DNA of 64,000 nucleotides from Paracoccus sp. MA. Lineage in GTDB: Bacteria; Pseudomonadota; Alphaproteobacteria; Rhodobacterales; Rhodobacteraceae. The notes under the pieces were generated by a model that was not told where the DNA came from, searched no databases, and was given only the letters and a program-made list of their open reading frames with translations. The translations under genes and the position numbers were made by a program. How positions within the stretch are numbered: position 1 is the first letter of the stretch; each line of letters begins with the position of its first letter. Below are positions 1-64,000 of the stretch, in pieces. The stretch spans positions 1,263,001-1,327,000 of the forward strand of contig NZ_CP087597.1 of the NCBI RefSeq assembly GCF_020990385.1. Direction: 5' to 3'.

Positions 1-586
1 CGTCGATGCGCACCGTCGCCGACTTGGGCAGGATGGCGCCGCGCCAGCGCCGCGGCCGGAACGGAGCGATGGCGGTCAGCGCCAGCACGTCCGAACCGAG
101 CGGCAGGATCGGCCCGTTCGCCGAATAATTGTAGGCGGTCGAGCCGGCGGGGGTGGAGAGCAGCGCGCCGTCGCAGATCAGCTCCTCCATGCGCACCCGG
201 CCGTTCACGCTGATGCGCAGCCGCGCCGCCTGCGGGCCGGCGCGCAGCATGCTGACTTCGTTGATGGCCAGCGCGCAATGCTCGTGCCCGTCGGTGGTGC
301 CGGCGGTCATGGCCAGCGGATTGACCACGGTTTCCTCGGCGGCCAGGATGCGGGCGGGCAAGTCCTCCTCGGAATAGGCGTTCATCAGGAAGCCCACGGT
401 GCCGCGGTTCATGCCATAGACCGGCAGGCCGCGATTCTGGTGCATGACCGACAGCATCAGCCCGTCGCCCCCCAGCGCCACGATCACCTCGGCCTCGCGG
501 ATCGGCACATGGCCGTAACGCTCGGACAGCGCCTCGGCGGCGGTCACGGCGGTTTCGGTGCTCGAGGCGATGAAATGCAGCTTCAT
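1..586 (-). CDS. nadK: NAD kinase, C-terminus cut by window edge
   Basis: ATP-dependent NAD kinase makes NADP+ in the cytosol. The reading frame runs on the minus strand from an ATG at 584-586 (MKLHFIASS) and is still open at base 1, so about 195 residues are visible. The family signature is clear: VALGGDGLML (the GGDG nucleotide-binding loop), then NRGTVGFLMN, then the NEVSMLR and [20 protein letters not shown] segments that form the NAD site. This is the compact alphaproteobacterial form with almost no N-terminal extension before the GGDG loop. It is divergent from glyA, with about 140 bp between the two starts. The family assignment is secure; the C-terminus lies outside the window. Confidence 0.95.
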   Translation of the reverse strand, partial: MKLHFIASSTETAVTAAEALSERYGHVPIREAEVIVALGGDGLMLSVMHQNRGLPVYGMNRGTVGFLMNAYSEEDLPARILAAEETVVNPLAMTAGTTDGHEHCALAINEVSMLRAGPQAARLRISVNGRVRMEELICDGALLSTPAGSTAYNYSANGPILPLGSDVLALTAIAPFRPRRWRGAILPKSATVRID

Positions 587-729
587 GCGGCCATCATGGC
601 GCGCGGCGGGCCGGGCGCAAGGCCCTTTGGCACATGGGATAATCTACCGCCCGCGCGTCGCATCCGTCCTAGCGGGACGCGCGGAAAGGCGCTAGAACCC
701 CGGCAAGCCGCTTTTTGCATGAGGACCAG

Positions 730-2013
730 ATGACCGACACCGGATTCTTCGCCGATGAGCTTGCCACCCGCGACCCTGCCATTTTCGGGGCGATCCGCCA
801 GGAGCTTGGCCGCCAGCGCGACGAGATCGAGCTGATCGCGTCCGAGAACATCGTCTCGAAGGCGGTGCTTGAGGCGCAGGGCTCGGTCCTGACCAACAAA
901 TACGCCGAGGGCTATCCGGGCAAGCGCTATTACGGCGGCTGCCAATATGTCGACGTGGTCGAGGAGCTGGCCATCGAACGCGCCAAGCAGCTCTTCGATT
1001 GCGGCTTCGCCAATGTCCAGCCGAACAGCGGCAGCCAGATGAACCAGGCGGTGTTCCTGGCGCTGCTGCAGCCGGGCGACACCTTCATGGGGCTCGACCT
1101 GAATTCGGGCGGCCACCTGACGCATGGCTCGCCGGTCAACATGTCGGGCAAGTGGTTCAACGTCGTCAGCTACGGCGTGCGCCAGCAGGACCAGCTGCTG
1201 GACATGGAGGAGATCCGCAAAAAGGCCCATGAGACGAAGCCCAGGCTGATCCTGGCCGGCGGCACCGCCTATTCGCGGATCTGGGACTGGGCCGAATTCC
1301 GCAAGATCGCCGACGAGGTGGGCGCCTGGCTGATGGTCGACATGGCCCATATCGCCGGGCTGGTGGCGGGCGGCCAGCATCCCTCGCCGCTGCCGCATGC
1401 CCATGTGGTGACCACGACCACGCATAAATCGCTGCGCGGCCCGCGCGGCGGCATGGTGCTGACCAACGATGCCGAGATCGCCAAGAAGATCAACTCGGCG
1501 GTGTTCCCCGGCCTGCAGGGCGGCCCGCTGATGCATGTGATCGCCGCCAAGGCGGTGGCCTTCGGCGAGGCGCTGCGCCCCGAATTCAGGGACTATGCCG
1601 CGCAGGTCGTCGCCAATGCCCGCGCCATGGCGGACGAGCTGATGCGCGGCGGCATCGACATCGTCTCGGGCGGCACCGACAACCACCTGTGCCTGGCGGA
1701 CCTGCGCCCCAAGGGCGTGACCGGCAAGGCGACCGAGGCGGCCTTGGGCCGCGCCCACATCACCTGCAACAAGAACGGCGTGCCCTTCGATCCCGAGAAG
1801 CCCTTCGTGACCTCGGGCATCCGTCTGGGCGCGCCGGCCGGCACCACGCGGGGCTTCCGCGAGGCGGAGTTCCGCCAGATCGCCCGCTGGATCGTCGAGG
1901 TGGTGGACGGGCTGGCCGCGCATGGCGAGGCGGGCAATGCCGAGGTCGAGGCCCGCGTCAAGGCCGAGGTCGAGGCGCTTTGCGCGCGCTTCCCGCTTTA
2001 CAGCGGCATGTGA
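730..2013 (+). CDS. glyA: Serine hydroxymethyltransferase
   Basis: PLP enzyme that interconverts serine and glycine and loads one-carbon units onto tetrahydrofolate in the cytosol. The protein is 427 residues, normal for bacterial SHMT. Visible marks are [11 protein letters not shown] near residue 35, the [13 protein letters not shown] substrate segment, [10 protein letters not shown], and the PLP-binding lysine in [14 protein letters not shown] at about residue 233. The chosen ATG at 730 follows GAGGA at 721-725 and gives the usual short N-terminus; an in-frame upstream start at 715 would add only five unconserved residues. The gene stands alone between nadK (divergent) and a small membrane protein gene (convergent). 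Confidence 0.97.
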
Positions 2014-2031
2014 GCCCGCCGCGGCGCAGGC

Positions 2032-2427
2032 TCAGACCAGCCCGCGCCGCACCATGATCCACAGCGCAACGCAGGCCAAAAGCAGCAGCCCGAAAAGAAC
2101 GCTGGAGGCCAGGGAGAGCGCGCCGCCCTGCAGCCGCGATCCCTGCCCCAGCGGCCGCAGATAGCCCGTCAGCGCCCTGTGCGCCCGCGCCAGCCGCTCG
2201 AAATCGACCTGCCGCGCCAGCTTCGGCTGGCCTGCCATGCGGTCGGCCTCGGCCATGAAGCGCGCCTCGCGCCGCAGGCGCCGCGGCAGCGCCCCGCCGC
2301 GCTTGCGCAGCATGCTTTCCAGATCGGCCTGCTGGCCGCGCCGCAGGCCGCCGAACCGCGCCGCCATCAGGCTGGCCACCTCGTCGGCCATCGGCCGGAT
2401 CCTCTCGATGCCCATCGCCCCCACCAA
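2032..2427 (-). CDS. Small membrane-anchored hypothetical protein
   Basis: A 131-residue protein I cannot assign to a named family. It is rich in Arg and Ala in a predicted helical N-terminal two thirds. One strong hydrophobic segment lies near residues 105-126 (SSVLFGLLLLACVALWIMV), followed by a short basic tail (RRGLV), as in a tail-anchored inner-membrane protein with its bulk in the cytoplasm. An internal Met (MGIERIRP) four residues in is an equally possible start. It converges on glyA with 18 bp between stops and is divergent from the hydrolase gene. The codon pattern and membrane segment support a real gene; the function is unknown. Confidence 0.6.
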   Translation of the reverse strand: MVGAMGIERIRPMADEVASLMAARFGGLRRGQQADLESMLRKRGGALPRRLRREARFMAEADRMAGQPKLARQVDFERLARAHRALTGYLRPLGQGSRLQGGALSLASSVLFGLLLLACVALWIMVRRGLV

Positions 2428-2491
2428 TCCCGTTTTTCGGCAAGGCTAACGCCTCTGGCGCCGCTTCGCCAGTGCCGTTAGGTTGCGGGCC

Positions 2492-3259
2492 ATGATGCTG
2501 AACACGACCGTCACAGGAACAGATTCGGATCGGCCGCCGGTGCTGCTGGCACATGGGCTGTTCGGTTCGGGGCGCAATCTGGGCGGCCTTGCCCGCCGGC
2601 TGGCCGAGACCCGGCGGGTGATCTCGGTCGACATGCGCAACCATGGCGACAGCTTCCACGACCCCGATCACGGCTATCCCGCCCTGGCGGGCGACCTGGC
2701 CGAGGTGATCGCCGCGCAGGGCGGCCAGGCGGACGTCCTGGGCCATTCGATGGGGGGCAAGGCCGCGATGATGCTGGCGCTGACCCGCCCGGAGCTGCTG
2801 CGCCGCCTGGTGGTCCTGGACATCGCGCCCTTTGCCTATGGCCACAGCCAGAGCGACCATATCGATGCGATGGAAGCGGTGGACCTGACCGGCCTGCGCC
2901 TGCGCTCCGAAGCCGATGCGCGGCTGGCCGAACGGATCGCCGATCCGGGCGTGCGGGCCTTTCTGCTGCAATCGCTGGATCTGAAGGCCGATCCGCCGCG
3001 CTGGAAGTTCAACCTGTCCGCGCTGCGCGACCAGATGCCCCGGCTGACCGGCTGGCCCGACGTTCCCAAGGGCAGCTTTGCCGGTCCGGCCCTGTTCCTT
3101 GCCGGCGCGGAGTCGGACTATTGCCGGGCGCCGCAGGTCCAGGCGATCCGCGAGCATTTCCCGCAGGCCGAGATCCGCGTCATTCCCGGCGCCGGGCATT
3201 GGCTCCATGCCGACCGCCCGGCCGAGATTGCCGAGGCGGTCGCGGAATTTCTGGACTGA
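2492..3259 (+). CDS. Alpha/beta-fold hydrolase (YbfF/esterase-like)
   Basis: A 255-residue alpha/beta hydrolase of the short esterase type related to E. coli YbfF. Visible features are LLAHGLFGSGRNLGG (oxyanion-hole HG motif), VDMRNHGDSFH, the nucleophile elbow VLGHSMGGKAA (Ser at about residue 90), and the terminal histidine in GAGHWLHADRP. These complete a Ser-His triad typical of carboxylesterases acting on small acyl esters or thioesters. An ATG at 2492 is immediately followed by a second ATG at 2495, so either could be the start; a TTG at 2483 is less likely. The natural substrate cannot be read from the sequence. It converges with a small lipoprotein gene, 27 bp between stops. Confidence 0.85.
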   Translation: MMLNTTVTGTDSDRPPVLLAHGLFGSGRNLGGLARRLAETRRVISVDMRNHGDSFHDPDHGYPALAGDLAEVIAAQGGQADVLGHSMGGKAAMMLALTRPELLRRLVVLDIAPFAYGHSQSDHIDAMEAVDLTGLRLRSEADARLAERIADPGVRAFLLQSLDLKADPPRWKFNLSALRDQMPRLTGWPDVPKGSFAGPALFLAGAESDYCRAPQVQAIREHFPQAEIRVIPGAGHWLHADRPAEIAEAVAEFLD

Positions 3260-3286
3260 CCGGGCCGCAGCGTCCCCGGTGCAGGT

Positions 3287-3595
3287 TCAGCCGCCGGGAC
3301 AGCGCAGCGACAGCCGCGCCTCGCCGGTATCGCCGGGAATGCGGCTGCGCAGGCTGTTCGGGATCGCCGTGCAGCCGGTCGTGCGCTCGGCCGCGATCAC
3401 CATAAGTGCCGGCACCGGCGCGCGCTCGCGGCGCGTCAGATAACCCAGCCGGATCACCTCTGCCTGGGGGCCGTCGTGAAACACGGCGAAGCGGATCCCG
3501 TCCAGCGTGATGTCGTGCCGGGTGGCGCCCAGGAATTGCGGCGCCGGCGAGGCGCAGGCCGAAAGGAACAGGACAAGCATCGGAATCACACGCAT
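3287..3595 (-). CDS. Small lipoprotein, unknown function
   Basis: A 102-residue secreted protein with a type II signal: a short basic start (MRVIP), a hydrophobic stretch and a lipobox LSAC with the lipidated Cys near residue 14. The mature part contains two further cysteines (RTTGC and LRCPGG) that could form a disulfide. No family was recognised. Its start faces the entericidin-type gene at 3702; the roughly 100-bp divergent spacer contains a perfect 10-bp inverted repeat and an EcfG-like promoter directed at the other gene. Confidence 0.65.
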   Translation of the reverse strand: MRVIPMLVLFLSACASPAPQFLGATRHDITLDGIRFAVFHDGPQAEVIRLGYLTRRERAPVPALMVIAAERTTGCTAIPNSLRSRIPGDTGEARLSLRCPGG

Positions 3596-3630
3596 GCCGC
3601 CTCTCTAGCAGCCTTCGGTTAAGAGGCCGT

Positions 3631-3667
3631 TAACGCCCGCCGGAACCGGCTTCGGTCGCGGGCGTTA
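3631..3667. repeat. Perfect 10-bp inverted repeat in divergent promoter
   Basis: TAACGCCCGC at 3631-3640 and its exact complement GCGGGCGTTA at 3658-3667 flank 17 bases. The right arm overlaps the -10 part of the EcfG-like promoter of the entericidin-type gene. It could be a regulator site or a transcript hairpin; the arms themselves are directly visible. Confidence 0.6.
3642..3666 (+). promoter_or_regulatory. Candidate EcfG (general stress sigma) promoter
   Basis: GGAAC at 3642-3646, 16 bases, then CGTT at 3663-3666. This matches the GGAAC-N16/17-CGTT consensus of alphaproteobacterial EcfG-type general stress sigma factors. It lies 35 bp before the entericidin-type start codon, a sensible leader length. 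A TATAAC hexamer at 3666-3671 also exists but has no good -35 partner. Whether this organism has EcfG is not visible here. Confidence 0.5.
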
Positions 3668-3701
3668 TAACCGGAAAGCAAACCCTGGCAGGAGATTGAA
3701 T

Positions 3702-3845
3702 ATGCAACGAATCCTTCATGCGGTGCCTGTGCTTGCCCTGCTTGCTCTGGCCGCCTGCCAGACGGTGCAGGGGGCGGGACGCGACATTCAGAGCGCGGGT
3801 CAGGTGATCACGCGGGAAAGCCACGAGGCCCAATCCGGCATGTGA
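3702..3845 (+). CDS. Entericidin A/B family lipopeptide
   Basis: A 47-residue secreted lipopeptide. It has a hydrophobic signal, a lipobox (LAAC, Cys at residue 19), then the hallmark QTVQGAGRDIQSAG of the EcnA/EcnB entericidin family, short outer-membrane lipoproteins named for a toxin/antidote pair in enterobacteria. A ribosome-binding site GGAG at 3691-3694 precedes the ATG. The tail (VITRESHEAQSGM) is short. In alphaproteobacteria these peptides are often stress- or stationary-phase-induced, which agrees with the EcfG-like promoter upstream. A paralogue lies at 4438 beyond the DksA-like gene. Confidence 0.85.
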   Translation: MQRILHAVPVLALLALAACQTVQGAGRDIQSAGQVITRESHEAQSGM

Positions 3846-3853
3846 TCGCGGCC

Positions 3854-4174
3854 TTAGCCCCGCGGCGCGCAGCCGGCGCAAAACGGCGTATCGGGCAGCA
3901 GGTCCAGCCTTGCCGGCTGGACGGTGTCGCCGCAGCGCGTGCAGAACCCGTATTCGCCCTCTTCCATGCGGCGAAGGGCGGCGTCGATCCGGCGCAACTC
4001 GGCCTGTTCGGCATTGCCAAGGGCTTGAAGGACCTCGTCATCCTCCTGCTCGACGGCGGCCTCTCCCCAATCCTGCGGCAGCGGGGCGTCGAGCTCGTCC
4101 CGGATGCGGGCAAGATCGGCGACGATAGCCTCGCGGCGCGCAGCAAGAGTGGCCTTGCGGGCATTCAGATCCAT
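3854..4174 (-). CDS. DksA/TraR-type C4 zinc-finger protein
   Basis: A 106-residue DksA/TraR family protein. It has an N-terminal helical region, an acidic stretch (VEQEDDEV) and a C-terminal C4 zinc finger, FCTRCGD through FCAGC (CxxC, 17 residues, CxxC). Proteins of this size act as short DksA paralogues that enter the RNA polymerase secondary channel or serve as accessory regulators; full DksA is longer. The ATG at 4172-4174 has AGGAGA just upstream; a longer frame reading further upstream lacks homology and crosses an FNR box, so it was rejected. The convergent neighbour is the entericidin-type gene at 3702. The perfect FNR-type box 53 bp upstream suggests induction at low oxygen. Confidence 0.85.
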   Translation of the reverse strand: MDLNARKATLAARREAIVADLARIRDELDAPLPQDWGEAAVEQEDDEVLQALGNAEQAELRRIDAALRRMEEGEYGFCTRCGDTVQPARLDLLPDTPFCAGCAPRG

Positions 4175-4226
4175 GCAGTTTCTCCTGTCGGCTGCCGATT
4201 CAGAGCATGATCCGGCAATGCCGCCT

Positions 4227-4240
4227 TTGATTTGCATCAA
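4227..4240 (-). promoter_or_regulatory. FNR/CRP-family box upstream of the DksA-like gene
   Basis: TTGATTTGCATCAA is a perfect TTGAT-N4-ATCAA palindrome, the site used by FnrP, NNR and NarR type regulators in Paracoccus. Its centre (4233.5) is about 60 bp from the ATG of the DksA-like gene at 4174. A class II arrangement would place the start of transcription near 4192. The -10 there (TCTGAA on the minus strand) is weak. Towards the plus strand no reasonable -10 fits. Confidence 0.7.
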
Positions 4241-4437
4241 TCCGCGACCTTTTTTCTGCGACCGGGCCGGTCCGGCAGGCGGCACCGAGCCGGGCATCGG
4301 CCGGGATCCGCCGGAAACCCCGCTGCGGGCGGGTCATTCCTTGCCGATTGCGGCGGGGGACGCCGCGCTCTGGCTTGAGGGGGTTCTTGGCTGGTTTAGG
4401 CTTCGCGCAGAAACGAGCAGCAAGAAAGGAACAAAAA

Positions 4438-4632
4438 ATGCGTCGGATTCTGACGATCGGTTTGCTGATGGCAGGGATGGCGGTCGCAGGCTGCGAGACC
4501 ATGCAGGGCGCGGGGCGCGACATGCAGACCGCCGGGCAACTGCTGAGCGAGCAGGCTGCCAACAGCCAGGTGCAGATGGGACAGGACCCCTATGCGGCGC
4601 CGCCGGTGACAGCGGCACCCGCGCCCTACTGA
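4438..4632 (+). CDS. Entericidin A/B family lipopeptide, second copy
   Basis: A 64-residue lipopeptide paralogous to the one at 3702. It has a signal sequence, a lipobox (VAGC, Cys at residue 19), then ETMQGAGRDMQTAGQ. It differs by a longer, Pro/Ala-rich tail (AAPPVTAAPAPY) that may extend into the periplasm. AAGAAAGGA at 4421-4429 serves as ribosome-binding site for the ATG at 4438; an upstream in-frame start at 4348 gives a non-signal N-terminus and is unlikely. The pair flanking the DksA-like gene recalls the ecnA/ecnB pairing, but which copy would be antidote or toxin cannot be told. Confidence 0.85.
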   Translation: MRRILTIGLLMAGMAVAGCETMQGAGRDMQTAGQLLSEQAANSQVQMGQDPYAAPPVTAAPAPY

Positions 4633-5150
4633 CCCAGGATATCGCCGCCGCGAAAAGGCTGGCGGGCGGTGCTGCGAAGCCGGGCAGGCGCGGCGGCGGC
4701 CATGCGGCCAATGCCGACCGGTTTGCGGCATCGGCCGGCGATGGCGGGTCCCTTCCGGGCAAGGGGTGTCCATCCGCGCTTCCGGCCGGCCGGGATCGAG
4801 ATCCCCTTTCAGCGCCGCCGCGCGAGGTCACGAGCCATGGCGGGGATATCGAGGCGCAGCAGGCTGGGACGCCGAACTGGCCGCCCTTGCGGCGGATGGG
4901 AAGACGGCGCCCCGAAAACCGGGCGCGCCAAGGCCAAGGCTGCGCAGACCGCCACGCCGCAGCGGATGAACGGTGCACCCGGCGGTCCCGAGCTGCCGCG
5001 AGCGGCAGGAGAGGCCAAGACCGGCGACCGAGACGATGATGTCAGGTCCCGAAGGCCCGGAGCATGAAGGCAAGAGGCATAGCGGGGGGTATGGCCTTGC
5101 AGCCTGCCCGCGAGAGAGGGGGCGGACGCGGTTCGGGGACCGCGGCCGTC
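4633..5150. other. Gene-poor 518-bp spacer
   Basis: Between the second entericidin-type gene and the end of lepA no convincing gene was found. Open frames exist on both strands but consist of Arg/Ala/Pro/Gly-rich translations typical of high-GC noise, and none has a ribosome-binding site with a recognisable product. It may be decayed sequence. Confidence 0.5.
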
Positions 5151-6950
5151 TCAGCCGTCCATCTTCAGCGCCTGGATGAAGGCGGTCTGCGGGATCTCGA
5201 CCTTGCCGAACTGGCGCATCTTCTTCTTGCCGGCCTTCTGCTTCTCCAGCAGCTTCTTCTTGCGCGTCGCGTCGCCGCCGTAGCATTTCGCGGTCACGTC
5301 CTTGCGCATCGCCGACAGCGTCTCGCGCGCGATGACGCGGCTGCCGATGGCCGCCTGGATCGGGATCTTGAACATGTGCCGCGGGATCAGCTCCTTGAGC
5401 TTTTCCACCATCGCCCGGCCGCGCGATTCGGCGCGGTCGCGATGCACCATGATCGACAGCGCGTCCACCGGCTCATCGTTCACCAGGATCGACATCTTCA
5501 CCAGATAATCCTCGCGGTATTCGCTGATCTGGTAGTCGAAGCTGGCATAGCCCTTGGTCACGGATTTCAGCCGGTCGTAGAAGTCGAACACCACCTCGGC
5601 CAGCGGCAGGTCATAGACCACCATGGCACGGTTGCCGGCATAGGTCAGGTCCATCTGGATGCCGCGACGGTCCTGGCAGAGCTTGAGCACGTCGCCCAGG
5701 TATTCGTCGGGCACCATGATCGTGGCCTTGATGCGCGGCTCCTCGATATGGTCGACATAGGTCAGGTCGGGCATGTCGGCGGGGTTGTGCAGCTCGCGCA
5801 CCTCGCCGTCGCGCATGTGCAGCCGGAACACCACCGAGGGCGCGGTGGTGATCAGGTCCAGGTCGTATTCGCGCTCCAGCCGGTCGCGGATCACTTCCAG
5901 GTGCAGCAAGCCCAGGAAGCCGCAGCGGAAGCCGAAGCCGAGCGCGGCCGAGGTCTCCATCTCGTAGGAGAAGCTCGCATCGTTCAGCGCGAGCTTCTCG
6001 ATGGCGTCGCGCAACGCCTCGAAGTCGTTGGCATCGACCGGGAAGAGGCCGCAGAACACCACCGGCTGGGCGGGCTTGAAGCCCGGCAGCGGCTTATCGG
6101 TGCCCTTGCGCTCATGCGTGATGGTGTCGCCGACGCGGGTGTCGCGCACCTGCTTGATCGAGGCGGTCAGCACACCGATCTCGCCCGGGCCAAGCTCGGC
6201 GATGTCCTGCATCTGCGGACGCAGCACGGCGAGCTTGTCGATGCCGTAGACGGCATTGGTCTGCATCATGCGGATGCGGTCGCCCTTGCGGATCACCCCG
6301 TCCATGACGCGGATCATCACCACGACGCCCAGATAGGGGTCATACCACGAATCGACCAGCATCGCCTTCAGCGGCGCATCGCGGTCGCCCTTGGGGGCCG
6401 GCAGGCGGGTGACGATGGCTTCCAGCACGTCGGGAATGCCCAGCCCCGTCTTGGCCGAGATCTCGATGGCGTCATGGGCATCGATGCCGATCACGTCCTC
6501 GATCTGCTCCTTGACGCGGTCGGGCTCGGCGGCGGGCAGGTCGATCTTGTTCAGCACCGGCACGATCTCGTGCCCGGCATCGATGGCCTGATAGACATTG
6601 GCCAGCGTCTGCGCCTCGACCCCCTGCGTCGCGTCCACGACCAGCAGGCTGCCCTCGACCGCGCGCATGCTTCGGCTGACCTCATAGGCGAAGTCCACAT
6701 GGCCGGGGGTGTCGATCAGGTTCAGCACATAGGTGCGCCCGTCCTTCGCCGGATATTCGATGCGCACGGTGTTGGCCTTGATGGTGATGCCCCGCTCTCG
6801 CTCGATATCCATGCTGTCGAGCAGCTGGGCCTTCATGTCGCGTTCGGCGACCGTGCCCGTCAGTTGGATCAGCCGGTCGGCCAGGGTGGATTTGCCGTGG
6901 TCGATATGGGCCACGATCGAGAAATTGCGGATGAGGTCAAGGTCGGTCAT
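5151..6950 (-). CDS. lepA: Elongation factor 4 (LepA) GTPase
   Basis: A 599-residue translational GTPase that back-translocates or remodels stalled ribosomes. Domains in order are the G domain with [11 protein letters not shown] (P-loop), GITIK (switch I), DTPGHVDF and LNKIDLP; domain II; EF-G-like domains III and V ([14 protein letters not shown] is typical of LepA); and the LepA-specific C-terminal domain with [20 protein letters not shown]. The length is that of the family. The start [19 protein letters not shown] matches the usual LepA N-terminus. It is a single gene; the downstream side is the gene-poor spacer. Confidence 0.98.
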
Positions 6951-6991
6951 GGCCGGGCTATACTAGGGCTTTGGCGTTGCGGAAAGAGGGT

Positions 6992-7912
6992 TCATGCGGC
7001 GGTGACGAAACCGGCCTCGCGCAGCCGGCGGCGGCGCAGCGCGGCCTCGCGCCACATGGTGTAGCAGCCCGAGGCGACGATGATCGCGGCGCCGGTCAGC
7101 GTCGGCGCATCCGGACGCTCGCCAAAGACCAGGAAGGCGAGGATCAGGGCGAAGACCAACCGCGCATAGCGATAGGGGGCGAGCGCCGAGGCCTCGCCCA
7201 GCCGGGTGGCGGTCACCAGCAGCGCATAACCCCCGACGCCGACGGTGATGCAGGCCAGGAACAGCAGCCATTGCCGCGGGCTGGGCATGACGAAGTCCTG
7301 CCCCAGCGCCAGCGCCATCAGCACCGAGGCGATCAGGATGGCGAAGAAGGCCGAGGCGGCCAGCTGGTCGGAATGGATATGCGCCGGCACGCGGCGGGTG
7401 GCGATGTCGCGCGCCGCCAACCCCAGCACCGCCAGCAGCGCCATCAGCGACACCGGCTGGAACCCCGCCAGCCCCGGCCGGATCACCAGCAGCACGCCGA
7501 GGAAGCCGGCGATGATCGCGCTCCAGCGCCGCCAGCCGACCGGCTCGCCCAGAAACAGCGCCGCGCCCAGCACGATGGCCAGGGGCAGCGCCTGCATGAT
7601 CGCCGAGGTCGAGGAAAGTTCCGTCAGCGCCAGCGCCACGACGATGCCGATCGAGCCCACCGCCTCCATCAACCCGCGGAACAGCACGATGGGGCGGATC
7701 AGGTCGCGGGTGAACAGCCGCCCGCCCCTGAGCTTCAGCATGGCGCCGAAGGCCAGGAAGCCCAGAAGCCCGATCAGGCCCAGCACCTGCGCATAGGGCA
7801 GTTCGGCCGCAAGCAGCTTGATGAACATGTCCTCGAAGGCGAAGAGCACCATCGAGACGACCATCAGGATCGCGCCACGGAAGTTTTCGGTGACCATCGG
7901 TCGCAGCCTCAT
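6992..7912 (-). CDS. DMT-superfamily EamA transporter
   Basis: An integral membrane protein of about 306 residues with ten hydrophobic segments arranged as two EamA repeats, typical of drug/metabolite transporters. Motifs include SMVLFAFEDMFIKLLAAELPY in the first repeat and FLVFGERPDAPTLTGAAIIVASG at the end of the second. Substrates of such exporters (metabolites, amino acids, nucleotides) cannot be inferred from sequence. The start may be ATG 7912 (MRLRPMVTENF) or ATG 7897 (MVTENF); the latter has AGG nine bases upstream. The frame continues 46 residues further up, but that part overlaps the copper-chaperone-like gene region and looks non-coding. Confidence 0.85.
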   Translation of the reverse strand: MRLRPMVTENFRGAILMVVSMVLFAFEDMFIKLLAAELPYAQVLGLIGLLGFLAFGAMLKLRGGRLFTRDLIRPIVLFRGLMEAVGSIGIVVALALTELSSTSAIMQALPLAIVLGAALFLGEPVGWRRWSAIIAGFLGVLLVIRPGLAGFQPVSLMALLAVLGLAARDIATRRVPAHIHSDQLAASAFFAILIASVLMALALGQDFVMPSPRQWLLFLACITVGVGGYALLVTATRLGEASALAPYRYARLVFALILAFLVFGERPDAPTLTGAAIIVASGCYTMWREAALRRRRLREAGFVTAA

Positions 7913-8000
7913 GAGGGGGAGTTGCGCCCGCGGCGCCGCGACGCGATCATAGGCCGGTTCCCGGACAAGTGAAAGTCCGGGCGGACAAAGGGATGAACCG

Positions 8001-8186
8001 ATGAAATTCCGCGTCGAGGATATGAGCTGCGGCCATTGCACCGCCGCCATCGAAAAGGCGGTGGCCGAGGCGGGGGGCCGGGCCGCCTGCGACCTGCCTT
8101 CGCGCAGCGTCGCGGTCGAGGGGCTGGATGCCGCCCGCGCCGAGCAGGTGATTCGCGAGGCGGGCTATACTCCACAGCCCGCCTGA
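8001..8186 (+). CDS. Heavy-metal-associated (CopZ-like) chaperone peptide
   Basis: A 61-residue stand-alone HMA domain. It has a beta-alpha-beta start MKFRVEDMSCGHC with the metal-binding MxCxxC loop (Cys 10 and Cys 13) and the typical helix CTAAIEKAVAEAGG. Such proteins bind Cu(I) in the cytosol and pass it to P-type ATPases or regulators. No copper ATPase or CueR-like regulator lies next to it, so its partner is elsewhere. It is divergent from the DMT exporter gene. Length and motif make the family call firm; the metal is inferred. Confidence 0.88.
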   Translation: MKFRVEDMSCGHCTAAIEKAVAEAGGRAACDLPSRSVAVEGLDAARAEQVIREAGYTPQPA

Positions 8187-8354
8187 CGGCATATCTTGCG
8201 GTCCCGGCGGCCGCAGCCGCCATCCTTGGCACGGCCCGGCGCACCTGCCGCAATTGAGAGGCAATGCGGCTTCTGCTAAGCTTTCCCGGATAAGATCCGC
8301 GGCTGAAAGAGGGTGCCCAGCCCCGCCGCCGCGGCATGAGCCGAGGAGACAGAG

Positions 8355-8660
8355 ATGTTCAACCGAGTGATGATCGCCGCCGCGGCGGTGGTGCTGACCG
8401 CGCCGCTCGCCGTCGCCGGTCCGATCGATTCCGCCTGCGTGCGTTCCGAACGCGGCGCCCGCAACGGCCAGGCTTGCCGCTGCATCCAGCAGGTCGCCGA
8501 CCAGACGCTGTCGCGCGCCGACCAGCGCCGCGCCGCCCGCTTCTTCCGCGACGCCGATGCGGCGCAAGAGGTGCGGATGTCGAAAAGCGACGCCGACAAC
8601 GCCTTCTGGGCGCGCTACAAGAATTTCGCCGCCACGGCCGAGGCCTATTGCTCGAACTGA
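8355..8660 (+). CDS. Small exported Cys-containing protein, unknown
   Basis: A 101-residue protein with a clear type I signal peptide (MFNRVMIAAAAVVLTAPLAVAG, predicted cut after AVA near residue 21). The mature part holds four cysteines (ACVRS, ACRC, YCSN), likely paired in the periplasm, and a charged helical centre. A polypurine AGGAGACAGAG precedes the ATG. No family name is recognised, but the pattern ACRCIQQVAD followed by a helical region recurs in exported proteins of this family of bacteria. It ends 7 bp before the Sir2 gene and probably shares its transcript. Confidence 0.75.
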   Translation: MFNRVMIAAAAVVLTAPLAVAGPIDSACVRSERGARNGQACRCIQQVADQTLSRADQRRAARFFRDADAAQEVRMSKSDADNAFWARYKNFAATAEAYCSN

Positions 8661-8667
8661 GGCGCCG

Positions 8668-9348
8668 ATGCGGATCACCGTCCTGACCGGGGCCGGCATC
8701 TCGGCCGAAAGCGGGATCCGCACCTTCCGCGCCACGGACGGCCTGTGGGAAGCGCATCGCATCGAGGATGTGGCCACGCCCGAGGGCTTCCGGCGCGACC
8801 CCGTGCTGGTGCATCGCTTTTACAACATGCGCCGCGCCGATGCCGCCCGCGCCCAGCCCAATGCCGCGCATCGCGCGCTGGCCCGGCTGGCGCAGCATCA
8901 CCAGGTCACGCTGGTTACCCAGAACGTCGACGATTTGCACGAACGCGGCGGCTCGCCCGAAGTGATCCACATGCATGGCAGCCTGCTGGGCGCGCTCTGC
9001 GCCGGCTGCGGGCATCGCTGGCCGGCGGCGCTGGTGATGCGGGCGCTGGACCCCTGCCCCGGCTGCGGCAAGGCGCTGACCCGACCCGACATCGTCTGGT
9101 TCGGCGAGATTCCCTATCACATGGAGCGGATCTGGGCGGCGGTCGAACAGGCCGAGATCTTCGCCGCCATCGGCACCTCCGGCCAGGTCTATCCGGCTGC
9201 CGGGCTCGCGCAGCACGCCCGCCGCGCCGGCGCCCGCACGGTGGAACTGAACCTGGCCGCCTCGGCCGTCGCAGGCGATTTCGCCGAGCACCGCACCGGC
9301 CCCGCGACCGAGATGGTGCCGGCCTGGGTGGACGCGCTCTGCGGCTGA
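8668..9348 (+). CDS. cobB: Sir2-family NAD-dependent protein deacylase (CobB-type)
   Basis: A 226-residue sirtuin that removes acyl groups from protein lysines, consuming NAD+. Motifs are LTGAGISAESGIRTFR (NAD binding), TQNVDDLHERGG, the catalytic histidine in IHMHGSL, four zinc cysteines (CAGC and CPGC), VWFGEIPY, and GTSGQVYPA. The FYNMRR segment carries the Tyr-x-x-Arg pair associated with CobB/SIRT5 enzymes that also remove succinyl groups. The ATG at 8668 lies 7 bp after the preceding gene; upstream extension of the frame has no homology. Likely cytosolic, co-transcribed with the exported protein gene. Confidence 0.95.
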   Translation: MRITVLTGAGISAESGIRTFRATDGLWEAHRIEDVATPEGFRRDPVLVHRFYNMRRADAARAQPNAAHRALARLAQHHQVTLVTQNVDDLHERGGSPEVIHMHGSLLGALCAGCGHRWPAALVMRALDPCPGCGKALTRPDIVWFGEIPYHMERIWAAVEQAEIFAAIGTSGQVYPAAGLAQHARRAGARTVELNLAASAVAGDFAEHRTGPATEMVPAWVDALCG

Positions 9349-9362
9349 GCCTTTCCGCATCT

Positions 9363-9441
9363 TCTCTGTTTTCCAAATACCCCGGGGGAATGCCGGGCCG
9401 GCCCCGTCGAGGGGTCGGCCCGGCGTGGGGGCAGAGCCCCC
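9363..9441 (+). repeat. Palindromic spacer element, copy A
   Basis: Layout: pyrimidine-rich start, TTTTCCAAATAC (9369-9380), CCCGGGGGA, a 14-bp stem (9392-9405 with 9411-9424, one G-T pair) around GTCGA, then GGGGGCAGAGCCCCC (9427-9441). The same order recurs at 55691-55753 and, inverted and shortened, inside the MOSC gene near 54340-54390. It lies between the Sir2 gene and phnM, both on the plus strand, and could act as a transcription terminator or mRNA stabiliser. Confidence 0.7.
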
Positions 9442-9514
9442 GCCGCCCCTGCCGCGCTTGACCACGGCGCCGCGATCGGCCACCCCTTGCCTGCCGAAAC
9501 CCGAAAGTCCGCAG

Positions 9515-10657
9515 ATGACCCGAACCATCCTCGCCAATGCCCGCCTGATCCTGCCCGAAACCGTGACGACCGGGGCCGTGGTGATCGAGGACGGCGCCGT
9601 CGCCGAGATCCTGCCGGGCGCGGCCGTCCCCGCCGGCGCCCTGGACATGGGCGGCGACTTCCTCGCCCCCGGCATGGTCGAGCTGCATACCGACAACCTG
9701 GAGCGCCACATGCGCCCGCGCCCGGGCGTGAACTGGCCCCATGCCGGCGCCATCCTGGCGCATGACGCGGAACTGGCGGGCTGCGGCATCACCACCGTCT
9801 TCGACGCCATGCGCGTGGGCTCGATCCCGAACGAGGGGCCGGACGAGGATTACGACAAATATGCCCGCGAGCTGGCGCATGAACTGGCCGCCATCCGTGC
9901 CCGCGGCGTGCTGCGCATCAGCCATTTCCTGCATCTGCGCGCCGAGGTCTGCTCGCAGACCCTGCTGGCCGAGCTGGACGAGTTCGGCCCCGAAGACCGG
10001 GTCGGGATCATCAGCCTGATGGACCACACCCCGGGCCAGCGCCAGTTCCGCGACATCGCCAAGCTCGCGCAATACGTGCAGGGGAAATACAAGCTTTCCG
10101 ACGCGGAATTCGCCGATCACGTCGCCCGGCTGAAGGCCCTGCGCACCCGGTTCGGCGATGCGCATGAGGCGGCGGCGGTCGAGATCGCGCATCGGCTGGG
10201 CGCGGTGCTGGCCAGCCATGACGACACCACCGCCGAACATGTAGCGGTCTCGGCCGGCCACGGCGTGCGTCTGGCCGAGTTCCCGACCACGCCCGAGGCG
10301 GCGACAGCCTGTCACGCCCATGGCATCATGGTGATGATGGGGGCGCCGAACCTGATCCGCGGCGGCAGCCATTCCGGCAATGTCTCGGCCGCCGATCTGG
10401 CGCGGGCCGGGCATCTGGATATCCTCAGCTCGGATTACGTGCCCTCGGCCCTGCTGGCCGGGGCGCTGATCCTGGCGCGGATCTGGGACGACCTGCCGCG
10501 CGCCATGGCGACGGTCACCGCCAATCCGGCCCAGGCGGCGGGGCTGGTGGATCGCGGCCGGATCGCGCCGGGGCTGCGCGCCGACCTGATCCGCTTCGCG
10601 ATGATGGACGACACCCCGGTGATGCGCGAGACCTGGGTGCGCGGTCGCCGCGTCTGA
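9515..10657 (+). CDS. phnM: Alpha-D-ribose 1-methylphosphonate 5-triphosphate diphosphatase
   Basis: A 380-residue amidohydrolase of the C-P lyase pathway. PhnM cleaves the triphosphate of ribose 1-methylphosphonate 5-triphosphate to the 5-phosphate. Metal and substrate motifs include MVELHTDNLERHMRPRPG near residue 55, SLMDHTPGQRQF, LASHDDTT, and GAPNLIRGGSHSGN. The length equals that of E. coli PhnM. The ATG at 9515 gives the family start MTRTILANARLI; an upstream in-frame start at 9425 falls in the palindromic element. None of the other phn genes is nearby, so this is an isolated copy. Confidence 0.93.
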   Translation: MTRTILANARLILPETVTTGAVVIEDGAVAEILPGAAVPAGALDMGGDFLAPGMVELHTDNLERHMRPRPGVNWPHAGAILAHDAELAGCGITTVFDAMRVGSIPNEGPDEDYDKYARELAHELAAIRARGVLRISHFLHLRAEVCSQTLLAELDEFGPEDRVGIISLMDHTPGQRQFRDIAKLAQYVQGKYKLSDAEFADHVARLKALRTRFGDAHEAAAVEIAHRLGAVLASHDDTTAEHVAVSAGHGVRLAEFPTTPEAATACHAHGIMVMMGAPNLIRGGSHSGNVSAADLARAGHLDILSSDYVPSALLAGALILARIWDDLPRAMATVTANPAQAAGLVDRGRIAPGLRADLIRFAMMDDTPVMRETWVRGRRV

Positions 10658-10689
10658 CTCCATCTTACTTGCGTAAATTCGCATATATC

Positions 10690-10703
10690 TTGATCTGGAT
10701 CAA
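10690..10703 (+). promoter_or_regulatory. FNR/CRP-family box with class II spacing
   Basis: TTGATCTGGATCAA is a perfect TTGAT-N4-ATCAA site. From its centre (10696.5) a class II promoter would start near 10738; a TAGCAT hexamer sits exactly at the predicted -10 (10726-10731). The start codon of the AhpD-like gene follows at 10759 with GGAGG at 10747-10751. Box, -10 and leader all fit low-oxygen or NO-linked activation. Confidence 0.75.
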
Positions 10704-10758
10704 GCCGCGCCGCTTCCGGCCGGGCTAGCATGGGCCTGCCGGAAAAGGAGGGCGATCC

Positions 10759-11097
10759 ATGAGCTACAAGACCAAGATCGACGGAATGCGGGGCGAGTTG
10801 CGGGTGATGAACAAGGCCATCCCCGAGGCGATGCAGGGATTCGGCGTGCTGTCGAAGGCGGTGCATGACGGCGGCGCGCTGGACCTCAGGACCAAGGAGA
10901 TGGTCGCGCTCGGCATGGCCGTCGTGCAGCGTTGCGAGCCCTGCATCCTGTTCCATGTCGAGGCGTTGATGAAGGCCGGCGCCAGCCGCGAGGAACTGGC
11001 CGAGGTGCTGGCCATGGCGATCCAGATGAGCGGCGGGCCGGGCATGATGTATGCCGGCCACGCGCTGGCCTGCTGGGACGAGCTGGCGGCGGGCTGA
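10759..11097 (+). CDS. Carboxymuconolactone decarboxylase family (AhpD-like) protein
   Basis: A 112-residue single-domain CMD-family protein. The motif QRCEPCILFHVEALMKAGASREE contains the CxxC-x3-H of AhpD-like proteins, which use the cysteine pair as a peroxidase or disulfide relay, rather than the true decarboxylase site. GGPGMMYAGHALACWDEL forms the last helix. The ribosome-binding site is strong (AGGAGGG). Its position behind a textbook FNR box suggests use during low-oxygen or nitrogen-oxide conditions, an inference. It converges on pgm with about 65 bp between. Confidence 0.88.
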   Translation: MSYKTKIDGMRGELRVMNKAIPEAMQGFGVLSKAVHDGGALDLRTKEMVALGMAVVQRCEPCILFHVEALMKAGASREELAEVLAMAIQMSGGPGMMYAGHALACWDELAAG

Positions 11098-11162
11098 TCC
11101 CGCCGCCGCATTTCCGACAAGGCCGTTTCGGCGTTTCGACCGGGGCCGAAGGCACCGCCCGG

Positions 11163-14632
<3,470 letters not shown>

Positions 14633-14640
<8 letters not shown>

Positions 14641-16726
14641 CCGCGCGCTCCAGATCGAAGGCGAGGGTCGACTGGCCGTCCACCGCCAGCCGCTCGGCCT
14701 CGACCACATGCGGGGCCAGGTCGGGGCGGCTGGTGTCCAGGTGCAGCCGCCAGCGCCAGCCCTCGGGGCGCTCGGGCAGCACCACATCCAGCGGGGCACC
14801 GTTGTTGAAGACCAGAAACAGCGCCTCCTCGCGCTGCGCATAGTCGGGGGTGCCGGCGGCCATGCGCAGCTCGGCGCAAAGCACGCGCAGCTCGGGGTTG
14901 CCCCAATCGGCCGGGGTCATCTGCGCGCCGTCCGGGCGCAGCCAGAACAGGTCGGGCAGCCCGTCGGTCAGGCGCGGCCGCGAATGCAGGAAGCGTTTCT
15001 GCCGCAGAATCGGATGGGCGCGGCGAAAGGCGATCAGCCGGCGGGTGAAGTCCAGGAAGGCCGGGTCGGCGCCCTGCCATTGCACCCAGCCGATCTCGTT
15101 GTCCTGGCAATAGGCGTTGTTGTTGCCGGCCTGCGAATTGCCCAGCTCGTCCCCGGCCAGCAGCATCGGCGTGCCCTGCGACAAAAGCAGCGTCGCCAGC
15201 AGGTTGCGGCGCCGCCGCGCGCGGGCGTCCAGGATCGCGGGGTCGTCGCTGGGCCCCTCGGCGCCCATGTTGTCCGAGAAATTCTCGGAATGGCCGTCGC
15301 GGTTTTCCTCGCCATTGGCGGCATTGTGCTTTTCGGAATAGCTGACCACGTCCATCAGCGTGAAGCCGTCATGCGCGGTCAGGAAGTTCACCGAAGCCGT
15401 GGCGGGCCGGCCGGAATGGTCGAACTGCCGGGCGGACCCCGCCATGCGGTCGGCCAGTTCCGGCACCTGCCGGGCGTCGCCGCGCCAGAAGCGGCGGATG
15501 CCGTCGCGATACTTGTCGTTCCATTCCAGGAAGGGCGGCGGGAAGCCGCCCAGCTGATAGCCGCCGGGGCCGATGTCCCAGGGCTCGGCGATCAGCTTCA
15601 CCCGCGTCAATACCGGGTCCTGCCGGATCGCATCGAAGAACGAGGCGCTGCGGTCGAAACCGCCCCGCACCCGCCGGCCCAGCGTGGCGCAAAGATCGAA
15701 GCGGAAGCCGTCCACATGCATCACCTCGACCCAGTAGCGCAGGCTGTCCATGACCATGCGCAAGACCATCGGGTGGTTGACGTTCAGCGTGTTGCCGGTG
15801 CCGGTGTCGTTGATGTAATAGCGCGGATCCTCTTGCAGCCGGTAATAGCTGCGATTGTCGAGGCCGCGGAAGCTCAGCGTCGGGCCAAGCTCGTTGCCCT
15901 CGCCGGTGTGGTTGTAGACCACGTCCATGATCACCTCGATGCCGGCGGCATGCATGCGGGCGACCATGTGCTGGAACTCGGCGATCTGGTCCTTGGCCAG
16001 ATAGCGCGGATCGGGGGCGAAGAAGCCGAGCGTCTGGTAGCCCCAATAGTTCACCAGCCCCTTTTCCAGCAGGAAACGGTCGTTCAGGAAAGCCTGCGCC
16101 GGCAGCAGCTCCAGCGCGGTGATGCCCAGGGATTGCAGGTGATCGAGCACCGGGTCCGAGGCGAGGCCCAGGAACGTGCCGCGATGCGGCACGTCCGGGT
16201 GCAGCTGGGTCAGGCCCTTGACATGGGCTTCGTAGATCACCGTCTCGGCAATGTCGCGGCGCGGCGGCTGGTCGGGGCCCCAGGCGAAGGACGGGTCCTC
16301 GACCACGCAGCGCGGCATGAAGCGGGCGCTGTCGCGCTTGTCGAAGCTCAGGTCGCCCTCGGGCGCGCCGACCGTGTAGCCCATCAGCGCGTCGTGCCAG
16401 ACCGGATGCCGGGTCAGCCGCTTGGCATAGGGGTCGAGAAGCAGCTTGTGATAGTTGAAGCGGTGCCCCTCGGCCGGCGCATAGGGACCGTCGGCGCGCA
16501 GCCCGTAAAGCTGGCCGGGGCGCAGGCCGGGGACATAGCCGTGCCAGACGTCGCCGTCGCGTTCCGGCAGGTCCAGCCGGTGCGTCTCGGTCCGGCCGTC
16601 GGGCGAAAACAGGCACAGCGTCACCCGCCGCGCATGTTCCGAGAACACGGCGAAGTTCACGCCCTCGCCGTCGAAGGTGGCGCCCAGCGGTTCCGCCCGG
16701 CCCTCGAGGATGCGCAGTTGGGTCAT
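14633..16726 (-). CDS. glgX: Glycogen debranching enzyme GlgX
   Basis: A 697-residue GH13 isoamylase-type enzyme that hydrolyses alpha-1,6 branches from phosphorylase-limited glycogen. An N-terminal CBM48 domain (EPLGATFDGEGVNFAVFSEHA) precedes the catalytic barrel with VYNHTGEGNE, VDGFRFDLCATLGR (nucleophile Asp), LIAEPWDIGPGGYQ (acid Glu) and NFLTAHDGFTL. The start at 16724-16726 shares one base with the glgA stop (TGATG) and the stop overlaps malQ by 8 bp, so the genes are translated in series. It is of family length. Confidence 0.97.
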
Positions 16727-18126
16727 CAGGCGGCCATCGCCCCGAACAGATCGGCATAGGCGCGGGCCGAGGCGTCCCAGCCGACCGGATGCGCCATCGC
16801 GTTGCCCATCATGCGCTGCCACACGGCAGGCTGGCGCCAGAGCGCGCAGAGCCGCGACAGCGCCCGGGACAGCGCCCGGGCATCGACCGGGTGGAACTGC
16901 ACCCCGGTCGCCACGCCCGCAGCCAGCCCCGCCGCCGAGGCGTTGATGAGAGTATCCGCCAGCCCGCCCGTCAGCGCCACCAGCGGCAGGGTGCCGAAGC
17001 GCAGCCCGTAAAGCTGCGTCAGCCCGCAAGGCTCGAAGCGCGAGGGCACCAGGATGGCGTCGCCGCCGGCGATCATGCGGCGCGACAGCGGCTCGTCATA
17101 GCCCAGCCGCAGCGCGACGCCGGGATGGCGGGCGGCGGCCTGCGAAAACGCCGCTTCCAGCCCGGGGTCGCCCGAGCCCAGCACCGCAAGCTGGCCGCCG
17201 TTTTCCAGCAGCGCCGGCAGCGCCTCGATCAGCAGGTCCAGCCCCTTCTGCCCGGTCAGGCGCGAGACGACCACGCAAAGCGGCCCCTCCGCCTCGGGCA
17301 GGCCGAATTCCTTGCGCAGCGCCGCGCGATGCGGCGCCTTGCCTTCGGGCGTGGCATAGGGCGGCTTCCAGGCCTCCAGATCGATGCCGTTCAGGATGCC
17401 GGTGAAATCGCCGGCGCGGTCGGCCAGCACCCCCTCCATCCCCATGCCGAATTCCGGGGTCATCAGCTCTTCGGCATAGGTCGGGCTGACGGTCGAGACC
17501 TTGTCGGCAAAGACGATCCCCGCCTTCAGCGCCGAGATCCGGCCCCAATATTCGAAGCCGCGCGGGTTGAAGAGATGCGCCGGCAGTTGCAGCGCCGAGA
17601 GCATATGCGCCGGCGCGAGGCCCTGAAAGGCGATGTTGTGGATGGTCAGCAGCGTCCGCACGTCCCGCACCCCGGCTTGGCGCAGATAGACCGGGGCCAG
17701 CCCCGCCTGCCAGTCGTGCAGGTGCAGCACCTGCGGGCGCCAGTCCTCGATCCCCTCGGCGGCGATCAGCGCGGCGGCCTTGGACAGCGCGGCGAAACGC
17801 TGCGGATTGTCGGGCCAGTCGCGGCCGTCCGGCCCCAGATAGATGCCGCCCTGCCGGTCGAAAAGATGCGGCGCATCGAGGATGTAAAGCACCGCATCCC
17901 CCAGCGCGCCGCGCCGGATGCAGGCCGGAGCGCCGAACAGCTCGGGGATCTCGCGCACGGCCGGCGCCTTGGCCTGCGCGGCCAGCACCGCCGGATAGCC
18001 GGGCAGCAGCACCCGCATCCCGACCCCGTGCCCGGCCAGCGCCGCCGGCAGCGCCCCCGCCACGTCGGCAAGGCCCCCGGTCTTGACCAGCGGCACGCAT
18101 TCCGAGGCGACGGACAGAACCCTCAT
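16726..18126 (-). CDS. glgA: Glycogen synthase (ADP-glucose)
   Basis: A 466-residue GT5 glycogen synthase that adds glucose from ADP-glucose to alpha-1,4 chains. The N-terminal [14 protein letters not shown] is the ADP-glucose binding KxGGL motif; [11 protein letters not shown] and [10 protein letters not shown] follow; the C-terminal [19 protein letters not shown] carries the catalytic Glu. The ATG at 18124-18126 overlaps the glgC stop (ATGA) and the stop overlaps the glgX start by one base. The length is normal. It sits between its substrate supplier GlgC and the debranching enzyme in the operon. Confidence 0.97.
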
Positions 18127-19385
18127 AAAGACGCTTCCCTTCGATCCAGCATGTCCTGCGTGATCAGCGTGACGCCGCCTTCCGAGACGCGGAACCATTT
18201 CGCGTCCTCGTCGGGGTCCTCGCCGACCACGAGCCCTTCGGGGATTCTGACGGCGCGGTCAATGACCACATTGGTCAAACGCGCGTGTCGGGCAACATTG
18301 GCGTAAGGCAGCACCACCGCGCGTTCCAGGCTGGAATAGGAATTGGTATGGACCTGGGTGAACAGCAGCGACTCGCGGATCTCGCTGCCCGAGATGATGC
18401 AACCGCCCGAGATCAGCGAGCTGACGGCGCTGCCGCGGCGATCCGGCTCGTCATGGATGAACTTGGCGGGCGGCACCAGCTCGGAATAGGTCCAGATCGG
18501 CCAGTCGCGATCCCAGAGGTTCAGGTCGGGGTTGAAGTCTGTCAGGTCGATATTCGCCCGCCAGAAGGCGTCGACCGTGCCCACGTCGCGCCAATAGACC
18601 GGATCGCCGTCCGAACGCACGCAGCTGTCGGCAAAGCGATGCGCCTGCGCCTTGCCGTTCCTGACGATCTGCGGGATCAGGTCGTTGCCGAAATCGTGGC
18701 TGGAATTGTCGTCCTGCATGTCGCGGATCAAGAGGTCGCGCAGGAAGTCCCAGCGGAACACGTAGATGCCCATCGAGGCCAGCGTCACATCCGGGTCGTC
18801 GGGCGTGCCGGGCGGGTCCTTGGGCTTTTCCAGGAAGCTGGTGATGACGTCCTTGCCGTCCACCGCCATGACGCCGAAGGCCGAGGCCTCGGCCCGCGGC
18901 ACGGTCAGGCAGCCGATGGTCACGTCCGCGCCCGCCTCGACATGGTGGCGGATCATCAGCTCGTAATCCATCTTGTAGATATGGTCGCCGGCCAGGATCA
19001 GCACATAGTCCACGCCATAGCTGTCGATGATGTCGATGTTCTGCGCCACCGCATCCGCCGTGCCGCGATACCACATCGATTCGTCGTAACGCTGGGACGC
19101 GGGCAGGATGTCGAGGAATTCGTTGCGCTCGGCGCGAAAGAAGTTCCAGCCGCGCTGGACATGGCGGATCAGGCTGTGGGCCTTGTATTGCGTGGCCAGC
19201 GCCATCTTGCGGATGCCCGAGTTCAGCGCGTTCGACAGCGCGAAGTCAATGATCCGCGACTTGCCGCCGAAATAGACCGCGGGCTTGACCCGCTTGTCGG
19301 TCAGCTCGCGCAGGCGCGAACCGCGGCCGCCGGCCAGAATGAAGGCCATGGATCGTCTGGAAAGCCTTTCCTCACGCTGGGCCAT
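18123..19385 (-). CDS. glgC: Glucose-1-phosphate adenylyltransferase
   Basis: A 420-residue enzyme making ADP-glucose, the committed and allosterically controlled step of bacterial glycogen synthesis. It shows the pyrophosphorylase motif [21 protein letters not shown], the substrate segment [19 protein letters not shown], and the C-terminal left-handed beta-helix ([11 protein letters not shown]). The overlap with glgA is ATGA. The start at 19385 ([12 protein letters not shown]) matches the family. It lies 43 bp after glgB; a frameshifted glgB upstream could reduce its translation through polarity. Confidence 0.97.
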
Positions 19386-19428
19386 CTCTATCCCCTCCCT
19401 CTTTACCCGGCGCCTGCGCGCGGGATGG

Positions 19429-21623
19429 TTACACCGTATCGTCCTTCACGAAGATCAGCGTCGAAAGCGGCGGCAGCACCAGGTCGGCATGGGCGGGCTG
19501 GCCATGGCTCTCGCCCGGCAGGGCGGCGACGCGGCCCAGATTGCCGCGCCCGGCCCCGCCATAGACCTCGGCATCGGTGTTCAGCACCTCTCGCCACCGG
19601 CCCGCCTGCGGAAAGCCCATGCGCCAGCCGCTGCGCTCGACCGGGGTGAAGTTGCAGACCACCACCACCTCGGGATCGCCCGGGCCGCCGCGCCGCAGCC
19701 AGGCATAGATGGAATGGGCGGCGTCATTGGCCTCGATCCACTGGAAGCCGGCGCCGTCGCAATCCTTCGCGTAAAGCGCGGGCGTTGCGCGATAGATGGC
19801 GTTCAGGTCGCGCACCAGCAATTGCATGCCGTAATGCAGCGGGTTGCCGATGCAGGCCCAGTCGATCTCGGCATCGTGGTTCCATTCCGAGCCTTGGGCG
19901 AACTCCTGGCCCATGAACAGCAGCTTCTTGCCCGGATGGCCCCACATGAAGCCGTAATAGGCGCGCAGGTTGGCGAATTTCTCCCATTCGCTGCCGGGCA
20001 TCTTGGTCAGCATCGAGCCCTTGCCGTGCACCACCTCGTCATGGCTGATTGGCAGGATGAAATTCTCGGAAAAGGCGTAATGCAGGCCGAAGGTCATCTG
20101 GTGGTGATGGTGCTTGCGATGGATCGGCTCGCGCTTGATGTAATCCAGCGTGTCGTTCATCCAGCCCATGTTCCACTTGAAGCCGAAGCCCAGGCCCCCT
20201 TCATGCACCGGCCGCGAGACCTTGGGGTAGCTGGTCGATTCCTCGGCCACGGTCATGATGCCCGGTTCCTCGCCATAGGTCAGGCGGTTCATCTCCTGCA
20301 GCATGGCGATGGCTTCGTAATTCTCGCGCCCGCCGTCCTTGTTGGGGATCCATTGCCCCTCGGCGCGGGAATAGTCGCGATAGAGCATCGAGGCCACCGC
20401 ATCCACCCGCAGCCCGTCGAGGTGATATTCCCGAAGCCAATAAAGCGCGTTCGAGGTCAGGTAGTTCATCACCTCGGCCCGGCCGTAATTGTAGATCAGG
20501 GTGTTCCAGTCCTGGTGAAAACCCTCGCGCGGGTCGGCATGTTCGTAAAGCGCGGTGCCGTCGAACTGCACCAGCCCGTGCGGATCGGTCGGGAAATGCC
20601 CCGGCACCCAGTCCAGGATCACCCCCAGCCCCGCCTTGTGCGCCGCGTTCACCAGGTCGCGGAATTCGTGCGGCGGGCCGAAGCGGATCGTCGGCGCGAA
20701 CAGCCCGACCGGCTGATAGCCCCATGAGCCGTCGAACGGATATTCGCTGATCGGCAACAGCTCGATATGGGTAAAGCCCATGTCGCGGGCGTAATCGACC
20801 AGCTCCACCGCCGCCTCGCGGTAGGAGATCGGCCGGCCGCCGTCCTTCCTGCGCCAGCTGCCCAGATGCACCTCGTAGATCGAGATCGGGCGGTCGCGGC
20901 GCTGCGCCTCAGCCCGCGTGCCCATCCAGCCGCCATCCGACCAGCCATAGCCCGCGATGTCGCGCACCACCGAGGCGGTGGCCGGCGGATGCTGCGCGCC
21001 GAAGCCGACCGGATCGGCCTTTTGCGCCAGCCCGCCATAGGCGCCGAGGATCTCGTATTTATAGGCCGTGCCCTCGCCCAGGCCGGGCATGAAGATCTCC
21101 CACACCCCGGTCGCGCCGCGCCGGCGCATGACATGGCGGCGGCCGTCCAGGCGTTGAAATCCCCGATCAGCGAAACGCGGCGGGCATTCGGCGCCCAGAC
21201 CGCGAAATGCGTGCCGCGCGTGCCCTGCTGTTCGATCACATGCCCGCCGAGCGCCTGCCAGAGCCGCTGGTGCCGCCCCTCGCCCAGCAGGTATTCGTCA
21301 AGCTCGCCCAGGACCGGGCCGAAGCGATAGGCGTCCTCGACCAGCCATTCCTCACCGTCGCGGCGGCCCCGCAACAGATAGGGCTTCGCGCCCGGCACCT
21401 TGCCGTGGAACAGGCCGGGATAGCCCTCGACCGGCGCCAGCGGATGCGCCTTGCCGCCTACGACGGCCGCCATCTCCTGCGCGCCGGGATCGAAGGCGGT
21501 GACATGGCGGACGCGGTCCCGCAGATGCGGGCCAAGGACCGCGAAGGGATCGTCGAAGCGCCCCGCGACGATGCGGTCCAGCACCGCGGGGTCGGCGACG
21601 TCATTCGGGTCGATCTGCGCCAT
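19429..21623 (-). pseudogene. glgB: 1,4-alpha-glucan branching enzyme, single-base frameshift
   Basis: GlgB makes alpha-1,6 branches. The N-terminal part reads from ATG 21623 (MAQIDPNDVADPAV, N1 and CBM48 domains) through SLIGDFNAW and then goes into noise. The rest reads in the next frame from [17 protein letters not shown] to the stop at 19429 and has all catalytic motifs: [30 protein letters not shown]. Comparing GDFNAW-(D)[10 protein letters not shown] with the DNA, one C is missing on the plus strand near 21147 (GTCCAGG where GTCCCAGG would restore frame). The combined length of about 730 residues is right for GlgB. It is either a recent loss-of-function mutation or a sequencing error in a short homopolymer. 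Confidence 0.9.
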
Positions 21624-21641
21624 GGTTCCCCCCTTGCAGCG

Positions 21642-24038
21642 TCACTCCTGCCCGAGCAGGCTTTGCGCGTTCCAGATGTCCTGCATGTAGCCGCGGATGG
21701 TGCGATCCGACGAGAACCAGCCAGAGCGCGCCACGTTCAGCGCCGCCATGCGCGTCCATTCCGTGCGGTTGGCATAGGCGAAATCCACCTCGCGCTGCGC
21801 CCGCCAGTAATCGGCGAAATCCGAGGCGACGAGGAAATAATCCGCCCGCGTCAGGTTCTCGACGATATTCGCATAGCGGTCGGGCTCGCCCGCGCTGAAG
21901 GCGCCGCAGCGGATCGCCTCGACGGCGCGGGTCAGGCGCGGGTCGCCGGCGACCGCCTTCGCGGCATGATCGGGGACGGCGCGGCGGGCCTCGGCCTCTT
22001 CGGCGGTCAGGCCGAACAGGAAGAAGTTCTCGGCCCCCACGCGCTCGCGGATCTCGACATTGGCGCCGTCCAGCGTGCCGATGGTCGGCGCGCCGTTCAG
22101 GGCGAATTTCATGTTGCCGGTGCCCGACGCCTCCTTGCCGGCGGTGGAAATCTGTTCGGAGAGGTCGGCGGCCGGGATCAGCCGCTCGGCCAGGGAGACG
22201 TTGTAATTCGGCAGGTAGATCACCTGCAGCTTCCCGTTCGTGGCCGGATCGGCATTGATGACGGCGGCCACGTCGTTGATCAGCCGGATGATGTCCTTGG
22301 CGAAGAAATAGCCGGGCGCCGCCTTGCCGCCGAAGATCTTGACCCGCGCCGTCCAGTCGGCCGAGGGGTTCTCGCGCATCTCCTGCCACAGCGCGATGGC
22401 TTCCAGGATGTTCAGATGCTGGCGCTTGTATTCGTGGATGCGCTTGATCTGCACGTCGAACAGCGCCTGCGGATTCAGCGTCACGCCATGTTCGCGGGTG
22501 ATCCAGTCGCACAGGTCGGCCTTGTTGGCGGCCTTCACGGCGGCGAATTCCTCCAGCCAGCCGGGATCGGCGGCATGGGGTTCCAGCGCCTGCAACTGCT
22601 CCAGATCGCCCACCCAGCCGTCGCCGATGGTCTGGGTGATCAGCCGCGACAGGCGCGGATTGCAGCCCAGCAGCCAGCGCCTTGGGGTGACGCCGTTGGT
22701 CTGGTTCACGATGCGGTCGGGCCAGATGCGGTGCTGGTCGGCAAAGACCGTGGTCTTCATCAGCCCGGTATGCAGGGCCGAGACGCCGTTGACGCGGTTC
22801 GACAGGATGAAGGACAGCTCGCCCATCCGCACCTTGCCATCGCCGCGCGCCGTGTTGCGGCGGTCGGGATGTTCGCGTGCATCCTCGGCGTCGATGCGGT
22901 CGATGATCTGCAGGTGGCGCGGCAGCAGGTCCGAAAACAGCCCCTCGCCCCAGCTTTCCAGCGCCTCGGGCAGCAGCGTGTGGTTGGTGTAGTTCACGCA
23001 GCCGCGGGTGATCGCCAGCGCCTCGTCGAAGGGCAGGCCGCGTTCGTCATGCAGGATGCGGAGCAGTTCCGGCGCGGCGACGGCCGGGTGGGTGTCGTTC
23101 ATCTGGATCGCCACCTTCTGCGGCAGCAGGCGCAGGTCGGCGTGATCGGCCTCGAAGCGGCGCAGGATGTCACGGATCGAGGCGGCCGAGAAGAAATATT
23201 CCTGCGTCAGCCGCAGCCGCTTGCCTGCTTCGGTCGAATCCTCGGGATAGAGCACGCGCGAGATGGTGCGCGCCAGCGCCTCGGCCTCGGCGGCCGCGCT
23301 GAAGTCGCCGGCATTGAAGCGGTCCAGGTCGAAGGGATCGACCGCCCGCCCGGCCCAGAGCCGCAGCGTATTGGCCCAGGCCCCGCGCCAGCCGATGACC
23401 GGCGTGTCATAGGCCTCGGCCTGCACGAAATTTTCGGGTTCCCAGACCGCGCGGCCGTCGCGGGTCGCGACCCGGCCGCCGAAGCCCAGGGTGAAGCGCG
23501 CCTCGGGACGCTCGAACTGCCAGACGAAGGGTTGGTCCAGCCAGTCCTCGGGCGCTTCCACCTGCCGCCCCTCGGCGAAGCTCTGGCGGAACAGCCCGTG
23601 TTCGTAGCGGATGCCGTAGCCATAGGCCGGGCAGCCCAGCGTGGCGAGCGACTCCATGAAGCAGGCTGCCAGCCGCCCCAGCCCGCCATTGCCGAGCGCC
23701 GCGTCAGGCTCGTCCAGCAGCAGGTCGGAATAGGCGAGGCCGAAGCTTTCGATCGCCGCCTGCGCCTCGTCGGCCAGTTGCAGGTTGACGATATTGTCCT
23801 GAAGCAGCCGGCCGATCAGGAATTCCATCGACAGGTAATAGACCCGCTTGGCATCGGCGCGATAGGTGGCGCGGGTCGATGCCATCCAGCGGTCCACGAT
23901 ACGGTCGCGCACCGCATGGCTCAGCGCCAGCCGCCAGTCGAAAAGCTGCGCGTGATCCGGGTCCTTGCCCAGCGTATAGGTCAGGTGCCACAGGATCGCG
24001 TCGCGGAAATCGCTCTTGGGCATCTCGTCCTTGGCCAT
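21642..24038 (-). CDS. glgP: Glycogen/starch/alpha-glucan phosphorylase
   Basis: A 798-residue GT35 phosphorylase releasing glucose 1-phosphate from glycogen ends. GNGGLGRLAACFMESLATLG lies near residue 115, the glucan/phosphate regions follow, and the PLP lysine sits in EASGTGNMKFALNG near residue 640. It is the first gene of the seven-gene glg operon, so degradation and synthesis enzymes share one transcript, a common arrangement in alphaproteobacteria. The start MAKDEMPKSDFRD has AGGGGAAAG just upstream. A LacI-type operator-like palindrome lies about 100 bp before the start. Confidence 0.97.
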   Translation of the reverse strand: MAKDEMPKSDFRDAILWHLTYTLGKDPDHAQLFDWRLALSHAVRDRIVDRWMASTRATYRADAKRVYYLSMEFLIGRLLQDNIVNLQLADEAQAAIESFGLAYSDLLLDEPDAALGNGGLGRLAACFMESLATLGCPAYGYGIRYEHGLFRQSFAEGRQVEAPEDWLDQPFVWQFERPEARFTLGFGGRVATRDGRAVWEPENFVQAEAYDTPVIGWRGAWANTLRLWAGRAVDPFDLDRFNAGDFSAAAEAEALARTISRVLYPEDSTEAGKRLRLTQEYFFSAASIRDILRRFEADHADLRLLPQKVAIQMNDTHPAVAAPELLRILHDERGLPFDEALAITRGCVNYTNHTLLPEALESWGEGLFSDLLPRHLQIIDRIDAEDAREHPDRRNTARGDGKVRMGELSFILSNRVNGVSALHTGLMKTTVFADQHRIWPDRIVNQTNGVTPRRWLLGCNPRLSRLITQTIGDGWVGDLEQLQALEPHAADPGWLEEFAAVKAANKADLCDWITREHGVTLNPQALFDVQIKRIHEYKRQHLNILEAIALWQEMRENPSADWTARVKIFGGKAAPGYFFAKDIIRLINDVAAVINADPATNGKLQVIYLPNYNVSLAERLIPAADLSEQISTAGKEASGTGNMKFALNGAPTIGTLDGANVEIRERVGAENFFLFGLTAEEAEARRAVPDHAAKAVAGDPRLTRAVEAIRCGAFSAGEPDRYANIVENLTRADYFLVASDFADYWRAQREVDFAYANRTEWTRMAALNVARSGWFSSDRTIRGYMQDIWNAQSLLGQE

Positions 24039-24136
24039 GCTTTCCCCTGTCCAGTCATCGCGCCCGCAAGGAAATCCGGGGCTTTCCCTCGACTCTGCTT
24101 AAAGCACGACAGACTGCAAGCCGTGCAAGGGAAAAT

Positions 24137-24148
24137 GTTAGCGTTAAC
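24137..24148 (-). promoter_or_regulatory. Possible LacI-type operator before glg operon
   Basis: GTTAGCGTTAAC, 10 of 12 bases symmetric, resembles TGTTAGCGCTAACA operators bound by LacI/GalR-family regulators. It lies 99 bp upstream of glgP, just beyond a weak TTGCAC (-35-like, minus strand, 24123-24128). No regulator gene is adjacent. Low confidence. Confidence 0.3.
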
Positions 24149-24284
24149 CGATTTTCGGCGGAACATGGCAGAAACGCCCCGGCCGGGCGGGGCGCTGAAA
24201 GTCCCGGCCGCGACCGGTCATTTTCGAGATATCGGCTTCACGCCGCTGAACAGGTTCGGAATTTGCGGCCTGCCGGAATTTTGG

Positions 24285-25136
24285 TCAGAAATCCAGCCCC
24301 AGATCCAGCGTGCGGGCGGAGTGGGTCAGCGCCCCGACCGAGATATAGTCCACCCCCGTCGCCGCCACCTCGGCCACGCGGCCGAGTCGCATGTTGCCCG
24401 AGGCTTCCAGCACCACGCGGCCCGCAGCCATCGCCACCGCCTCGCGCAGGTCTGCCGTCTCCATGTTGTCCAGCAGGACGACATCGGCGCCGCCCTCCTC
24501 CAGCACCTCGGCGAGCTGGTCGAGCCGGTCCACCTCGATCTCGACCCGCATCATATGCGAGGCGCGGGCCTTCACGGCTTGCAGAACCGGCCGGATGCCG
24601 CCCGCCGCGGCGATGTGATTGTCCTTGATCAGGATCGCGTCCGACAGGCTGAAGCGGTGGTTGAAGCCGCCGCCATGCAGCACCGCCTGCTTCTCGACCA
24701 GCCGCAGGCCGGGGGTGGTCTTGCGGGTGCAGGTGATGCGCGCCTTCGTCCCCGCCGTCTCAGCCACGAATGCCGCCGTCTGGGTGGCGATGCCGGACAG
24801 CCGGCCGGCGAAGTTCAGCGCCACCCGTTCGGCCGAAAGGATCGAGGCCGCCTCGCCCTCGATCTCGGCCAGCGTGTCGCCGGGCTGGAAACGGCTGCCG
24901 TCGGGACGATGCGGCCGCCAGTCCAGGCCCGGGTCGATCAGGCGAAAGGCGATGCCGGCCAGTTGCATCCCCGAGGCCACGCCCGCCTCGCGCGCCACGA
25001 TCCGCGCCCGGTAGCGGGTGCCGGCAGGGATCACCGTGCGGGTGGTGATGTCGCCATAGGTGCCCAGATCCTCGGTCAGCGCGGCGCGCAGCAGCGGCTC
25101 CAGCACCAGGTCGGGCAGCGGGGGCATCTCGGTCAT
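24285..25136 (-). CDS. nadC: Nicotinate-nucleotide pyrophosphorylase (carboxylating)
   Basis: A 283-residue quinolinate phosphoribosyltransferase, the third step of de novo NAD synthesis: quinolinate + PRPP to nicotinate mononucleotide + CO2. Motifs are ALTEDLGTYGDITTRTV near the N-terminus, RITCTRKTTPGLR (quinolinate/PRPP-binding Arg and Lys), ILIKDNHIAAAGG and DVVLLDNM, VVLEASGNM. The length is standard. The start overlaps the nadB stop by 4 bp (ATGA), so it is the last gene of nadA-nadB-nadC. Confidence 0.97.
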   Translation of the reverse strand: MTEMPPLPDLVLEPLLRAALTEDLGTYGDITTRTVIPAGTRYRARIVAREAGVASGMQLAGIAFRLIDPGLDWRPHRPDGSRFQPGDTLAEIEGEAASILSAERVALNFAGRLSGIATQTAAFVAETAGTKARITCTRKTTPGLRLVEKQAVLHGGGFNHRFSLSDAILIKDNHIAAAGGIRPVLQAVKARASHMMRVEIEVDRLDQLAEVLEEGGADVVLLDNMETADLREAVAMAAGRVVLEASGNMRLGRVAEVAATGVDYISVGALTHSARTLDLGLDF

Positions 25137-26698
25137 GTCGTCTCCGGTTCAAGCGAGGCGCGCAGGGCCAGCGCCTGCGCCAGCGTCAGGCGCGAGCGGC
25201 GGCCTTCGGGCAAGGTCTGCGGGAAATCGGTGCGGCAATGCGCGCCGCGGCTTTCCTGCCGCATCAGCGCCGCGGCGGCGATCAGCGTGGCGGCGGCGGT
25301 CATGTTCAGCAGCGCCGGGCAATCGGGCTGCGCCGCCTCGATGGCGGCGATCTCGCGCAGGCAGCAGGTCAGGCCCCCGGCATCGCGCAAGACCCCCGCG
25401 CCCTCGGTCATGGCGCGGCGCAGGCGGGCGACCAGCGCCGGGTCGGGCACCGGGCCGGGCGGCAGGTCGGGCAGCGACACCGGGTCCCCGCCCTGCGCCG
25501 GGCCCAGCCGCGCCTCGATGGACAGCGCGCAGCGGCGGGCATAGACCAGCGCCTCCAGAAGCCCGTTCGAGGCCAGCCGGTTGGCGCCGTGCAGCCCGGT
25601 CGAACTCGCCTCGCCACAGACCCAGAGCCGGTCGAGGCTGGCGCGGCCATCGCTGTCCACCGCCACGCCGCCCATGTGGTAATGCGCGGCCGCCGCCACC
25701 GGGATCGGCTCGCGCGTCGGGTCGATCCCCGCCCGCGCGCAGGCCCCCGCCACGGCCGGAAACTCGGTCAGGATGCGGTCGCCCAGGCAGGCGCGGGTGT
25801 CCAGCATCGGCCGCAGCCCGGCCTGGCTTTGCGCATAGATCGCACGCGCCACCACGTCGCGCGGCGCCAGTTCGGCATCGGGATGCACCGCCGGCATGAA
25901 GCGTTCGCCCAGCCGGTTGACCAGATGCGCGCCCTCGCCCCGCAACGCCTCGGTGGCCAGCGGCGCCGGATCCTCGCCACAATCGATGGCGGTGGGATGG
26001 AACTGCACGAATTCCGCATCGGCGATCTCGGCCCCGGCCCGCGCCGCCATGCCGATCACCTGGCCGCGGATGCGCGGCGGGTTTGTGGTCAGCGCATAAA
26101 GCCCGCCCGAGCCGCCGCCCGCCAGCAGCACCGCCGGCGCCCGGATCAAGACCGGCGCCGAGCCCTGCGGGCCGGAAAGCGCCACCTCGACCCCCGCGAC
26201 CCTGCCGTCCTCGACCCGCAGCTCGGTGGCCATGACGCCCTCCAGCACCTGCACCGAGGGGGCTTCGCGCAGGCAGGCGACCAGCGCCCGCATGATCTCG
26301 GCCCCGGCCTGGTCGCCGCGCACCCGCACGACGCGGGCGAAGCTGTGCGCCGCCTCGCGCGACAGCACATAGCCGCCATCCGGCCTGCGGTCGAAGGGGG
26401 TGCCGAGCCGGGTCAGGTCGAGGATATGCGCCCGCGCCTCCTCCGTGACCAGCGCCGCGACGGCGGGATCGACGGTGCCGGCGCCGGCGCGGAGCGTGTC
26501 GCGGGCATGGGCCTCAGCGCTGTCGGTGGGGTCCATGGCCGCCGCCACCCCGCCCTGCGCCCAGGCCGAGCTAGCGCCTTGGCCCAGCACCTCGGGCGAG
26601 ATCATCAGCACCGGGCGCGGCGCCAGTTTCAGCGCCGCGTAAAGCGCGCCCAGGCCGGCGCCCACGATGACGACGCGGCCGGTCGAAACCTCGCGCAC
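25133..26698 (-). CDS. nadB: L-aspartate oxidase
   Basis: A 521-residue FAD enzyme oxidising L-aspartate to iminoaspartate, the first step of NAD synthesis. N-terminal FAD fold VVIVGAGLGALYAAL; SSAWAQGGVAAAMDPTDSAEAHARDTLRAG; catalytic segment EFVQFHPTAI; VDSDGRASLDRLWVCGEASSTGLHGANRLASNGLLEAL. The chosen start is GTG at 26696-26698, one base after the nadA stop (TGAGGTG), giving MREVSTGRVVIVGAG; no ATG fits. The close spacing indicates coupled translation with nadA. Confidence 0.96.
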   Translation of the reverse strand: MREVSTGRVVIVGAGLGALYAALKLAPRPVLMISPEVLGQGASSAWAQGGVAAAMDPTDSAEAHARDTLRAGAGTVDPAVAALVTEEARAHILDLTRLGTPFDRRPDGGYVLSREAAHSFARVVRVRGDQAGAEIMRALVACLREAPSVQVLEGVMATELRVEDGRVAGVEVALSGPQGSAPVLIRAPAVLLAGGGSGGLYALTTNPPRIRGQVIGMAARAGAEIADAEFVQFHPTAIDCGEDPAPLATEALRGEGAHLVNRLGERFMPAVHPDAELAPRDVVARAIYAQSQAGLRPMLDTRACLGDRILTEFPAVAGACARAGIDPTREPIPVAAAAHYHMGGVAVDSDGRASLDRLWVCGEASSTGLHGANRLASNGLLEALVYARRCALSIEARLGPAQGGDPVSLPDLPPGPVPDPALVARLRRAMTEGAGVLRDAGGLTCCLREIAAIEAAQPDCPALLNMTAAATLIAAAALMRQESRGAHCRTDFPQTLPEGRRSRLTLAQALALRASLEPETT

Positions 26699-26699
26699 C

Positions 26700-27752
26700 T
26701 CAGGCTGCCAGACGCTGCGACAGGTCGATCATCCGCTGCACGGCCAGCCGGGCGCGATCCGCGACCTGGGGATCGACCTCGACCACGCCGGTCATGGTGT
26801 GCAGCGACCAGAGCACCTTTTCCAGGGTGATCTTCTGCATGTAGGGGCACATGTTGCAGGGCCCGAGGAATTCGACCTCGGGATTGGCGTCCGAGATGTT
26901 CGAGGCCATCGAGCATTCCGTGACCAGCATCACCTGCTTCGGCCGCTCGGCCTCGACCCAGTCCTGGATATTGGCGGTCGAGCCGGCATAATCGGCTTCG
27001 GCCACCACCTCGGGCGGGCATTCGGGATGGGCGATGATCTTCAGCCCCGGATTCCAGTCGCGGAAGTCGCGCAGGTCCTGCGCCGTGAACTGCTCATGCA
27101 CGATGCAGGCCCCGTCCCACCAGACGATGCGCTTCTGCGGCACCTTGTTGGCGACGTTCTGCGCCAGCCACTTGTCGGGCGTCATGATGATCGTCTCGGC
27201 ATCCAGCGCCGCGACGATCTGCGCCGCATTGGCCGAGGTGCAGCAGATGTCGGACGCCGCCTTCACCTCGGCGGTGGTGTTGACATAGCTGACCACCGGC
27301 GCGCCCGGGTAACGCGCGCGCATCTGGGCGATGCCCTCGGCGGTGATGCTTTCGGCCAGCGAGCAACCGGCCTCCATGTCGGGCATCAGCACGGTCTTTT
27401 GCGGGTTCAGGATCTTCGAGGTCTCGGCCATGAAATGCACGCCGCATTGCACGATCACCTGCGCCTCGACCTTGGTCGCCGCGATGGCCAGCGCCAGGCT
27501 GTCGCCCACCACGTCCGAGATGCCGTGATAGATCTGCGGCGTCATGTAATTATGCGCCAGCACCACGGCATTGCGTTCCTTTTTCAGCTTGTTGATCGCC
27601 GCGACATAGGGCGCATGGATTGCCCAGTCCGGCCAGGGCATGACGCGGCCCATCCGCGCATGGACATCGGCCATGCGCTCGGCAAGCTCGAGCGAGGGCT
27701 CGAGATCGTAATGCGAGCCGAGCTCGCTGCGGATGGTCGTCAGATCGAGCAT
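26700..27752 (-). CDS. nadA: Quinolinate synthase A
   Basis: A 350-residue 4Fe-4S enzyme condensing iminoaspartate with dihydroxyacetone phosphate. Cluster and active-site segments: VLAHNYMTPQIY, QCGVHFMAETSKILNP, MEAGCSLAESIT, SDICCTSANA, AHPECPPEVV, VTECSMASNI and GPCNMCPYMQKITLEK. The ATG at 27752 is preceded by GGGGGGA; a GTG four codons upstream (27764) is the alternative. First gene of nadABC. An IclR-type regulator gene lies divergently about 270 bp away, but nothing in the sequence shows that it controls these genes. Confidence 0.97.
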   Translation of the reverse strand: MLDLTTIRSELGSHYDLEPSLELAERMADVHARMGRVMPWPDWAIHAPYVAAINKLKKERNAVVLAHNYMTPQIYHGISDVVGDSLALAIAATKVEAQVIVQCGVHFMAETSKILNPQKTVLMPDMEAGCSLAESITAEGIAQMRARYPGAPVVSYVNTTAEVKAASDICCTSANAAQIVAALDAETIIMTPDKWLAQNVANKVPQKRIVWWDGACIVHEQFTAQDLRDFRDWNPGLKIIAHPECPPEVVAEADYAGSTANIQDWVEAERPKQVMLVTECSMASNISDANPEVEFLGPCNMCPYMQKITLEKVLWSLHTMTGVVEVDPQVADRARLAVQRMIDLSQRLAA

Positions 27753-28023
27753 TGGTCCCCCCACTCTGCCCGCGTCGCTGTCACCCCCGGGATATAATGC
27801 GACCGGCCCCGGATACCAGAGCCGTCAGAGCCCGTGAGTCGGGTTTCCTAACGGAAGGATGACGTTGGGGCAACGCAAATGCTACAGCGCAGCGAAGGCG
27901 TGGGCGGTCCCCGGCCCTTCGCGCCGGGCGATCGGCGCCAAACGGCGCGGTCCGGCCCGGGCCGTCTGGACCTCCCGCCGTCCTGCGGTAAAAAGAACGG
28001 CGAAGTGATCGGGTTCCCAGGCC

Positions 28024-28788
28024 ATGCAAGAGTTTCAAGACAGTTCCCAGGTTCCCCCCAGCCTGCGCAACCTCCAGATCCTGGAAGTGCTGGCCCGCGA
28101 AGCCCGGCCGCTGACCGCGACCGAGATCAATGCCAGCCTGGGCCTGCCCAAGCCGACCATCCACCGCCTCGTCGCCACGCTCGAACACGAGGGCTATCTG
28201 TCGCGCCAGCTCGACGGGCGCAGCTATCTGCCCGGCGACAAGCTGCGGCAGATGATGCTGGGGGTGATGCATGCCGCCCAGTTCGACCTGCCGCGGCATG
28301 ACGTGCTGGTGCGGCTGTTCGCCTCGGTGGGCGAAACCTGCTCGATCTCGATCCCGGAAGGGGATTCGCTGGTCTATGTGGACCGGGTCGAGACCAGCTG
28401 GCCGCTGCGACTGGTGATCCGCCTGGGCACCCGCGTGCCGCTGCATGCCACCGCCGCCGGCAAGGTCTGCCTGGCCCATATGAATCCGCAAAGTCTCGAG
28501 CATTTCCTGCGCCATGCCCGGCTGCAGGCGCATACCCCGAACACCTTCGCCACCGCCGAAAGCCTGCGCGAGGAACTGGCCCGCATCCGCGCGCAGGGCC
28601 ATGCCACCGACGAGCAGGAGTTCATTCCCGGCATGATCGGCGTCTCGGTGCCGGCGCTCGATGCGCGGGGGCGGGTGCTGGCGGCGCTGACCTTCCACGC
28701 GCCGGTCGAGCGCATGCCGATGGCGGTCGCCCTGACCCATCTGCCGGCGCTGAAGCGCGCGGCAAGCGAGCTGGCCGCGCTGGCCTGA
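28024..28788 (+). CDS. IclR-family transcriptional regulator
   Basis: A 254-residue IclR-type regulator. The N-terminal winged helix-turn-helix (RNLQILEVLAREARPLTATEINASLGLPKPTIHRLVATLEHEGYL) is followed by a GAF-like effector domain with VYVDRVETSWPLRLVIRLGTRVPLHATAAGK and a C-terminal FIPGMIGVSVPALDARGRVLAALTFHAP. These proteins usually control catabolic genes for aromatic or organic acids; the effector is unknown. It converges with the pabC-like gene (5 bp between stops) and is divergent from nadA. The 271-bp spacer upstream holds no recognised gene. Confidence 0.92.
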   Translation: MQEFQDSSQVPPSLRNLQILEVLAREARPLTATEINASLGLPKPTIHRLVATLEHEGYLSRQLDGRSYLPGDKLRQMMLGVMHAAQFDLPRHDVLVRLFASVGETCSISIPEGDSLVYVDRVETSWPLRLVIRLGTRVPLHATAAGKVCLAHMNPQSLEHFLRHARLQAHTPNTFATAESLREELARIRAQGHATDEQEFIPGMIGVSVPALDARGRVLAALTFHAPVERMPMAVALTHLPALKRAASELAALA

Positions 28789-28793
28789 GCGGC

Positions 28794-29429
28794 TCAGCCC
28801 GCCCAGACGGCCGGGATCAGCCCGCGCAGCGCATTGCCGACCCACAGCCGGACGCGCGGCAGATCCCCGGCCGGCAGCACTTCCTCGCGGCAGGCGCCCT
28901 CGGCCAGCATCCCGGCGCGCAGCACGCCCGGCAAAAGGCCGCAGGACAGCGGCGGGGTGCAAAGCCCCTGCCCGCGGTCGAAGAAGACGGTGGTGATGGT
29001 GCCGTCGCAGACCTCGCCGCGCTCGTTCAGGAAGATCGCCTCCTCGATCCCCTCGGGCAGCGCGGCGCGGGCGGCGTCGTAATGCGCCCGGCGCGTGGTC
29101 TTGAGCCGCAGCCAGGGATCGCCCGAGCGAAGCCGGGTGCCGGCCAGCGCCAGCCGCCATTCCGGCCGCGACTGCGGCAGGGGCGCGCGCGCCACCTCGA
29201 TCCGCCCCAGGCGGTCCAGCGTCAGCCGCAGCCGCGCCGGATGGCCCTCGGGCGCGACCAGCGCGGCGTGGGCGGCCTGCGCGTCGCAGGGCCAGCCAAG
29301 CGCCCGCGCGCCAGCCGCCAGCCGCGCCAGATGCCCCTCGATCCGCGGGCAGCCGGCGCCGTCCCACAGCACCGTCTCGATCAGCCGCAGTTCGGGGTCG
29401 TCAGATCCTGCGCGTAGCGGGCTTTCCAT
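28794..29429 (-). CDS. pabC: Aminotransferase class IV, probable 4-amino-4-deoxychorismate lyase
   Basis: A 211-residue fold-type IV PLP enzyme. LRLKTTRRAHYDAARAALP carries the PLP lysine, AIFLNERGEVCDGTITTVFFDRG is the class IV signature, and PPLSCGLLPGVLRAGML binds the cofactor phosphate. The gene starts inside the 3' end of pabB (49-bp overlap), so its product most likely completes p-aminobenzoate synthesis by converting aminodeoxychorismate to p-aminobenzoate and pyruvate for folate. The ATG at 29427-29429 gives MESPLRAGSDDPELRLIET; a longer upstream frame is out of family. Shorter than E. coli PabC (269 residues), typical for this lineage. Confidence 0.85.
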   Translation of the reverse strand: MESPLRAGSDDPELRLIETVLWDGAGCPRIEGHLARLAAGARALGWPCDAQAAHAALVAPEGHPARLRLTLDRLGRIEVARAPLPQSRPEWRLALAGTRLRSGDPWLRLKTTRRAHYDAARAALPEGIEEAIFLNERGEVCDGTITTVFFDRGQGLCTPPLSCGLLPGVLRAGMLAEGACREEVLPAGDLPRVRLWVGNALRGLIPAVWAG

Positions 29430-30526
29430 AGCGCCTCCTCCCATTCGCCTTCCGCGGTCGAATCCTGCACCACGCCGCCGCCGACATTCAGCGTGACCTC
29501 GCCATCCGGCCAGACCGACAGCGTGCGGATCGCCACCGAGAAGCAGGCCGCCCCGTCCGGGGCCATCCAGCCGATCGCGCCGCAATAGACCCCGCGCGGA
29601 AACGGCTCGACCTCGCGGATGATCTGCATGGCGCGGATCTTGGGCGCGCCGGTGATCGAGCCGCAGGGAAACAGCGCCCGCAGCATCGCGCCCAGCTCGG
29701 CCGGGCGCTCCAGCCGGCCCACCACGCGCGAGCTCATCTGGTGCACGGTGGCGAAGCTGTCCACGGCGAAAAGCTCGGGCACCCGCACCGAGCCCAGGCG
29801 CGAGATGCGGGCGATGTCGTTGCGCAGCAGGTCCACGATCATCAGGTTCTCGGCCCGGTTCTTTTCCGATGCCGCCAGCGCCGCCGCCAAGGCCGCGTCG
29901 CGCGCCGGATCGGGGTCGCGCGGCGCGGTGCCCTTCATCGGCCGCGCCTCGATCCGGCCCTGCGCATCGAGGCGGAAGAACAGCTCGGGCGAGCGCGAGA
30001 CCACCACCGGCCCCTGTCCCAGATCGGCATAGGCGCCGAATCCGACCGGCTGGCGCGCGGCCAGCGCGGCGTAAAGCTGCAGCGCCGAGCCGGAGATCAG
30101 GCGCGAGCCGATGGGAAAGGTCAGGTTGATCTGGTAGCAGTCGCCGGCCGCGATATAGTCGCGGGTGCGGGCAAAGGCGGCCGCGTAATCCTGTTGCGAG
30201 ATCATGGGCTTCAACGGCGCCAGCCGGGCCGCGTCCCCCGCCGGCAGCGGCGGCGCAGGTTCGGGCGCGTCATGGACGGCGAAAGCCATGAGCGGCGTGC
30301 GCCGGTCCGCCGGCATCTCGCGCGCCAGCACCGGCTCCAGCGCATAGCCCAGCTCATAGGACAGGTAGCCCGCGATCCAGGCCCCCTGCCGGCGCCGGGC
30401 CTCGAGATGGCCGAGCGCGGAGGCCACATCCTCGGGGCGGGTCACCACCAGCAATTCCCGCGGGTCCCGGAACAGGACCGGCCCGCCGTCAGGACCGAAT
30501 TCGCAAAGGATCACGCGCGCCTCCAT
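29381..30526 (-). CDS. pabB: Aminodeoxychorismate synthase component I
   Basis: A 381-residue chorismate-binding enzyme. The motif EARPMKGTAPRD holds the lysine that separates aminodeoxychorismate synthase (P-I/M-KGT) from anthranilate synthase (PIAGT). Other marks are SRSPELFFRL, ENLMIVDLLRNDIARI, FATVHQMSSRVVG and FPCGSITGAPKIRAMQIIREVE. It makes aminodeoxychorismate from chorismate with ammonia or a glutaminase partner not present here. Start MEARVILCEFG at 30526; seven codons upstream another Met (30547) is possible. It overlaps pabC. Confidence 0.93.
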   Translation of the reverse strand: MEARVILCEFGPDGGPVLFRDPRELLVVTRPEDVASALGHLEARRRQGAWIAGYLSYELGYALEPVLAREMPADRRTPLMAFAVHDAPEPAPPLPAGDAARLAPLKPMISQQDYAAAFARTRDYIAAGDCYQINLTFPIGSRLISGSALQLYAALAARQPVGFGAYADLGQGPVVVSRSPELFFRLDAQGRIEARPMKGTAPRDPDPARDAALAAALAASEKNRAENLMIVDLLRNDIARISRLGSVRVPELFAVDSFATVHQMSSRVVGRLERPAELGAMLRALFPCGSITGAPKIRAMQIIREVEPFPRGVYCGAIGWMAPDGAACFSVAIRTLSVWPDGEVTLNVGGGVVQDSTAEGEWEEALWKARYAQDLTTPNCG

Positions 30527-30618
30527 TCTCGGGGCGCGAGGTAGCATAGGCGGGACGGCGGGAACAATGGCCGCGATGGGAGCGGCGCGACAATGCGGCG
30601 GAAGGCGGAGGTTCCGGG

Positions 30619-31791
30619 CTAGAGCGCCAGCGCCACCCAGGCGCCGTTGCGCTTGCCGGAGCGCAGGCAGGCATCGACGAAGGCCACGCCCTCCAACCCC
30701 TCGCGGATGCCGGGAAACGTCACCGCCGGGTCGGGCGCCCTGCCCTCGCGACGGGCGAGGATGGCACGCGCCGCCTCGGCATAGATATTCGCGAAACCTT
30801 CCAGATAGCCCTCGGGATGGCCGGCGGGAATGCGGGTCAGGCGCGCAGCCTCAAGCCCCGTTCCGGCGCCGCCGCGCGACAGCCGATAGCGCGGCCGGCC
30901 CAGCGGCGTGACCCACAGGGCATTCGGCTCCTCCTGCGCCCATTCGATACCGGCGCGGCTGCCATAGACCCGCAGCCGCAGCGCGTTCTCGCAGCCCGAG
31001 GCGACCTGCGAACACCACAGCATCCCGCGCGCCCCACCGCGATAGCGCAAGAGCACATGGCCGTTGTCGTCGACCGCCCGGCCCGGCACGAAGCTGTGCA
31101 GATCGGCGGCCAGCGCCTCCAGTTCCAGCCCGGTCACAAAGCCGGCCAGGTTGAAGGCATGGGTGCCGATGTCGCCGATGGCCCCGCCCGCGCCGGATCG
31201 CGCCGGATCGGTGCGCCAGCCGGCCTGCTTGTTGCCCGCCTGCTCGATGGGCTCGGCCAGCCAGTCCTGCGCGTATTCGACCTGCACCAGCCGGATCTCG
31301 CCCAGCTCGCCCGCCAAGGTCATGGCGCGGGCCTGCCGCACCATCGGATAGCCGGTATAGTTGTGCGTCAGCACGAACAGCGCATCCGAGCCTTCGGCCG
31401 CCTTGGCCAGCTTGCGCGCCTCGGGCAGGGTCGCGGTCAGGGGCTTGTCGCAGATGACATGGATGCCGCGCTTCAGGAAGGCGCGGGCGACGGGGGCGTG
31501 CAGGTGGTTCGGGGTGACGATGGCCACCGCCTCGACCCCGTCCTTGCGCCGCGCCTCGCGCATCGCCATCTGCGCGAAATCGCCATAGGCGCGGCCCACG
31601 CCCAGTTCCGCCGCCGAGGCCGCGCTTTTTTCCGGCGTCGAGGAAAAGCAGCCCGCCACCAGCTCATACCGGTCGTCGATGCGGGCGGCGATGCGGTGCA
31701 CCGCGCCGATGAAGGCGCCCTGCCCGCCGCCGACCATCCCAAGGCGGATGCGGGGCGCGCGGCGGACCTGCGCGGGAACGGTCTGGGTCAT
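30619..31791 (-). CDS. Gfo/Idh/MocA oxidoreductase, second thu-operon dehydrogenase
   Basis: A 390-residue NAD(P)-dependent oxidoreductase. Rossmann start [21 protein letters not shown], then [29 protein letters not shown] with the EKP-like motif as DKP, and [19 protein letters not shown] with the catalytic GDIGxH. The C-terminal alpha/beta domain shapes the sugar site. It is the last gene of the thu-like operon, 66 bp after the first dehydrogenase gene. A paired role with its neighbour in 3-keto-disaccharide chemistry is likely from context but not provable from sequence. Confidence 0.85.
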
Positions 31792-31857
31792 GCCATGCTC
31801 CTTGCAAGGTGTCCGGCGGCGGCAGGGAGGAGAGGGCCGCCGCCGGATCGGTTGCGC

Positions 31858-32907
31858 CTAGACAGCGAGGCTGAGCCCGGCCTCGACCGAGGATTCCTCG
31901 GCCCGGTCCAACAGGCGTTGCAGCGCCGCGCCGCGGGCGAAATCGGGATCGGCCGCGCCCTCGCCCCGGATCGCGGCGATGAAGCGCTGGTAGATCGTCG
32001 GCACCGGCGGGCAGTCGACCTCGTGCCAGGCGGCGGTTTCCAAGTCCGGCGACAGGCAGGCGCGCAGCCGGCTGACGCGGTTCTCGAAGCAGACCTCCAG
32101 CCCGCCCCGGTCGCCGTAGATCCGCAGCCGCAGGTCGTTCAGGTGCCCGGTGGCGAAGCGCGTCGCCGCCACCGTCCCCAGCGCACCGTTTTCCAGCACG
32201 ATCTGCATGGTGGCGCTGTCATTGGCGTCCAGCACATAGTCCCCGATCCGCCCCTCCGGCGCCTTGTCGAAGGTCTTGAGCAGGCAGGAAACCTGCGCCG
32301 CGTCCTGCCCGGCGATGAAGGTGGCGAAATCGAGGATATGGATGCCCACATCGCCCAGCACGCCCTTGGAGCCATGCGCGGTCGAAACCCGCCACAGCCA
32401 TTTCGGGTCGGTCCGCCAGTCGCCCCAGCTGGGCTGCGTCAGCCAGCTTTGCAGGTAGCTCGCCTCGAAATGCCGCACCGCGCCGATCTCGCCCGCGCGG
32501 ACCATGGCCGCGGCCTTTTGCAGCGCCGGCACGTCGCGATAGCTGAGATTGACCATGCTCACCACCCCGGCCCGCACCGCCGCATCGGCCATCGCTTCGG
32601 CATCCGCGGCATTGGTGGCCAGCGGCTTTTCGCACAGCACATGCTTGCCCGCCGCCAGAAGCGGCATGGTGGTCGGATAATGCGCAGCATCCGGCGTCAC
32701 GTTGGTCGCGGCGTCGAACGCGCCCCAGGCCAGCGCCTCGTCCAGGCTGGCAAAGCCGCGCGGAATGCCATGCTCGGCGTTGAAGGCGGCCAGCGGCTCG
32801 GGCCGCGGGTCCACGCCGCCCACCAGCTCGACGCCGGGAATGCCGGCGAAGGCGCGGGCATGGTTCGCCGCCATGCCGCCGGTGCCGATGACGAGAAGCC
32901 GGACCAT
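31858..32907 (-). CDS. thuB: Gfo/Idh/MocA oxidoreductase, ThuB-like
   Basis: A 349-residue dehydrogenase: VIGTGGMAANHARAFAGIPG (NAD fold), NVTPDAAHYPTTMPLLAAGKHVLCEKPLA, and GVLGDVGIHILDFATFIAG with the catalytic His. In Sinorhizobium thuA and thuB follow thuEFGK, and thuB encodes a dehydrogenase that helps convert imported trehalose through its 3-keto form. The start shares one base with the stop of thuA (32907), indicating coupled translation. The symbol rests on operon order and family, not on a measured substrate. Confidence 0.8.
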   Translation of the reverse strand: MVRLLVIGTGGMAANHARAFAGIPGVELVGGVDPRPEPLAAFNAEHGIPRGFASLDEALAWGAFDAATNVTPDAAHYPTTMPLLAAGKHVLCEKPLATNAADAEAMADAAVRAGVVSMVNLSYRDVPALQKAAAMVRAGEIGAVRHFEASYLQSWLTQPSWGDWRTDPKWLWRVSTAHGSKGVLGDVGIHILDFATFIAGQDAAQVSCLLKTFDKAPEGRIGDYVLDANDSATMQIVLENGALGTVAATRFATGHLNDLRLRIYGDRGGLEVCFENRVSRLRACLSPDLETAAWHEVDCPPVPTIYQRFIAAIRGEGAADPDFARGAALQRLLDRAEESSVEAGLSLAV

Positions 32908-33692
32908 CAGCGATAGCCCTCCTCGCCGGCGGCATGCAGTTTGGGACCGCGTTCCTCGATCGGCTCCAGCGCCTGCTCGACCGGGACATTGGGCGCGACG
33001 GTCGGCTCGGCCAGCCGCGCGGCCGGGTTATGCGCCCATTTCACCGCGTTCAGGATCACCCGCTGCACATTGGCGTCGTGATAGGTCGGATAGGTTTCGT
33101 GGCCGGGGCGGAAATAGAACACGTTCCCGGCCCCGCGCTTGTAGGTCAGGCCCGAGCGGAACACCTCGCCGCCCGCGAACCAGCTGACGAAGACGGTCTC
33201 CAGCGGCTCGGGCACGCCGAAGGGCTCGCCATACATCTCCTCGTGCTCCAGCTCGAACTGATCGGGCAGGCCGGCGGCAATGGGATGGTTGCGCGAGGTC
33301 AGCCAAAGTCGCTCACGCTCGCCCGCCTCGCGCCAGGTCAGGTTGCAGGGCGTGCCCATCAGCCGCTTGAAGGGTTTCGAGAAATGCGCCGAATGCAAAA
33401 AGATCATGCCCATGCCGGACCAGACCGCCTCGGCCACGCGCTCGACCACCGCGTCCTGCACCTCGCCATGGGCGCAATGGCCCCACCAGATCAGCACGTC
33501 GGTTTCGGCCAGCTTCTCGGCCGTCAGCCCATGCTCGGGGTCTTGCAGGGTCACGCTGCCGGCCGCGATGCCGGCGTCGCGGTTCAGCGCCCCGGCGATG
33601 GTGTTGTGCATGCCGTCCGGGTAGATCCCCGCGACGGTCTTGTTCTTCTGCTCGTGGACGTTCTCGCCCCAGACAGTGACTCGGATGGTCAT
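32907..33692 (-). CDS. thuA: ThuA-domain protein
   Basis: A 261-residue ThuA protein with a glutamine-amidotransferase-like fold (PF06283). Visible marks are [55 protein letters not shown], and [15 protein letters not shown] with the conserved PGHE-T-P. In rhizobia ThuA works with ThuB in trehalose, maltose and related disaccharide breakdown; recent work on the family points to 3-keto-glycoside chemistry. It lies 42 bp after thuK, with an inverted repeat in the gap. Confidence 0.87.
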
Positions 33693-33705
33693 TCATCGCT
33701 CCTTG

Positions 33706-33724
33706 TTGCTCCCCTGCGGGAGCG
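33706..33724 (-). terminator. Hairpin between thuK and thuA
   Basis: GCTCCC (33709-33714) and GGGAGC (33719-33724) form a 6-bp stem around CTGC between the thuK stop and the thuA start. There is no run of T on either side, so it is more likely an mRNA-processing or partial attenuation site than a strong terminator. Confidence 0.35.
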
Positions 33725-33734
33725 GGTGGTGATT

Positions 33735-34736
33735 TCAGCGGATCGGCGCGTCGTTGGCGTCGAAACGGTGCAGGTGGCCCAAGCGCGGCGCCAGGCTCAG
33801 CCGCGTGCCCAGCGGCCGGGCCAGCTTGCCGGGCTGGCGCACGACCAGGGGCTCGGCCGCGCCGATCTCGACGAAAAGATAATGGTCGGCGCCCAGATCC
33901 TCGGCATGGACGACCTCGCCCGACCAGGGGCCGGCCTCGACGATGTCGATATGCTCGGGGCGGATGCCCAGGGTGGCGCAGTCATGCGCATGCGCGAAAC
34001 CGTCGGTCAGGAAGTTCATCCTGGGACTGCCGATAAAGCCGGCGACGAAGGTGGAGTTCGGCCGCTCGTAAAGCTCGGCGGGCGTGCCGACCTGCTCCAG
34101 CCTGCCATCGCGCAGCACGGCGATGCGGTCGGCCAGCGTCATCGCCTCGACCTGGTCATGGGTGACGTAGATCATCGTCACGTCCTCCATGCCGTGATGC
34201 AGCCGGGCGATCTCCAGCCGCGTCTGCACCCGCAGCGCCGCGTCGAGGTTCGACAGCGGCTCGTCGAACAGGAACACGCGCGGGTCGCGGACGATGGCGC
34301 GGCCGATGGCGACGCGCTGGCGCTGGCCGCCGGACAGCTGCTTGGGCAGCCGGTCCAGCAGATGCTCGATCTGCAAGAGCCGCGCCGCCTCGCGCACGCG
34401 GCGGTCGATCTCGGCTTTGCCGGCCTTGGCCAGCTTCATGCCGAAGGCCATGTTGTCATAGACCTTCATATGCGGGTAAAGCGCATAGCTCTGGAACACC
34501 ATGGCGATGCCGCGATCCGAGGGCACCAGGTCGTTCACCCGCTGCCCGTCGAACAGCATGTCGCCGCTGGTGATCTCCTCCAGCCCCGAAACCAGCCGCA
34601 GCAGCGTCGACTTGCCGCAGCCGGACGGGCCGACGAAGACCATGAATTCGCCCTTGCGGATCTCCAGGTCGATGCCCTTGATGACCTGCAAGCCGCCATA
34701 GGATTTGGTGACGTTCTTCAACTCGATCTTGGCCAT
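33735..34736 (-). CDS. thuK: Sugar ABC transporter ATPase (UgpC/MsmK type)
   Basis: A 333-residue ATPase of the CUT1 sugar importer. Walker [12 protein letters not shown], signature [15 protein letters not shown], Walker [14 protein letters not shown], switch His in [12 protein letters not shown], followed by a C-terminal OB-type regulatory domain (residues about 240-333). It couples ATP hydrolysis to uptake through the two permeases encoded just upstream. Gene order E-F-G-K-A-B matches Sinorhizobium thuEFGKAB. The ATG is 3 bp after the stop of the preceding permease gene. Confidence 0.92.
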
Positions 34737-34739
34737 GGT

Positions 34740-35573
34740 TCAACCTTTCACGCCGCCGGCGGTCAGGCCCGCCACGATCTTGCGCTGGAAAATGAGGACG
34801 AGGACGATCAGCGGCACCGTCACGATGACCGAGGCGGCCATGATCGGGCCCCAGGGAATTTCTTGCTCGGAGGCGCCCGAGAGCAGGCCGATGGCCACCG
34901 GCACGGTGCGCATGCTTTCGGTGCTGGTGAAGGTCAGCGCGAACAGGAACTCGTTCCAGGCGCCGATGAAGGCCAGAAGCCCGGTGGTCACCATCGCCGG
35001 CCACAAGAGCGGCAGAAAGACGCGGGTGATGATGATCCAGGGGCTGGCGCCGTCGACGATCGCCGCCTCCTCGATCTCGACCGGCAGGTCGCGCATGAAT
35101 GTCGTCAGCACCCAGACGGTGAAGGGCAGCGTGAAGATCGTATAGGACAGGATCATCGCCCAATGGGTGTTGAAGATGCCCAGAAAGCGCACCAGCTCGA
35201 ACAGCCCGGCCAGCACCGCGATCTGCGGGAACATCGACACGGCCAGGATGGTCATCAGCAGCAGCCCCCGCCCCCGGAACCGCACCCGCGCCAGGGCGTA
35301 TGAAGCGGTGACGCCCAGGAACAGCGACAACCCGACCGTCAGCGTCGCGATGATCAGCGAGTTGCCGATGGAATAAAGGAAGTTCCTCGACCCCAGCACC
35401 GCCTGATAGTTGCGCAGGTCGAACCCCGAGGGCAGGTAGTTCACCCGAAACAGCGCCGTCCCCGAGGCGAAGCTGGTCACGACGGCATAGTAGAAGGGAA
35501 AGACCGAAAAGACGACGATCACCACGACCAGCGCGTAAAAGCCGATCCGTTTCAGCAGCTTGTGACGGGTCAT
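34740..35573 (-). CDS. thuG: Carbohydrate ABC transporter permease (ThuG type)
   Basis: A 277-residue inner-membrane permease with six predicted helices. MTRHKLLKRIGFYALVVVIVVFSVFPFYY is the first segment; the EAA loop EEAAIVDGASPWIIITRVFLPLLWPA contacts the ATPase. MalG-like CUT1 family. The start at 35571-35573 overlaps the stop of the other permease (ATGA). A much longer frame going upstream is out-of-frame noise inside thuF. Confidence 0.92.
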   Translation of the reverse strand: MTRHKLLKRIGFYALVVVIVVFSVFPFYYAVVTSFASGTALFRVNYLPSGFDLRNYQAVLGSRNFLYSIGNSLIIATLTVGLSLFLGVTASYALARVRFRGRGLLLMTILAVSMFPQIAVLAGLFELVRFLGIFNTHWAMILSYTIFTLPFTVWVLTTFMRDLPVEIEEAAIVDGASPWIIITRVFLPLLWPAMVTTGLLAFIGAWNEFLFALTFTSTESMRTVPVAIGLLSGASEQEIPWGPIMAASVIVTVPLIVLVLIFQRKIVAGLTAGGVKG

Positions 35574-36532
35574 TTCGAGCCCTCCCCGCCCAGGTCCACG
35601 CGGCCGAGCCAGATATAGGCGCTGACGAAGACGGCGATGATCGCGAAGAGCAGCGTCGATTGCGCCGCGCCATAGGCGAACTTGTCGAAGTCGATCATGT
35701 TCTCGCGGCTGATGACCGACATGGTCTTGGTGGCCGAGCTGTTCGGCGTCAGCACATAGATCAGGTCGAAGATGCGCAGCGCGTCCAGCATGCGGAAGAT
35801 CACCGCCACCATCAGCGCCGGCTTGATCAGCGGCAGGGTGACGCGGAGGAACACCTTGACCGGATGGATGCCGTCGATCCGCGCCGCCTCGTAGATGTCG
35901 CGCGGCACCATCTGCAAGCCGGCCAGGATCAGCAGCGCCATGAAGGGCGTGGTCTTCCAGATATCGACGATCAGCACGGCGGTCATCGCGGTCTCGGTGC
36001 TGGCGGTCCAGGCGATCTTTTCGCCGATCAGCCCCAGCCGCAGCAGGATGTCGTTCAGGATCCCGAACTGGTCGTTCAGCATCCAGGCCCACATCTTGGC
36101 CGAGACGATGGTCGGGATCGCCCAGGGGATCAGGATGGCGGCGCGCACCAGGGCGCGGCCCTTGAACTCGGCATTCAGCACCAGCGCCACGATCAGGCCC
36201 AGAACCGTCTCGAACCCGACCGAGATCAGCGAGAAGCGGACGGTGTTCCAGACCGCGTTCCACCAGGCCGGATCGACCAGCGTGCCGCGCCAGACCACCC
36301 GCCCCGAGGACAGCGTGCGCATCGACAGGTAATTGTCGAAACCGATCCACTCGCCGCCGTAAAGGTTCGACAGCGTGGTGTTGGTGAACGAGAACCAGAT
36401 GGTGCGCGCCAGCGGCCAGGCCGCGACGCAGAGCAGCGCGAAAAGCATGGGGGCCAGGAACCAGAAGGCAGCCCTTTGCCGACGCTGCCGCAGGCTGGGA
36501 CCGCCGAGGCGGCCCGCGATGGGGTCAGTCAT
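35570..36532 (-). CDS. thuF: Carbohydrate ABC transporter permease (ThuF type)
   Basis: A 320-residue MalF-like permease with six helices; the first begins after a basic cytoplasmic N-terminus (SLRQRRQRAAFWFLAPMLFALL). The EAA loop is EAARIDGIHPVKVFLRVTLPLIKPA. It heterodimerises with the ThuG-type permease. It lies 71 bp downstream of the binding-protein gene and overlaps thuG by 4 bp. Confidence 0.92.
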   Translation of the reverse strand: MTDPIAGRLGGPSLRQRRQRAAFWFLAPMLFALLCVAAWPLARTIWFSFTNTTLSNLYGGEWIGFDNYLSMRTLSSGRVVWRGTLVDPAWWNAVWNTVRFSLISVGFETVLGLIVALVLNAEFKGRALVRAAILIPWAIPTIVSAKMWAWMLNDQFGILNDILLRLGLIGEKIAWTASTETAMTAVLIVDIWKTTPFMALLILAGLQMVPRDIYEAARIDGIHPVKVFLRVTLPLIKPALMVAVIFRMLDALRIFDLIYVLTPNSSATKTMSVISRENMIDFDKFAYGAAQSTLLFAIIAVFVSAYIWLGRVDLGGEGSK

Positions 36533-36603
36533 GGGGGAAACTCCTCATCGGCCGCAGGGGCCGGTCGGGGCCGGCGCGAACCCGCCAGCCCCCGCAACGC
36601 GCC

Positions 36604-37881
36604 TTACCAGCCCGAGCCTTGCAGATCGGTCAGATCCAGCTCCAGCAGCTCCAGGTTCTCGGCCGCCGTGCCCTTGCCCGACAGCGTGTCATGCACGGCC
36701 GACCAGAATTTCGACGAGACCTCGTTATACTTGCTCTTGACCGGCCCGGAGGGGCGCGGCACGGCATTGGCGAAGACCTCTTTCCAGCGCGGGATCAGCG
36801 GCACCGCCTCGGCGATCTCGGGGTCGTCGTAGAGCGCGACCACGGTCGGCAGGTTGCCGTCCAGCAGCGCGCGGCGCTTCTGCGCCTCGGCCGAGGCGAG
36901 ATAGAGCGCCAGATCGACCGCCGCCTCCTGCTTGGTCGAGAATTTCGACACCGCGACGTTCCAACCGCCCAGCGTCGAGGCCGAGCCGGTCTCCTCCGAG
37001 CCCGCCGGCAGCGGCGCCACGTCGAACTTGCCCTTGACCGCACTGTCCGCGCCCGCGCTCAGCGCGAAGGCATAGGGCCAGTTGCGCATGAAAACGGCGT
37101 TGCCGGTCTGCCAGACGCCGCGCGCCTCTTCTTCCTTGTGCGCCAGAACGCCGCGCGGGCTGATGGTGCCGATCCAGCTGGCCGCCAGTTCCAGCGCCGC
37201 CACCGCCTGCGGGTTGTTGATCGAGACGGTGCCGTCCGCCTCGACGATCTGGCCGCCGCCAAAGGATTTCACCCATTCCAGCGCGTTGCAGGTCAGCCCC
37301 TCATAGGCGTTGCCCTGCCAGACGAAACCCCACAGGTCGCCCTGCCCCGCGGCCCGCTCGCCGTCCTGGATCAGCCTGGCGGTTTCGGTCAGCTCGGCCC
37401 AGGTCCCGGGCACCTCCTTGCCGTATTTCTCCAGCAGGTCCGCGCGGTAGTAAAGCGCCGGGGCATCGGTATAAAGCGGCAGCGCCACCAGCTTGCCGTC
37501 CGCAGTCTGGCTTTCGATGACCGAGGGGAAATGTTCGCCGACGATGTCCTTGGCCGCCTCGGACAGATCGACGAAATATTCGGAAAGCTGCGGCGCCCAG
37601 ATCACGTCCGTCTGATACAGGTCAACGTCCCTGGTGCCCGCCGCCAGCCACAGCCGGTATTGCGCGAACTGGTCCGAGCTGGACTGCGGCATCGGCACCA
37701 GCGTCACGGTATGGCCGCTGCGTTCCTCCCAGGGCTTCACAAGCTCCTTGAAGTGCTGGGCCTGCTTGCCGACGCCGCCCGCGACATAGAACAGCTCGTC
37801 CGCCACGGCGGGCAGCGCGATGCCGCCCATCAGCGCGGCCAATACCACCGGACGCAGCGCGCCCCGGCTGAATTTCCCCAT
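36604..37881 (-). CDS. thuE: Sugar ABC transporter substrate-binding protein (ThuE type)
   Basis: A 425-residue periplasmic binding protein with signal peptide MGKFSRGALRPVVLAALMGGIALPAVA, cut before DELFYVAGG. MalE-like two-lobe fold with WAPQLSEYFVDLSE, LPLYTDAPALYYRADLLEKYG and GGWNVAVSKFS. It captures the sugar; orthologues in rhizobia bind trehalose, maltose or sucrose. ATG 37881 has GGGGAGGAA just upstream; the frame extends 12 codons further but without signal features. First gene of the operon, downstream of a promoter with two palindromes. Confidence 0.92.
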   Translation of the reverse strand: MGKFSRGALRPVVLAALMGGIALPAVADELFYVAGGVGKQAQHFKELVKPWEERSGHTVTLVPMPQSSSDQFAQYRLWLAAGTRDVDLYQTDVIWAPQLSEYFVDLSEAAKDIVGEHFPSVIESQTADGKLVALPLYTDAPALYYRADLLEKYGKEVPGTWAELTETARLIQDGERAAGQGDLWGFVWQGNAYEGLTCNALEWVKSFGGGQIVEADGTVSINNPQAVAALELAASWIGTISPRGVLAHKEEEARGVWQTGNAVFMRNWPYAFALSAGADSAVKGKFDVAPLPAGSEETGSASTLGGWNVAVSKFSTKQEAAVDLALYLASAEAQKRRALLDGNLPTVVALYDDPEIAEAVPLIPRWKEVFANAVPRPSGPVKSKYNEVSSKFWSAVHDTLSGKGTAAENLELLELDLTDLQGSGW

Positions 37882-37961
37882 GAATTCCTCCCCTTTTTCA
37901 AGGTGCCTCCCCAGCACCAGCTTGCAATCCGGGGCGCCTGTGCGCCTTTCTCAAATACGAT

Positions 37962-37975
37962 CCGAAACCTTTCGG
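37962..37975 (-). promoter_or_regulatory. Perfect palindromic operator after thuE -10
   Basis: CCGAAACCTTTCGG: CCGAAA and TTTCGG arms around CC. On the minus strand it lies 3 bp downstream of the candidate -10 (37979-37984), overlapping the expected transcription start, the classic place for a repressor. The size and base content fit a LacI-family site but no such regulator is in the window. Confidence 0.55.
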
Positions 37976-37978
37976 TAA

Positions 37979-38007
37979 CTTTTAGCGCATTGCGCTGTTT
38001 CGGTCAA
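37979..38007 (-). promoter_or_regulatory. Candidate sigma-70 promoter of thuE
   Basis: Minus strand: TTGACC (38002-38007) as -35, a 17-bp spacer, and TAAAAG (37979-37984) as -10. The spacer contains a second palindrome, AGCGCA-T-TGCGCT (37984-37996). The start codon is about 95 bp downstream. Confidence 0.5.
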
Positions 38008-38331
38008 GAATTCCGCCGGCACGCGAGCAGAAGCAGGCGGAGAACCGCGAAAGAGCGGCAAAAAACTATCGATTCCCGGGGAAATTTCGCTAAGACGGGG
38101 CAAGATCAGCGGGCCGGGAATGCACACTCTTATGTCATGCGCTAACATCGCCCTGATCGTTTCGGATGCCGGGTCGCTTTCGTGGCGCGAATCGGCCACA
38201 GCCTCGTCAAACCGGCCGCATCGGTGCGTTCCAAAACATTTCGGATATCAGAAGAAGCGATTTAGGGCAGGCCGCATGGAAGCGGCACCGCCCTGGGGAT
38301 CGCGGTGCCGGGCGGGCCGGCGCCGCGCGCG

Positions 38332-38958
38332 TCAGCTTTCCAGCAGGCGCCGCAGGCTGGCCATGGCCCGCTCGCGGTCCTCCTGATAGCCGATCAGCCC
38401 GGCATAATCGCCGTCGCGGTCGAACAGCAGCAAGGTCGAGGAATGGTCCATGCTGTAATCCCCGCCCTCTTGCGGCGATTTGCGGGCATAGATGCGGAAG
38501 GCCTTGACCGCCTTGGCGACCTCTTCCGGCGCGCCCGAGACGCCGATCACGCCCGGCACCCACGAGACATATTCGCGCAACGCCTCGACCGTATCGCGCT
38601 CGGGATCGACGGTGACGAAGAACACCCGCAGATCCTTGCCGGCCTCGCCCAGCTCCTCCTGCCAGCTCGCGACGTCGCCCAGCGTGGTCGGGCAGACGTC
38701 CGGGCAATGGGTGAAGCCGAAGAACACCGCCGAGGGCTGGCCCTGCAGCGTCGCCTGGGTGAATTCCGTGCCGTCCGTGGCGGCGAGGCGGTAATCGCCC
38801 CGACCCAGCGAGGCGGTGCCGGCATCGCTTAGCGAGCCCGTGCCCGCACGGGGCGCGACGAACTGGAACCAGCCCAGTCCGGCCAGCGCCAGCACCACCA
38901 GCGCCCAGAGCGCATAGCGCAAGGGACGCAGCCCCGAGCCCCGCTTAATGTCCGCCAT
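38332..38958 (-). CDS. SCO1/SenC family copper metallochaperone
   Basis: A 208-residue membrane-anchored thioredoxin-fold protein that delivers copper to, or reduces, the CuA centre of cytochrome c oxidase (or N2O reductase). One N-terminal helix (YALWALVVLALAGLGWFQFV) is followed by a periplasmic domain with FGFTHCPDVCPTTL (copper-binding CxxxC) and the third ligand His in MDHSSTLLLFDRDG. ATG 38958 has AAGGA eight bases upstream; two earlier in-frame ATGs (38967, 38991) are possible. It overlaps the 3' end of the YcnI-PCuAC gene by 14 bp, so they are co-translated. Confidence 0.9.
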   Translation of the reverse strand: MADIKRGSGLRPLRYALWALVVLALAGLGWFQFVAPRAGTGSLSDAGTASLGRGDYRLAATDGTEFTQATLQGQPSAVFFGFTHCPDVCPTTLGDVASWQEELGEAGKDLRVFFVTVDPERDTVEALREYVSWVPGVIGVSGAPEEVAKAVKAFRIYARKSPQEGGDYSMDHSSTLLLFDRDGDYAGLIGYQEDRERAMASLRRLLES

Positions 38959-39922
38959 GTCCACCATCCTTTCCGCCGTGCTTGCCGGCATTCATCGGCC
39001 CGACCGTCATCGGCACCTCGACCTCGCCGGCCTTCTCGAAATGCAGCGTGACATTCACGGTCTCGCCCTCGACCAGCGGCTGCTTCAGCTCCATGAACAT
39101 CAGGTGATAGCCGCCGGGCTTCAGTTCAACCGTCGCCCCGGCCGGGATCGGCAGGCCCTCGGCAAGCTGGCGCATCTTCATGACATCGCCCTCCATCGCC
39201 ATCTCGTGGATCTCGGCCCGGCCGGCGAAATCGACGCTGGCCGAGACCAGCCGGTCGTCCGCGCCGGCATTGGCGACGGTCAGGAAGCCGCCCGCCACCG
39301 GGGCACCGGGGGGCGTGGCGCGGGTGAAGGGCCCGCTCAGCGTCAGGTCGCCCAGCGTGATCGGCCCGGCCTTCGCATGGTCGCCGTGGCCGTGGCCATG
39401 GCCATGCCCGGCCTTGCCCGCCGTGACCGTCACGCCCGGGGCGGGGTTCGGGACTTCCTTGCTGCCGGTGACGTCGATCCATTCCTCCTTGCCGTCCGCG
39501 CATTCCTGCACGGTCGAGAAATACAGCACCGTGCCCGGCGTCACATCGGCGCCGACCGTGCCGCGGATGACGAATTCGTCATACCAGTCGTCCTGCAGAT
39601 CGCCGCCGGACCAGACCACCTCTCGCGTGCCCTCGGTCATCGGCGTGCCGTGATTGTCGAAGGGCCGGGCATAGGGGCCCTTGACCGTTTCCAGCGTCCA
39701 GCCGGCCTTGGGCATGGGCTTGGCATTGTAGAAGCCCTCGGGCAGCTGCACGCGCAGGGTGTTGGTCGCCTGGCCGTCGCAGCCATGGCCGATGCGGATC
39801 ACCGCGCGATAGGCGGCGCCGGCGCGGGCCTCAGACTGCTCCAGCGTGGCATGGGCAAGGGCGGGCGCGGCGGCAAGGGCCAGCGCCGAGGCGCAGAATG
39901 CGCCAAAGACAGGGTTCTTCAT
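38945..39922 (-). CDS. YcnI (DUF1775) - PCu(A)C fusion copper protein
   Basis: A 325-residue periplasmic protein joining two copper-binding domains. A signal peptide ending ALA exposes His24 (HATLEQSEA) as the mature N-terminus, as in YcnI copper-brace proteins. The DUF1775 domain (about residues 24-165) has VQLPEGFYNAKPMPKAGW and DEFVIRGTV. A His/Gly linker (HGHGHGHGDH) leads to a PCu(A)C domain (about 187-310) with HEMAMEGDVMKM and GGYHLMFMELKQPL, the H-x-M ... H-x-M copper site. A His/Gly tail follows. It probably hands Cu to the Sco protein encoded next. The two domains are usually separate genes. Confidence 0.9.
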   Translation of the reverse strand: MKNPVFGAFCASALALAAAPALAHATLEQSEARAGAAYRAVIRIGHGCDGQATNTLRVQLPEGFYNAKPMPKAGWTLETVKGPYARPFDNHGTPMTEGTREVVWSGGDLQDDWYDEFVIRGTVGADVTPGTVLYFSTVQECADGKEEWIDVTGSKEVPNPAPGVTVTAGKAGHGHGHGHGDHAKAGPITLGDLTLSGPFTRATPPGAPVAGGFLTVANAGADDRLVSASVDFAGRAEIHEMAMEGDVMKMRQLAEGLPIPAGATVELKPGGYHLMFMELKQPLVEGETVNVTLHFEKAGEVEVPMTVGPMNAGKHGGKDGGHGGH

Positions 39923-39988
39923 GATCGTTCTCGTCTGAATAAGGGCGTGAACCGCCGGCCCGTGGCTGCGCGGATCGGAAAACTCGGA

Positions 39989-40456
39989 TCAGACGCGTGC
40001 CGGCGGTCCCCGCGCCGAGGGGACCAGCATCTCGACGCGATGCGGCGGGCCGGGCCGGTCCAGCGCCCGCGCCATGCGCAGCGCCTGCAACAGCGGCGTC
40101 GGCGCCGCCTGCATGGCGCCCTCCAGAAGCGGCTGGCCATGCGGTGCCCAGTCACAGCCATGCGGATCGCCATGCGAGGCCTTGCCGGCCGGGACCAGGC
40201 TGCCATCGGCGGCCACGGCCATCTCGACCGGCCCCTCGCCCGAGCAGAGCACCACGGTGATGCTGCCCTGCGCATCGCGGGCGACCATGGTGCCGGGCAG
40301 GATCAGCGAGAACAGCAGGAAGGGCAGCACCGCCAGCCAGCGGAACAGCCGTGCGCCGCGCGTCAGCCCTGCATCACGATATGCGCCCCGAACCTGCATG
40401 CGCGCAGCCCTGTCAGAAATCCGCGCCGCGCGAAAGGGACAATCTGCCGCAGTCAT
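39989..40456 (-). CDS. DUF2946-like membrane protein of copper loci
   Basis: A 155-residue protein with one strong hydrophobic segment (RLFRWLAVLPFLLFSLILPG) and a periplasmic part containing ITVVLCSGEGPVEM and HGDPHGCDWAPHGQ. The Cys/His content and the LCxGxG pattern resemble DUF2946 proteins, often found beside copper and PCu(A)C genes. The ATG at 40454-40456 overlaps the stop of the upstream iron permease gene (ATGA), favouring this start; an internal ATG at 40399 (MQVRGAYRD) is the alternative. Function unknown; the family call is tentative. Confidence 0.6.
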   Translation of the reverse strand: MTAADCPFRAARISDRAARMQVRGAYRDAGLTRGARLFRWLAVLPFLLFSLILPGTMVARDAQGSITVVLCSGEGPVEMAVAADGSLVPAGKASHGDPHGCDWAPHGQPLLEGAMQAAPTPLLQALRMARALDRPGPPHRVEMLVPSARGPPARV

Positions 40457-42096
40457 CGCCGGATCGTCCGCGCCAGCACCATGACCGGCAGGATGCCGAT
40501 GGCCACGATGATCAGCGCGGCGATGGCGGCGTCCTCGTAGGTGCCGCGCGCCGCCTCGCCGTAAAGATGCGTCGAGAGGGTCTCGAAGTTCAGCGGCCGC
40601 AGCAGCAGCGTGGCGGGCAGCTCCTTGACGCAATCGACAAAGATCAGCAGTCCCGAGGCCGCCAGCGCCGGTCGCGAGATCGGCACATGCACCTCGCGGA
40701 ACACCTGGCCGGGGCTGCGGCCCAGCGTCCGCGCCACATGGTCGAGCGAGCGCGGCACCCGGCTCAGCCCCGCCTCGATGCCGCCGGTGGCGATGGCAAG
40801 GAAGCGCGCGACATAGGCATAGATCAGCGCCGCCCCCGAGCCGAGCAGCAAAAGCCCCGGCCCCACGCCCAGCAGCGCCTGCGAGGCGGCGGCGATCTGG
40901 CGGTCGGCCAGCGCGATCACCGGCAGAAGCCCGATGGCCAGGATGGTGCCCGGCACCGCATAGCCCAGCGTCGAAAGCCGCGCCATGGTCTGGGTCAGCC
41001 GTCCGGGCCGCATCCGCGCCGCGCCGGTTACCACCAGTCCCAAGAGCAGCGCGACCAGCGTCGCCAGCGCGGCGAAGAAGGCGGTGTTGCCGGCCTCCTC
41101 GAGGATGCGCGGCGACAGCCCGGCGAAGCGGTATCGCGCCCAGGCCGCACCGACCAGATACCAGGCCGGCGCCGCGAAGCCGAAGGCGACCGGCAGCGCG
41201 CAGACCAGCGTCGCACCCCAGGCCCGCCAGCCGCGCAGGCGCATGCGCCGCAGGGGCTGCGCGCCGGCCGCGTAACGCTGGCGCTTGCGACCGCGCCGCT
41301 CCAGCATGACCAGCGCCATGGTGATGGCCAGCATCGCCAGCGCGATCTGCGCCGCCCCCGGCAGGTCCGAGCGGTTGATCCAGGTCGAATAGACCGAGAC
41401 GGTCAGCGTGCGCACGCCCAGGAACTCGGCCGCGCCGATATCGTTCATCGCCTCCATCAGCGCCAGCGCCGTGCCGATGGCGACGGCGGGCCGGGCCAGC
41501 GGAATCGCCACGCGCAGGAAGGTGGCGACCGGCCCCGCCCCCAGCGTGCGGCCCGCGTCCAGCAGGTTGCCGGCCTGCATGGCGAACAGCGCCCGCACCG
41601 GCAGGTAGACATAGGGGTAAAGCACCAGCCCCAGCAGCAGGATGCAGCCCGGCATCGAGCGGATGTCGGGCAGGCGGAACTCGCGCGGGCTGGCATAGCC
41701 CAGCCAGCCGCGGATCGCGCCCTGCACCGGGCCGACCGGATGCAGAAGGTCCAGATAGGCATAGGCGACGATATAGGTCGGCACCGCCAGCGGCAGCAGC
41801 AGCGCCCAGCCGAAGATGCGCCGCCCGGGAAAGTCGCAGGCCGCGACCAGCCAGGCCGTCACCGTGCCCAGCGTCGCGACGATGAAGCCGACGCCCAGAA
41901 GCAGGATCACCGTCTGCCGCGCCGCGACCGGCAGCACGTTGCTGACCAGATGCGCCCAGAGCCCCGGACTGCCCCGAAGCGCGAACAGCCCCAGCGCCAG
42001 CACCGGCAGCAGAACCAGCACGGCGACAGCCAGAGCTGCCGCCTGCCAGCCACCCCCCGCGCGGAGGCGGGAGCTTGGTGCCAGTTCCGGGGTCAT
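40453..42096 (-). CDS. fbpB: Ferric iron ABC transporter permease
   Basis: A 547-residue fused-type permease of the FbpB/SfuB/AfuB family with about twelve helices in two homologous halves, each with an EAA-like loop (DAGRTLGAGPVATFLRVAIPLARPA; DHVARTLGRSPGQVFREVHVPISRPA). It moves ferric iron delivered by the binding protein across the inner membrane. Start MTPELAPSSRL at 42096; six codons further upstream another Met lies in the frame. It follows fbpA by 34 bp and is translationally coupled to the DUF2946-like gene. Confidence 0.93.
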   Translation of the reverse strand: MTPELAPSSRLRAGGGWQAAALAVAVLVLLPVLALGLFALRGSPGLWAHLVSNVLPVAARQTVILLLGVGFIVATLGTVTAWLVAACDFPGRRIFGWALLLPLAVPTYIVAYAYLDLLHPVGPVQGAIRGWLGYASPREFRLPDIRSMPGCILLLGLVLYPYVYLPVRALFAMQAGNLLDAGRTLGAGPVATFLRVAIPLARPAVAIGTALALMEAMNDIGAAEFLGVRTLTVSVYSTWINRSDLPGAAQIALAMLAITMALVMLERRGRKRQRYAAGAQPLRRMRLRGWRAWGATLVCALPVAFGFAAPAWYLVGAAWARYRFAGLSPRILEEAGNTAFFAALATLVALLLGLVVTGAARMRPGRLTQTMARLSTLGYAVPGTILAIGLLPVIALADRQIAAASQALLGVGPGLLLLGSGAALIYAYVARFLAIATGGIEAGLSRVPRSLDHVARTLGRSPGQVFREVHVPISRPALAASGLLIFVDCVKELPATLLLRPLNFETLSTHLYGEAARGTYEDAAIAALIIVAIGILPVMVLARTIRR

Positions 42097-42130
42097 GGGG
42101 CCTGCGCCGGCCACAGGTTCAGCGACGGGA

Positions 42131-43144
42131 TCAGTTGTCGAAGCCCACCGCCTCGGCCAGCTCGCTCGCCGCCTTGCGCTGGCGGGCGATCTCGGTCAGG
42201 TCGGTGCCGTCGGCATTGAGATCGGCAATATCCTCGATCACCGGGCTGACCGCGACGCCGGGCTTGACCGGATATTCGAAATTCGCCTCGGCATAGATTT
42301 TCTGCGCCTCGTCCGAAACCAGGTATTCCAGCAGCTGCACCGCCTGGTCCTTGTTCGGCGCGTGCTTGGCCACCGCCGCCCCCGAGACGTTCACCTGGGT
42401 GCCGCCGCCCTCGAAGGTCGGCAGGACGACCTTGATCGCCTTGACCCATTCCTCCTGCTCGGGGCCGCCGGCGCCGCTGCGCATCAGGCCGACATAATAG
42501 GAATTAGCGATGCCGATCTCGCAGATGCCGCCCATGATGTCGCGGGCCACGTCGCGGTCGCCGCCGCCGGCAGTGCGGGCCAGGTTCGCCTTGACGCCCT
42601 CCAGCCAGGTCTTCGCGGCTTCCTCGCCGTGATGCACGATATAGGAGGCGGTCAGCGCCACGTTATAGGGATGCTGGCCCGAGCGGATGCAGACCTTGCC
42701 CTGCCATTCCGGCTTGGCGAGATCCTCATAGGTGAAGCTCGCCAGATCCAGATCCTTGTCGGCGTAAAGCACCCGCGCGCGCTGCGACAGCGCGAACCAG
42801 TTGCCGTCCTTGTCGCGCAGGTTCTCGGGGATGGCGGCCGCCAGCGCCTCGGATTCGACCGGCTGGGTCAGGCCGCGATCGACCAGATCGACCAGGTTGC
42901 CGATATCCACGGTCATCAGCACGTCGGCGGGCGAAGCCTCGCCCTCCTGCTCGACCCGCTCGGCCAGCCCGTCCTTGAGGAAGATGGTGTTCACCTTCAC
43001 CCCGGTCGATTCGCTGAACGAGGCCAGCAGCGGCTCGATCAGATTCGGCTCGCGCGTGGTGTAAAGATTCAGCTCCTGGGCGCTTGCGGCAACCGCCTGC
43101 GCAGCCAGCACGGCACCGATCAGTCCAGATAGTCCAACACGCAT
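42131..43144 (-). CDS. fbpA: Ferric iron ABC transporter substrate-binding protein
   Basis: A 337-residue periplasmic iron-binding protein. Signal peptide MRVGLSGLIGAVLAAQAVAASAQ, then ELNLYTTREPNLIEPLL. ADVLMTVDIGNLVDLVDRG, QRARVLYADKDLD, CIRSGQHPYNVALTASYIVHHGEEAAKTWLEG and GEIGIANSYYVGL-like segments (here CEIGIANSYYVGL, with the tandem tyrosines that bind iron) place it in the FbpA/FutA group. ATG 43144 follows AGGAGGACAGGCTG; an in-frame start at 43204 would lie inside the operator palindrome. First gene of the minus-strand iron-copper run. Confidence 0.94.
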   Translation of the reverse strand: MRVGLSGLIGAVLAAQAVAASAQELNLYTTREPNLIEPLLASFSESTGVKVNTIFLKDGLAERVEQEGEASPADVLMTVDIGNLVDLVDRGLTQPVESEALAAAIPENLRDKDGNWFALSQRARVLYADKDLDLASFTYEDLAKPEWQGKVCIRSGQHPYNVALTASYIVHHGEEAAKTWLEGVKANLARTAGGGDRDVARDIMGGICEIGIANSYYVGLMRSGAGGPEQEEWVKAIKVVLPTFEGGGTQVNVSGAAVAKHAPNKDQAVQLLEYLVSDEAQKIYAEANFEYPVKPGVAVSPVIEDIADLNADGTDLTEIARQRKAASELAEAVGFDN

Positions 43145-43173
43145 CAGCCTGTCCTCCTTGCGATTTCTCGACA

Positions 43174-43203
43174 TGTTTACTAAACTAATTAGCAAAGTAA
43201 ACA
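43174..43203. promoter_or_regulatory. 30-bp palindrome between divergent fbpA and fbpC
   Basis: Outer arms TGTTTACT (43174-43181) and AGTAAACA (43196-43203) are exact complements. The centre CTAATTAG (43185-43192) is an exact 8-bp palindrome on the same axis (43188.5). In total 24 of 30 bases are symmetric. The AT-rich block stands out in a GC-rich context and is placed to control both directions, 30 bp from the fbpA start and 40 bp from fbpC. Probable iron-regulator operator; I cannot match it to a known Fur, Irr or RirA consensus. Confidence 0.75.
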
Positions 43204-43242
43204 AAGATCATCCGGTTACGGTCGCCAGACGAAGGGATGCCG

Positions 43243-44358
43243 ATGAACCAATTCGCCAGCCCTCCCCCCTGGGCCAGCCAGATGGACGCGCGGGACGACG
43301 CGCCTGATGCCGCGCCATTCCGGCCCATGCTGGAGGTCGAGGCGCTGTGCCGCCGCTTCGGCCCGGTCTCGGCGGTCGAGGATGTCGGCTTCCGCGTGGC
43401 ACGGGGCGAGGTGACCTGCCTGCTCGGCCCTTCGGGCTGCGGCAAGTCCACCACGCTGCGGATGATCGCCGGCATCGAGCGGCCCGATTCCGGCGCCGTC
43501 CGCATCGGCGGCCAGGCCATGTCCGATGCCAGCGCCTTCCTGCCGCCCGAGCGGCGCCCGGTGGGGCTGGTGTTCCAGGATTTCGCGCTGTTCCCGCATC
43601 TGGACGTGGCGGCCAATGTCGGTTTCGGCCTGCAGGGCCCGGCCCGGCAGAACCGCACCCGAATCGGGGAACTGCTGGAGCGGGTCGGCCTATCCGGCCA
43701 TGCCGCGAAATACCCGCACGAGCTTTCGGGCGGCGAGCAGCAGCGCGTCGCGCTGATCCGGGCCCTGGCGCCCCGCCCCTGCCTGATGCTGATGGACGAG
43801 CCTTTCTCGAGCCTCGACCACCGGCTGCGCGACGGGGTGCGCGACGCGGCGCTGGACCTGCTGCGCGAGACCGAGACCACGGTGCTGATGGTCACCCACG
43901 ACCCCGAGGAGGCGATGCTGATGGGCCATCGCATCGCGGTCATGCGCCGGGGCCGGCTGATCCAGGAAGGCCGCCCGGACGAGCTTTACGACCGCCCGGC
44001 GGATCGCGGCGTGGCGGCATTTTTCTCGGACCTGAACATCGTCTCGGGTCGGGTGGCGGGCGGCCGGGTGCAGACCGTGCTGGGCAGCTTTCCCGCCCCC
44101 GGCCTTGCCGAAGGCAGCCGGGCCGAGGTCGTCATCCGCCCGCAGCACCTGGTCCCGGCCGAGACCGGCGGCACCCCGGCGCGGGTCGAGCGCGCCCGCT
44201 ATCTGGGCCGCGAAAGCCTGATCGAGACCCGGCTGGAGCCCGGCGGGGCGGCGATGAAATCCCGCATCCCCGGGCTGGTCCTGCCCGCGCCCGGCAGCAT
44301 GATCCGGCTGGCCGCCCTGCCCGGCAGCGCCATGGTCTTTGCCGGCGACGGCGCCTAG
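43243..44358 (+). CDS. fbpC: Ferric iron ABC transporter ATPase
   Basis: A 371-residue ATPase of the FbpC type. Walker [15 protein letters not shown]-loop VGLVFQDFALFPHL, signature ELSGGEQQRVALIRA, Walker B CLMLMDEPFSSLD, TVLMVTHDPEEAM, and a C-terminal TOBE-like domain (RAEVVIRPQHL). ATG 43243 has AAGGG six bases upstream; ATG 43237 is two codons earlier. It is transcribed away from fbpA/fbpB, so the importer is split across a shared control region. It converges on nasC with only 4 bp between stops. Confidence 0.93.
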   Translation: MNQFASPPPWASQMDARDDAPDAAPFRPMLEVEALCRRFGPVSAVEDVGFRVARGEVTCLLGPSGCGKSTTLRMIAGIERPDSGAVRIGGQAMSDASAFLPPERRPVGLVFQDFALFPHLDVAANVGFGLQGPARQNRTRIGELLERVGLSGHAAKYPHELSGGEQQRVALIRALAPRPCLMLMDEPFSSLDHRLRDGVRDAALDLLRETETTVLMVTHDPEEAMLMGHRIAVMRRGRLIQEGRPDELYDRPADRGVAAFFSDLNIVSGRVAGGRVQTVLGSFPAPGLAEGSRAEVVIRPQHLVPAETGGTPARVERARYLGRESLIETRLEPGGAAMKSRIPGLVLPAPGSMIRLAALPGSAMVFAGDGA

Positions 44359-44362
44359 GGCC

Positions 44363-46966
44363 TTACTCGGCCGCTGCGCGGCAGGCGGTGCCTGCGTCCA
44401 GCAGCGCCCGGATCTCGGGCCGGCACGAGCCGCAATTGGTGCCCGCCCGCAGCGCCTGCCCCACCGCCTCGACCGAGGTCAGGCGCTGGCTGGCGATGGC
44501 CTGCACGATGCTGTTCATGCCGATGCCGAAACAGGCGCAGACCAGCGCGCCCTCGTCCGGTCGGTCGGCGCCGGGACGCCCGGCCAGCGCCCCCGCGCCC
44601 TCCTCGCCCAGCAGCGCCGCGACATGGCTGCGCGACAGGCCCACCGGCCCGGGCGCCACGAACAGCGCCGCCTGCAGCCGGCCCTTGCGCAGGAAGGCCA
44701 GCCGAACCTGTCCGCGGGCGCGGTCGTGCAGGACCAGCGGCTCGCCCGAAAGGCCGAACAGCGCGCGGGCATGGGCAGTCCAGTCCTGCGGCACCTCCAG
44801 CCCGGCCAGCTCGGCCTGCTCGCCGCGCGGCAGCGTGGCCCGCGCCCAATAGGCGCAATCCGGCCGGATCGGGCCGGCCGAAACGGCAAAGCCGAACCAG
44901 CGCGCGGCAAAGGGCCGGATCGCCACCGGTGCCGATTTCAGCGCCGGCTGGCCCGAGACCGGATCGGTCAGCCCCGGCACCAGCGCATCAACCCGGCCCG
45001 AAGGCGCGGTCTCTCCCGTCCAGTGCATCGGGGCAAAGGGATGGCCCGGCGCCACCCGGTCGGTCACCAGCACCCGCAGCACGGCCCGGCCCTGCGGGCT
45101 TTCGACCTCGGCCAGGCTCGCGGGTGCCAGACCCAGCCGGGCCGCGTCGCTTGGGTGCAGTTCCAGGAAGGGCTCGGCGAGGTGGCGGGACAGGCGCGGC
45201 GACAGGCCGGTGCGGGTCATGCTGTGCCAATGGTCGCGCACCCGGCCGGTGTTCAGCCGGAACGGATGATCCCCGCCGACCGGCTGCGGCGTGCGCGGCG
45301 TGACCGCGACCATCCGCCCCCGGCCCGAGGGCGTATGAAACCGCCCGTCGCCAAAGAACCGCCCGCCCTGCCTGCCCGCCGATTGCGGCCACAGGAAGGG
45401 TTGCAGCGCGTCATATTCCGCCGGGGTGATGGCGGCATGGGCCGAGATGTCGACATCGCTGCCCAGGCCGCCTGCGACGCCGGACAGCGCCGCGTGTTCG
45501 GCAAAGACCTCGGCCGGGCTGGTCCAGCCGAAAGCCTCGGCCCAGCCCATGCGGCGCCCGACCTCGGCCAGGATGCGCCAATCGTCGCGCGCCTGCCCGG
45601 CCGGGGCCAGCGTCCGGCGCTGGCGGCTGATGCGGCGTTCGGAGTTCGTCACCGTGCCGTCCTTTTCGCCCCAGCCGGTCGCCGGCAGGGCCACATGCGC
45701 CAGCCGCACGGTGTCGGTCCGCGCCATGATGTCCGAGACCACGGTGAAATTGCAGCCGGCGATGGCGCGGGCGACGCGATCGGCCTCGGGCATGGTTGCG
45801 GCGGGGTTGGTGCAGATGATCCACAGCGCCTTGATCCGGCCGTCCTCGACGGCGCGGAACATGTCCACGGCCTTGAGGCCGGGCCGCCCGGCCATGCGCG
45901 GCGCGTTCCAGAAGGCGCGCACGGCCTCGCGATGCGCGGGGTTCTCGATCTCCAGATGGCAGGCCAGCATGTTGGCCAGCCCGCCGACCTCGCGCCCGCC
46001 CATGGCATTGGGCTGGCCGGTGACGCTGAACGGCCCCATGCCGGGCCGGCCGATGCGGCCGCTGGCGAGATGGCAGTTCAGGATCGCATTCACCTTGTCG
46101 GTGCCGCTGTCGGACTGGTTCACGCCCTGCGACCAGACCGTCACCACCTTGTCGCTGTGCAACCACAGGTCGAAGAACTGCCGCAGCTGGCTATGCGCCA
46201 ACCCGGTTGCCGCGGGCGATGTCGCGCGCGCAGCGGCCAGCGCATCCTCGACACCGTCGAGGTTATCCATGCAGTGATATGATTTCTTGCCAATTTCTGC
46301 CAGCAGCAGGTTGAACAGCGCCGCATCCGAACCCGGCGCCAGCGGCAGATGCAGGTCGGCAATGTCGCAAGTCGCGGTGCGGCGCGGATCGACCACCACG
46401 ACCCGCGTGCCCCGCGCCTCGCGCGCCGCGGCCAGCCGCTGGTAAAGCACCGGATGGCACCAGGCCAGATTCGAGCCGACCAGCACCACCGTATCGGCCA
46501 GTTCCAGATCCTCGTAGAGCCCCGGCACCGTGTCGGTGCCGAAGGCCCGCCGGTGCCCCGCGACGGCCGAGGCCATGCAAAGCCGCGAATTGGTGTCGAT
46601 ATTGGCCGAGCCGATGAAGCCCTTCATCAGCTTGTTGGCGACATAGTAATCCTCGGTCAGCAGCTGCCCCGAGACGTAGAAGCCGACCGAATCCGGCCCG
46701 TGCTCGGCGATGGTTTCTGAAAACCGGCGGGCGACCAGATCCAGCGCCTCGTCCCAGCCGGCCTCGCGGCCATGGATGCGCGGGGAAAGCAGCCGACCGG
46801 CATGGCCGACCGTCTCGCCAAGCGCCGAGCCCTTGACGCAAAGCCGGCCCCGGTTCGCCGGATGATCGGGGTCGCCCGCGATGCCCAGCCCGCCCTTGCC
46901 GTCGGGCGTCGCCAGCACGCCGCAGCCCACGCCGCAATAGGGACAGGTGGTGCGGATGGTCTGCAT
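44363..46966 (-). CDS. nasC: Assimilatory nitrate reductase catalytic subunit
   Basis: An 867-residue cytoplasmic Mo-bisMGD enzyme reducing nitrate to nitrite. N-terminal 4Fe-4S motif TTCPYCGVGCGV ... GRLCVKG; molybdopterin oxidoreductase domain with NIDTNSRLCMASAVAGH (probable Mo-ligand Cys), DKVNAILNCHLASGRIG; a molydopterin-dinucleotide-binding domain (NTGRVRDHWHSMTRTG). The C-terminal BFD-like 2Fe-2S domain has CACFGIGMNSIV ... GTNCGSC. ATG 46966 has GAGGGG upstream. Electrons are thought to come via NasG from NADH oxidation on NasB. Last gene of nasABGHC. Confidence 0.96.
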   Translation of the reverse strand: MQTIRTTCPYCGVGCGVLATPDGKGGLGIAGDPDHPANRGRLCVKGSALGETVGHAGRLLSPRIHGREAGWDEALDLVARRFSETIAEHGPDSVGFYVSGQLLTEDYYVANKLMKGFIGSANIDTNSRLCMASAVAGHRRAFGTDTVPGLYEDLELADTVVLVGSNLAWCHPVLYQRLAAAREARGTRVVVVDPRRTATCDIADLHLPLAPGSDAALFNLLLAEIGKKSYHCMDNLDGVEDALAAARATSPAATGLAHSQLRQFFDLWLHSDKVVTVWSQGVNQSDSGTDKVNAILNCHLASGRIGRPGMGPFSVTGQPNAMGGREVGGLANMLACHLEIENPAHREAVRAFWNAPRMAGRPGLKAVDMFRAVEDGRIKALWIICTNPAATMPEADRVARAIAGCNFTVVSDIMARTDTVRLAHVALPATGWGEKDGTVTNSERRISRQRRTLAPAGQARDDWRILAEVGRRMGWAEAFGWTSPAEVFAEHAALSGVAGGLGSDVDISAHAAITPAEYDALQPFLWPQSAGRQGGRFFGDGRFHTPSGRGRMVAVTPRTPQPVGGDHPFRLNTGRVRDHWHSMTRTGLSPRLSRHLAEPFLELHPSDAARLGLAPASLAEVESPQGRAVLRVLVTDRVAPGHPFAPMHWTGETAPSGRVDALVPGLTDPVSGQPALKSAPVAIRPFAARWFGFAVSAGPIRPDCAYWARATLPRGEQAELAGLEVPQDWTAHARALFGLSGEPLVLHDRARGQVRLAFLRKGRLQAALFVAPGPVGLSRSHVAALLGEEGAGALAGRPGADRPDEGALVCACFGIGMNSIVQAIASQRLTSVEAVGQALRAGTNCGSCRPEIRALLDAGTACRAAAE

Positions 46967-46973
46967 GGGCCCC

Positions 46974-47822
46974 TCACTCGGCAGGAACGGCGGCGGGGGC
47001 TTCGGCGGGCGTATCCGCCGCACGCCGGGACGAGGTCTTGTGATGCGTGGCATAGATCATCGCGCCGACAAAGGTCAGCCCGCCGACCAGGTTGCCCAGC
47101 ACGGTCGGGATCTCGTTCCAGATCATATAGTCCATGATGGTGAACTGCCCGCCCAGAAGAAGCCCGGCCGGGAACAGGAACATGTTCACGATGGAATGCT
47201 CGAACCCCATGTAGAAGAAGATCAGGATCGGCATCCACATGGCGATGACCTTGCCCGAGACGCTGGTGGACATCATCGCCGCCACCACCCCGGTCGAGAC
47301 CATCCAGTTGCACATGACCGCGCGGACGAACAGCGTCAGCATCCCCGCCGCGCCATGGGCGGCATAGCCGAGCGTCCGCCCCTCGCCGATATGGCCGATC
47401 TTTTCGCCGACCGCATTCGGCGCCTCGGAAAAGCCGAAGGTGACGATGATCGCCATGAACACCGCGACGGTGAAGGCGCCGGCGAAATTGCCGGCAAAGA
47501 CCAGGCCCCAGTTGCGCAGCATGCCCTGGACCGTCACCCCCGGGCGCCGGTCGATCAGCGCCAGCGGCACCAGCGTGAACACCCCGGTGAGCAGGTCGAA
47601 GCCCAGCAGGTAGAGCATGCAGAAGCCGACCGGGAACAGCAGCGCGCCGATCAGCGGCTCGCCGGTGTTCACGGTGACGGTCACGGCGAAGGCGGCGGCC
47701 AGCGCCAGGATCGCCCCGGCCATATAGGCGCGGATCAGCGTGTCCTTGGTGGACATGAAGACCTTGGCCTCGCCGGCATCGATCATCTTCTTCGCGAAAT
47801 CGGCAGGATTGACATAGGACAT
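46974..47822 (-). CDS. nasH: Formate/nitrite transporter family channel
   Basis: A 282-residue FNT-family membrane protein with six helices. Typical segments: TLIRAYMAGAILALAAAFAV, NWGLVFAGNFAGAF, VRAVMCNWMVSTGVVAA and GFEHSIVNMFLFPAGLLLG with the conserved channel His. In this operon it is expected to move nitrite, either importing it for assimilation or preventing toxic build-up. The start MSYVNPADFAKKM is 12 bp after nasG; it ends 7 bp before nasC. Confidence 0.94.
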   Translation of the reverse strand: MSYVNPADFAKKMIDAGEAKVFMSTKDTLIRAYMAGAILALAAAFAVTVTVNTGEPLIGALLFPVGFCMLYLLGFDLLTGVFTLVPLALIDRRPGVTVQGMLRNWGLVFAGNFAGAFTVAVFMAIIVTFGFSEAPNAVGEKIGHIGEGRTLGYAAHGAAGMLTLFVRAVMCNWMVSTGVVAAMMSTSVSGKVIAMWMPILIFFYMGFEHSIVNMFLFPAGLLLGGQFTIMDYMIWNEIPTVLGNLVGGLTFVGAMIYATHHKTSSRRAADTPAEAPAAVPAE

Positions 47823-47834
47823 GAGCGTGCTCCT

Positions 47835-48170
47835 TCAGGCGGCGCGGGGGCGCGAGACGAGTTCGGCGCTGATCAGGACGCGGCCCTGTTCGACGCGGAC
47901 GGGCCAGGTGCGGACCGCGCCCTCGTCGGCGCCCTGCGCGGCGCCCGAGTTCATGTCGAACACCCAATTGTGCAGCGGGCAGGTCACGCGGTCGCCGTGC
48001 ACGATGCCCTCGGACAGCGGGCCGCCCTTGTGCGGGCAGCGGTCGTCCAGCGCAAAGACCCGGTCGTCCAGGGTGCGGAACACCGCGACGCAGCCCTGCA
48101 CGGTGCGGATCACCCGCGCGCCCTGCCGGGGAATGTCCTCCAGGGCTCCGATATCGATGAAACCGGTCAT
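47835..48170 (-). CDS. nasG: Rieske-type ferredoxin, nitrite reductase small subunit
   Basis: A 111-residue Rieske 2Fe-2S protein (NirD-like). Cluster ligands are in DDRCPHKGGPLSEG and VTCPLHNWVFD (CxH and CxxH). In Paracoccus denitrificans NasG is proposed to carry electrons between the NADH-oxidising NasB and nitrate reductase NasC. The ATG overlaps the nasB stop by 4 bp (ATGA), ensuring matched synthesis. The frame extends upstream into nasB, but that part is noise. Confidence 0.95.
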   Translation of the reverse strand: MTGFIDIGALEDIPRQGARVIRTVQGCVAVFRTLDDRVFALDDRCPHKGGPLSEGIVHGDRVTCPLHNWVFDMNSGAAQGADEGAVRTWPVRVEQGRVLISAELVSRPRAA

Positions 48171-50599
48171 TCCGCGGCCTCCAGGGTCAGATCGGCAAGA
48201 GGCGCCCATCTGGGCGTCTCGGTGGTGGTGGAATGTTCGGCCCAGGGGTCGCGGCGATAGACCGACTGGCTGATCTCGAAGCGTTCGACCAGCGCGCGGC
48301 GGGTCGGCAGGTCGGCGATCTGCGCCTTCACCCAGTCGAGCCCGACCTTGGCCACCCATTTATAGGGCCGGTCCAGATAGCGCGCATGTTCGCGGTAAAG
48401 CTGGATGAAGGCGGTGATGATCTCGACCGCCTCGTCCTCGCAGGGGGTCGAGGCCAGGGGCTCGGTCTCCTTCACCTCCATCCCGGCGGCACCGGCGACG
48501 CTGATCTGGTAGCCGCTGTCGACGCAGATCACGCCCACATCCTTGCAGGTCGCCTCGGCGCAGTTCCTGGGGCAACCCGAGACGCCCAGCTTGACCTTGT
48601 GCGGCGTCCACGACCCCCAGAGCAGCTTTTCCAGCCGGATGCCGAGGCCCGTGGAATCCTGGGTGCCGAAGCGGCAGAACTCGCTGCCGACGCAGGTCTT
48701 CACCGTGCGCAGCCCCTTGGAATAGGCATGGCCCGAGACCAGCCCGGCGGCGTTCAGGTCGGCCCAGATATGCGGCAGGTCCTCTTTCTTGACACCCAGC
48801 AGGTCGATGCGCTGGCCGCCGGTGACCTTGACCATGGGAACGGCATATTTCTCGGCCGCGTCGGCGATGGCGCGCAGCTCCTGCGGGGTGGTGACGCCGC
48901 CCCACATGCGCGGCACCACGGAATAGGTGCCGTCCTTCTGGATATTGGCGTGGTTCCTTTCGTTCACGAAGCGCGACTGGCGGTCGTCGCGATAGTCCAG
49001 CGGGTATTCGGCCAGCAGGTAATAGTTCAGCGCCGGGCGGCAGGAATGACAGCCACCGACCGTTTTCCAGCCCAGTTCCTGCATGACGGCGGGGATCGAC
49101 TTCAGCCCCATGGACTTGATGAGCCGCCGCACGTCCTCGTGGCTGTGGTCGGTGCATTTGCACATGCCGGCGGGCGCGGGCGCGACGAAGCCGTCGCCCA
49201 GCGTCAGCTTCATCACCTGCTCGACCAGCCCGGTGCAGGTGCCGCACGATCCCGACGCCTTGGTGCAGGCGCGCACCGCATCGAGCGTATGCGCGCCGCC
49301 CTGCACCGCGGCGACGATGGTTCCCTTGCAGACGCCGTTGCAGCCGCAGATCTCCGCCTCAGGCGGCAAGGCTGCAACGGCCGCCATAGGGTCCAGCGCG
49401 GTCCCCCCCTGGAAGGCCGGGCCGAAGATCAGCGTGTCGCGCATCTCGCTGATGTCGGTTTCGTCCTTCATCAGCCCGTAGAACCAGTTGCCGTCGGCGG
49501 TGTCGCCATACATCACCACGCCGATGATGCGGTCGTTCTCCAGCACCAGCCGCTTGTAGATGCCGCGGCCGGGGTCGCGAAACACGATGTCCTCGCGCCC
49601 CTCGCCTTCGGCAAAATCGCCGGCGCTGTAGAGGTCGCAGCCCGTCACCTTCAGCTTGGTGGCGGTCTGCACCGGGCGGAACGCGGCCTCCTCGCCCAGC
49701 AGGGTCCGGGCCAGCACCTTGGCCTGGTCGTAAAGCGGCGCGACAAGGCCGAAGACCTGGCCGCGATGCTCGACGCATTCGCCAAGCGCGAAGATATGCG
49801 GGTCGCTGGTGCGAAGGGCGTCATCGACGACGATGCCGCGCTCGACCTCCAGATGCGCGTCATTGGCCAGCCGCACCTCCGGACGGATGCCGACGGCCAT
49901 GCAGACCAGGTCGGCGGGATGGACGGTGCCGTCCTCCAGCAGCACCGCCTCGGCGCGGCCATGGCCCAGGATCGCCTTGGTGGCGCCCTTGCAATGCACC
50001 TTGATGCCGCGCCGCTCCAGATCGCGCTGCAGCAGGTAGCCGGCGGCGGGGTCCAGCTGCCGCTCCATCAGGTGGCCCATCAGGTGGACGACGGTGACGC
50101 TGGCCCCACGCGCCGCCATGCCGGCCGCGGCCTCAAGGCCCAGCAGCCCGCCGCCGATCACCACGGCATCCTTGCCGGAGATACCGGCCTCGATCATCGC
50201 ATTGGTGTCTTCCAGGTCGCGATAGGTCACCACGCCCGGCAGGTCGCTGCCCGGCACCGGGATGATGAAGGGCGCCGAGCCGGTGGCGATGACCAGAGCG
50301 TCATAGGGCGCACCGCCCGAATTGGAATAGACGGCGCGATTGGCGCGGTCGATCCGCACCACCGGCTCGCCGAAGCGGCAATCGACGCCATGGGCGGCAT
50401 ACCAGTCCGCGTCGTGGGTGACGATCTGCTCATAGGTCTTTTCGCCCGACAGGACCGGCGACAGCATCAGCCGGTTGTAGTTGCCGCGCGGCTCGGCGTT
50501 GAACAGGGTGACATGCCATTCGCCGGGCGCGGCCTCGAACAGCTGCTCCAGCAGGCGGCCCGAGGCCATGCCGGCGCCAATGACGACAAGTTTCTTCAT
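48167..50599 (-). CDS. nasB: NADH-dependent assimilatory nitrite reductase
   Basis: An 810-residue cytoplasmic FAD/siroheme enzyme reducing nitrite to ammonium with six electrons. N-terminal NAD(P)H/FAD domains (KLVVIGAGMASGRLLEQL; VVIGGGLLGLEAAAGMAARG), a BFD 2Fe-2S domain (ICGCNGVCKGTIVAAV, CGTCTG), a second Cys cluster (CKCTDHSHED, CHSCRPALNYY), ferredoxin-like nitrite/sulfite reductase domain, and the 4Fe-4S/siroheme site CVGSEFCRFGTQDSTGLG with GVSGCPRNCAEATCKD. Full family length. ATG 50599 is 15 bp after nasA. Confidence 0.97.
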   Translation of the reverse strand: MKKLVVIGAGMASGRLLEQLFEAAPGEWHVTLFNAEPRGNYNRLMLSPVLSGEKTYEQIVTHDADWYAAHGVDCRFGEPVVRIDRANRAVYSNSGGAPYDALVIATGSAPFIIPVPGSDLPGVVTYRDLEDTNAMIEAGISGKDAVVIGGGLLGLEAAAGMAARGASVTVVHLMGHLMERQLDPAAGYLLQRDLERRGIKVHCKGATKAILGHGRAEAVLLEDGTVHPADLVCMAVGIRPEVRLANDAHLEVERGIVVDDALRTSDPHIFALGECVEHRGQVFGLVAPLYDQAKVLARTLLGEEAAFRPVQTATKLKVTGCDLYSAGDFAEGEGREDIVFRDPGRGIYKRLVLENDRIIGVVMYGDTADGNWFYGLMKDETDISEMRDTLIFGPAFQGGTALDPMAAVAALPPEAEICGCNGVCKGTIVAAVQGGAHTLDAVRACTKASGSCGTCTGLVEQVMKLTLGDGFVAPAPAGMCKCTDHSHEDVRRLIKSMGLKSIPAVMQELGWKTVGGCHSCRPALNYYLLAEYPLDYRDDRQSRFVNERNHANIQKDGTYSVVPRMWGGVTTPQELRAIADAAEKYAVPMVKVTGGQRIDLLGVKKEDLPHIWADLNAAGLVSGHAYSKGLRTVKTCVGSEFCRFGTQDSTGLGIRLEKLLWGSWTPHKVKLGVSGCPRNCAEATCKDVGVICVDSGYQISVAGAAGMEVKETEPLASTPCEDEAVEIITAFIQLYREHARYLDRPYKWVAKVGLDWVKAQIADLPTRRALVERFEISQSVYRRDPWAEHSTTTETPRWAPLADLTLEAAE

Positions 50600-50614
50600 C
50601 GCGGGACTCCTTTC

Positions 50615-51823
50615 TCAGGCGGCTTGCAGGGGCGCGCGGCCCATCTGGCGGATCGAGGCGTGCATCCAGAGCGCGCAGAGCCCGACCAGCAGGAACAGCG
50701 CCATGAAGCAGCTGGACCACAGCCCGGTCTGGTCGCGCAGCCAGCCGAACAGCAGCGGCAGGGCAAAGCCGCCCAGGCCGCCGATCATGCCCACGAGCCC
50801 GCCGACCGCGCCGACATGGCCGGGGTAATAGCTGGGGATGTGCTTGTAGACGGCGGCCTTGCCGAGGCTCATGAAGAAGCCCAGGACGAAGATCACCGCC
50901 AGGAAGACCGGCACCGGCACGCCCGAGGGGATCGACAGGATCGCCGTCGCGGCCAGCGAGACGAGGAAGGTCGCATACATCACCGCCCGCGCGCCGATCC
51001 GGTCGGAAAGCACCCCGCCCCAGGCGCGGAAGATCGAGCCGGGGATGGAATAGGCCGCGCCGATCATGCCGGCGGTCCGGATGTCGAAGCCGTAGACCTG
51101 CGTCAGGTAATGCGGCAGCCACAGCGCCAGCGCCACGAAGCCGCCGAAGCTGAAGAAGTAATAGGCCGAGAAGCGCCAGACCCGGACCTGGCCCAGCGGC
51201 GCGAGCTCGGCCCGCAGCGACGTCTTGCGGCCTTGCCCGGCGGCGGTGACCGGGTCGTCCTTGCTCAGCAGCCAGAACAGCACGGCGGTCAGCGCCAGCG
51301 CGCCGGCCCAGATCTGCGCGGTCGCCTGCCAGCCCAGCGCCAGCATGACGAAGGGCGCGGCGAACTTGGTCACCGCGGCGCCGACATTGCCGGTGCCGAA
51401 GATGCCCAGCGCCGTGCCCTGCCGCCCCTCGGCATAGAAGCGCGAGACATAGGCGACGCCCACGGCGAAGGAGCCGCCGGCCAGCCCGACGCCCAGCGCC
51501 GCCAGCAGCATCTGCGGCCAGGTGCTGGCCCAGGACAACAGGAAGGTCGCGCCGGCGGCGGCCAGCATGGTCAGCGTATAGACGCGCCGCCCGCCCAGCC
51601 GGTCGGTCAGCACGCCCAGCGCGATGCGCACCAGCGATCCGGTCAGGATCGGCAGGCCGATCAGCAGGCCGAACTGGGTCTCGGTCAGGGAAAGCTGCTC
51701 GCGGATCTGCAGGCCGATGATCGAGAAGATCGTCCAGACCGCGAAACAGATGGTGAAGGCGAAGGTCGAGAGGCCCAGCGCGCGGCTGGCCTCGGAGGGC
51801 GGAACGGGGGGAACGGCGGGCAT
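50615..51823 (-). CDS. nasA: Nitrate/nitrite MFS transporter
   Basis: A 402-residue NarK/NasA-type major facilitator with twelve helices. Marks include the nitrate signature-like GNVGAAVTKFAAPF and FFMSLGKAAVYKHIPSYYPGHVGAVGGLVGMIGGLGGFALP (two NS motifs). It imports nitrate at the inner membrane. Start MPAVPPVPPSEAS at 51821-51823 with GGAGCCACC upstream; the frame runs 58 codons further up but that stretch is the leader RNA and shows no conservation. First structural gene of nasABGHC. Confidence 0.95.
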   Translation of the reverse strand: MPAVPPVPPSEASRALGLSTFAFTICFAVWTIFSIIGLQIREQLSLTETQFGLLIGLPILTGSLVRIALGVLTDRLGGRRVYTLTMLAAAGATFLLSWASTWPQMLLAALGVGLAGGSFAVGVAYVSRFYAEGRQGTALGIFGTGNVGAAVTKFAAPFVMLALGWQATAQIWAGALALTAVLFWLLSKDDPVTAAGQGRKTSLRAELAPLGQVRVWRFSAYYFFSFGGFVALALWLPHYLTQVYGFDIRTAGMIGAAYSIPGSIFRAWGGVLSDRIGARAVMYATFLVSLAATAILSIPSGVPVPVFLAVIFVLGFFMSLGKAAVYKHIPSYYPGHVGAVGGLVGMIGGLGGFALPLLFGWLRDQTGLWSSCFMALFLLVGLCALWMHASIRQMGRAPLQAA

Positions 51824-52107
51824 GGTGGCTCCGATGCGTTGCTGATGGCGAAGGCTGTCGGAAAGCGCGGCCGGGCGGCGGAAGGCCGCAGCGGATTTGC
51901 ACTTTCGGAGGAGAGGATCTCCGCGCCCTTGCGGAAACCCGTGCCGCATCATTGCGAGCGGGCCGGTAGCGCGCCGTTGCGCCGGGCCATGAGGCAAGAT
52001 TGGGTCAGGGCGCTGGCCGGATCAAGCCTTGATGCGGCATCGCAGCATCCGCGGCAGCCTGCGCCCGAAAGCCGGGCAACCCCGCGCCCGGCCTGCCTGC
52101 AAAACGC
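51824..52107 (-). promoter_or_regulatory. nasA leader: candidate NasT antitermination target
   Basis: Between nasS and nasA lie 284 bp without a gene. On the minus strand several hairpins can be read: 51961-51988 (GGCC...GGCC with inner GCGC-AACG-GCGC), 51908-51925 (CGGAG/CTCCG), and just before nasA 51867-51889 (GCGGCC/GGCCGC, 11-base loop) with an alternative GCGGC-CTTCC-GCCGC pairing followed by a short T run (GCTTTCC). NasT carries an RNA-binding ANTAR domain and in P. denitrificans acts on the nasA leader, so the last hairpin is the natural terminator candidate. The folding is my reading by eye. Confidence 0.6.
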
Positions 52108-53280
52108 TCAACCGGCGAAAGGGGGTTCGAAGATGGTGCCGTCGAAAAAGGCATCGGCGCGCAGAATCATCTGGCCCTTTTCCGCCGCGACCTCGCGGTC
52201 CTCGGCCAGCGCGCCTTCCAGCCGGGCCGAGGCACCGGGCAAGGCCGCCCCCGCCTCGCGCAGATGCCGGCGGTAAAGATCGGTGCGGAAATGCGCCATC
52301 GCCTTTTCCATCGCCGGCCCCGGCTCCAGCCCGTGGCGCAGGGCGATGCGCTGCGCAAAGAATGCAGCCAGGCTTTTCCAGGGAAAATTCGCCGCCCCGG
52401 CATGGAAGGCGACGAAGCCCGGCACATGGCGGATCTCGCCCGAGGGCGTCACCTGCAACCGCCCGGTCAGCCCGCGCTCGGCCAGCTCGGCCGGCAGGTC
52501 CAGATATTCGCGCCGCGACAGGATCTCGGCGGCGGTGTCGCGGTTCTCGGGCTCGTCGAGCCAGCGCCCGGCGCGCCAGACCGCCCGCATCAGCGCGCCG
52601 GTCAGCTGCGGCTGGCTTTCGGTGAAGTCGCGGCGCAGCACCAGCCCCTTTTCCGGCGGCGAGGCCCAGATCGCCGTGCCGGGCAAGAGCAGCGCGGCCA
52701 GCCCCCGGTCCACCGCGCTCGACGCCCAGGGCTCGCCGACGCAGAAGGCATCGACCTCGCCCGCGGCCATGGATTCGGCCATCAGCGGCGGCGGCACGGT
52801 GACGACCTCCAGCGCCGGGTCGAAGCCGCAGGCGCCGAGCCAGTGGCGGATCAGCTCCAGCTGGGTCGAGAAATGGAACGGCACGCCCACCCGCAACCGG
52901 CCGGGCGCGGCGCGGTGCAACGCAAGCCCCGCCTTGCGGGCATCCCAGAAATCGAAATCATGCCCCTGCTCGCGCATGCTGGCGGCCAACGCGGCGCTGA
53001 CCGCGACCGCCTGCCCGCCCTGCGACAGGAACATCACCAGATCCAGGTCCGGCAACGCCGGCCCCAGCCCCAACGCCTGCGCCACCGGCATCGGCACCAG
53101 CATATGCGCCGCCTCGATCAACCCGGCACCCAGCATGTCGCGGGCCTGCGCCCAGGCGCCCAGCCGCAGCAGCTGGAATTCCAGCCCCTCCTCGGCGGCA
53201 AAGCCCAGCTCGCGCGCCACGATCAGCGGTGCTGCGTCGATCAGCGGCACATAGCCCAGGCGCAGGGGCGTCAGCGGCAT
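52108..53280 (-). CDS. nasS: Nitrate/nitrite sensor NasS
   Basis: A 390-residue NrtA/NasF-like periplasmic-binding-protein fold without signal peptide, so cytoplasmic. LRLGYVPLIDAAPLIVARELGFAAEEGLEFQLLRLG is typical of nitrate-binding proteins; later VGVPFHFSTQLELIRHWLGACG and AFCVGEPWASSAV. NasS binds nitrate or nitrite and releases NasT so that the nas genes are expressed. ATG 53278-53280 overlaps the nasT stop region by 10 bp, tying synthesis of the two partners together. A long upstream frame in the same phase is noise. Confidence 0.95.
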   Translation of the reverse strand: MPLTPLRLGYVPLIDAAPLIVARELGFAAEEGLEFQLLRLGAWAQARDMLGAGLIEAAHMLVPMPVAQALGLGPALPDLDLVMFLSQGGQAVAVSAALAASMREQGHDFDFWDARKAGLALHRAAPGRLRVGVPFHFSTQLELIRHWLGACGFDPALEVVTVPPPLMAESMAAGEVDAFCVGEPWASSAVDRGLAALLLPGTAIWASPPEKGLVLRRDFTESQPQLTGALMRAVWRAGRWLDEPENRDTAAEILSRREYLDLPAELAERGLTGRLQVTPSGEIRHVPGFVAFHAGAANFPWKSLAAFFAQRIALRHGLEPGPAMEKAMAHFRTDLYRRHLREAGAALPGASARLEGALAEDREVAAEKGQMILRADAFFDGTIFEPPFAG

Positions 53281-53861
53281 GACAGCAACCCCGCGGCCAG
53301 GACCAGCTGCTGCGCGATCTCGGCCACGCGCTTGCCCTGGTCCATCGCCGTCTTGCGCAGCAGCGCATAGGCGGCCTCCTCGTCGATGCCGCGCGCCTTC
53401 ATCAGCACGGCCTTGGCGCGGTCGATCACCTTGCGCTCCTCCAGCGCCGCGCGGGTCGCGGCCAGTTCGGCCCGCATGCGCTGGAACATGTGAAAGCGCG
53501 CGACGGCCGCGTCCAGCACCGGCTTGATGCGGTCGGGGCGCAGCCCGTCCACGACATAGGCCGAGATCCCGGCTTCGACCGCCGCCCGGGTCAGGTGCTC
53601 GTCCGAACGGTCCACGAACATCGCCACCGGCCGCTCGGTCGGGCCCGAGGCCAGTGCCAGCTCCTCGAGCACGTCGCGCGAGGGGTTGGCCAGGTCGATC
53701 AGCACGATGTCGGGGCGGCATTCGGCGATATGGCGCGCCAGCCCGGTCTCCTCGGAGATGATGCGGATATCGTGGTCGCCGATCTCGCGCAGCCCGTCCA
53801 CGATCGGGGCGGCGCGCTCCGGGTCGGGCTCGATGACGACGATCGAAAGGCGCTTGTCCAT
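53271..53861 (-). CDS. nasT: ANTAR-domain antitermination regulator NasT
   Basis: A 196-residue two-domain regulator. Residues 1-115 form a receiver-like domain (IVVIEPDPERAAPIVDGL, DIVLIDLANPSRDVLEEL); the C-terminal ANTAR domain (about 130-190) has ALEERKVIDRAKAVLMKARGIDEEAAYALLRKTAM, the RNA-binding three-helix motif. It promotes read-through of the nasA leader when freed from NasS. ATG 53859-53861 with AGGAAG upstream. A CTGCGCA/TGCGCAG inverted repeat (53952-53958 with 53972-53978) lies about 95 bp upstream and may belong to its promoter. Confidence 0.95.
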   Translation of the reverse strand: MDKRLSIVVIEPDPERAAPIVDGLREIGDHDIRIISEETGLARHIAECRPDIVLIDLANPSRDVLEELALASGPTERPVAMFVDRSDEHLTRAAVEAGISAYVVDGLRPDRIKPVLDAAVARFHMFQRMRAELAATRAALEERKVIDRAKAVLMKARGIDEEAAYALLRKTAMDQGKRVAEIAQQLVLAAGLLSCR

Positions 53862-54100
53862 CTGCTTCCTGCTCTCTCCCGTCCCAGCAGGTGCCAGCGG
53901 AACCGCGCGCCTGCAACGCATCCGACGCCTCCCCCACTGTGCAGCCGCAATCTGCGCAGGAAGCGGGCAGATGCGCAGGGCCGCGCGCAGAGAACGGGCA
54001 GAGCGGCAATCGGGCCGAAGCCGGCGCGCTCGGGCCATGATCCCTTGAGCCTGCCGGTTCCTCGGCTAATCTGGCCGCATCCAGACAAGCCGGGGGAACC

Positions 54101-54853
54101 ATGGCCCAGATCATCCTGCTGACGGGCAAGGCCGCCCCCCTGCCCGGCAGCGACCAGCTCAGCGGCATCGACAAGCGCCCGGCGGACCGGCCGCTGGCGC
54201 TTGGCCCCGAGGGATTCGAGGGCGACGAACAGGCCGACCGCCGCGTGCATGGCGGGCCGGAAAAGGCCGTGCATCACTATCCGTTCGATCATTATGCAGC
54301 CTGGCGCGTGGAGCTTGGACGGCCGCGCCTGGCCGAAACACCGGGGGTTTCACACCCCCGGCCCCCCGTGGAGTATTTGAAAAACGGAGAAATCGGGGGA
54401 TTGCTGGAGGCGCCCGGCGCTTTTGGCGAAAACATCTCCACCAGGGGGCTGATCGAGGCGGATGTCGCGGTGGGCGACATCTTCCGGCTCGGCTCGGCCT
54501 TGGTGCAGGTCTCGCAGGGGCGCCAGCCCTGCTGGAAGCTGAACCGCCGCTTCGGCGTCGAGGACATGGCGCGGCGCGTGCAGCAAAGCGGCCGCACCGG
54601 CTGGTATTACCGCGTCCTGCAGCCCGGCATCGTCGCCCCCGGCGACCGGCTGGAGCGGATCGACCGCGTGGCGCCCGACTGGACATTGCGCCGGCTCTGG
54701 CATGCGCTCTACGTGGACCGGCTGAACCTGGACGAGCTGCAGGGCATCGCCGCGCTGGAGGTGCTGGCCGAGGGCTGGCGGCGCTATGCCGTGCGCCGGC
54801 TGGAAAGCGGCCGGGTCGAGGACTGGTCCAGGCGACTGGAGGGCAGCGCATGA
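54101..54853 (+). CDS. MOSC-domain protein (YiiM-like) with in-frame palindromic insert
   Basis: A 250-residue MOSC protein with the C-terminal 3-alpha domain, as in YiiM, an enzyme reducing N-hydroxylated bases with a Mo cofactor. DEQADRRVHGGPEKAVHHYPFDHYAAWR and GRQPCWKLNRRFG (conserved Mo-ligand type Cys) are intact. Between the conserved EL-GRP region and PGAFGENISTRGL lies an unusual stretch (about residues 73-105) encoded by a copy of the palindromic spacer element seen at 9363 and 55691. The reading frame is kept. The gene is divergent from nasT and overlaps pdxY by 4 bp. Confidence 0.88.
   Translation: MAQIILLTGKAAPLPGSDQLSGIDKRPADRPLALGPEGFEGDEQADRRVHGGPEKAVHHYPFDHYAAWRVELGRPRLAETPGVSHPRPPVEYLKNGEIGGLLEAPGAFGENISTRGLIEADVAVGDIFRLGSALVQVSQGRQPCWKLNRRFGVEDMARRVQQSGRTGWYYRVLQPGIVAPGDRLERIDRVAPDWTLRRLWHALYVDRLNLDELQGIAALEVLAEGWRRYAVRRLESGRVEDWSRRLEGSA
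54338..54387 (-). repeat. Palindromic spacer element, copy C, inside a CDS
   Basis: Read on the minus strand: TTTTTCAAATACTCC (54370-54384), then GGGGGG, then a perfect 8-bp stem CCGGGGGT/ACCCCCGG (54341-54348 with 54354-54361) around TTCAC. This matches the order AAATAC - CCC/GGGGG - G5...C5 hairpin of copies A and B. It is translated in frame as part of the MOSC protein. Confidence 0.7.
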
Positions 54854-55686
54854 GCCGGCCGCTGGTGATCTCGATCCAGAGCCAGGTGGTCATGGGCCAT
54901 GTCGGCAATTCCGCCGCGGTCTTTCCGATGCTGGCCGCGGGGCTGGAGGTGGCGCCCGTCCCGACGGTGATCTTCTCCAACACCCCGGATTATCCCAGCC
55001 TGCGCGGCCGGCCGCTGCCCGGCGATTTCTTTGCCGATCTCCTGCAGGGCCTCTGGGATCGCGGCCTGCCCGGGCGCGCGGATGTCCTGCTGACCGGCTA
55101 TATCGGCTCGGTCGAGGTGGCGCAGCTGACGGCCGATTTCGTCGCCCGGGCCAAGGCCGCGAACCCGCGCCTGCGCTATTACTGCGACCCGGTGCTGGGC
55201 GACGAGCAGCCGGGCCTCTATGTGCCCCGGGAAATCGCCGACACCTTCCGCGACCGGCTGCTGCCCATGGCCGACATCGCCTCGCCCAACCCGTTCGAGG
55301 TCGCCTGGCTGACCGGCCAACCCATCGCCGAGCTGGCCGATATCCACCGTGCCGCGCGAGGGCTGCGCATGGCGCCCGAGGCCCAGCTGATCGTGACCGG
55401 CTGCCGGCTGCGCGAAACCGCGCCCGGCATGCTGGAAAGCGTGATCCTGGGACCGCAAGGGCTGACGCGCCATCCAACCCCGCATCTGCCGGTGGCGCTG
55501 GCCGGGACCGGAGACCTGTTCGCCGGGCTGATCACCGCTGCGCTGGGGCAAGGCCGCAGCCTGGCCCAGGCGGTCGAATTCGCACAGATCCAGACCGCGC
55601 GCGCGCTCCGCCAGGCGGCAGAACTCGGCACGAAAGAGGTCGTGCTGTCCGATCCGGCGTTTCGCGCCGCTCTGCTCACCCCCTGA
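54850..55686 (+). CDS. pdxY: Pyridoxal kinase
   Basis: A 278-residue ribokinase-fold enzyme phosphorylating pyridoxal for the B6 salvage pathway. ISIQSQVVMGHVGNSAAVFPMLAAGLEV is the family start (PdxK/PdxY), NTPDYPSLRG the substrate loop, YYCDPVLGDEQPGLYVP the middle motif, and LAGTGDLFAGLITAAL the anion-hole/catalytic Asp motif. The start overlaps the MOSC stop (ATGA). It converges on tex with a palindromic element between. Confidence 0.95.
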   Translation: MSRPLVISIQSQVVMGHVGNSAAVFPMLAAGLEVAPVPTVIFSNTPDYPSLRGRPLPGDFFADLLQGLWDRGLPGRADVLLTGYIGSVEVAQLTADFVARAKAANPRLRYYCDPVLGDEQPGLYVPREIADTFRDRLLPMADIASPNPFEVAWLTGQPIAELADIHRAARGLRMAPEAQLIVTGCRLRETAPGMLESVILGPQGLTRHPTPHLPVALAGTGDLFAGLITAALGQGRSLAQAVEFAQIQTARALRQAAELGTKEVVLSDPAFRAALLTP

Positions 55687-55690
55687 TCGG

Positions 55691-55753
55691 CTTCTTTCTT
55701 GTCCAAATATCCCGGGGGAGTCGCGCCGCAGGCGCGGCGGGGGCAGAGCCCCC
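55691..55753 (+). repeat. Palindromic spacer element, copy B
   Basis: GTCCAAATAT (55701-55710), CCCGGGGGA, stem CGCGCC/GGCGCG (55722-55727 with 55731-55736), then GGGGGCAGAGCCCCC (55739-55753), whose last base is the first base of the tex stop codon on the other strand. It fills the whole spacer between convergent pdxY and tex, so it may serve as a two-way terminator. Confidence 0.7.
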
Positions 55754-58065
55754 TAATCCTTGCGCAGCGCGTTCAGCAGCGCCGCGCCCAGGGCGCCGGG
55801 CTGCTCCTTGCCCGCAGGGGCGGCGGATTTCGGGCCGCGTCCCGGCTGCGCCTTGGGTCCGCGCTCCTTCTGCGCCTCGCGGGCGGCGGCACCGCCGTCC
55901 TTGCGCATAGTCAAGCCGATGCGCTTCCTGGCCACATCCACCTCGGTCACCCGCACCCTGACCACGTCGCCGACCTTCACCACCTCGTTCGGGTCCTTGA
56001 CGAAACGGTCGGCCAGCTGGCTGATATGCACCAGCCCGTCCTGATGCACGCCGATATCGACGAAGGCGCCGAAGGCCGCGACATTCGTCACCGTGCCTTC
56101 CAGCGCCATGCCGGGGCGCAGATCCTTGATATCCTCGACCCCCTCGGCAAAGCTGGCGGTAACGAAGCTCGGGCGCGGGTCGCGGCCGGGCTTTTCCAGC
56201 TCGGAGAGGATGTCGCGGATGGTCGGCAGGCCGAAATGCGCGTCGACGAAGGCCTCCGCCCGGATGCCCTTCAGCGCCGCGCCATTGCCCATGATCTGGC
56301 GGATGTCGCGGCCGCAGGCGGCGACGATGCGGCGGGCGACGCCGTAAGCCTCGGGATGGACGGCCGAGGCGTCCAGCGGCTCCTTGCCGTCGCGGATGCG
56401 CAGGAAGCCCGCGCATTGCTCGAAGGCGCGCGGGCCAAGCCCGCCGACCTTCTTTAGCGCCGCCCGGGACGGGAAGGCGCCGTTCTCGTCGCGCCAGGCC
56501 ACGATGTTCTGCGCCAGCGACGGTCCCAGCCCGGCCACATGCGCAAGCAGGGGCGCCGAAGCGGTGTTCAGGTCCACCCCCACCGCGTTCACTGCATCCT
56601 CGACCACCGCCTCCAGCGTCTTGGCCAGCTGCCGCTGGTCCACGTCATGCTGATACTGGCCGACGCCGATCGATTCGGGCGGCACCTTGACCAGTTCCGC
56701 CAGCGGGTCCTGCAGGCGCCGGGCGATCGAGACCGCGCCGCGCAAGGACACGTCGAGCCCCGGGAACTCCTTCGCCGCCAGCTCCGAGGCGGAATAGACC
56801 GAGGCCCCGGCCTCGGAGACGATCACCTTCACCGGCGGCTTCACGCCTTCGGGCAGGCGCTTGAGCACCTCGGCCACGAAACGCTCGGTCTCGCGGCTGG
56901 CGGTGCCGTTACCGATGGCGATCAGCTCGATCCTGTGCTTGACGATGGCGGCGGCCAGCGCGGCCTCTGCCCCGCGCAGGTCGGATTTCGGCGGGAACGG
57001 GTAAAGCGTCGCGGTCTCGACCAGCTTGCCCGTGCCGTCCACCGCCGCCAGCTTGACTCCGGTGCGGATGCCGGGGTCCAGGCCGATGGTCGGGCGCGGC
57101 CCGGCGGGCGAGGCCAGCAGCAGGTCGCGCAGGTTGCGGGCGAAAACCCGGATCGCCTCTGCATGGGCGCGGGTGCGCAGCTCGGTCAGCAGGTCGATAT
57201 ACATCGTGTTCGACAGCCGCACCCGCCAGCACCAGCCCGCCACCTTGCGCAGCCAGCGGTCGCCCGGCTGATCGCCCAGCCGGTCCAGGGCCGAGGCGAC
57301 GATGCCCTCGGCCCGCGCCGCGCCGGTTTCCGGCTCGGGCGCGATCTCGATGGTCAGCACCTCCTCCTTGGCGCCGCGCAGGATCGCCAGCGCCCGATGC
57401 GCCGGGATGCTCGCCCATTTTTCGGACTGGTCGAAATAGTCGCTGAACTTGGCGCCGACCTGTTCCTTGCCCGGCACCACCCTGGCCGAGATAATCGCCT
57501 CGGCCTGCATGAATTCGCGCAGCCGGCCCAGCAGCGCCGCATTCTCGGACAGCTCCTCGACCAGGATGTCGCGCGCGCCGTCCAGCGCCGATTTCACATC
57601 CGGCACCGATTCCGAGATATAGCCCGCCGCCAGCGCCTCGGGCTCGGCGGCGCGGTTGTCCTGGATGGCGCGCAGCAGCGGCTCCAGCCCGTTTTCCCGC
57701 GCGATCATCGCCTTGGTGCGGCGCTTGGGCTTGAAGGGCAGGTAGATGTCTTCCAGCGTGGCCTTGGTTTCCGCCCCGGCGATGGCGCGGGCCAGCGCGT
57801 CGGTCAGCTTGCCCTGCCCCTTGATGGATTCGAGGATCGAGGCCCGCCGCGCCTCGAGTTCGCGCAGATAGGCCAGCCGTTCGGACAGCGTGCGCAGCTG
57901 CGTGTCGTCCAGCCCGCCCGTCACCTCCTTGCGATAGCGGGCGACGAAGGGCACCGTGGCGCCCCCGTCCAGCAGGGCCGAGGCCGCCGCCACCTGGTCG
58001 GGGCGGGCAGCGATCTCGGCGGCGATGGTGCGGGCTATGCGGTCGGTTGCATCCACGGGCGGCAT
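55753..58065 (-). CDS. tex: Tex-family RNA-binding transcription accessory protein
   Basis: A 770-residue Tex protein. Order: N-terminal helical Tex domain (FVARYRKEVTGGLDDTQLR, EDIYLPFKPKRRTKA), YqgF/RNase H-like domain (IGLDPGIRTGVKLAAVD), helix-hairpin-helix (LNTASAPLLAHVAGLGPSLAQNIVAWRDENG), and a C-terminal S1 domain (GTVTNVAAFGAFVDIGVHQDGLVHISQLADRFV) followed by a basic tail. It binds nucleic acids and affects transcription and stress tolerance. Normal length. The stop abuts palindromic element B. Confidence 0.97.
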   Translation of the reverse strand: MPPVDATDRIARTIAAEIAARPDQVAAASALLDGGATVPFVARYRKEVTGGLDDTQLRTLSERLAYLRELEARRASILESIKGQGKLTDALARAIAGAETKATLEDIYLPFKPKRRTKAMIARENGLEPLLRAIQDNRAAEPEALAAGYISESVPDVKSALDGARDILVEELSENAALLGRLREFMQAEAIISARVVPGKEQVGAKFSDYFDQSEKWASIPAHRALAILRGAKEEVLTIEIAPEPETGAARAEGIVASALDRLGDQPGDRWLRKVAGWCWRVRLSNTMYIDLLTELRTRAHAEAIRVFARNLRDLLLASPAGPRPTIGLDPGIRTGVKLAAVDGTGKLVETATLYPFPPKSDLRGAEAALAAAIVKHRIELIAIGNGTASRETERFVAEVLKRLPEGVKPPVKVIVSEAGASVYSASELAAKEFPGLDVSLRGAVSIARRLQDPLAELVKVPPESIGVGQYQHDVDQRQLAKTLEAVVEDAVNAVGVDLNTASAPLLAHVAGLGPSLAQNIVAWRDENGAFPSRAALKKVGGLGPRAFEQCAGFLRIRDGKEPLDASAVHPEAYGVARRIVAACGRDIRQIMGNGAALKGIRAEAFVDAHFGLPTIRDILSELEKPGRDPRPSFVTASFAEGVEDIKDLRPGMALEGTVTNVAAFGAFVDIGVHQDGLVHISQLADRFVKDPNEVVKVGDVVRVRVTEVDVARKRIGLTMRKDGGAAAREAQKERGPKAQPGRGPKSAAPAGKEQPGALGAALLNALRKD

Positions 58066-58140
58066 CCTCTGAGGTCTGGACCGCCGTCATAGCCAAAACC
58101 CGCCCACGATCCAAGCATCGCGAGATCCGGGCGCCCGCGG

Positions 58141-58623
58141 TCAACTCAGCCGCATGGCCGCGCGCAGCTTCTGCTCGAAGGCGGGTTGCAGGCGCGGCAT
58201 GCGCATGTCGCCCTTGGTGGTCTCCATCGCGCGCCAGAGGTTGGCGATGGCGGCCCAGTTCAGGCCCAGCGGCGCATCCCCGGTCTCGATGAGCTGCACC
58301 CGCCCGGCCAGGCGGCGGAAGGCCACGCCCCGCAACAGGGCGTTGGCATGGATCAGCACCTCGTCCTCGAGCTCGGGGTCGAATTGCGCCTCGGCCATGT
58401 CCAGGAAACCCGACGCGTCGCCTTCGATGAAGAGGGTCTGCGCCTCGATCAGGTAGCTCTCGCAGATCGAGAAGCCCTGCTCGCACCAATCCGCCAGCGA
58501 GCCAGAGAAGCCCAGACCGCCGACCTCGATCCCCGAGACCTGCAGAAAGGTCAGGCTGCCATTGTCGCCATGGGGATAATGCATGCCCGAAGCATGCGTG
58601 GCCTTGCCATTCACCAACATCAC
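58141..58623 (-). CDS. Hypothetical protein, 160 residues
   Basis: A soluble, acidic 160-residue protein with no signal peptide or membrane segment and no family I recognise. Features: HASGMHYPHGDNGSLTFLQ, LADWCEQGFSICESYLIEAQTLFIEG, and a basic C-terminus (MRMPRLQPAFEQKLRAAMRLS). The start is either of two adjacent ATGs (58623, 58620). Balanced amino-acid composition, unlike antisense noise, supports a real gene. It lies 75 bp upstream of tex on the same strand, with an AT-richer promoter region before it. Confidence 0.65.
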   Translation of the reverse strand: MMLVNGKATHASGMHYPHGDNGSLTFLQVSGIEVGGLGFSGSLADWCEQGFSICESYLIEAQTLFIEGDASGFLDMAEAQFDPELEDEVLIHANALLRGVAFRRLAGRVQLIETGDAPLGLNWAAIANLWRAMETTKGDMRMPRLQPAFEQKLRAAMRLS

Positions 58624-58951
58624 TCACCAACCAACAATTGAGATCACTTAATAGGATGCAATTAAAACGATCCGCATCTTTTCGGCCAGTTGCCCTTTAA
58701 GACAGGTAAACAAACCATCAACGCCCCAAGGCTAAGGCGTTGTTTTGCAAGCGACCTGCCGGGAACAAACCACGCCCGGCGCGATCAGCCCCAGGTTGCG
58801 GGGTGAGTCGGCGGGCCCTGTCCCTGCCCGCAGCGGTCGCTCGGAAGCGCCACCGGCGGCGGGATGTGGGGCCGGCGACCGGGAACACCGCGGGGACCCT
58901 TTGGGAAAGGGACGCCCGCCATTCCCGCCTTTCCCCGGGTCGGCGCCGGGC
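58624..58951. other. 328-bp spacer with promoter-like and hairpin sequence
   Basis: No gene seen. The first 100 bp are AT-richer (runs such as TTAATAGGATGCAATTAAAACG) and probably carry the promoter of the 160-residue hypothetical gene. A hairpin at 58719-58742 follows; the remainder is GC-rich without recognisable content. Confidence 0.5.
58719..58742. terminator. Hairpin, possible terminator
   Basis: CAACGCC (58719-58725) pairs with GGCGTTG (58736-58742) around a 10-base loop. On the plus strand it is followed by TTTT; on the minus strand by ATGGTTTGTTTACC. It could end minus-strand transcription from the lipoprotein gene. By-eye call. Confidence 0.4.
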
Positions 58952-59344
58952 CTATCGGGCTCCCAGCCGCTCAAGCTCGGGGAACTTGTGCCAGGGCACG
59001 TCGGTGCGGTTGCAGATCGGATGATCCAGGCTTCCGCCGGCGGGTTTTCCGTCGCGGATCGGGATGCCGATATTGTGCACGCCGACATAGACGCCCGAGA
59101 CGTTCTTGCTGTCCGCCCGCACGCAAACGCCCTGCAACCCGTCCGCAAAGGTGGCGACGTTGGAGATCTCGGCATAGCGGATCGAGGCCGGATCGTAGAC
59201 GAGACGTTCGGCGCCCTTGACGATCTCGGCCTTCAGGGAATCGCTTGGCGGGACGGATCGCGCGATGATGTCGCCATAGCGATCCGTGCCGGCACAGCCG
59301 GCAAGAAGCAACGCGCCACCTGCCAGGGTAAGACCAAGCTTCAT
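58952..59344 (-). CDS. Small lipoprotein, unknown function
   Basis: A 130-residue lipoprotein: MKLGLTLAGGALLLAGC with lipobox LAGC (Cys 17). The mature part has ERLVYDPASIRYAEISNVATF, GVCVRADSKNVSGVYVGVHNIGIPI and DHPICNRTDVPWHKFPELERLG. Two cysteines (GVCV, PICN) may be paired. The pattern YDPxSIRxAEIS...CVxxNxKNxxGxYxG recurs in small exported proteins of unknown function in alphaproteobacteria. Ribosome-binding site AAGGAG sits upstream of the ATG. It is the last host gene before the phage element. Confidence 0.75.
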   Translation of the reverse strand: MKLGLTLAGGALLLAGCAGTDRYGDIIARSVPPSDSLKAEIVKGAERLVYDPASIRYAEISNVATFADGLQGVCVRADSKNVSGVYVGVHNIGIPIRDGKPAGGSLDHPICNRTDVPWHKFPELERLGAR

Positions 59345-59638
59345 TTCATGCTCCTTGCTGAATGGGCGTCGCCAGATGCAGGCAGGCTAACGGCGCAGGG
59401 CCGCGAAGGGAATACGCCTGCGCGGCCCTGCGGCATCAGGTGCCGCACCTTGCCGCCGTCATGCCCGGCGCGGCAATCCGGTCGCTCAGCGGGCGGACGT
59501 GGCGAGCGATGGGGGGAGCGCAGCCCGGCCAGAAGCGCATCCGACCGCCCGCCGCGACCGGGTCGCGACATGCCGAAGCGGTTCGCGTCGATCCGGGACG
59601 GATTGCGGCCGAGGCAGAGTTATCCTTTGATTGCAAAG

Positions 59639-59661
59639 TGGTGCGGGTGGAGGGACTTGAA
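59639..59661 (-). other. 3' fragment of tRNA-Leu, probable attachment-site remnant
   Basis: Read on the plus strand as the complement of a tRNA 3' end: TGG (CCA end), T (discriminator A), GCGGGTG (acceptor strand), GAGGG (T-stem strand), ACTTGAA (T-loop). It then stops matching, since CCCTC would be needed next and AACTG is found. The order and lengths 3-1-7-5-7 are exactly those of a tRNA, and GAGGGACTTGAA is typical of tRNA-Leu. The rest of the tRNA is absent. Confidence 0.6.
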
Positions 59662-59737
59662 AACTGACGGGAACTTTACGAATCAATAGCTTACAAGAGG
59701 TTTTGTAACATTGTGACGCCCCTAGAAATGGGCTAAG

Positions 59738-59750
59738 TGACGTTACGTCA
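59738..59750. promoter_or_regulatory. TGACGT-T-ACGTCA palindrome
   Basis: A perfect 6-bp inverted repeat around one T, in the AT-richer DNA just inside the element boundary. It could be an operator or integrase-arm site; no function can be shown. Confidence 0.3.
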
Positions 59751-59992
59751 TATCCATGCAGAAAGGGCGGGGATTGCTCCCCCCCCCTTCCCATTCGCAT
59801 GCTAAGTAAGGTTCCGGGTGCCGCGCGACCGGAGAAGGCGATCGCCGCACCGTGACGGGGTTTTCGGGGGAATACTGCCCGCGCACTCGCCGTCTAATCG
59901 CAGCGCGTATGGTGTCCTTCTGGTGCAACCACCGGGCCGCGCCAGCCCGTTACATGATAATTACGGCTGACGCGGTGGTTTGTCGCATGGGA

Positions 59993-60219
59993 TCAGGCGG
60001 CTTTTTTCGCCTCGCCTAGCTGGATGATCTCTGACAAATGTTCACCCGTCAGCGTTTTACGATTGTGCAACACGCGCGCGACTTCGCAGACCTCATGCCA
60101 GCAGTCATCTAGCATCTTGCCAAGACGGCGTTCGGCATCATTCAGAATCTTTTTACGGAAGGGCTTGCGCTTCTCAAGAAAGCCGACCAACCCCATAACC
60201 TGCCCATAATCGTTCCTAG
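59993..60219 (-). pseudogene. Phage gene fragment cut by IS copy 1
   Basis: The open frame continues right to the IS end at about 60219; beyond that only IS sequence is read (MSTRP from the IS terminus with a TTG start). The remaining 74 residues are hydrophilic and helical: NDYGQVMGLVGFLEKRKPFRKK, then LDDCWHEVCEVARVLHNRKTLTGEHLSEIIQ. The last part faintly resembles the C-terminal end of FtsH-type (M41) peptidases, too weak to name. The original N-terminus is missing, displaced by the IS. Confidence 0.5.
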
Positions 60220-60285
60220 GTCGTGTTGACAAAAGGGATTCCTCTGGCAGTCGTCCTATGATTCAAGCTCATCTCTACGTGGGAG

Positions 60286-60711
60286 ATGAACTTGGCACGC
60301 AACCTGATATCCGACGATGAGTGGACCTTCTTCGAGGGCTTCATTCGTGCCGTCCGGCACCCTAACGGGCGGAAACCTGCGGACCATCGTCTTGTTCTGA
60401 ATGGTATATTCTGGATCGCAAGGACTGGTGCGCCATGGCGCGATCTGCCCGAAGAGTTTGGCAAGTGGTCCTCGGTCTACCGTCAGTTCCGCCGCTGGAC
60501 TTTGGCGGGACTGTGGGAGGATATCCTGGATGCGCTGAACCACGCTGGGATCGCGCCAGACAAGCTCCAGATGGTTGATAGCACTGTGATCCGCGCCCAT
60601 CATCATGCGGCGGGCGCAAAAGGGGGACTCCGAAAGAGGCTCTTGGCCGTTCGAGAGGTGGCTTCTCGACCAAGATCCATCTCCGCGTCAACGGCGCAGG
60701 CCTCCCGATGA
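60286..60711 (+). CDS. IS5-family transposase, first frame (orfA)
   Basis: 141 codons. The N-terminal DUF4096-like domain (NLISDDEWTFFEGFIRAVRHPNGRKP, WIARTGAPWRDLPEEFGKWSSVYRQFRRW) is followed by MVDSTVIRAHHHAAGAKGG with the first catalytic Asp. The full enzyme needs a shift to the -1 frame at A4G5 (60618-60626), after which the second frame reads the rest of the DDE domain. Read to the end of its own frame, it gives a truncated product with a random tail. ATG follows GGGAG. Confidence 0.9.
   Translation: MNLARNLISDDEWTFFEGFIRAVRHPNGRKPADHRLVLNGIFWIARTGAPWRDLPEEFGKWSSVYRQFRRWTLAGLWEDILDALNHAGIAPDKLQMVDSTVIRAHHHAAGAKGGLRKRLLAVREVASRPRSISASTAQASR
60618..60626 (+). other. Likely programmed -1 frameshift site
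   Basis: AAAAGGGGG. In the orfA frame it reads GCA AAA GGG GGA; a -1 slip places the ribosome in the frame reading ACT CCG AAA GAG, which continues the transposase without a gap. The same tract is at 62585-62593 in copy 2. Confidence 0.7.
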
Positions 60712-61067
60712 GGACCGAGATCACGCCGGGGCAGGATTCCGACTACACCGGCTATGATATGGTGATGGCCGACAACCTGCCGCAACCAGCAGTTCTGGTC
60801 GCCGACAGGGGCTATGACTCTGATAAAATTCGGGAAGACATCGAGAGCCGCAACGCCCTGCCCATGATACCGATGCGAAGGAACCGAAGGGTGCGCAAGG
60901 CTGTCGACATGACCATCTACACCCTGCGCAACATGGTCGAGCGCTGCTTCAACAAGCTGAAAAATAGCCGCCGCCTTGCAACCCGCTACGACAAAACCGC
61001 CGAAAGCTTCCTTGGCTTCGTCGACGTCGCCTGCATCAGGCTCTGGCTCCGCCATTTGTCAACATGA
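60708..61067 (+). CDS. IS5-family transposase, second frame (orfB)
   Basis: 119 codons from an internal ATG, but probably made as the -1 frameshift extension of orfA. It carries the second catalytic Asp in VADRGYDSDKIRE and the Glu in NMVERCFNKLKNSRRLATRYDKTAESFLGF, completing the DDE triad. It ends 1 bp before the right inverted repeat end. Confidence 0.9.
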   Translation: MRTEITPGQDSDYTGYDMVMADNLPQPAVLVADRGYDSDKIREDIESRNALPMIPMRRNRRVRKAVDMTIYTLRNMVERCFNKLKNSRRLATRYDKTAESFLGFVDVACIRLWLRHLST

Positions 61068-61080
61068 CCCAGTGACCAGC

Positions 61081-61398
61081 TTAGCCATCGGTGCTGGCCT
61101 CCACCTCGGGCACATAGCCGACAACCTGCCGCTTGATACCGGACAGCAGATCGGTGACGCCGAAAGGAAGCTGATAGGCAGAGGCAAAGGTGACGGCCTC
61201 GCGGGCCTCATACTGATGCGCCACCAGCATCAGGGCGGCTTGCAGCATCAGCGGATTGTCGGCGTCGAAAGGCAGGCCGGTATAGGACGCAACCCACGCC
61301 TCGGCCACGTTGCCGTAGTGGGTCAAGATCGCATCATCGGCGGTTTCATCCGGCAGGAAGTTCAGGTGCGCCCTCACAAGGGCGGAAGGCAGGGGCAT
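61081..61398 (-). CDS. Phage head-tail connector protein (gp6-like)
   Basis: A 105-residue protein of the HK97 gp6-like adaptor family. Typical pattern: VRAHLNFLPDETADDAILTHYGNVAEAWVASYTG at the N-terminus, LMLQAALMLVAHQYEAREAV in the middle, and LPFGVTDLLSGIKRQVV at the end. It forms a ring joining portal and tail. The gene is complete; IS copy 1 lies 12 bp beyond its stop, separating it from any further tail genes. Position downstream of the capsid gene on the same strand is as expected. Confidence 0.8.
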   Translation of the reverse strand: MPLPSALVRAHLNFLPDETADDAILTHYGNVAEAWVASYTGLPFDADNPLMLQAALMLVAHQYEAREAVTFASAYQLPFGVTDLLSGIKRQVVGYVPEVEASTDG

Positions 61399-61615
61399 TG
61401 GACACTCGCAACACTCATAACTAGAGGTTACGTTATCACATCATAATCATAACAAAAAATTATATTCGGCCTGTCTTGCGCGTGCCTCCCCCCGCCGGTT
61501 CCCAAGATGGTGCGGAAGTTCGGGAACACCCCCGGGCCGGATAAGTAAGCGCTTACTTGAACCGGGTCACACAACCGGGCAATCACAGGTTGGTGATTCT
61601 TGGTTGAGGCTATCA

Positions 61616-62038
61616 ATGACACTAAAGGACTTCCTTACAAACTTCGTGGCTCCGTTGTTGGTTCTAGTGATTGGCGCTGTAATTCTCTGGTTCGGAGCTC
61701 TTCCAGCCGAGTATGCGAAAAGGAATGAACAAATAAAGTTTCTGCAAGAAAGCCAAGCAGAACTAAAAGCCAAAATGGATTCGGCCCTCGATAAGATGGC
61801 TTCTGAAAATGTCGCCCTTCATCAGCGCATTTCCGATATGGAGCAGCGCATTGTCGGAATAACATCTATCAACCCCATGATAAGCGAATGCGCAGAGATA
61901 ATGCGACAAATGCGTGAACCGGGAAGCGGAATGGGGGTCATGACGCTTGATAAAGAAACAAATACTCTGCGTGATACTCGCCTTGTTGCTCTATCCGACA
62001 GGTATAATCAGTTAGGCTGTAATTCATTCGGAAAATAG
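61616..62038 (+). CDS. Membrane-anchored coiled-coil protein on opposite strand (moron-like)
   Basis: A 140-residue protein: short cytoplasmic start (MTLKDFLTNFV), one transmembrane helix (APLLVLVIGAVILWFGAL), then a charged coiled coil (EYAKRNEQIKFLQESQAELKAKMDSALDKMASENVALHQRISDMEQRI) and a C-terminal tail with two cysteines (SECAEI, LGCNSF). Start ATG 61616 has GAGG upstream; TTG 61604 is an alternative. It is clearly lower in GC than the surroundings, reads against the phage head genes and lies between two insertion sequences, as for an accessory cargo gene. No family recognised. Confidence 0.65.
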   Translation: MTLKDFLTNFVAPLLVLVIGAVILWFGALPAEYAKRNEQIKFLQESQAELKAKMDSALDKMASENVALHQRISDMEQRIVGITSINPMISECAEIMRQMREPGSGMGVMTLDKETNTLRDTRLVALSDRYNQLGCNSFGK

Positions 62039-62186
62039 CTCGGGCGCTTGCTACCAGCCGGCACAGTTAGCGCATCCTCAATAGGCCAACCATGTATTAA
62101 CCGATAATAAATAGTGTTTCGTTTAATCCCGGTTCTGCTTTCCCATTGGTTTAGGGTGAGGGTTTCGCCGCGATAGGTGAAGCTAG
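62008..62186 (-). pseudogene. Phage/mobile helix-turn-helix gene fragment cut by IS copy 2
   Basis: The frame runs from the IS end to a stop at 62008, about 58 non-IS residues. YRGETLTLNQWESRTGIKRNTIYYRLIHGWPIEDALT is the pattern of small DNA-binding modules found next to homing or HNH endonucleases and in phage proteins (xGETLTLxEWSxRTGIxxxTIxxRLxxGW). The N-terminus is lost to the IS; the IS end supplies an artificial MSTRP with a TTG start. Its last 31 bp overlap the 3' end of the membrane coiled-coil gene on the other strand. Confidence 0.65.
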
Positions 62187-62252
62187 GTCGTGTTGACAAA
62201 AGGGATTCCTCTGGCAGTCGTCCTATGATTCAAGCTCATCTCTACGTGGGAG

Positions 62253-62678
62253 ATGAACTTGGCACGCAACCTGATATCCGACGATGAGTGGACCTTCTTC
62301 GAGGGCTTCATTCGTGCCGTCCGGCACCCTAACGGGCGGAAACCTGCGGACCATCGTCTTGTTCTGAATGGTATATTCTGGATCGCAAGGACTGGTGCGC
62401 CATGGCGCGATCTGCCCGAAGAGTTTGGCAAGTGGTCCTCGGTCTACCGTCAGTTCCGCCGCTGGACTTTGGCGGGACTGTGGGAGGATATCCTGGATGC
62501 GCTGAACCACGCTGGGATCGCGCCAGACAAGCTCCAGATGGTTGATAGCACTGTGATCCGCGCCCATCATCATGCGGCGGGCGCAAAAGGGGGACTCCGA
62601 AAGAGGCTCTTGGCCGTTCGAGAGGTGGCTTCTCGACCAAGATCCATCTCCGCGTCAACGGCGCAGGCCTCCCGATGA
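62253..62678 (+). CDS. IS5-family transposase, first frame (copy 2)
   Basis: Translation identical to the orfA of copy 1 (141 codons, with the first catalytic Asp in MVDSTVIRAHHH). It ends by a frame change after the A4G5 tract at 62585-62593. Confidence 0.9.
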   Translation: MNLARNLISDDEWTFFEGFIRAVRHPNGRKPADHRLVLNGIFWIARTGAPWRDLPEEFGKWSSVYRQFRRWTLAGLWEDILDALNHAGIAPDKLQMVDSTVIRAHHHAAGAKGGLRKRLLAVREVASRPRSISASTAQASR

Positions 62679-63034
62679 GGACCGAGATCACGCCGGGGCA
62701 GGATTCCGACTACACCGGCTATGATATGGTGATGGCCGACAACCTGCCGCAACCAGCAGTTCTGGTCGCCGACAGGGGCTATGACTCTGATAAAATTCGG
62801 GAAGACATCGAGAGCCGCAACGCCCTGCCCATGATACCGATGCGAAGGAACCGAAGGGTGCGCAAGGCTGTCGACATGACCATCTACACCCTGCGCAACA
62901 TGGTCGAGCGCTGCTTCAACAAGCTGAAAAATAGCCGCCGCCTTGCAACCCGCTACGACAAAACCGCCGAAAGCTTCCTTGGCTTCGTCGACGTCGCCTG
63001 CATCAGGCTCTGGCTCCGCCATTTGTCAACATGA
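62675..63034 (+). CDS. IS5-family transposase, second frame (copy 2)
   Basis: Translation identical to the orfB of copy 1 (119 codons, second Asp and Glu of the DDE triad). Expressed most likely by -1 frameshifting from the first frame. Confidence 0.9.
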   Translation: MRTEITPGQDSDYTGYDMVMADNLPQPAVLVADRGYDSDKIREDIESRNALPMIPMRRNRRVRKAVDMTIYTLRNMVERCFNKLKNSRRLATRYDKTAESFLGFVDVACIRLWLRHLST

Positions 63035-63035
63035 C

Positions 63036-63231
63036 CTAGGGTCTTTTCGGGATTGTAAGCGGGTTCGCGCTCAAACATCGGCTTGGCGCTCTGGCGCATG
63101 ACGGAATCCCATGCGCCGGGAATGCCGCCCGGAAGGTTGTCCAAGGCGACGGCAGCCCGCAGGGACGCCCTTAGCGTCACGGCTTGGTTGCCGTGGCGCA
63201 GGGTCGTTTCATATGCGGGACAAATTTGCAT
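63036..63231 (-). pseudogene. Phage gene fragment coupled to capsid gene, cut by IS copy 2
   Basis: ATG at 63229-63231 shares one base with the capsid stop (TAATG), so it was translated after the capsid. About 65 residues remain: MQICPAYETTLRHGNQAVTL, RASLRAAVALDNLPGG, then KPMFEREPAYNPEKTL before the IS. The first part resembles small proteins encoded after capsid or tail genes in alphaproteobacterial phages; no firm name. The frame continues a few dozen codons into the IS as noise. The switch in character after VMRQS may mark an older rearrangement. Confidence 0.55.
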
Positions 63232-64000
63232 TAGCTGGCGGTGCGCAGCTTGATGAAGGCCGATGGCATGGTGACGCGCGCACCCACGCGGCGGCGGGCG
63301 GTGATGCGGAAAATATCCGTCTTTGCGCCCGTGATGCCGTCGCGGATCAGTTCCAGCCCCACGCGGTCGGCAATCGTGTAGCCGAAAGCGAAGTCACCGA
63401 ACAGAACCGGGGTGCTATCCGGCGCAACCTCGGGCATGTCGCGCGAAGCATAGACCGGGCGGCCCAGCAGCGTGGCGGGCTGGCCGCTGGCAAGCCCTTC
63501 CTGCCAGAGATAATCGCCGGTCTGGTTCGCCAGCATACGGATTGCGGCGATGGTTTGCGGGTTCATGAGCCATGCGCCGTTGGCGGCATGTTCCTGGGGC
63601 AGTTCATAGAACATGCGCACAAGGTCATTGGGCTGCACGGTCGCGGCGGTGCCGTCCAGTTCCTCGATACCCGCCGATGCCGACATGACGCCTTCCGGGG
63701 CGGTGGTGCCGTCGCCGTTGACGAACCATTGCGATTCCTTCAGCGCGAATTGCTTGGCGATATGGCCGGTGACGAATGCGTCAAGGTTGACGTGCGAATC
63801 TTCCAGCAGCGAAAGCGTCATGGGAACGCTGACACCGGCAAGGAACGGTTCCAGCGTGATTTCCTCAAAGCTGGGTTCGTCGTCGGGCTTGGTGCCGGTC
63901 TCGGCCACGATCTGCGGCTCCACGCTATCCACCAGCCGGGGCACCTTCAGCGACGGGCCGCTCATCTGAATGACGGTCGCAAGCTGGCGGATCGGCGACA
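63231..64000 (-). CDS. Phage major capsid protein, HK97 family, N-terminus outside window
   Basis: An open frame from the right edge to TAA at 63231, 255 residues of the C-terminal part of an HK97-fold capsid protein. LATVIQMSGPSLKVPRLVDS is the early E-loop side strand; PFLAGVSVPMTLSLLEDSHVNLDAFVTGHIAKQFALKESQWFVNGDGTTAPEG and the late ATLLGRPVYASRDMPEVAPDSTPVLFGDFAFGYTIADRVGLELIRD are typical of the P domain and A domain. An internal Met at 63965 is not the start, since homology continues upstream to the edge. Next gene overlaps by one base. Confidence 0.9.
   Translation of the reverse strand, partial: SPIRQLATVIQMSGPSLKVPRLVDSVEPQIVAETGTKPDDEPSFEEITLEPFLAGVSVPMTLSLLEDSHVNLDAFVTGHIAKQFALKESQWFVNGDGTTAPEGVMSASAGIEELDGTAATVQPNDLVRMFYELPQEHAANGAWLMNPQTIAAIRMLANQTGDYLWQEGLASGQPATLLGRPVYASRDMPEVAPDSTPVLFGDFAFGYTIADRVGLELIRDGITGAKTDIFRITARRRVGARVTMPSAFIKLRTAS

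Follow-up and report, generated by a model that had tools for sequence, protein, structure and literature searches.

We found that a short palindromic repeat, dispersed in many copies through the genome of Paracoccus sp. MA, lies in frame within a MOSC protein gene and that copies of this repeat inside genes keep the repeat spelling of their own genome, most clearly in the MOSC gene and in an ABC transporter ATPase gene. The last feature was unexpected. The Paracoccus element is real, recurrent and in frame and is a known kind of repeat in a new group of bacteria. We consider it probable that this dispersed in-frame element, which in the MOSC gene most simply reflects one old event, is a functional 3'-end signal read by a factor whose preference drifts between lineages. 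The window that we analyzed is a stretch of 64,000 nucleotides, and positions are given in its numbering.

The MOSC gene (54101 to 54853, forward strand) is an open reading frame of 250 codons with an insert, and its product belongs to the YiiM/MOSC group, as the MOSC domain (Pfam, 1.2e-36), the YiiM 3-alpha domain (YiiM_3-alpha, 1.6e-14) and the YiiM fold are all present. The PDB YiiM entries 5yhi and 1o65 match the protein by sequence and by fold. The score against the NCBIfam equivalog PRK11536 was 168, below the cut-off of 294. The initial annotation had placed a palindromic spacer element in frame within this gene, and we confirmed that this observation is real. The insert is 51 nucleotides long (54341 to 54391) and fills exactly codons 81 to 97, since the start codon at 54101 places its first base at codon 81. 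It reads CCGGGGGTTTCACACCCCCGG-CCCCCCGTGG in the body and then AGTATTTGAAAAACGGAGAA in the tail. The body (54341 to 54371, forward strand) is of the kind that we call type II, a GGGGG-loop-CCCCC hairpin followed by CCCCCGTGG; this hairpin is predicted, with a z score (-1.17) that was not significant against shuffled sequences. The tail (54372 to 54391, forward strand) has the form (A)GTATTT-GAA-AAACGGAGAA, ends with residue 97 and matches the tail pattern found throughout the genome. In length, the protein equals the common 226-residue form plus 24 residues. An AlphaFold2 model with a mean pLDDT of 83.5 gave values below 50 for residues 79 to 94. This predicts a disordered loop for the insert, which the protein would most likely tolerate.

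The initial annotation also suggested that LAETPG before the insert and LLEAPG after it look like a copied junction. We found otherwise: the PG is part of the element itself (CCGGGG), other insert-bearing orthologues do not keep LAET, and by eye the left flank in genomes G086, G046 and G014 ends where the uninserted segment would continue. Inspection by eye likewise revealed no target-site duplication at the MOSC site.

We then found 115 matches to the tail pattern in the Paracoccus sp. MA genome (4.47 Mb in three contigs) and none to a reversed control, which is the enrichment expected of a dispersed core motif. In having many copies with hairpin bodies, this palindromic repeat resembles the Rickettsia palindromic elements as a kind. 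With up to three mismatches, the pattern occurred at three places in the window versus 0.00 in shuffled sequences. These are the MOSC copy and two intergenic copies that the initial annotation had put at 9363 to 9441 and 55691 to 55753 and had equated with it. The equation stands for the tail, which all three have in common, and fails for the hairpin bodies. Both intergenic copies, on the reverse strand at 9361 to 9441 and at 55691 to 55753, carry a type I body, which consists of GGGGGCTCTGCCCCC, a variable hairpin and then CCCCCGGG; the variable hairpin is longer in the first copy, and the second copy lies between the convergent stop codons of a pdxY-like gene and tex. RNA folding of four copies was not significant against shuffled sequences (z, -0.16 to -1.67).

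Beyond this genome, a search for the 31 bases of the type II body, with as many as three mismatches allowed, found them in 85 of 125 genus genomes, with no control matches, and the shorter motif CCCCCGNGGRRTATTT was found in 55 of 159 family genomes from 54 genera, with one control match. This showed that the element family is spread through Paracoccus and that roughly one in three of the family genomes sampled contains its core motif. A plasmid collection contained 23 records with a match, 20 of them from Paracoccus. The best place in each record overlapped no listed gene, except for one that touches a gene's first base, with gene tables that are incomplete and one of the 23 records lacking annotation. 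Rfam 15 gave no match in the window, and for three element loci it gave a single weak match, below the gathering score (E of 0.53, 22.6 bits versus 80). The REP-associated tyrosine transposase domain Y1_Tnp (PF01797) was not found in the Paracoccus sp. MA genome by a search that recovered the domain from 5 of 14 control genomes.

We read the flanks of 102 of the 115 copies, using a simple codon-based script as the gene caller. Forty-four copies lay between convergent genes, 43 between co-directional genes (28 in one orientation versus 15 in the other) and 3 between divergent genes; 8 had a gene on one side and 4 were in genes. Among the 98 outside genes, 93 adjoin at least one 3' end. Of the 90 type II copies read across the genus, 26 were convergent, 24 and 26 co-directional by orientation, 7 divergent and 6 one-sided, and the remaining copy was within the MOSC gene of G039. 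Stop codons on the body side lay at a median distance of 11 to 11.5 nucleotides, and those on the tail side at 5.5 nucleotides for type II copies and 59 nucleotides for the Paracoccus sp. MA set. These data showed that the usual place of the element is close behind stop codons, in either orientation. A strictly strand-specific 3'-UTR element is ruled out by the co-directional type II copies (24 versus 26), and the lean in our genome (28 versus 15) does not exclude the other orientation. On the assumption that 85% of the genome is coding, chance would place far more than 4 of 102 copies in genes (4e-75), and the rarity of copies in genes fits strong purging with survival of the in-frame cases.

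Two intergenic sites were compared between genomes. Between pdxY and tex, the element was present in 6 of the 16 genomes in which both stop codons were located, our genome included, and the two genes overlap in 5 of the 10 element-free genomes. At the intergenic site of locus L009, all 13 genomes (12 searched and our own) carried element sequence, and its type differed between them; in G014, the site is occupied by an inverted pair belonging to other types.

The MOSC gene might have been the sole gene with a copy. We ruled this out, as a better gene caller added three more in-frame copies in conserved genes of the same genome (loci L064, L069 and L087). By comparison with orthologues, we showed in-frame copies in at least four conserved genes. 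The first is an ABC transporter ATPase gene (L064), in which a type I element on the other strand encodes SFLSKYPGG...RRGAEPP, adds about 90 nucleotides and is missing from many homologues of about 233 residues. We examined 24 loci of this gene and excluded three that the regular expressions missed (G044, G059 and G086); in the 21 readable genomes, the KYPGG insert was seen in 10, a diverged insert in 3, remnants in 2 and no insert in 6. As a separate observation, the ABC ATPase gene of G059 (G059:C4:2155580-2156364) matches in two reading frames that overlap across the element, which suggests a frame shift in the insert region of that genome. The second is a ligase-associated helicase gene (L087), for which TIGR04121 scored 627 bits on a partial protein versus a cut-off of 850; its DGYL-type insert was present in 8 of 30 loci and absent from 22. 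The third encodes a CobG-like protein (L069; TIGR02435, 221 bits versus a cut-off of 235) with a KYPCD insert in 4 of the 26 loci read, after exclusion of the 4 of 30 that the regular expressions missed (G039, G014, G098 and G060).

Two coarser searches returned fewer genes. A 240-nucleotide codon test flagged only the MOSC gene, L048 and L069, and L048 precedes a gene start. A peptide search returned six MOSC proteins only among 171 candidates; because it is blind to peptides off the consensus and was restricted by length and word settings, its result does not show that other genes lack copies. Insert-free orthologues exist for the MOSC, ABC ATPase, CobG-like and helicase genes, and this pattern in four genes is that of the Rickettsia palindromic elements. 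The initial annotation had drawn this parallel from the MOSC copy, and it is now supported and stronger because the same genome holds three more in-frame copies in unrelated conserved genes.

We compared codons at identical residues between insert bodies and their flanks; for MOSC, this covered 12 orthologues and ten body codons. In the MOSC body, 11 of 611 comparisons gave different codons (1.8%) versus 3,394 of 11,561 in the flanks (29%), and none of 193 flank windows was as low as the body. The freezing was weaker in the helicase gene (9 of 170, or 5.3%, versus 2,141 of 8,568, or 25%; 10 of 334 windows as low) and weaker still in the ABC gene (56 of 289, or 19%, versus 2,246 of 7,208, or 31%; 11 of 184 windows as low). 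The CobG-like gene gave no signal in this test (6 of 39, or 15%, versus 252 of 1,234, or 20%; 102 of 257 windows as low).

The tail carries a genome-specific spelling after its 3-nucleotide spacer. Among the copies examined, those outside the MOSC gene read CATGAAAGAA in G086 and G046, and four of five such copies in G014 read CAAGAAAGAA. An exact match between the MOSC tail and another copy in the same genome was found in 9 of 12 genomes, and a match with at most one mismatch in 11 of 12; the mismatches summed to 4 versus about 22 when genomes were permuted. For the ABC tail, 7 of 8 testable genomes had an exact match (1 mismatch versus 6.6 permuted), and for the tail at the orthologous intergenic site 8 of 11 did (4 mismatches versus 16.2). 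These tests cover the genomes with a tail list, that is, 8 of 13 readable ABC tails and, for the intergenic site, 11 of 13, and the permutations ignore the relatedness of genomes, so the fractions are not clean probabilities. When the base before TATTT was tabulated with the first base after the spacer (68 rows from 12 genomes), we counted A with C 31 times, G with A 26 times, G with G 8 times, G with C 3 times and A with A or G not once. The association of these two bases marks two tail classes.

The hairpin of the ABC copy was also kept. In its type I structure of two helices, with a 15-bp stem, 96.5% of cells were paired versus 46 to 53% in slid controls, 27 cells were changed on both sides, and covariation was 0.352; for each of these three measures, 0 of 500 shuffles were as high. 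Two other measures on the same stem were not distinctive: at least as many double-change pairs (6) were seen in 165 of 500 shuffles, and at least as many further pair types (16) in 82 of 500. These counts come from 11 of 13 readable sequences, as G043 and G046 are of another length. Our data showed that copies inside genes remain elements at the nucleic acid level, to different degrees.

What could keep the copies alike in this way? A 3'-end role is suggested by their location after stop codons, whichever way they face. The conservation of the body and of the bipartite tail, next to a spacer that varies and stems that differ yet stay paired, has the look of a signal under selection at each site and recognized by a common factor. 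Such a signal would consist of a GC hairpin and a bipartite tail with a 3-nucleotide spacer and may act by ending or protecting transcripts. A trans-acting factor would read it, and the preference of this factor would drift between lineages. Copies in genes and outside them would follow one dialect through this common factor.

The main rival is gene conversion, in which recombination homogenizes the copies and rewrites those in genes from intergenic templates. It would account for the spelling that copies share and for their changes of class, and whole blocks do switch class at orthologous places, both at the intergenic L009 site and between the A and G classes of MOSC tails. The frozen MOSC body and the short 5-bp stems that recur among several copies of our genome fit it as well. 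However, conversion tracts should even out spacers and stems, and we found 18 different triplets among 65 tail spacers and no two alike among the 14 stems of at least 6 bp in our genome; spacers in our genome were mostly GGA or GGG, under a search pattern that favored them. Different stems and varying spacers argue against simple copying between sites. We regard gene conversion as possible, if unlikely.

Alternatively, the insertions could be selfish or neutral, and copies in genes could be relics that have no nucleic acid function and whose stems stay perfect through hairpin-templated mutation. Quasipalindrome correction is a hairpin-templated mutation of this type that keeps stems perfect. 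The CobG copy, which lacks codon freezing, and the decayed MOSC copies described below are what this explanation predicts. Yet such correction can neither fix a tail that is not palindromic, and the MOSC and ABC tails follow the spelling of their genomes, nor account for the frozen part of the MOSC body outside the hairpin. We consider it unlikely that the copies are mere relics.

A 3'-end signal with a drifting factor, which we prefer, has a consequence for proteins that gene conversion would have too. The genome-wide dialect of the repeat may write stretches of conserved proteins, such that a change of spelling, through a trans-acting factor or a homogenizing process, would alter residues in genes. 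We put this close to even. In the ABC ATPase, for example, Leu, Val or Met is encoded according to whether the other strand reads CAAG, CACG or CATG.

The history of the MOSC copy was followed in orthologues. The segment at the insert site has 55 residues in our protein versus 31 in insert-free orthologues. Among the best 120 of 6,796 homologues, the segment was short in 90, consistent with the initial proposal that orthologues would lack the inserted residues, and longer in 30, of which 20 have a type II peptide, 6 a type I-like peptide and 4 another one. The MOSC gene is present in 64 of 125 genus genomes (E of 1e-40). We fetched 30 loci and could read 28, excluding L114 and L120, which the regular expressions missed. 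Thirteen of the 28 have the 31-residue segment and 15 a longer one; at the DNA level, the latter comprise 12 type II copies, 1 type I-like copy and 2 decayed copies. A further 34 of the 64 genomes are known from protein-level alignments, which start at residues 96 to 106, as expected of insert-free genes. The two decayed cases, G073 and G033, have longer segments in which no type I or type II repeat DNA is recognizable. They group with carriers in a supported clade of the neighbor-gene tree and are best read as decayed copies. Some lineages have therefore let the copy decay, so it is not essential.

We noted in passing that G073 (L099) is a close relative of the genome of the window and that its segment is longer, strongly changed and without a recognizable type II body, so decay can be fast. 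In G014, the MOSC copy (G014:C1:179834-179897) contains two tandem repeats of the element's hairpin part, with the frame kept.

The neighborhood of the gene is stable. A pyridoxal-kinase-like (pdxY-like) gene (54850 to 55686, forward strand), supported by neighbor conservation and a domain match, overlaps the MOSC stop codon and adjoins the MOSC gene in 29 of 30 loci, with or without the insert. A Tex-type gene (55753 to 58065, reverse strand; domain match) follows and was visible in 15 of the 30 short loci fetched. In a tree of pdxY and tex, 15 carriers and 5 noncarriers form one supported group, and a single clade of insert carriers was not rejected (p-AU, 0.256). In the MOSC protein tree, the no-insert label takes 5 changes, at least 3 of which are forced by supported branches.

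Most simply, the MOSC insert is one old insertion into a tolerant loop that was lost or changed in some lineages. Site-specific targeting could instead have caused independent insertions at the same place, each in the spelling of its lineage. The different element types found there (type II DNA, one type I-like DNA and, at the protein level only, type I-like peptides in six proteins) and the minimum of three label changes in the protein tree speak for repeated insertion. Against it, the neighbor-gene tree is compatible with a single origin, most insert-bearing orthologues have by eye a 3-residue right linker in common, and type changes occur at orthologous intergenic sites too. We judge repeated insertion distinctly improbable. 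Ordinary variation of a MOSC loop, one that does vary in length and is predicted to be disordered, with a chance likeness to the repeat, deserves next to no credence, given that the same 31 bases recur, exactly or nearly so, away from MOSC in many genus genomes and that inserts of this kind occur in three further genes.

The best-known cases of protein-coding palindromic repeats come from Rickettsia and Wolbachia, and small, decaying genomes are their usual setting. We now find such palindromes in Paracoccus, whose genomes are mostly 3 to 5 Mb and among which P. denitrificans is a carrier. Strain DSM 413 (G026) of this species has the MOSC insert, and as P. denitrificans is a laboratory organism, the element is accessible to genetic work. 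Their genome-specific spelling in genes allows one to ask if a nucleic acid signal overrides the protein-level fate of the residues that it encodes. The finding also points to a widespread putative 3'-end element that has no matching Rfam family. We found no description of the element in Paracoccus or its family in the literature searched, a body of work with most subscription journals outside it.

DNA uptake sequences are dispersed motifs, often at gene ends and also inside genes, that have species-specific dialects. The Paracoccus element may be likened to them as a dispersed motif near gene ends with genome-specific spelling inside genes; unlike them, it has about 100 copies rather than thousands, is longer and has a hairpin body. 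CIR elements are tied to the CcrM methylation site GANTC, whereas the type II body contains no GANTC by eye. They resemble our element, in the excerpted text of PMC2229807, as intergenic repeats of Alphaproteobacteria (Caulobacter and Brucella). The same excerpts describe ERIC, YPAL/RU-2 and RU-3 of enterobacteria as small repeats able to fuse in frame, like ours; by that description they belong to another host group, and ERIC and YPAL measure about 127 to 168 bp. REP and BIME sequences, tagged with GTAG and CGTC, are, in the available portion of PMC3733652, extragenic palindromes near gene ends, often paired and with composite types, which is a likeness; in contrast, our Paracoccus genome has no Y1_Tnp (RAYT), and we noticed no GTAG or CGTC tag by eye. 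The text of that paper mentions neither Rhodobacter, Paracoccus, alphaproteobacteria nor Rhodobacterales, and the accessible part of the P. denitrificans sRNA paper (PMC5107571) yielded no description of the element.

The closest parallel is with the Rickettsia palindromic elements. According to the excerpts of PMC2229807 and PMC10969869 that cite Ogata et al. (2000, 2002), these lie in frame within conserved genes. They are about 105 to 150 bp long, and nearly half of the first described copies were in genes; a guanylate kinase that carries one was active when tested, with a changed substrate affinity, and enterobacterial repeats form similar in-frame gene fusions (excerpts of PMC2229807 and PMC10969869). 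As far as these partial accounts go, our element is, like them and like the protein-coding palindromes of Wolbachia, a short palindrome found both between genes and in frame in unrelated conserved genes. It differs in being shorter (51 nucleotides in MOSC and about 90 in the ABC gene) and GC rich, in lying mostly next to stop codons, 4 of the 102 copies read being within genes, and in its genome-specific spelling, in genes too. By description, then, the Paracoccus element may work like the Rickettsia palindromic elements.

Other observations concern MOSC genes elsewhere and the rest of the window. A second MOSC gene occurs in P. denitrificans DSM 413 (G026:C54:137569-138015) and in Paracoccus sp. 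MKU1 (G076:C205:49302-49748), and in both the match begins only with residue 102 of the query, as it does for copies lacking the insert. A contig with the title Enemella evansiae, an actinobacterial name, carries a MOSC gene (L284) 63% identical to the Paracoccus query, possibly by contamination or transfer. Downstream in the window, a 300-nucleotide direct repeat, 100% identical, lies at 60216 to 60515 and 62183 to 62482, 1,967 nucleotides from start to start.
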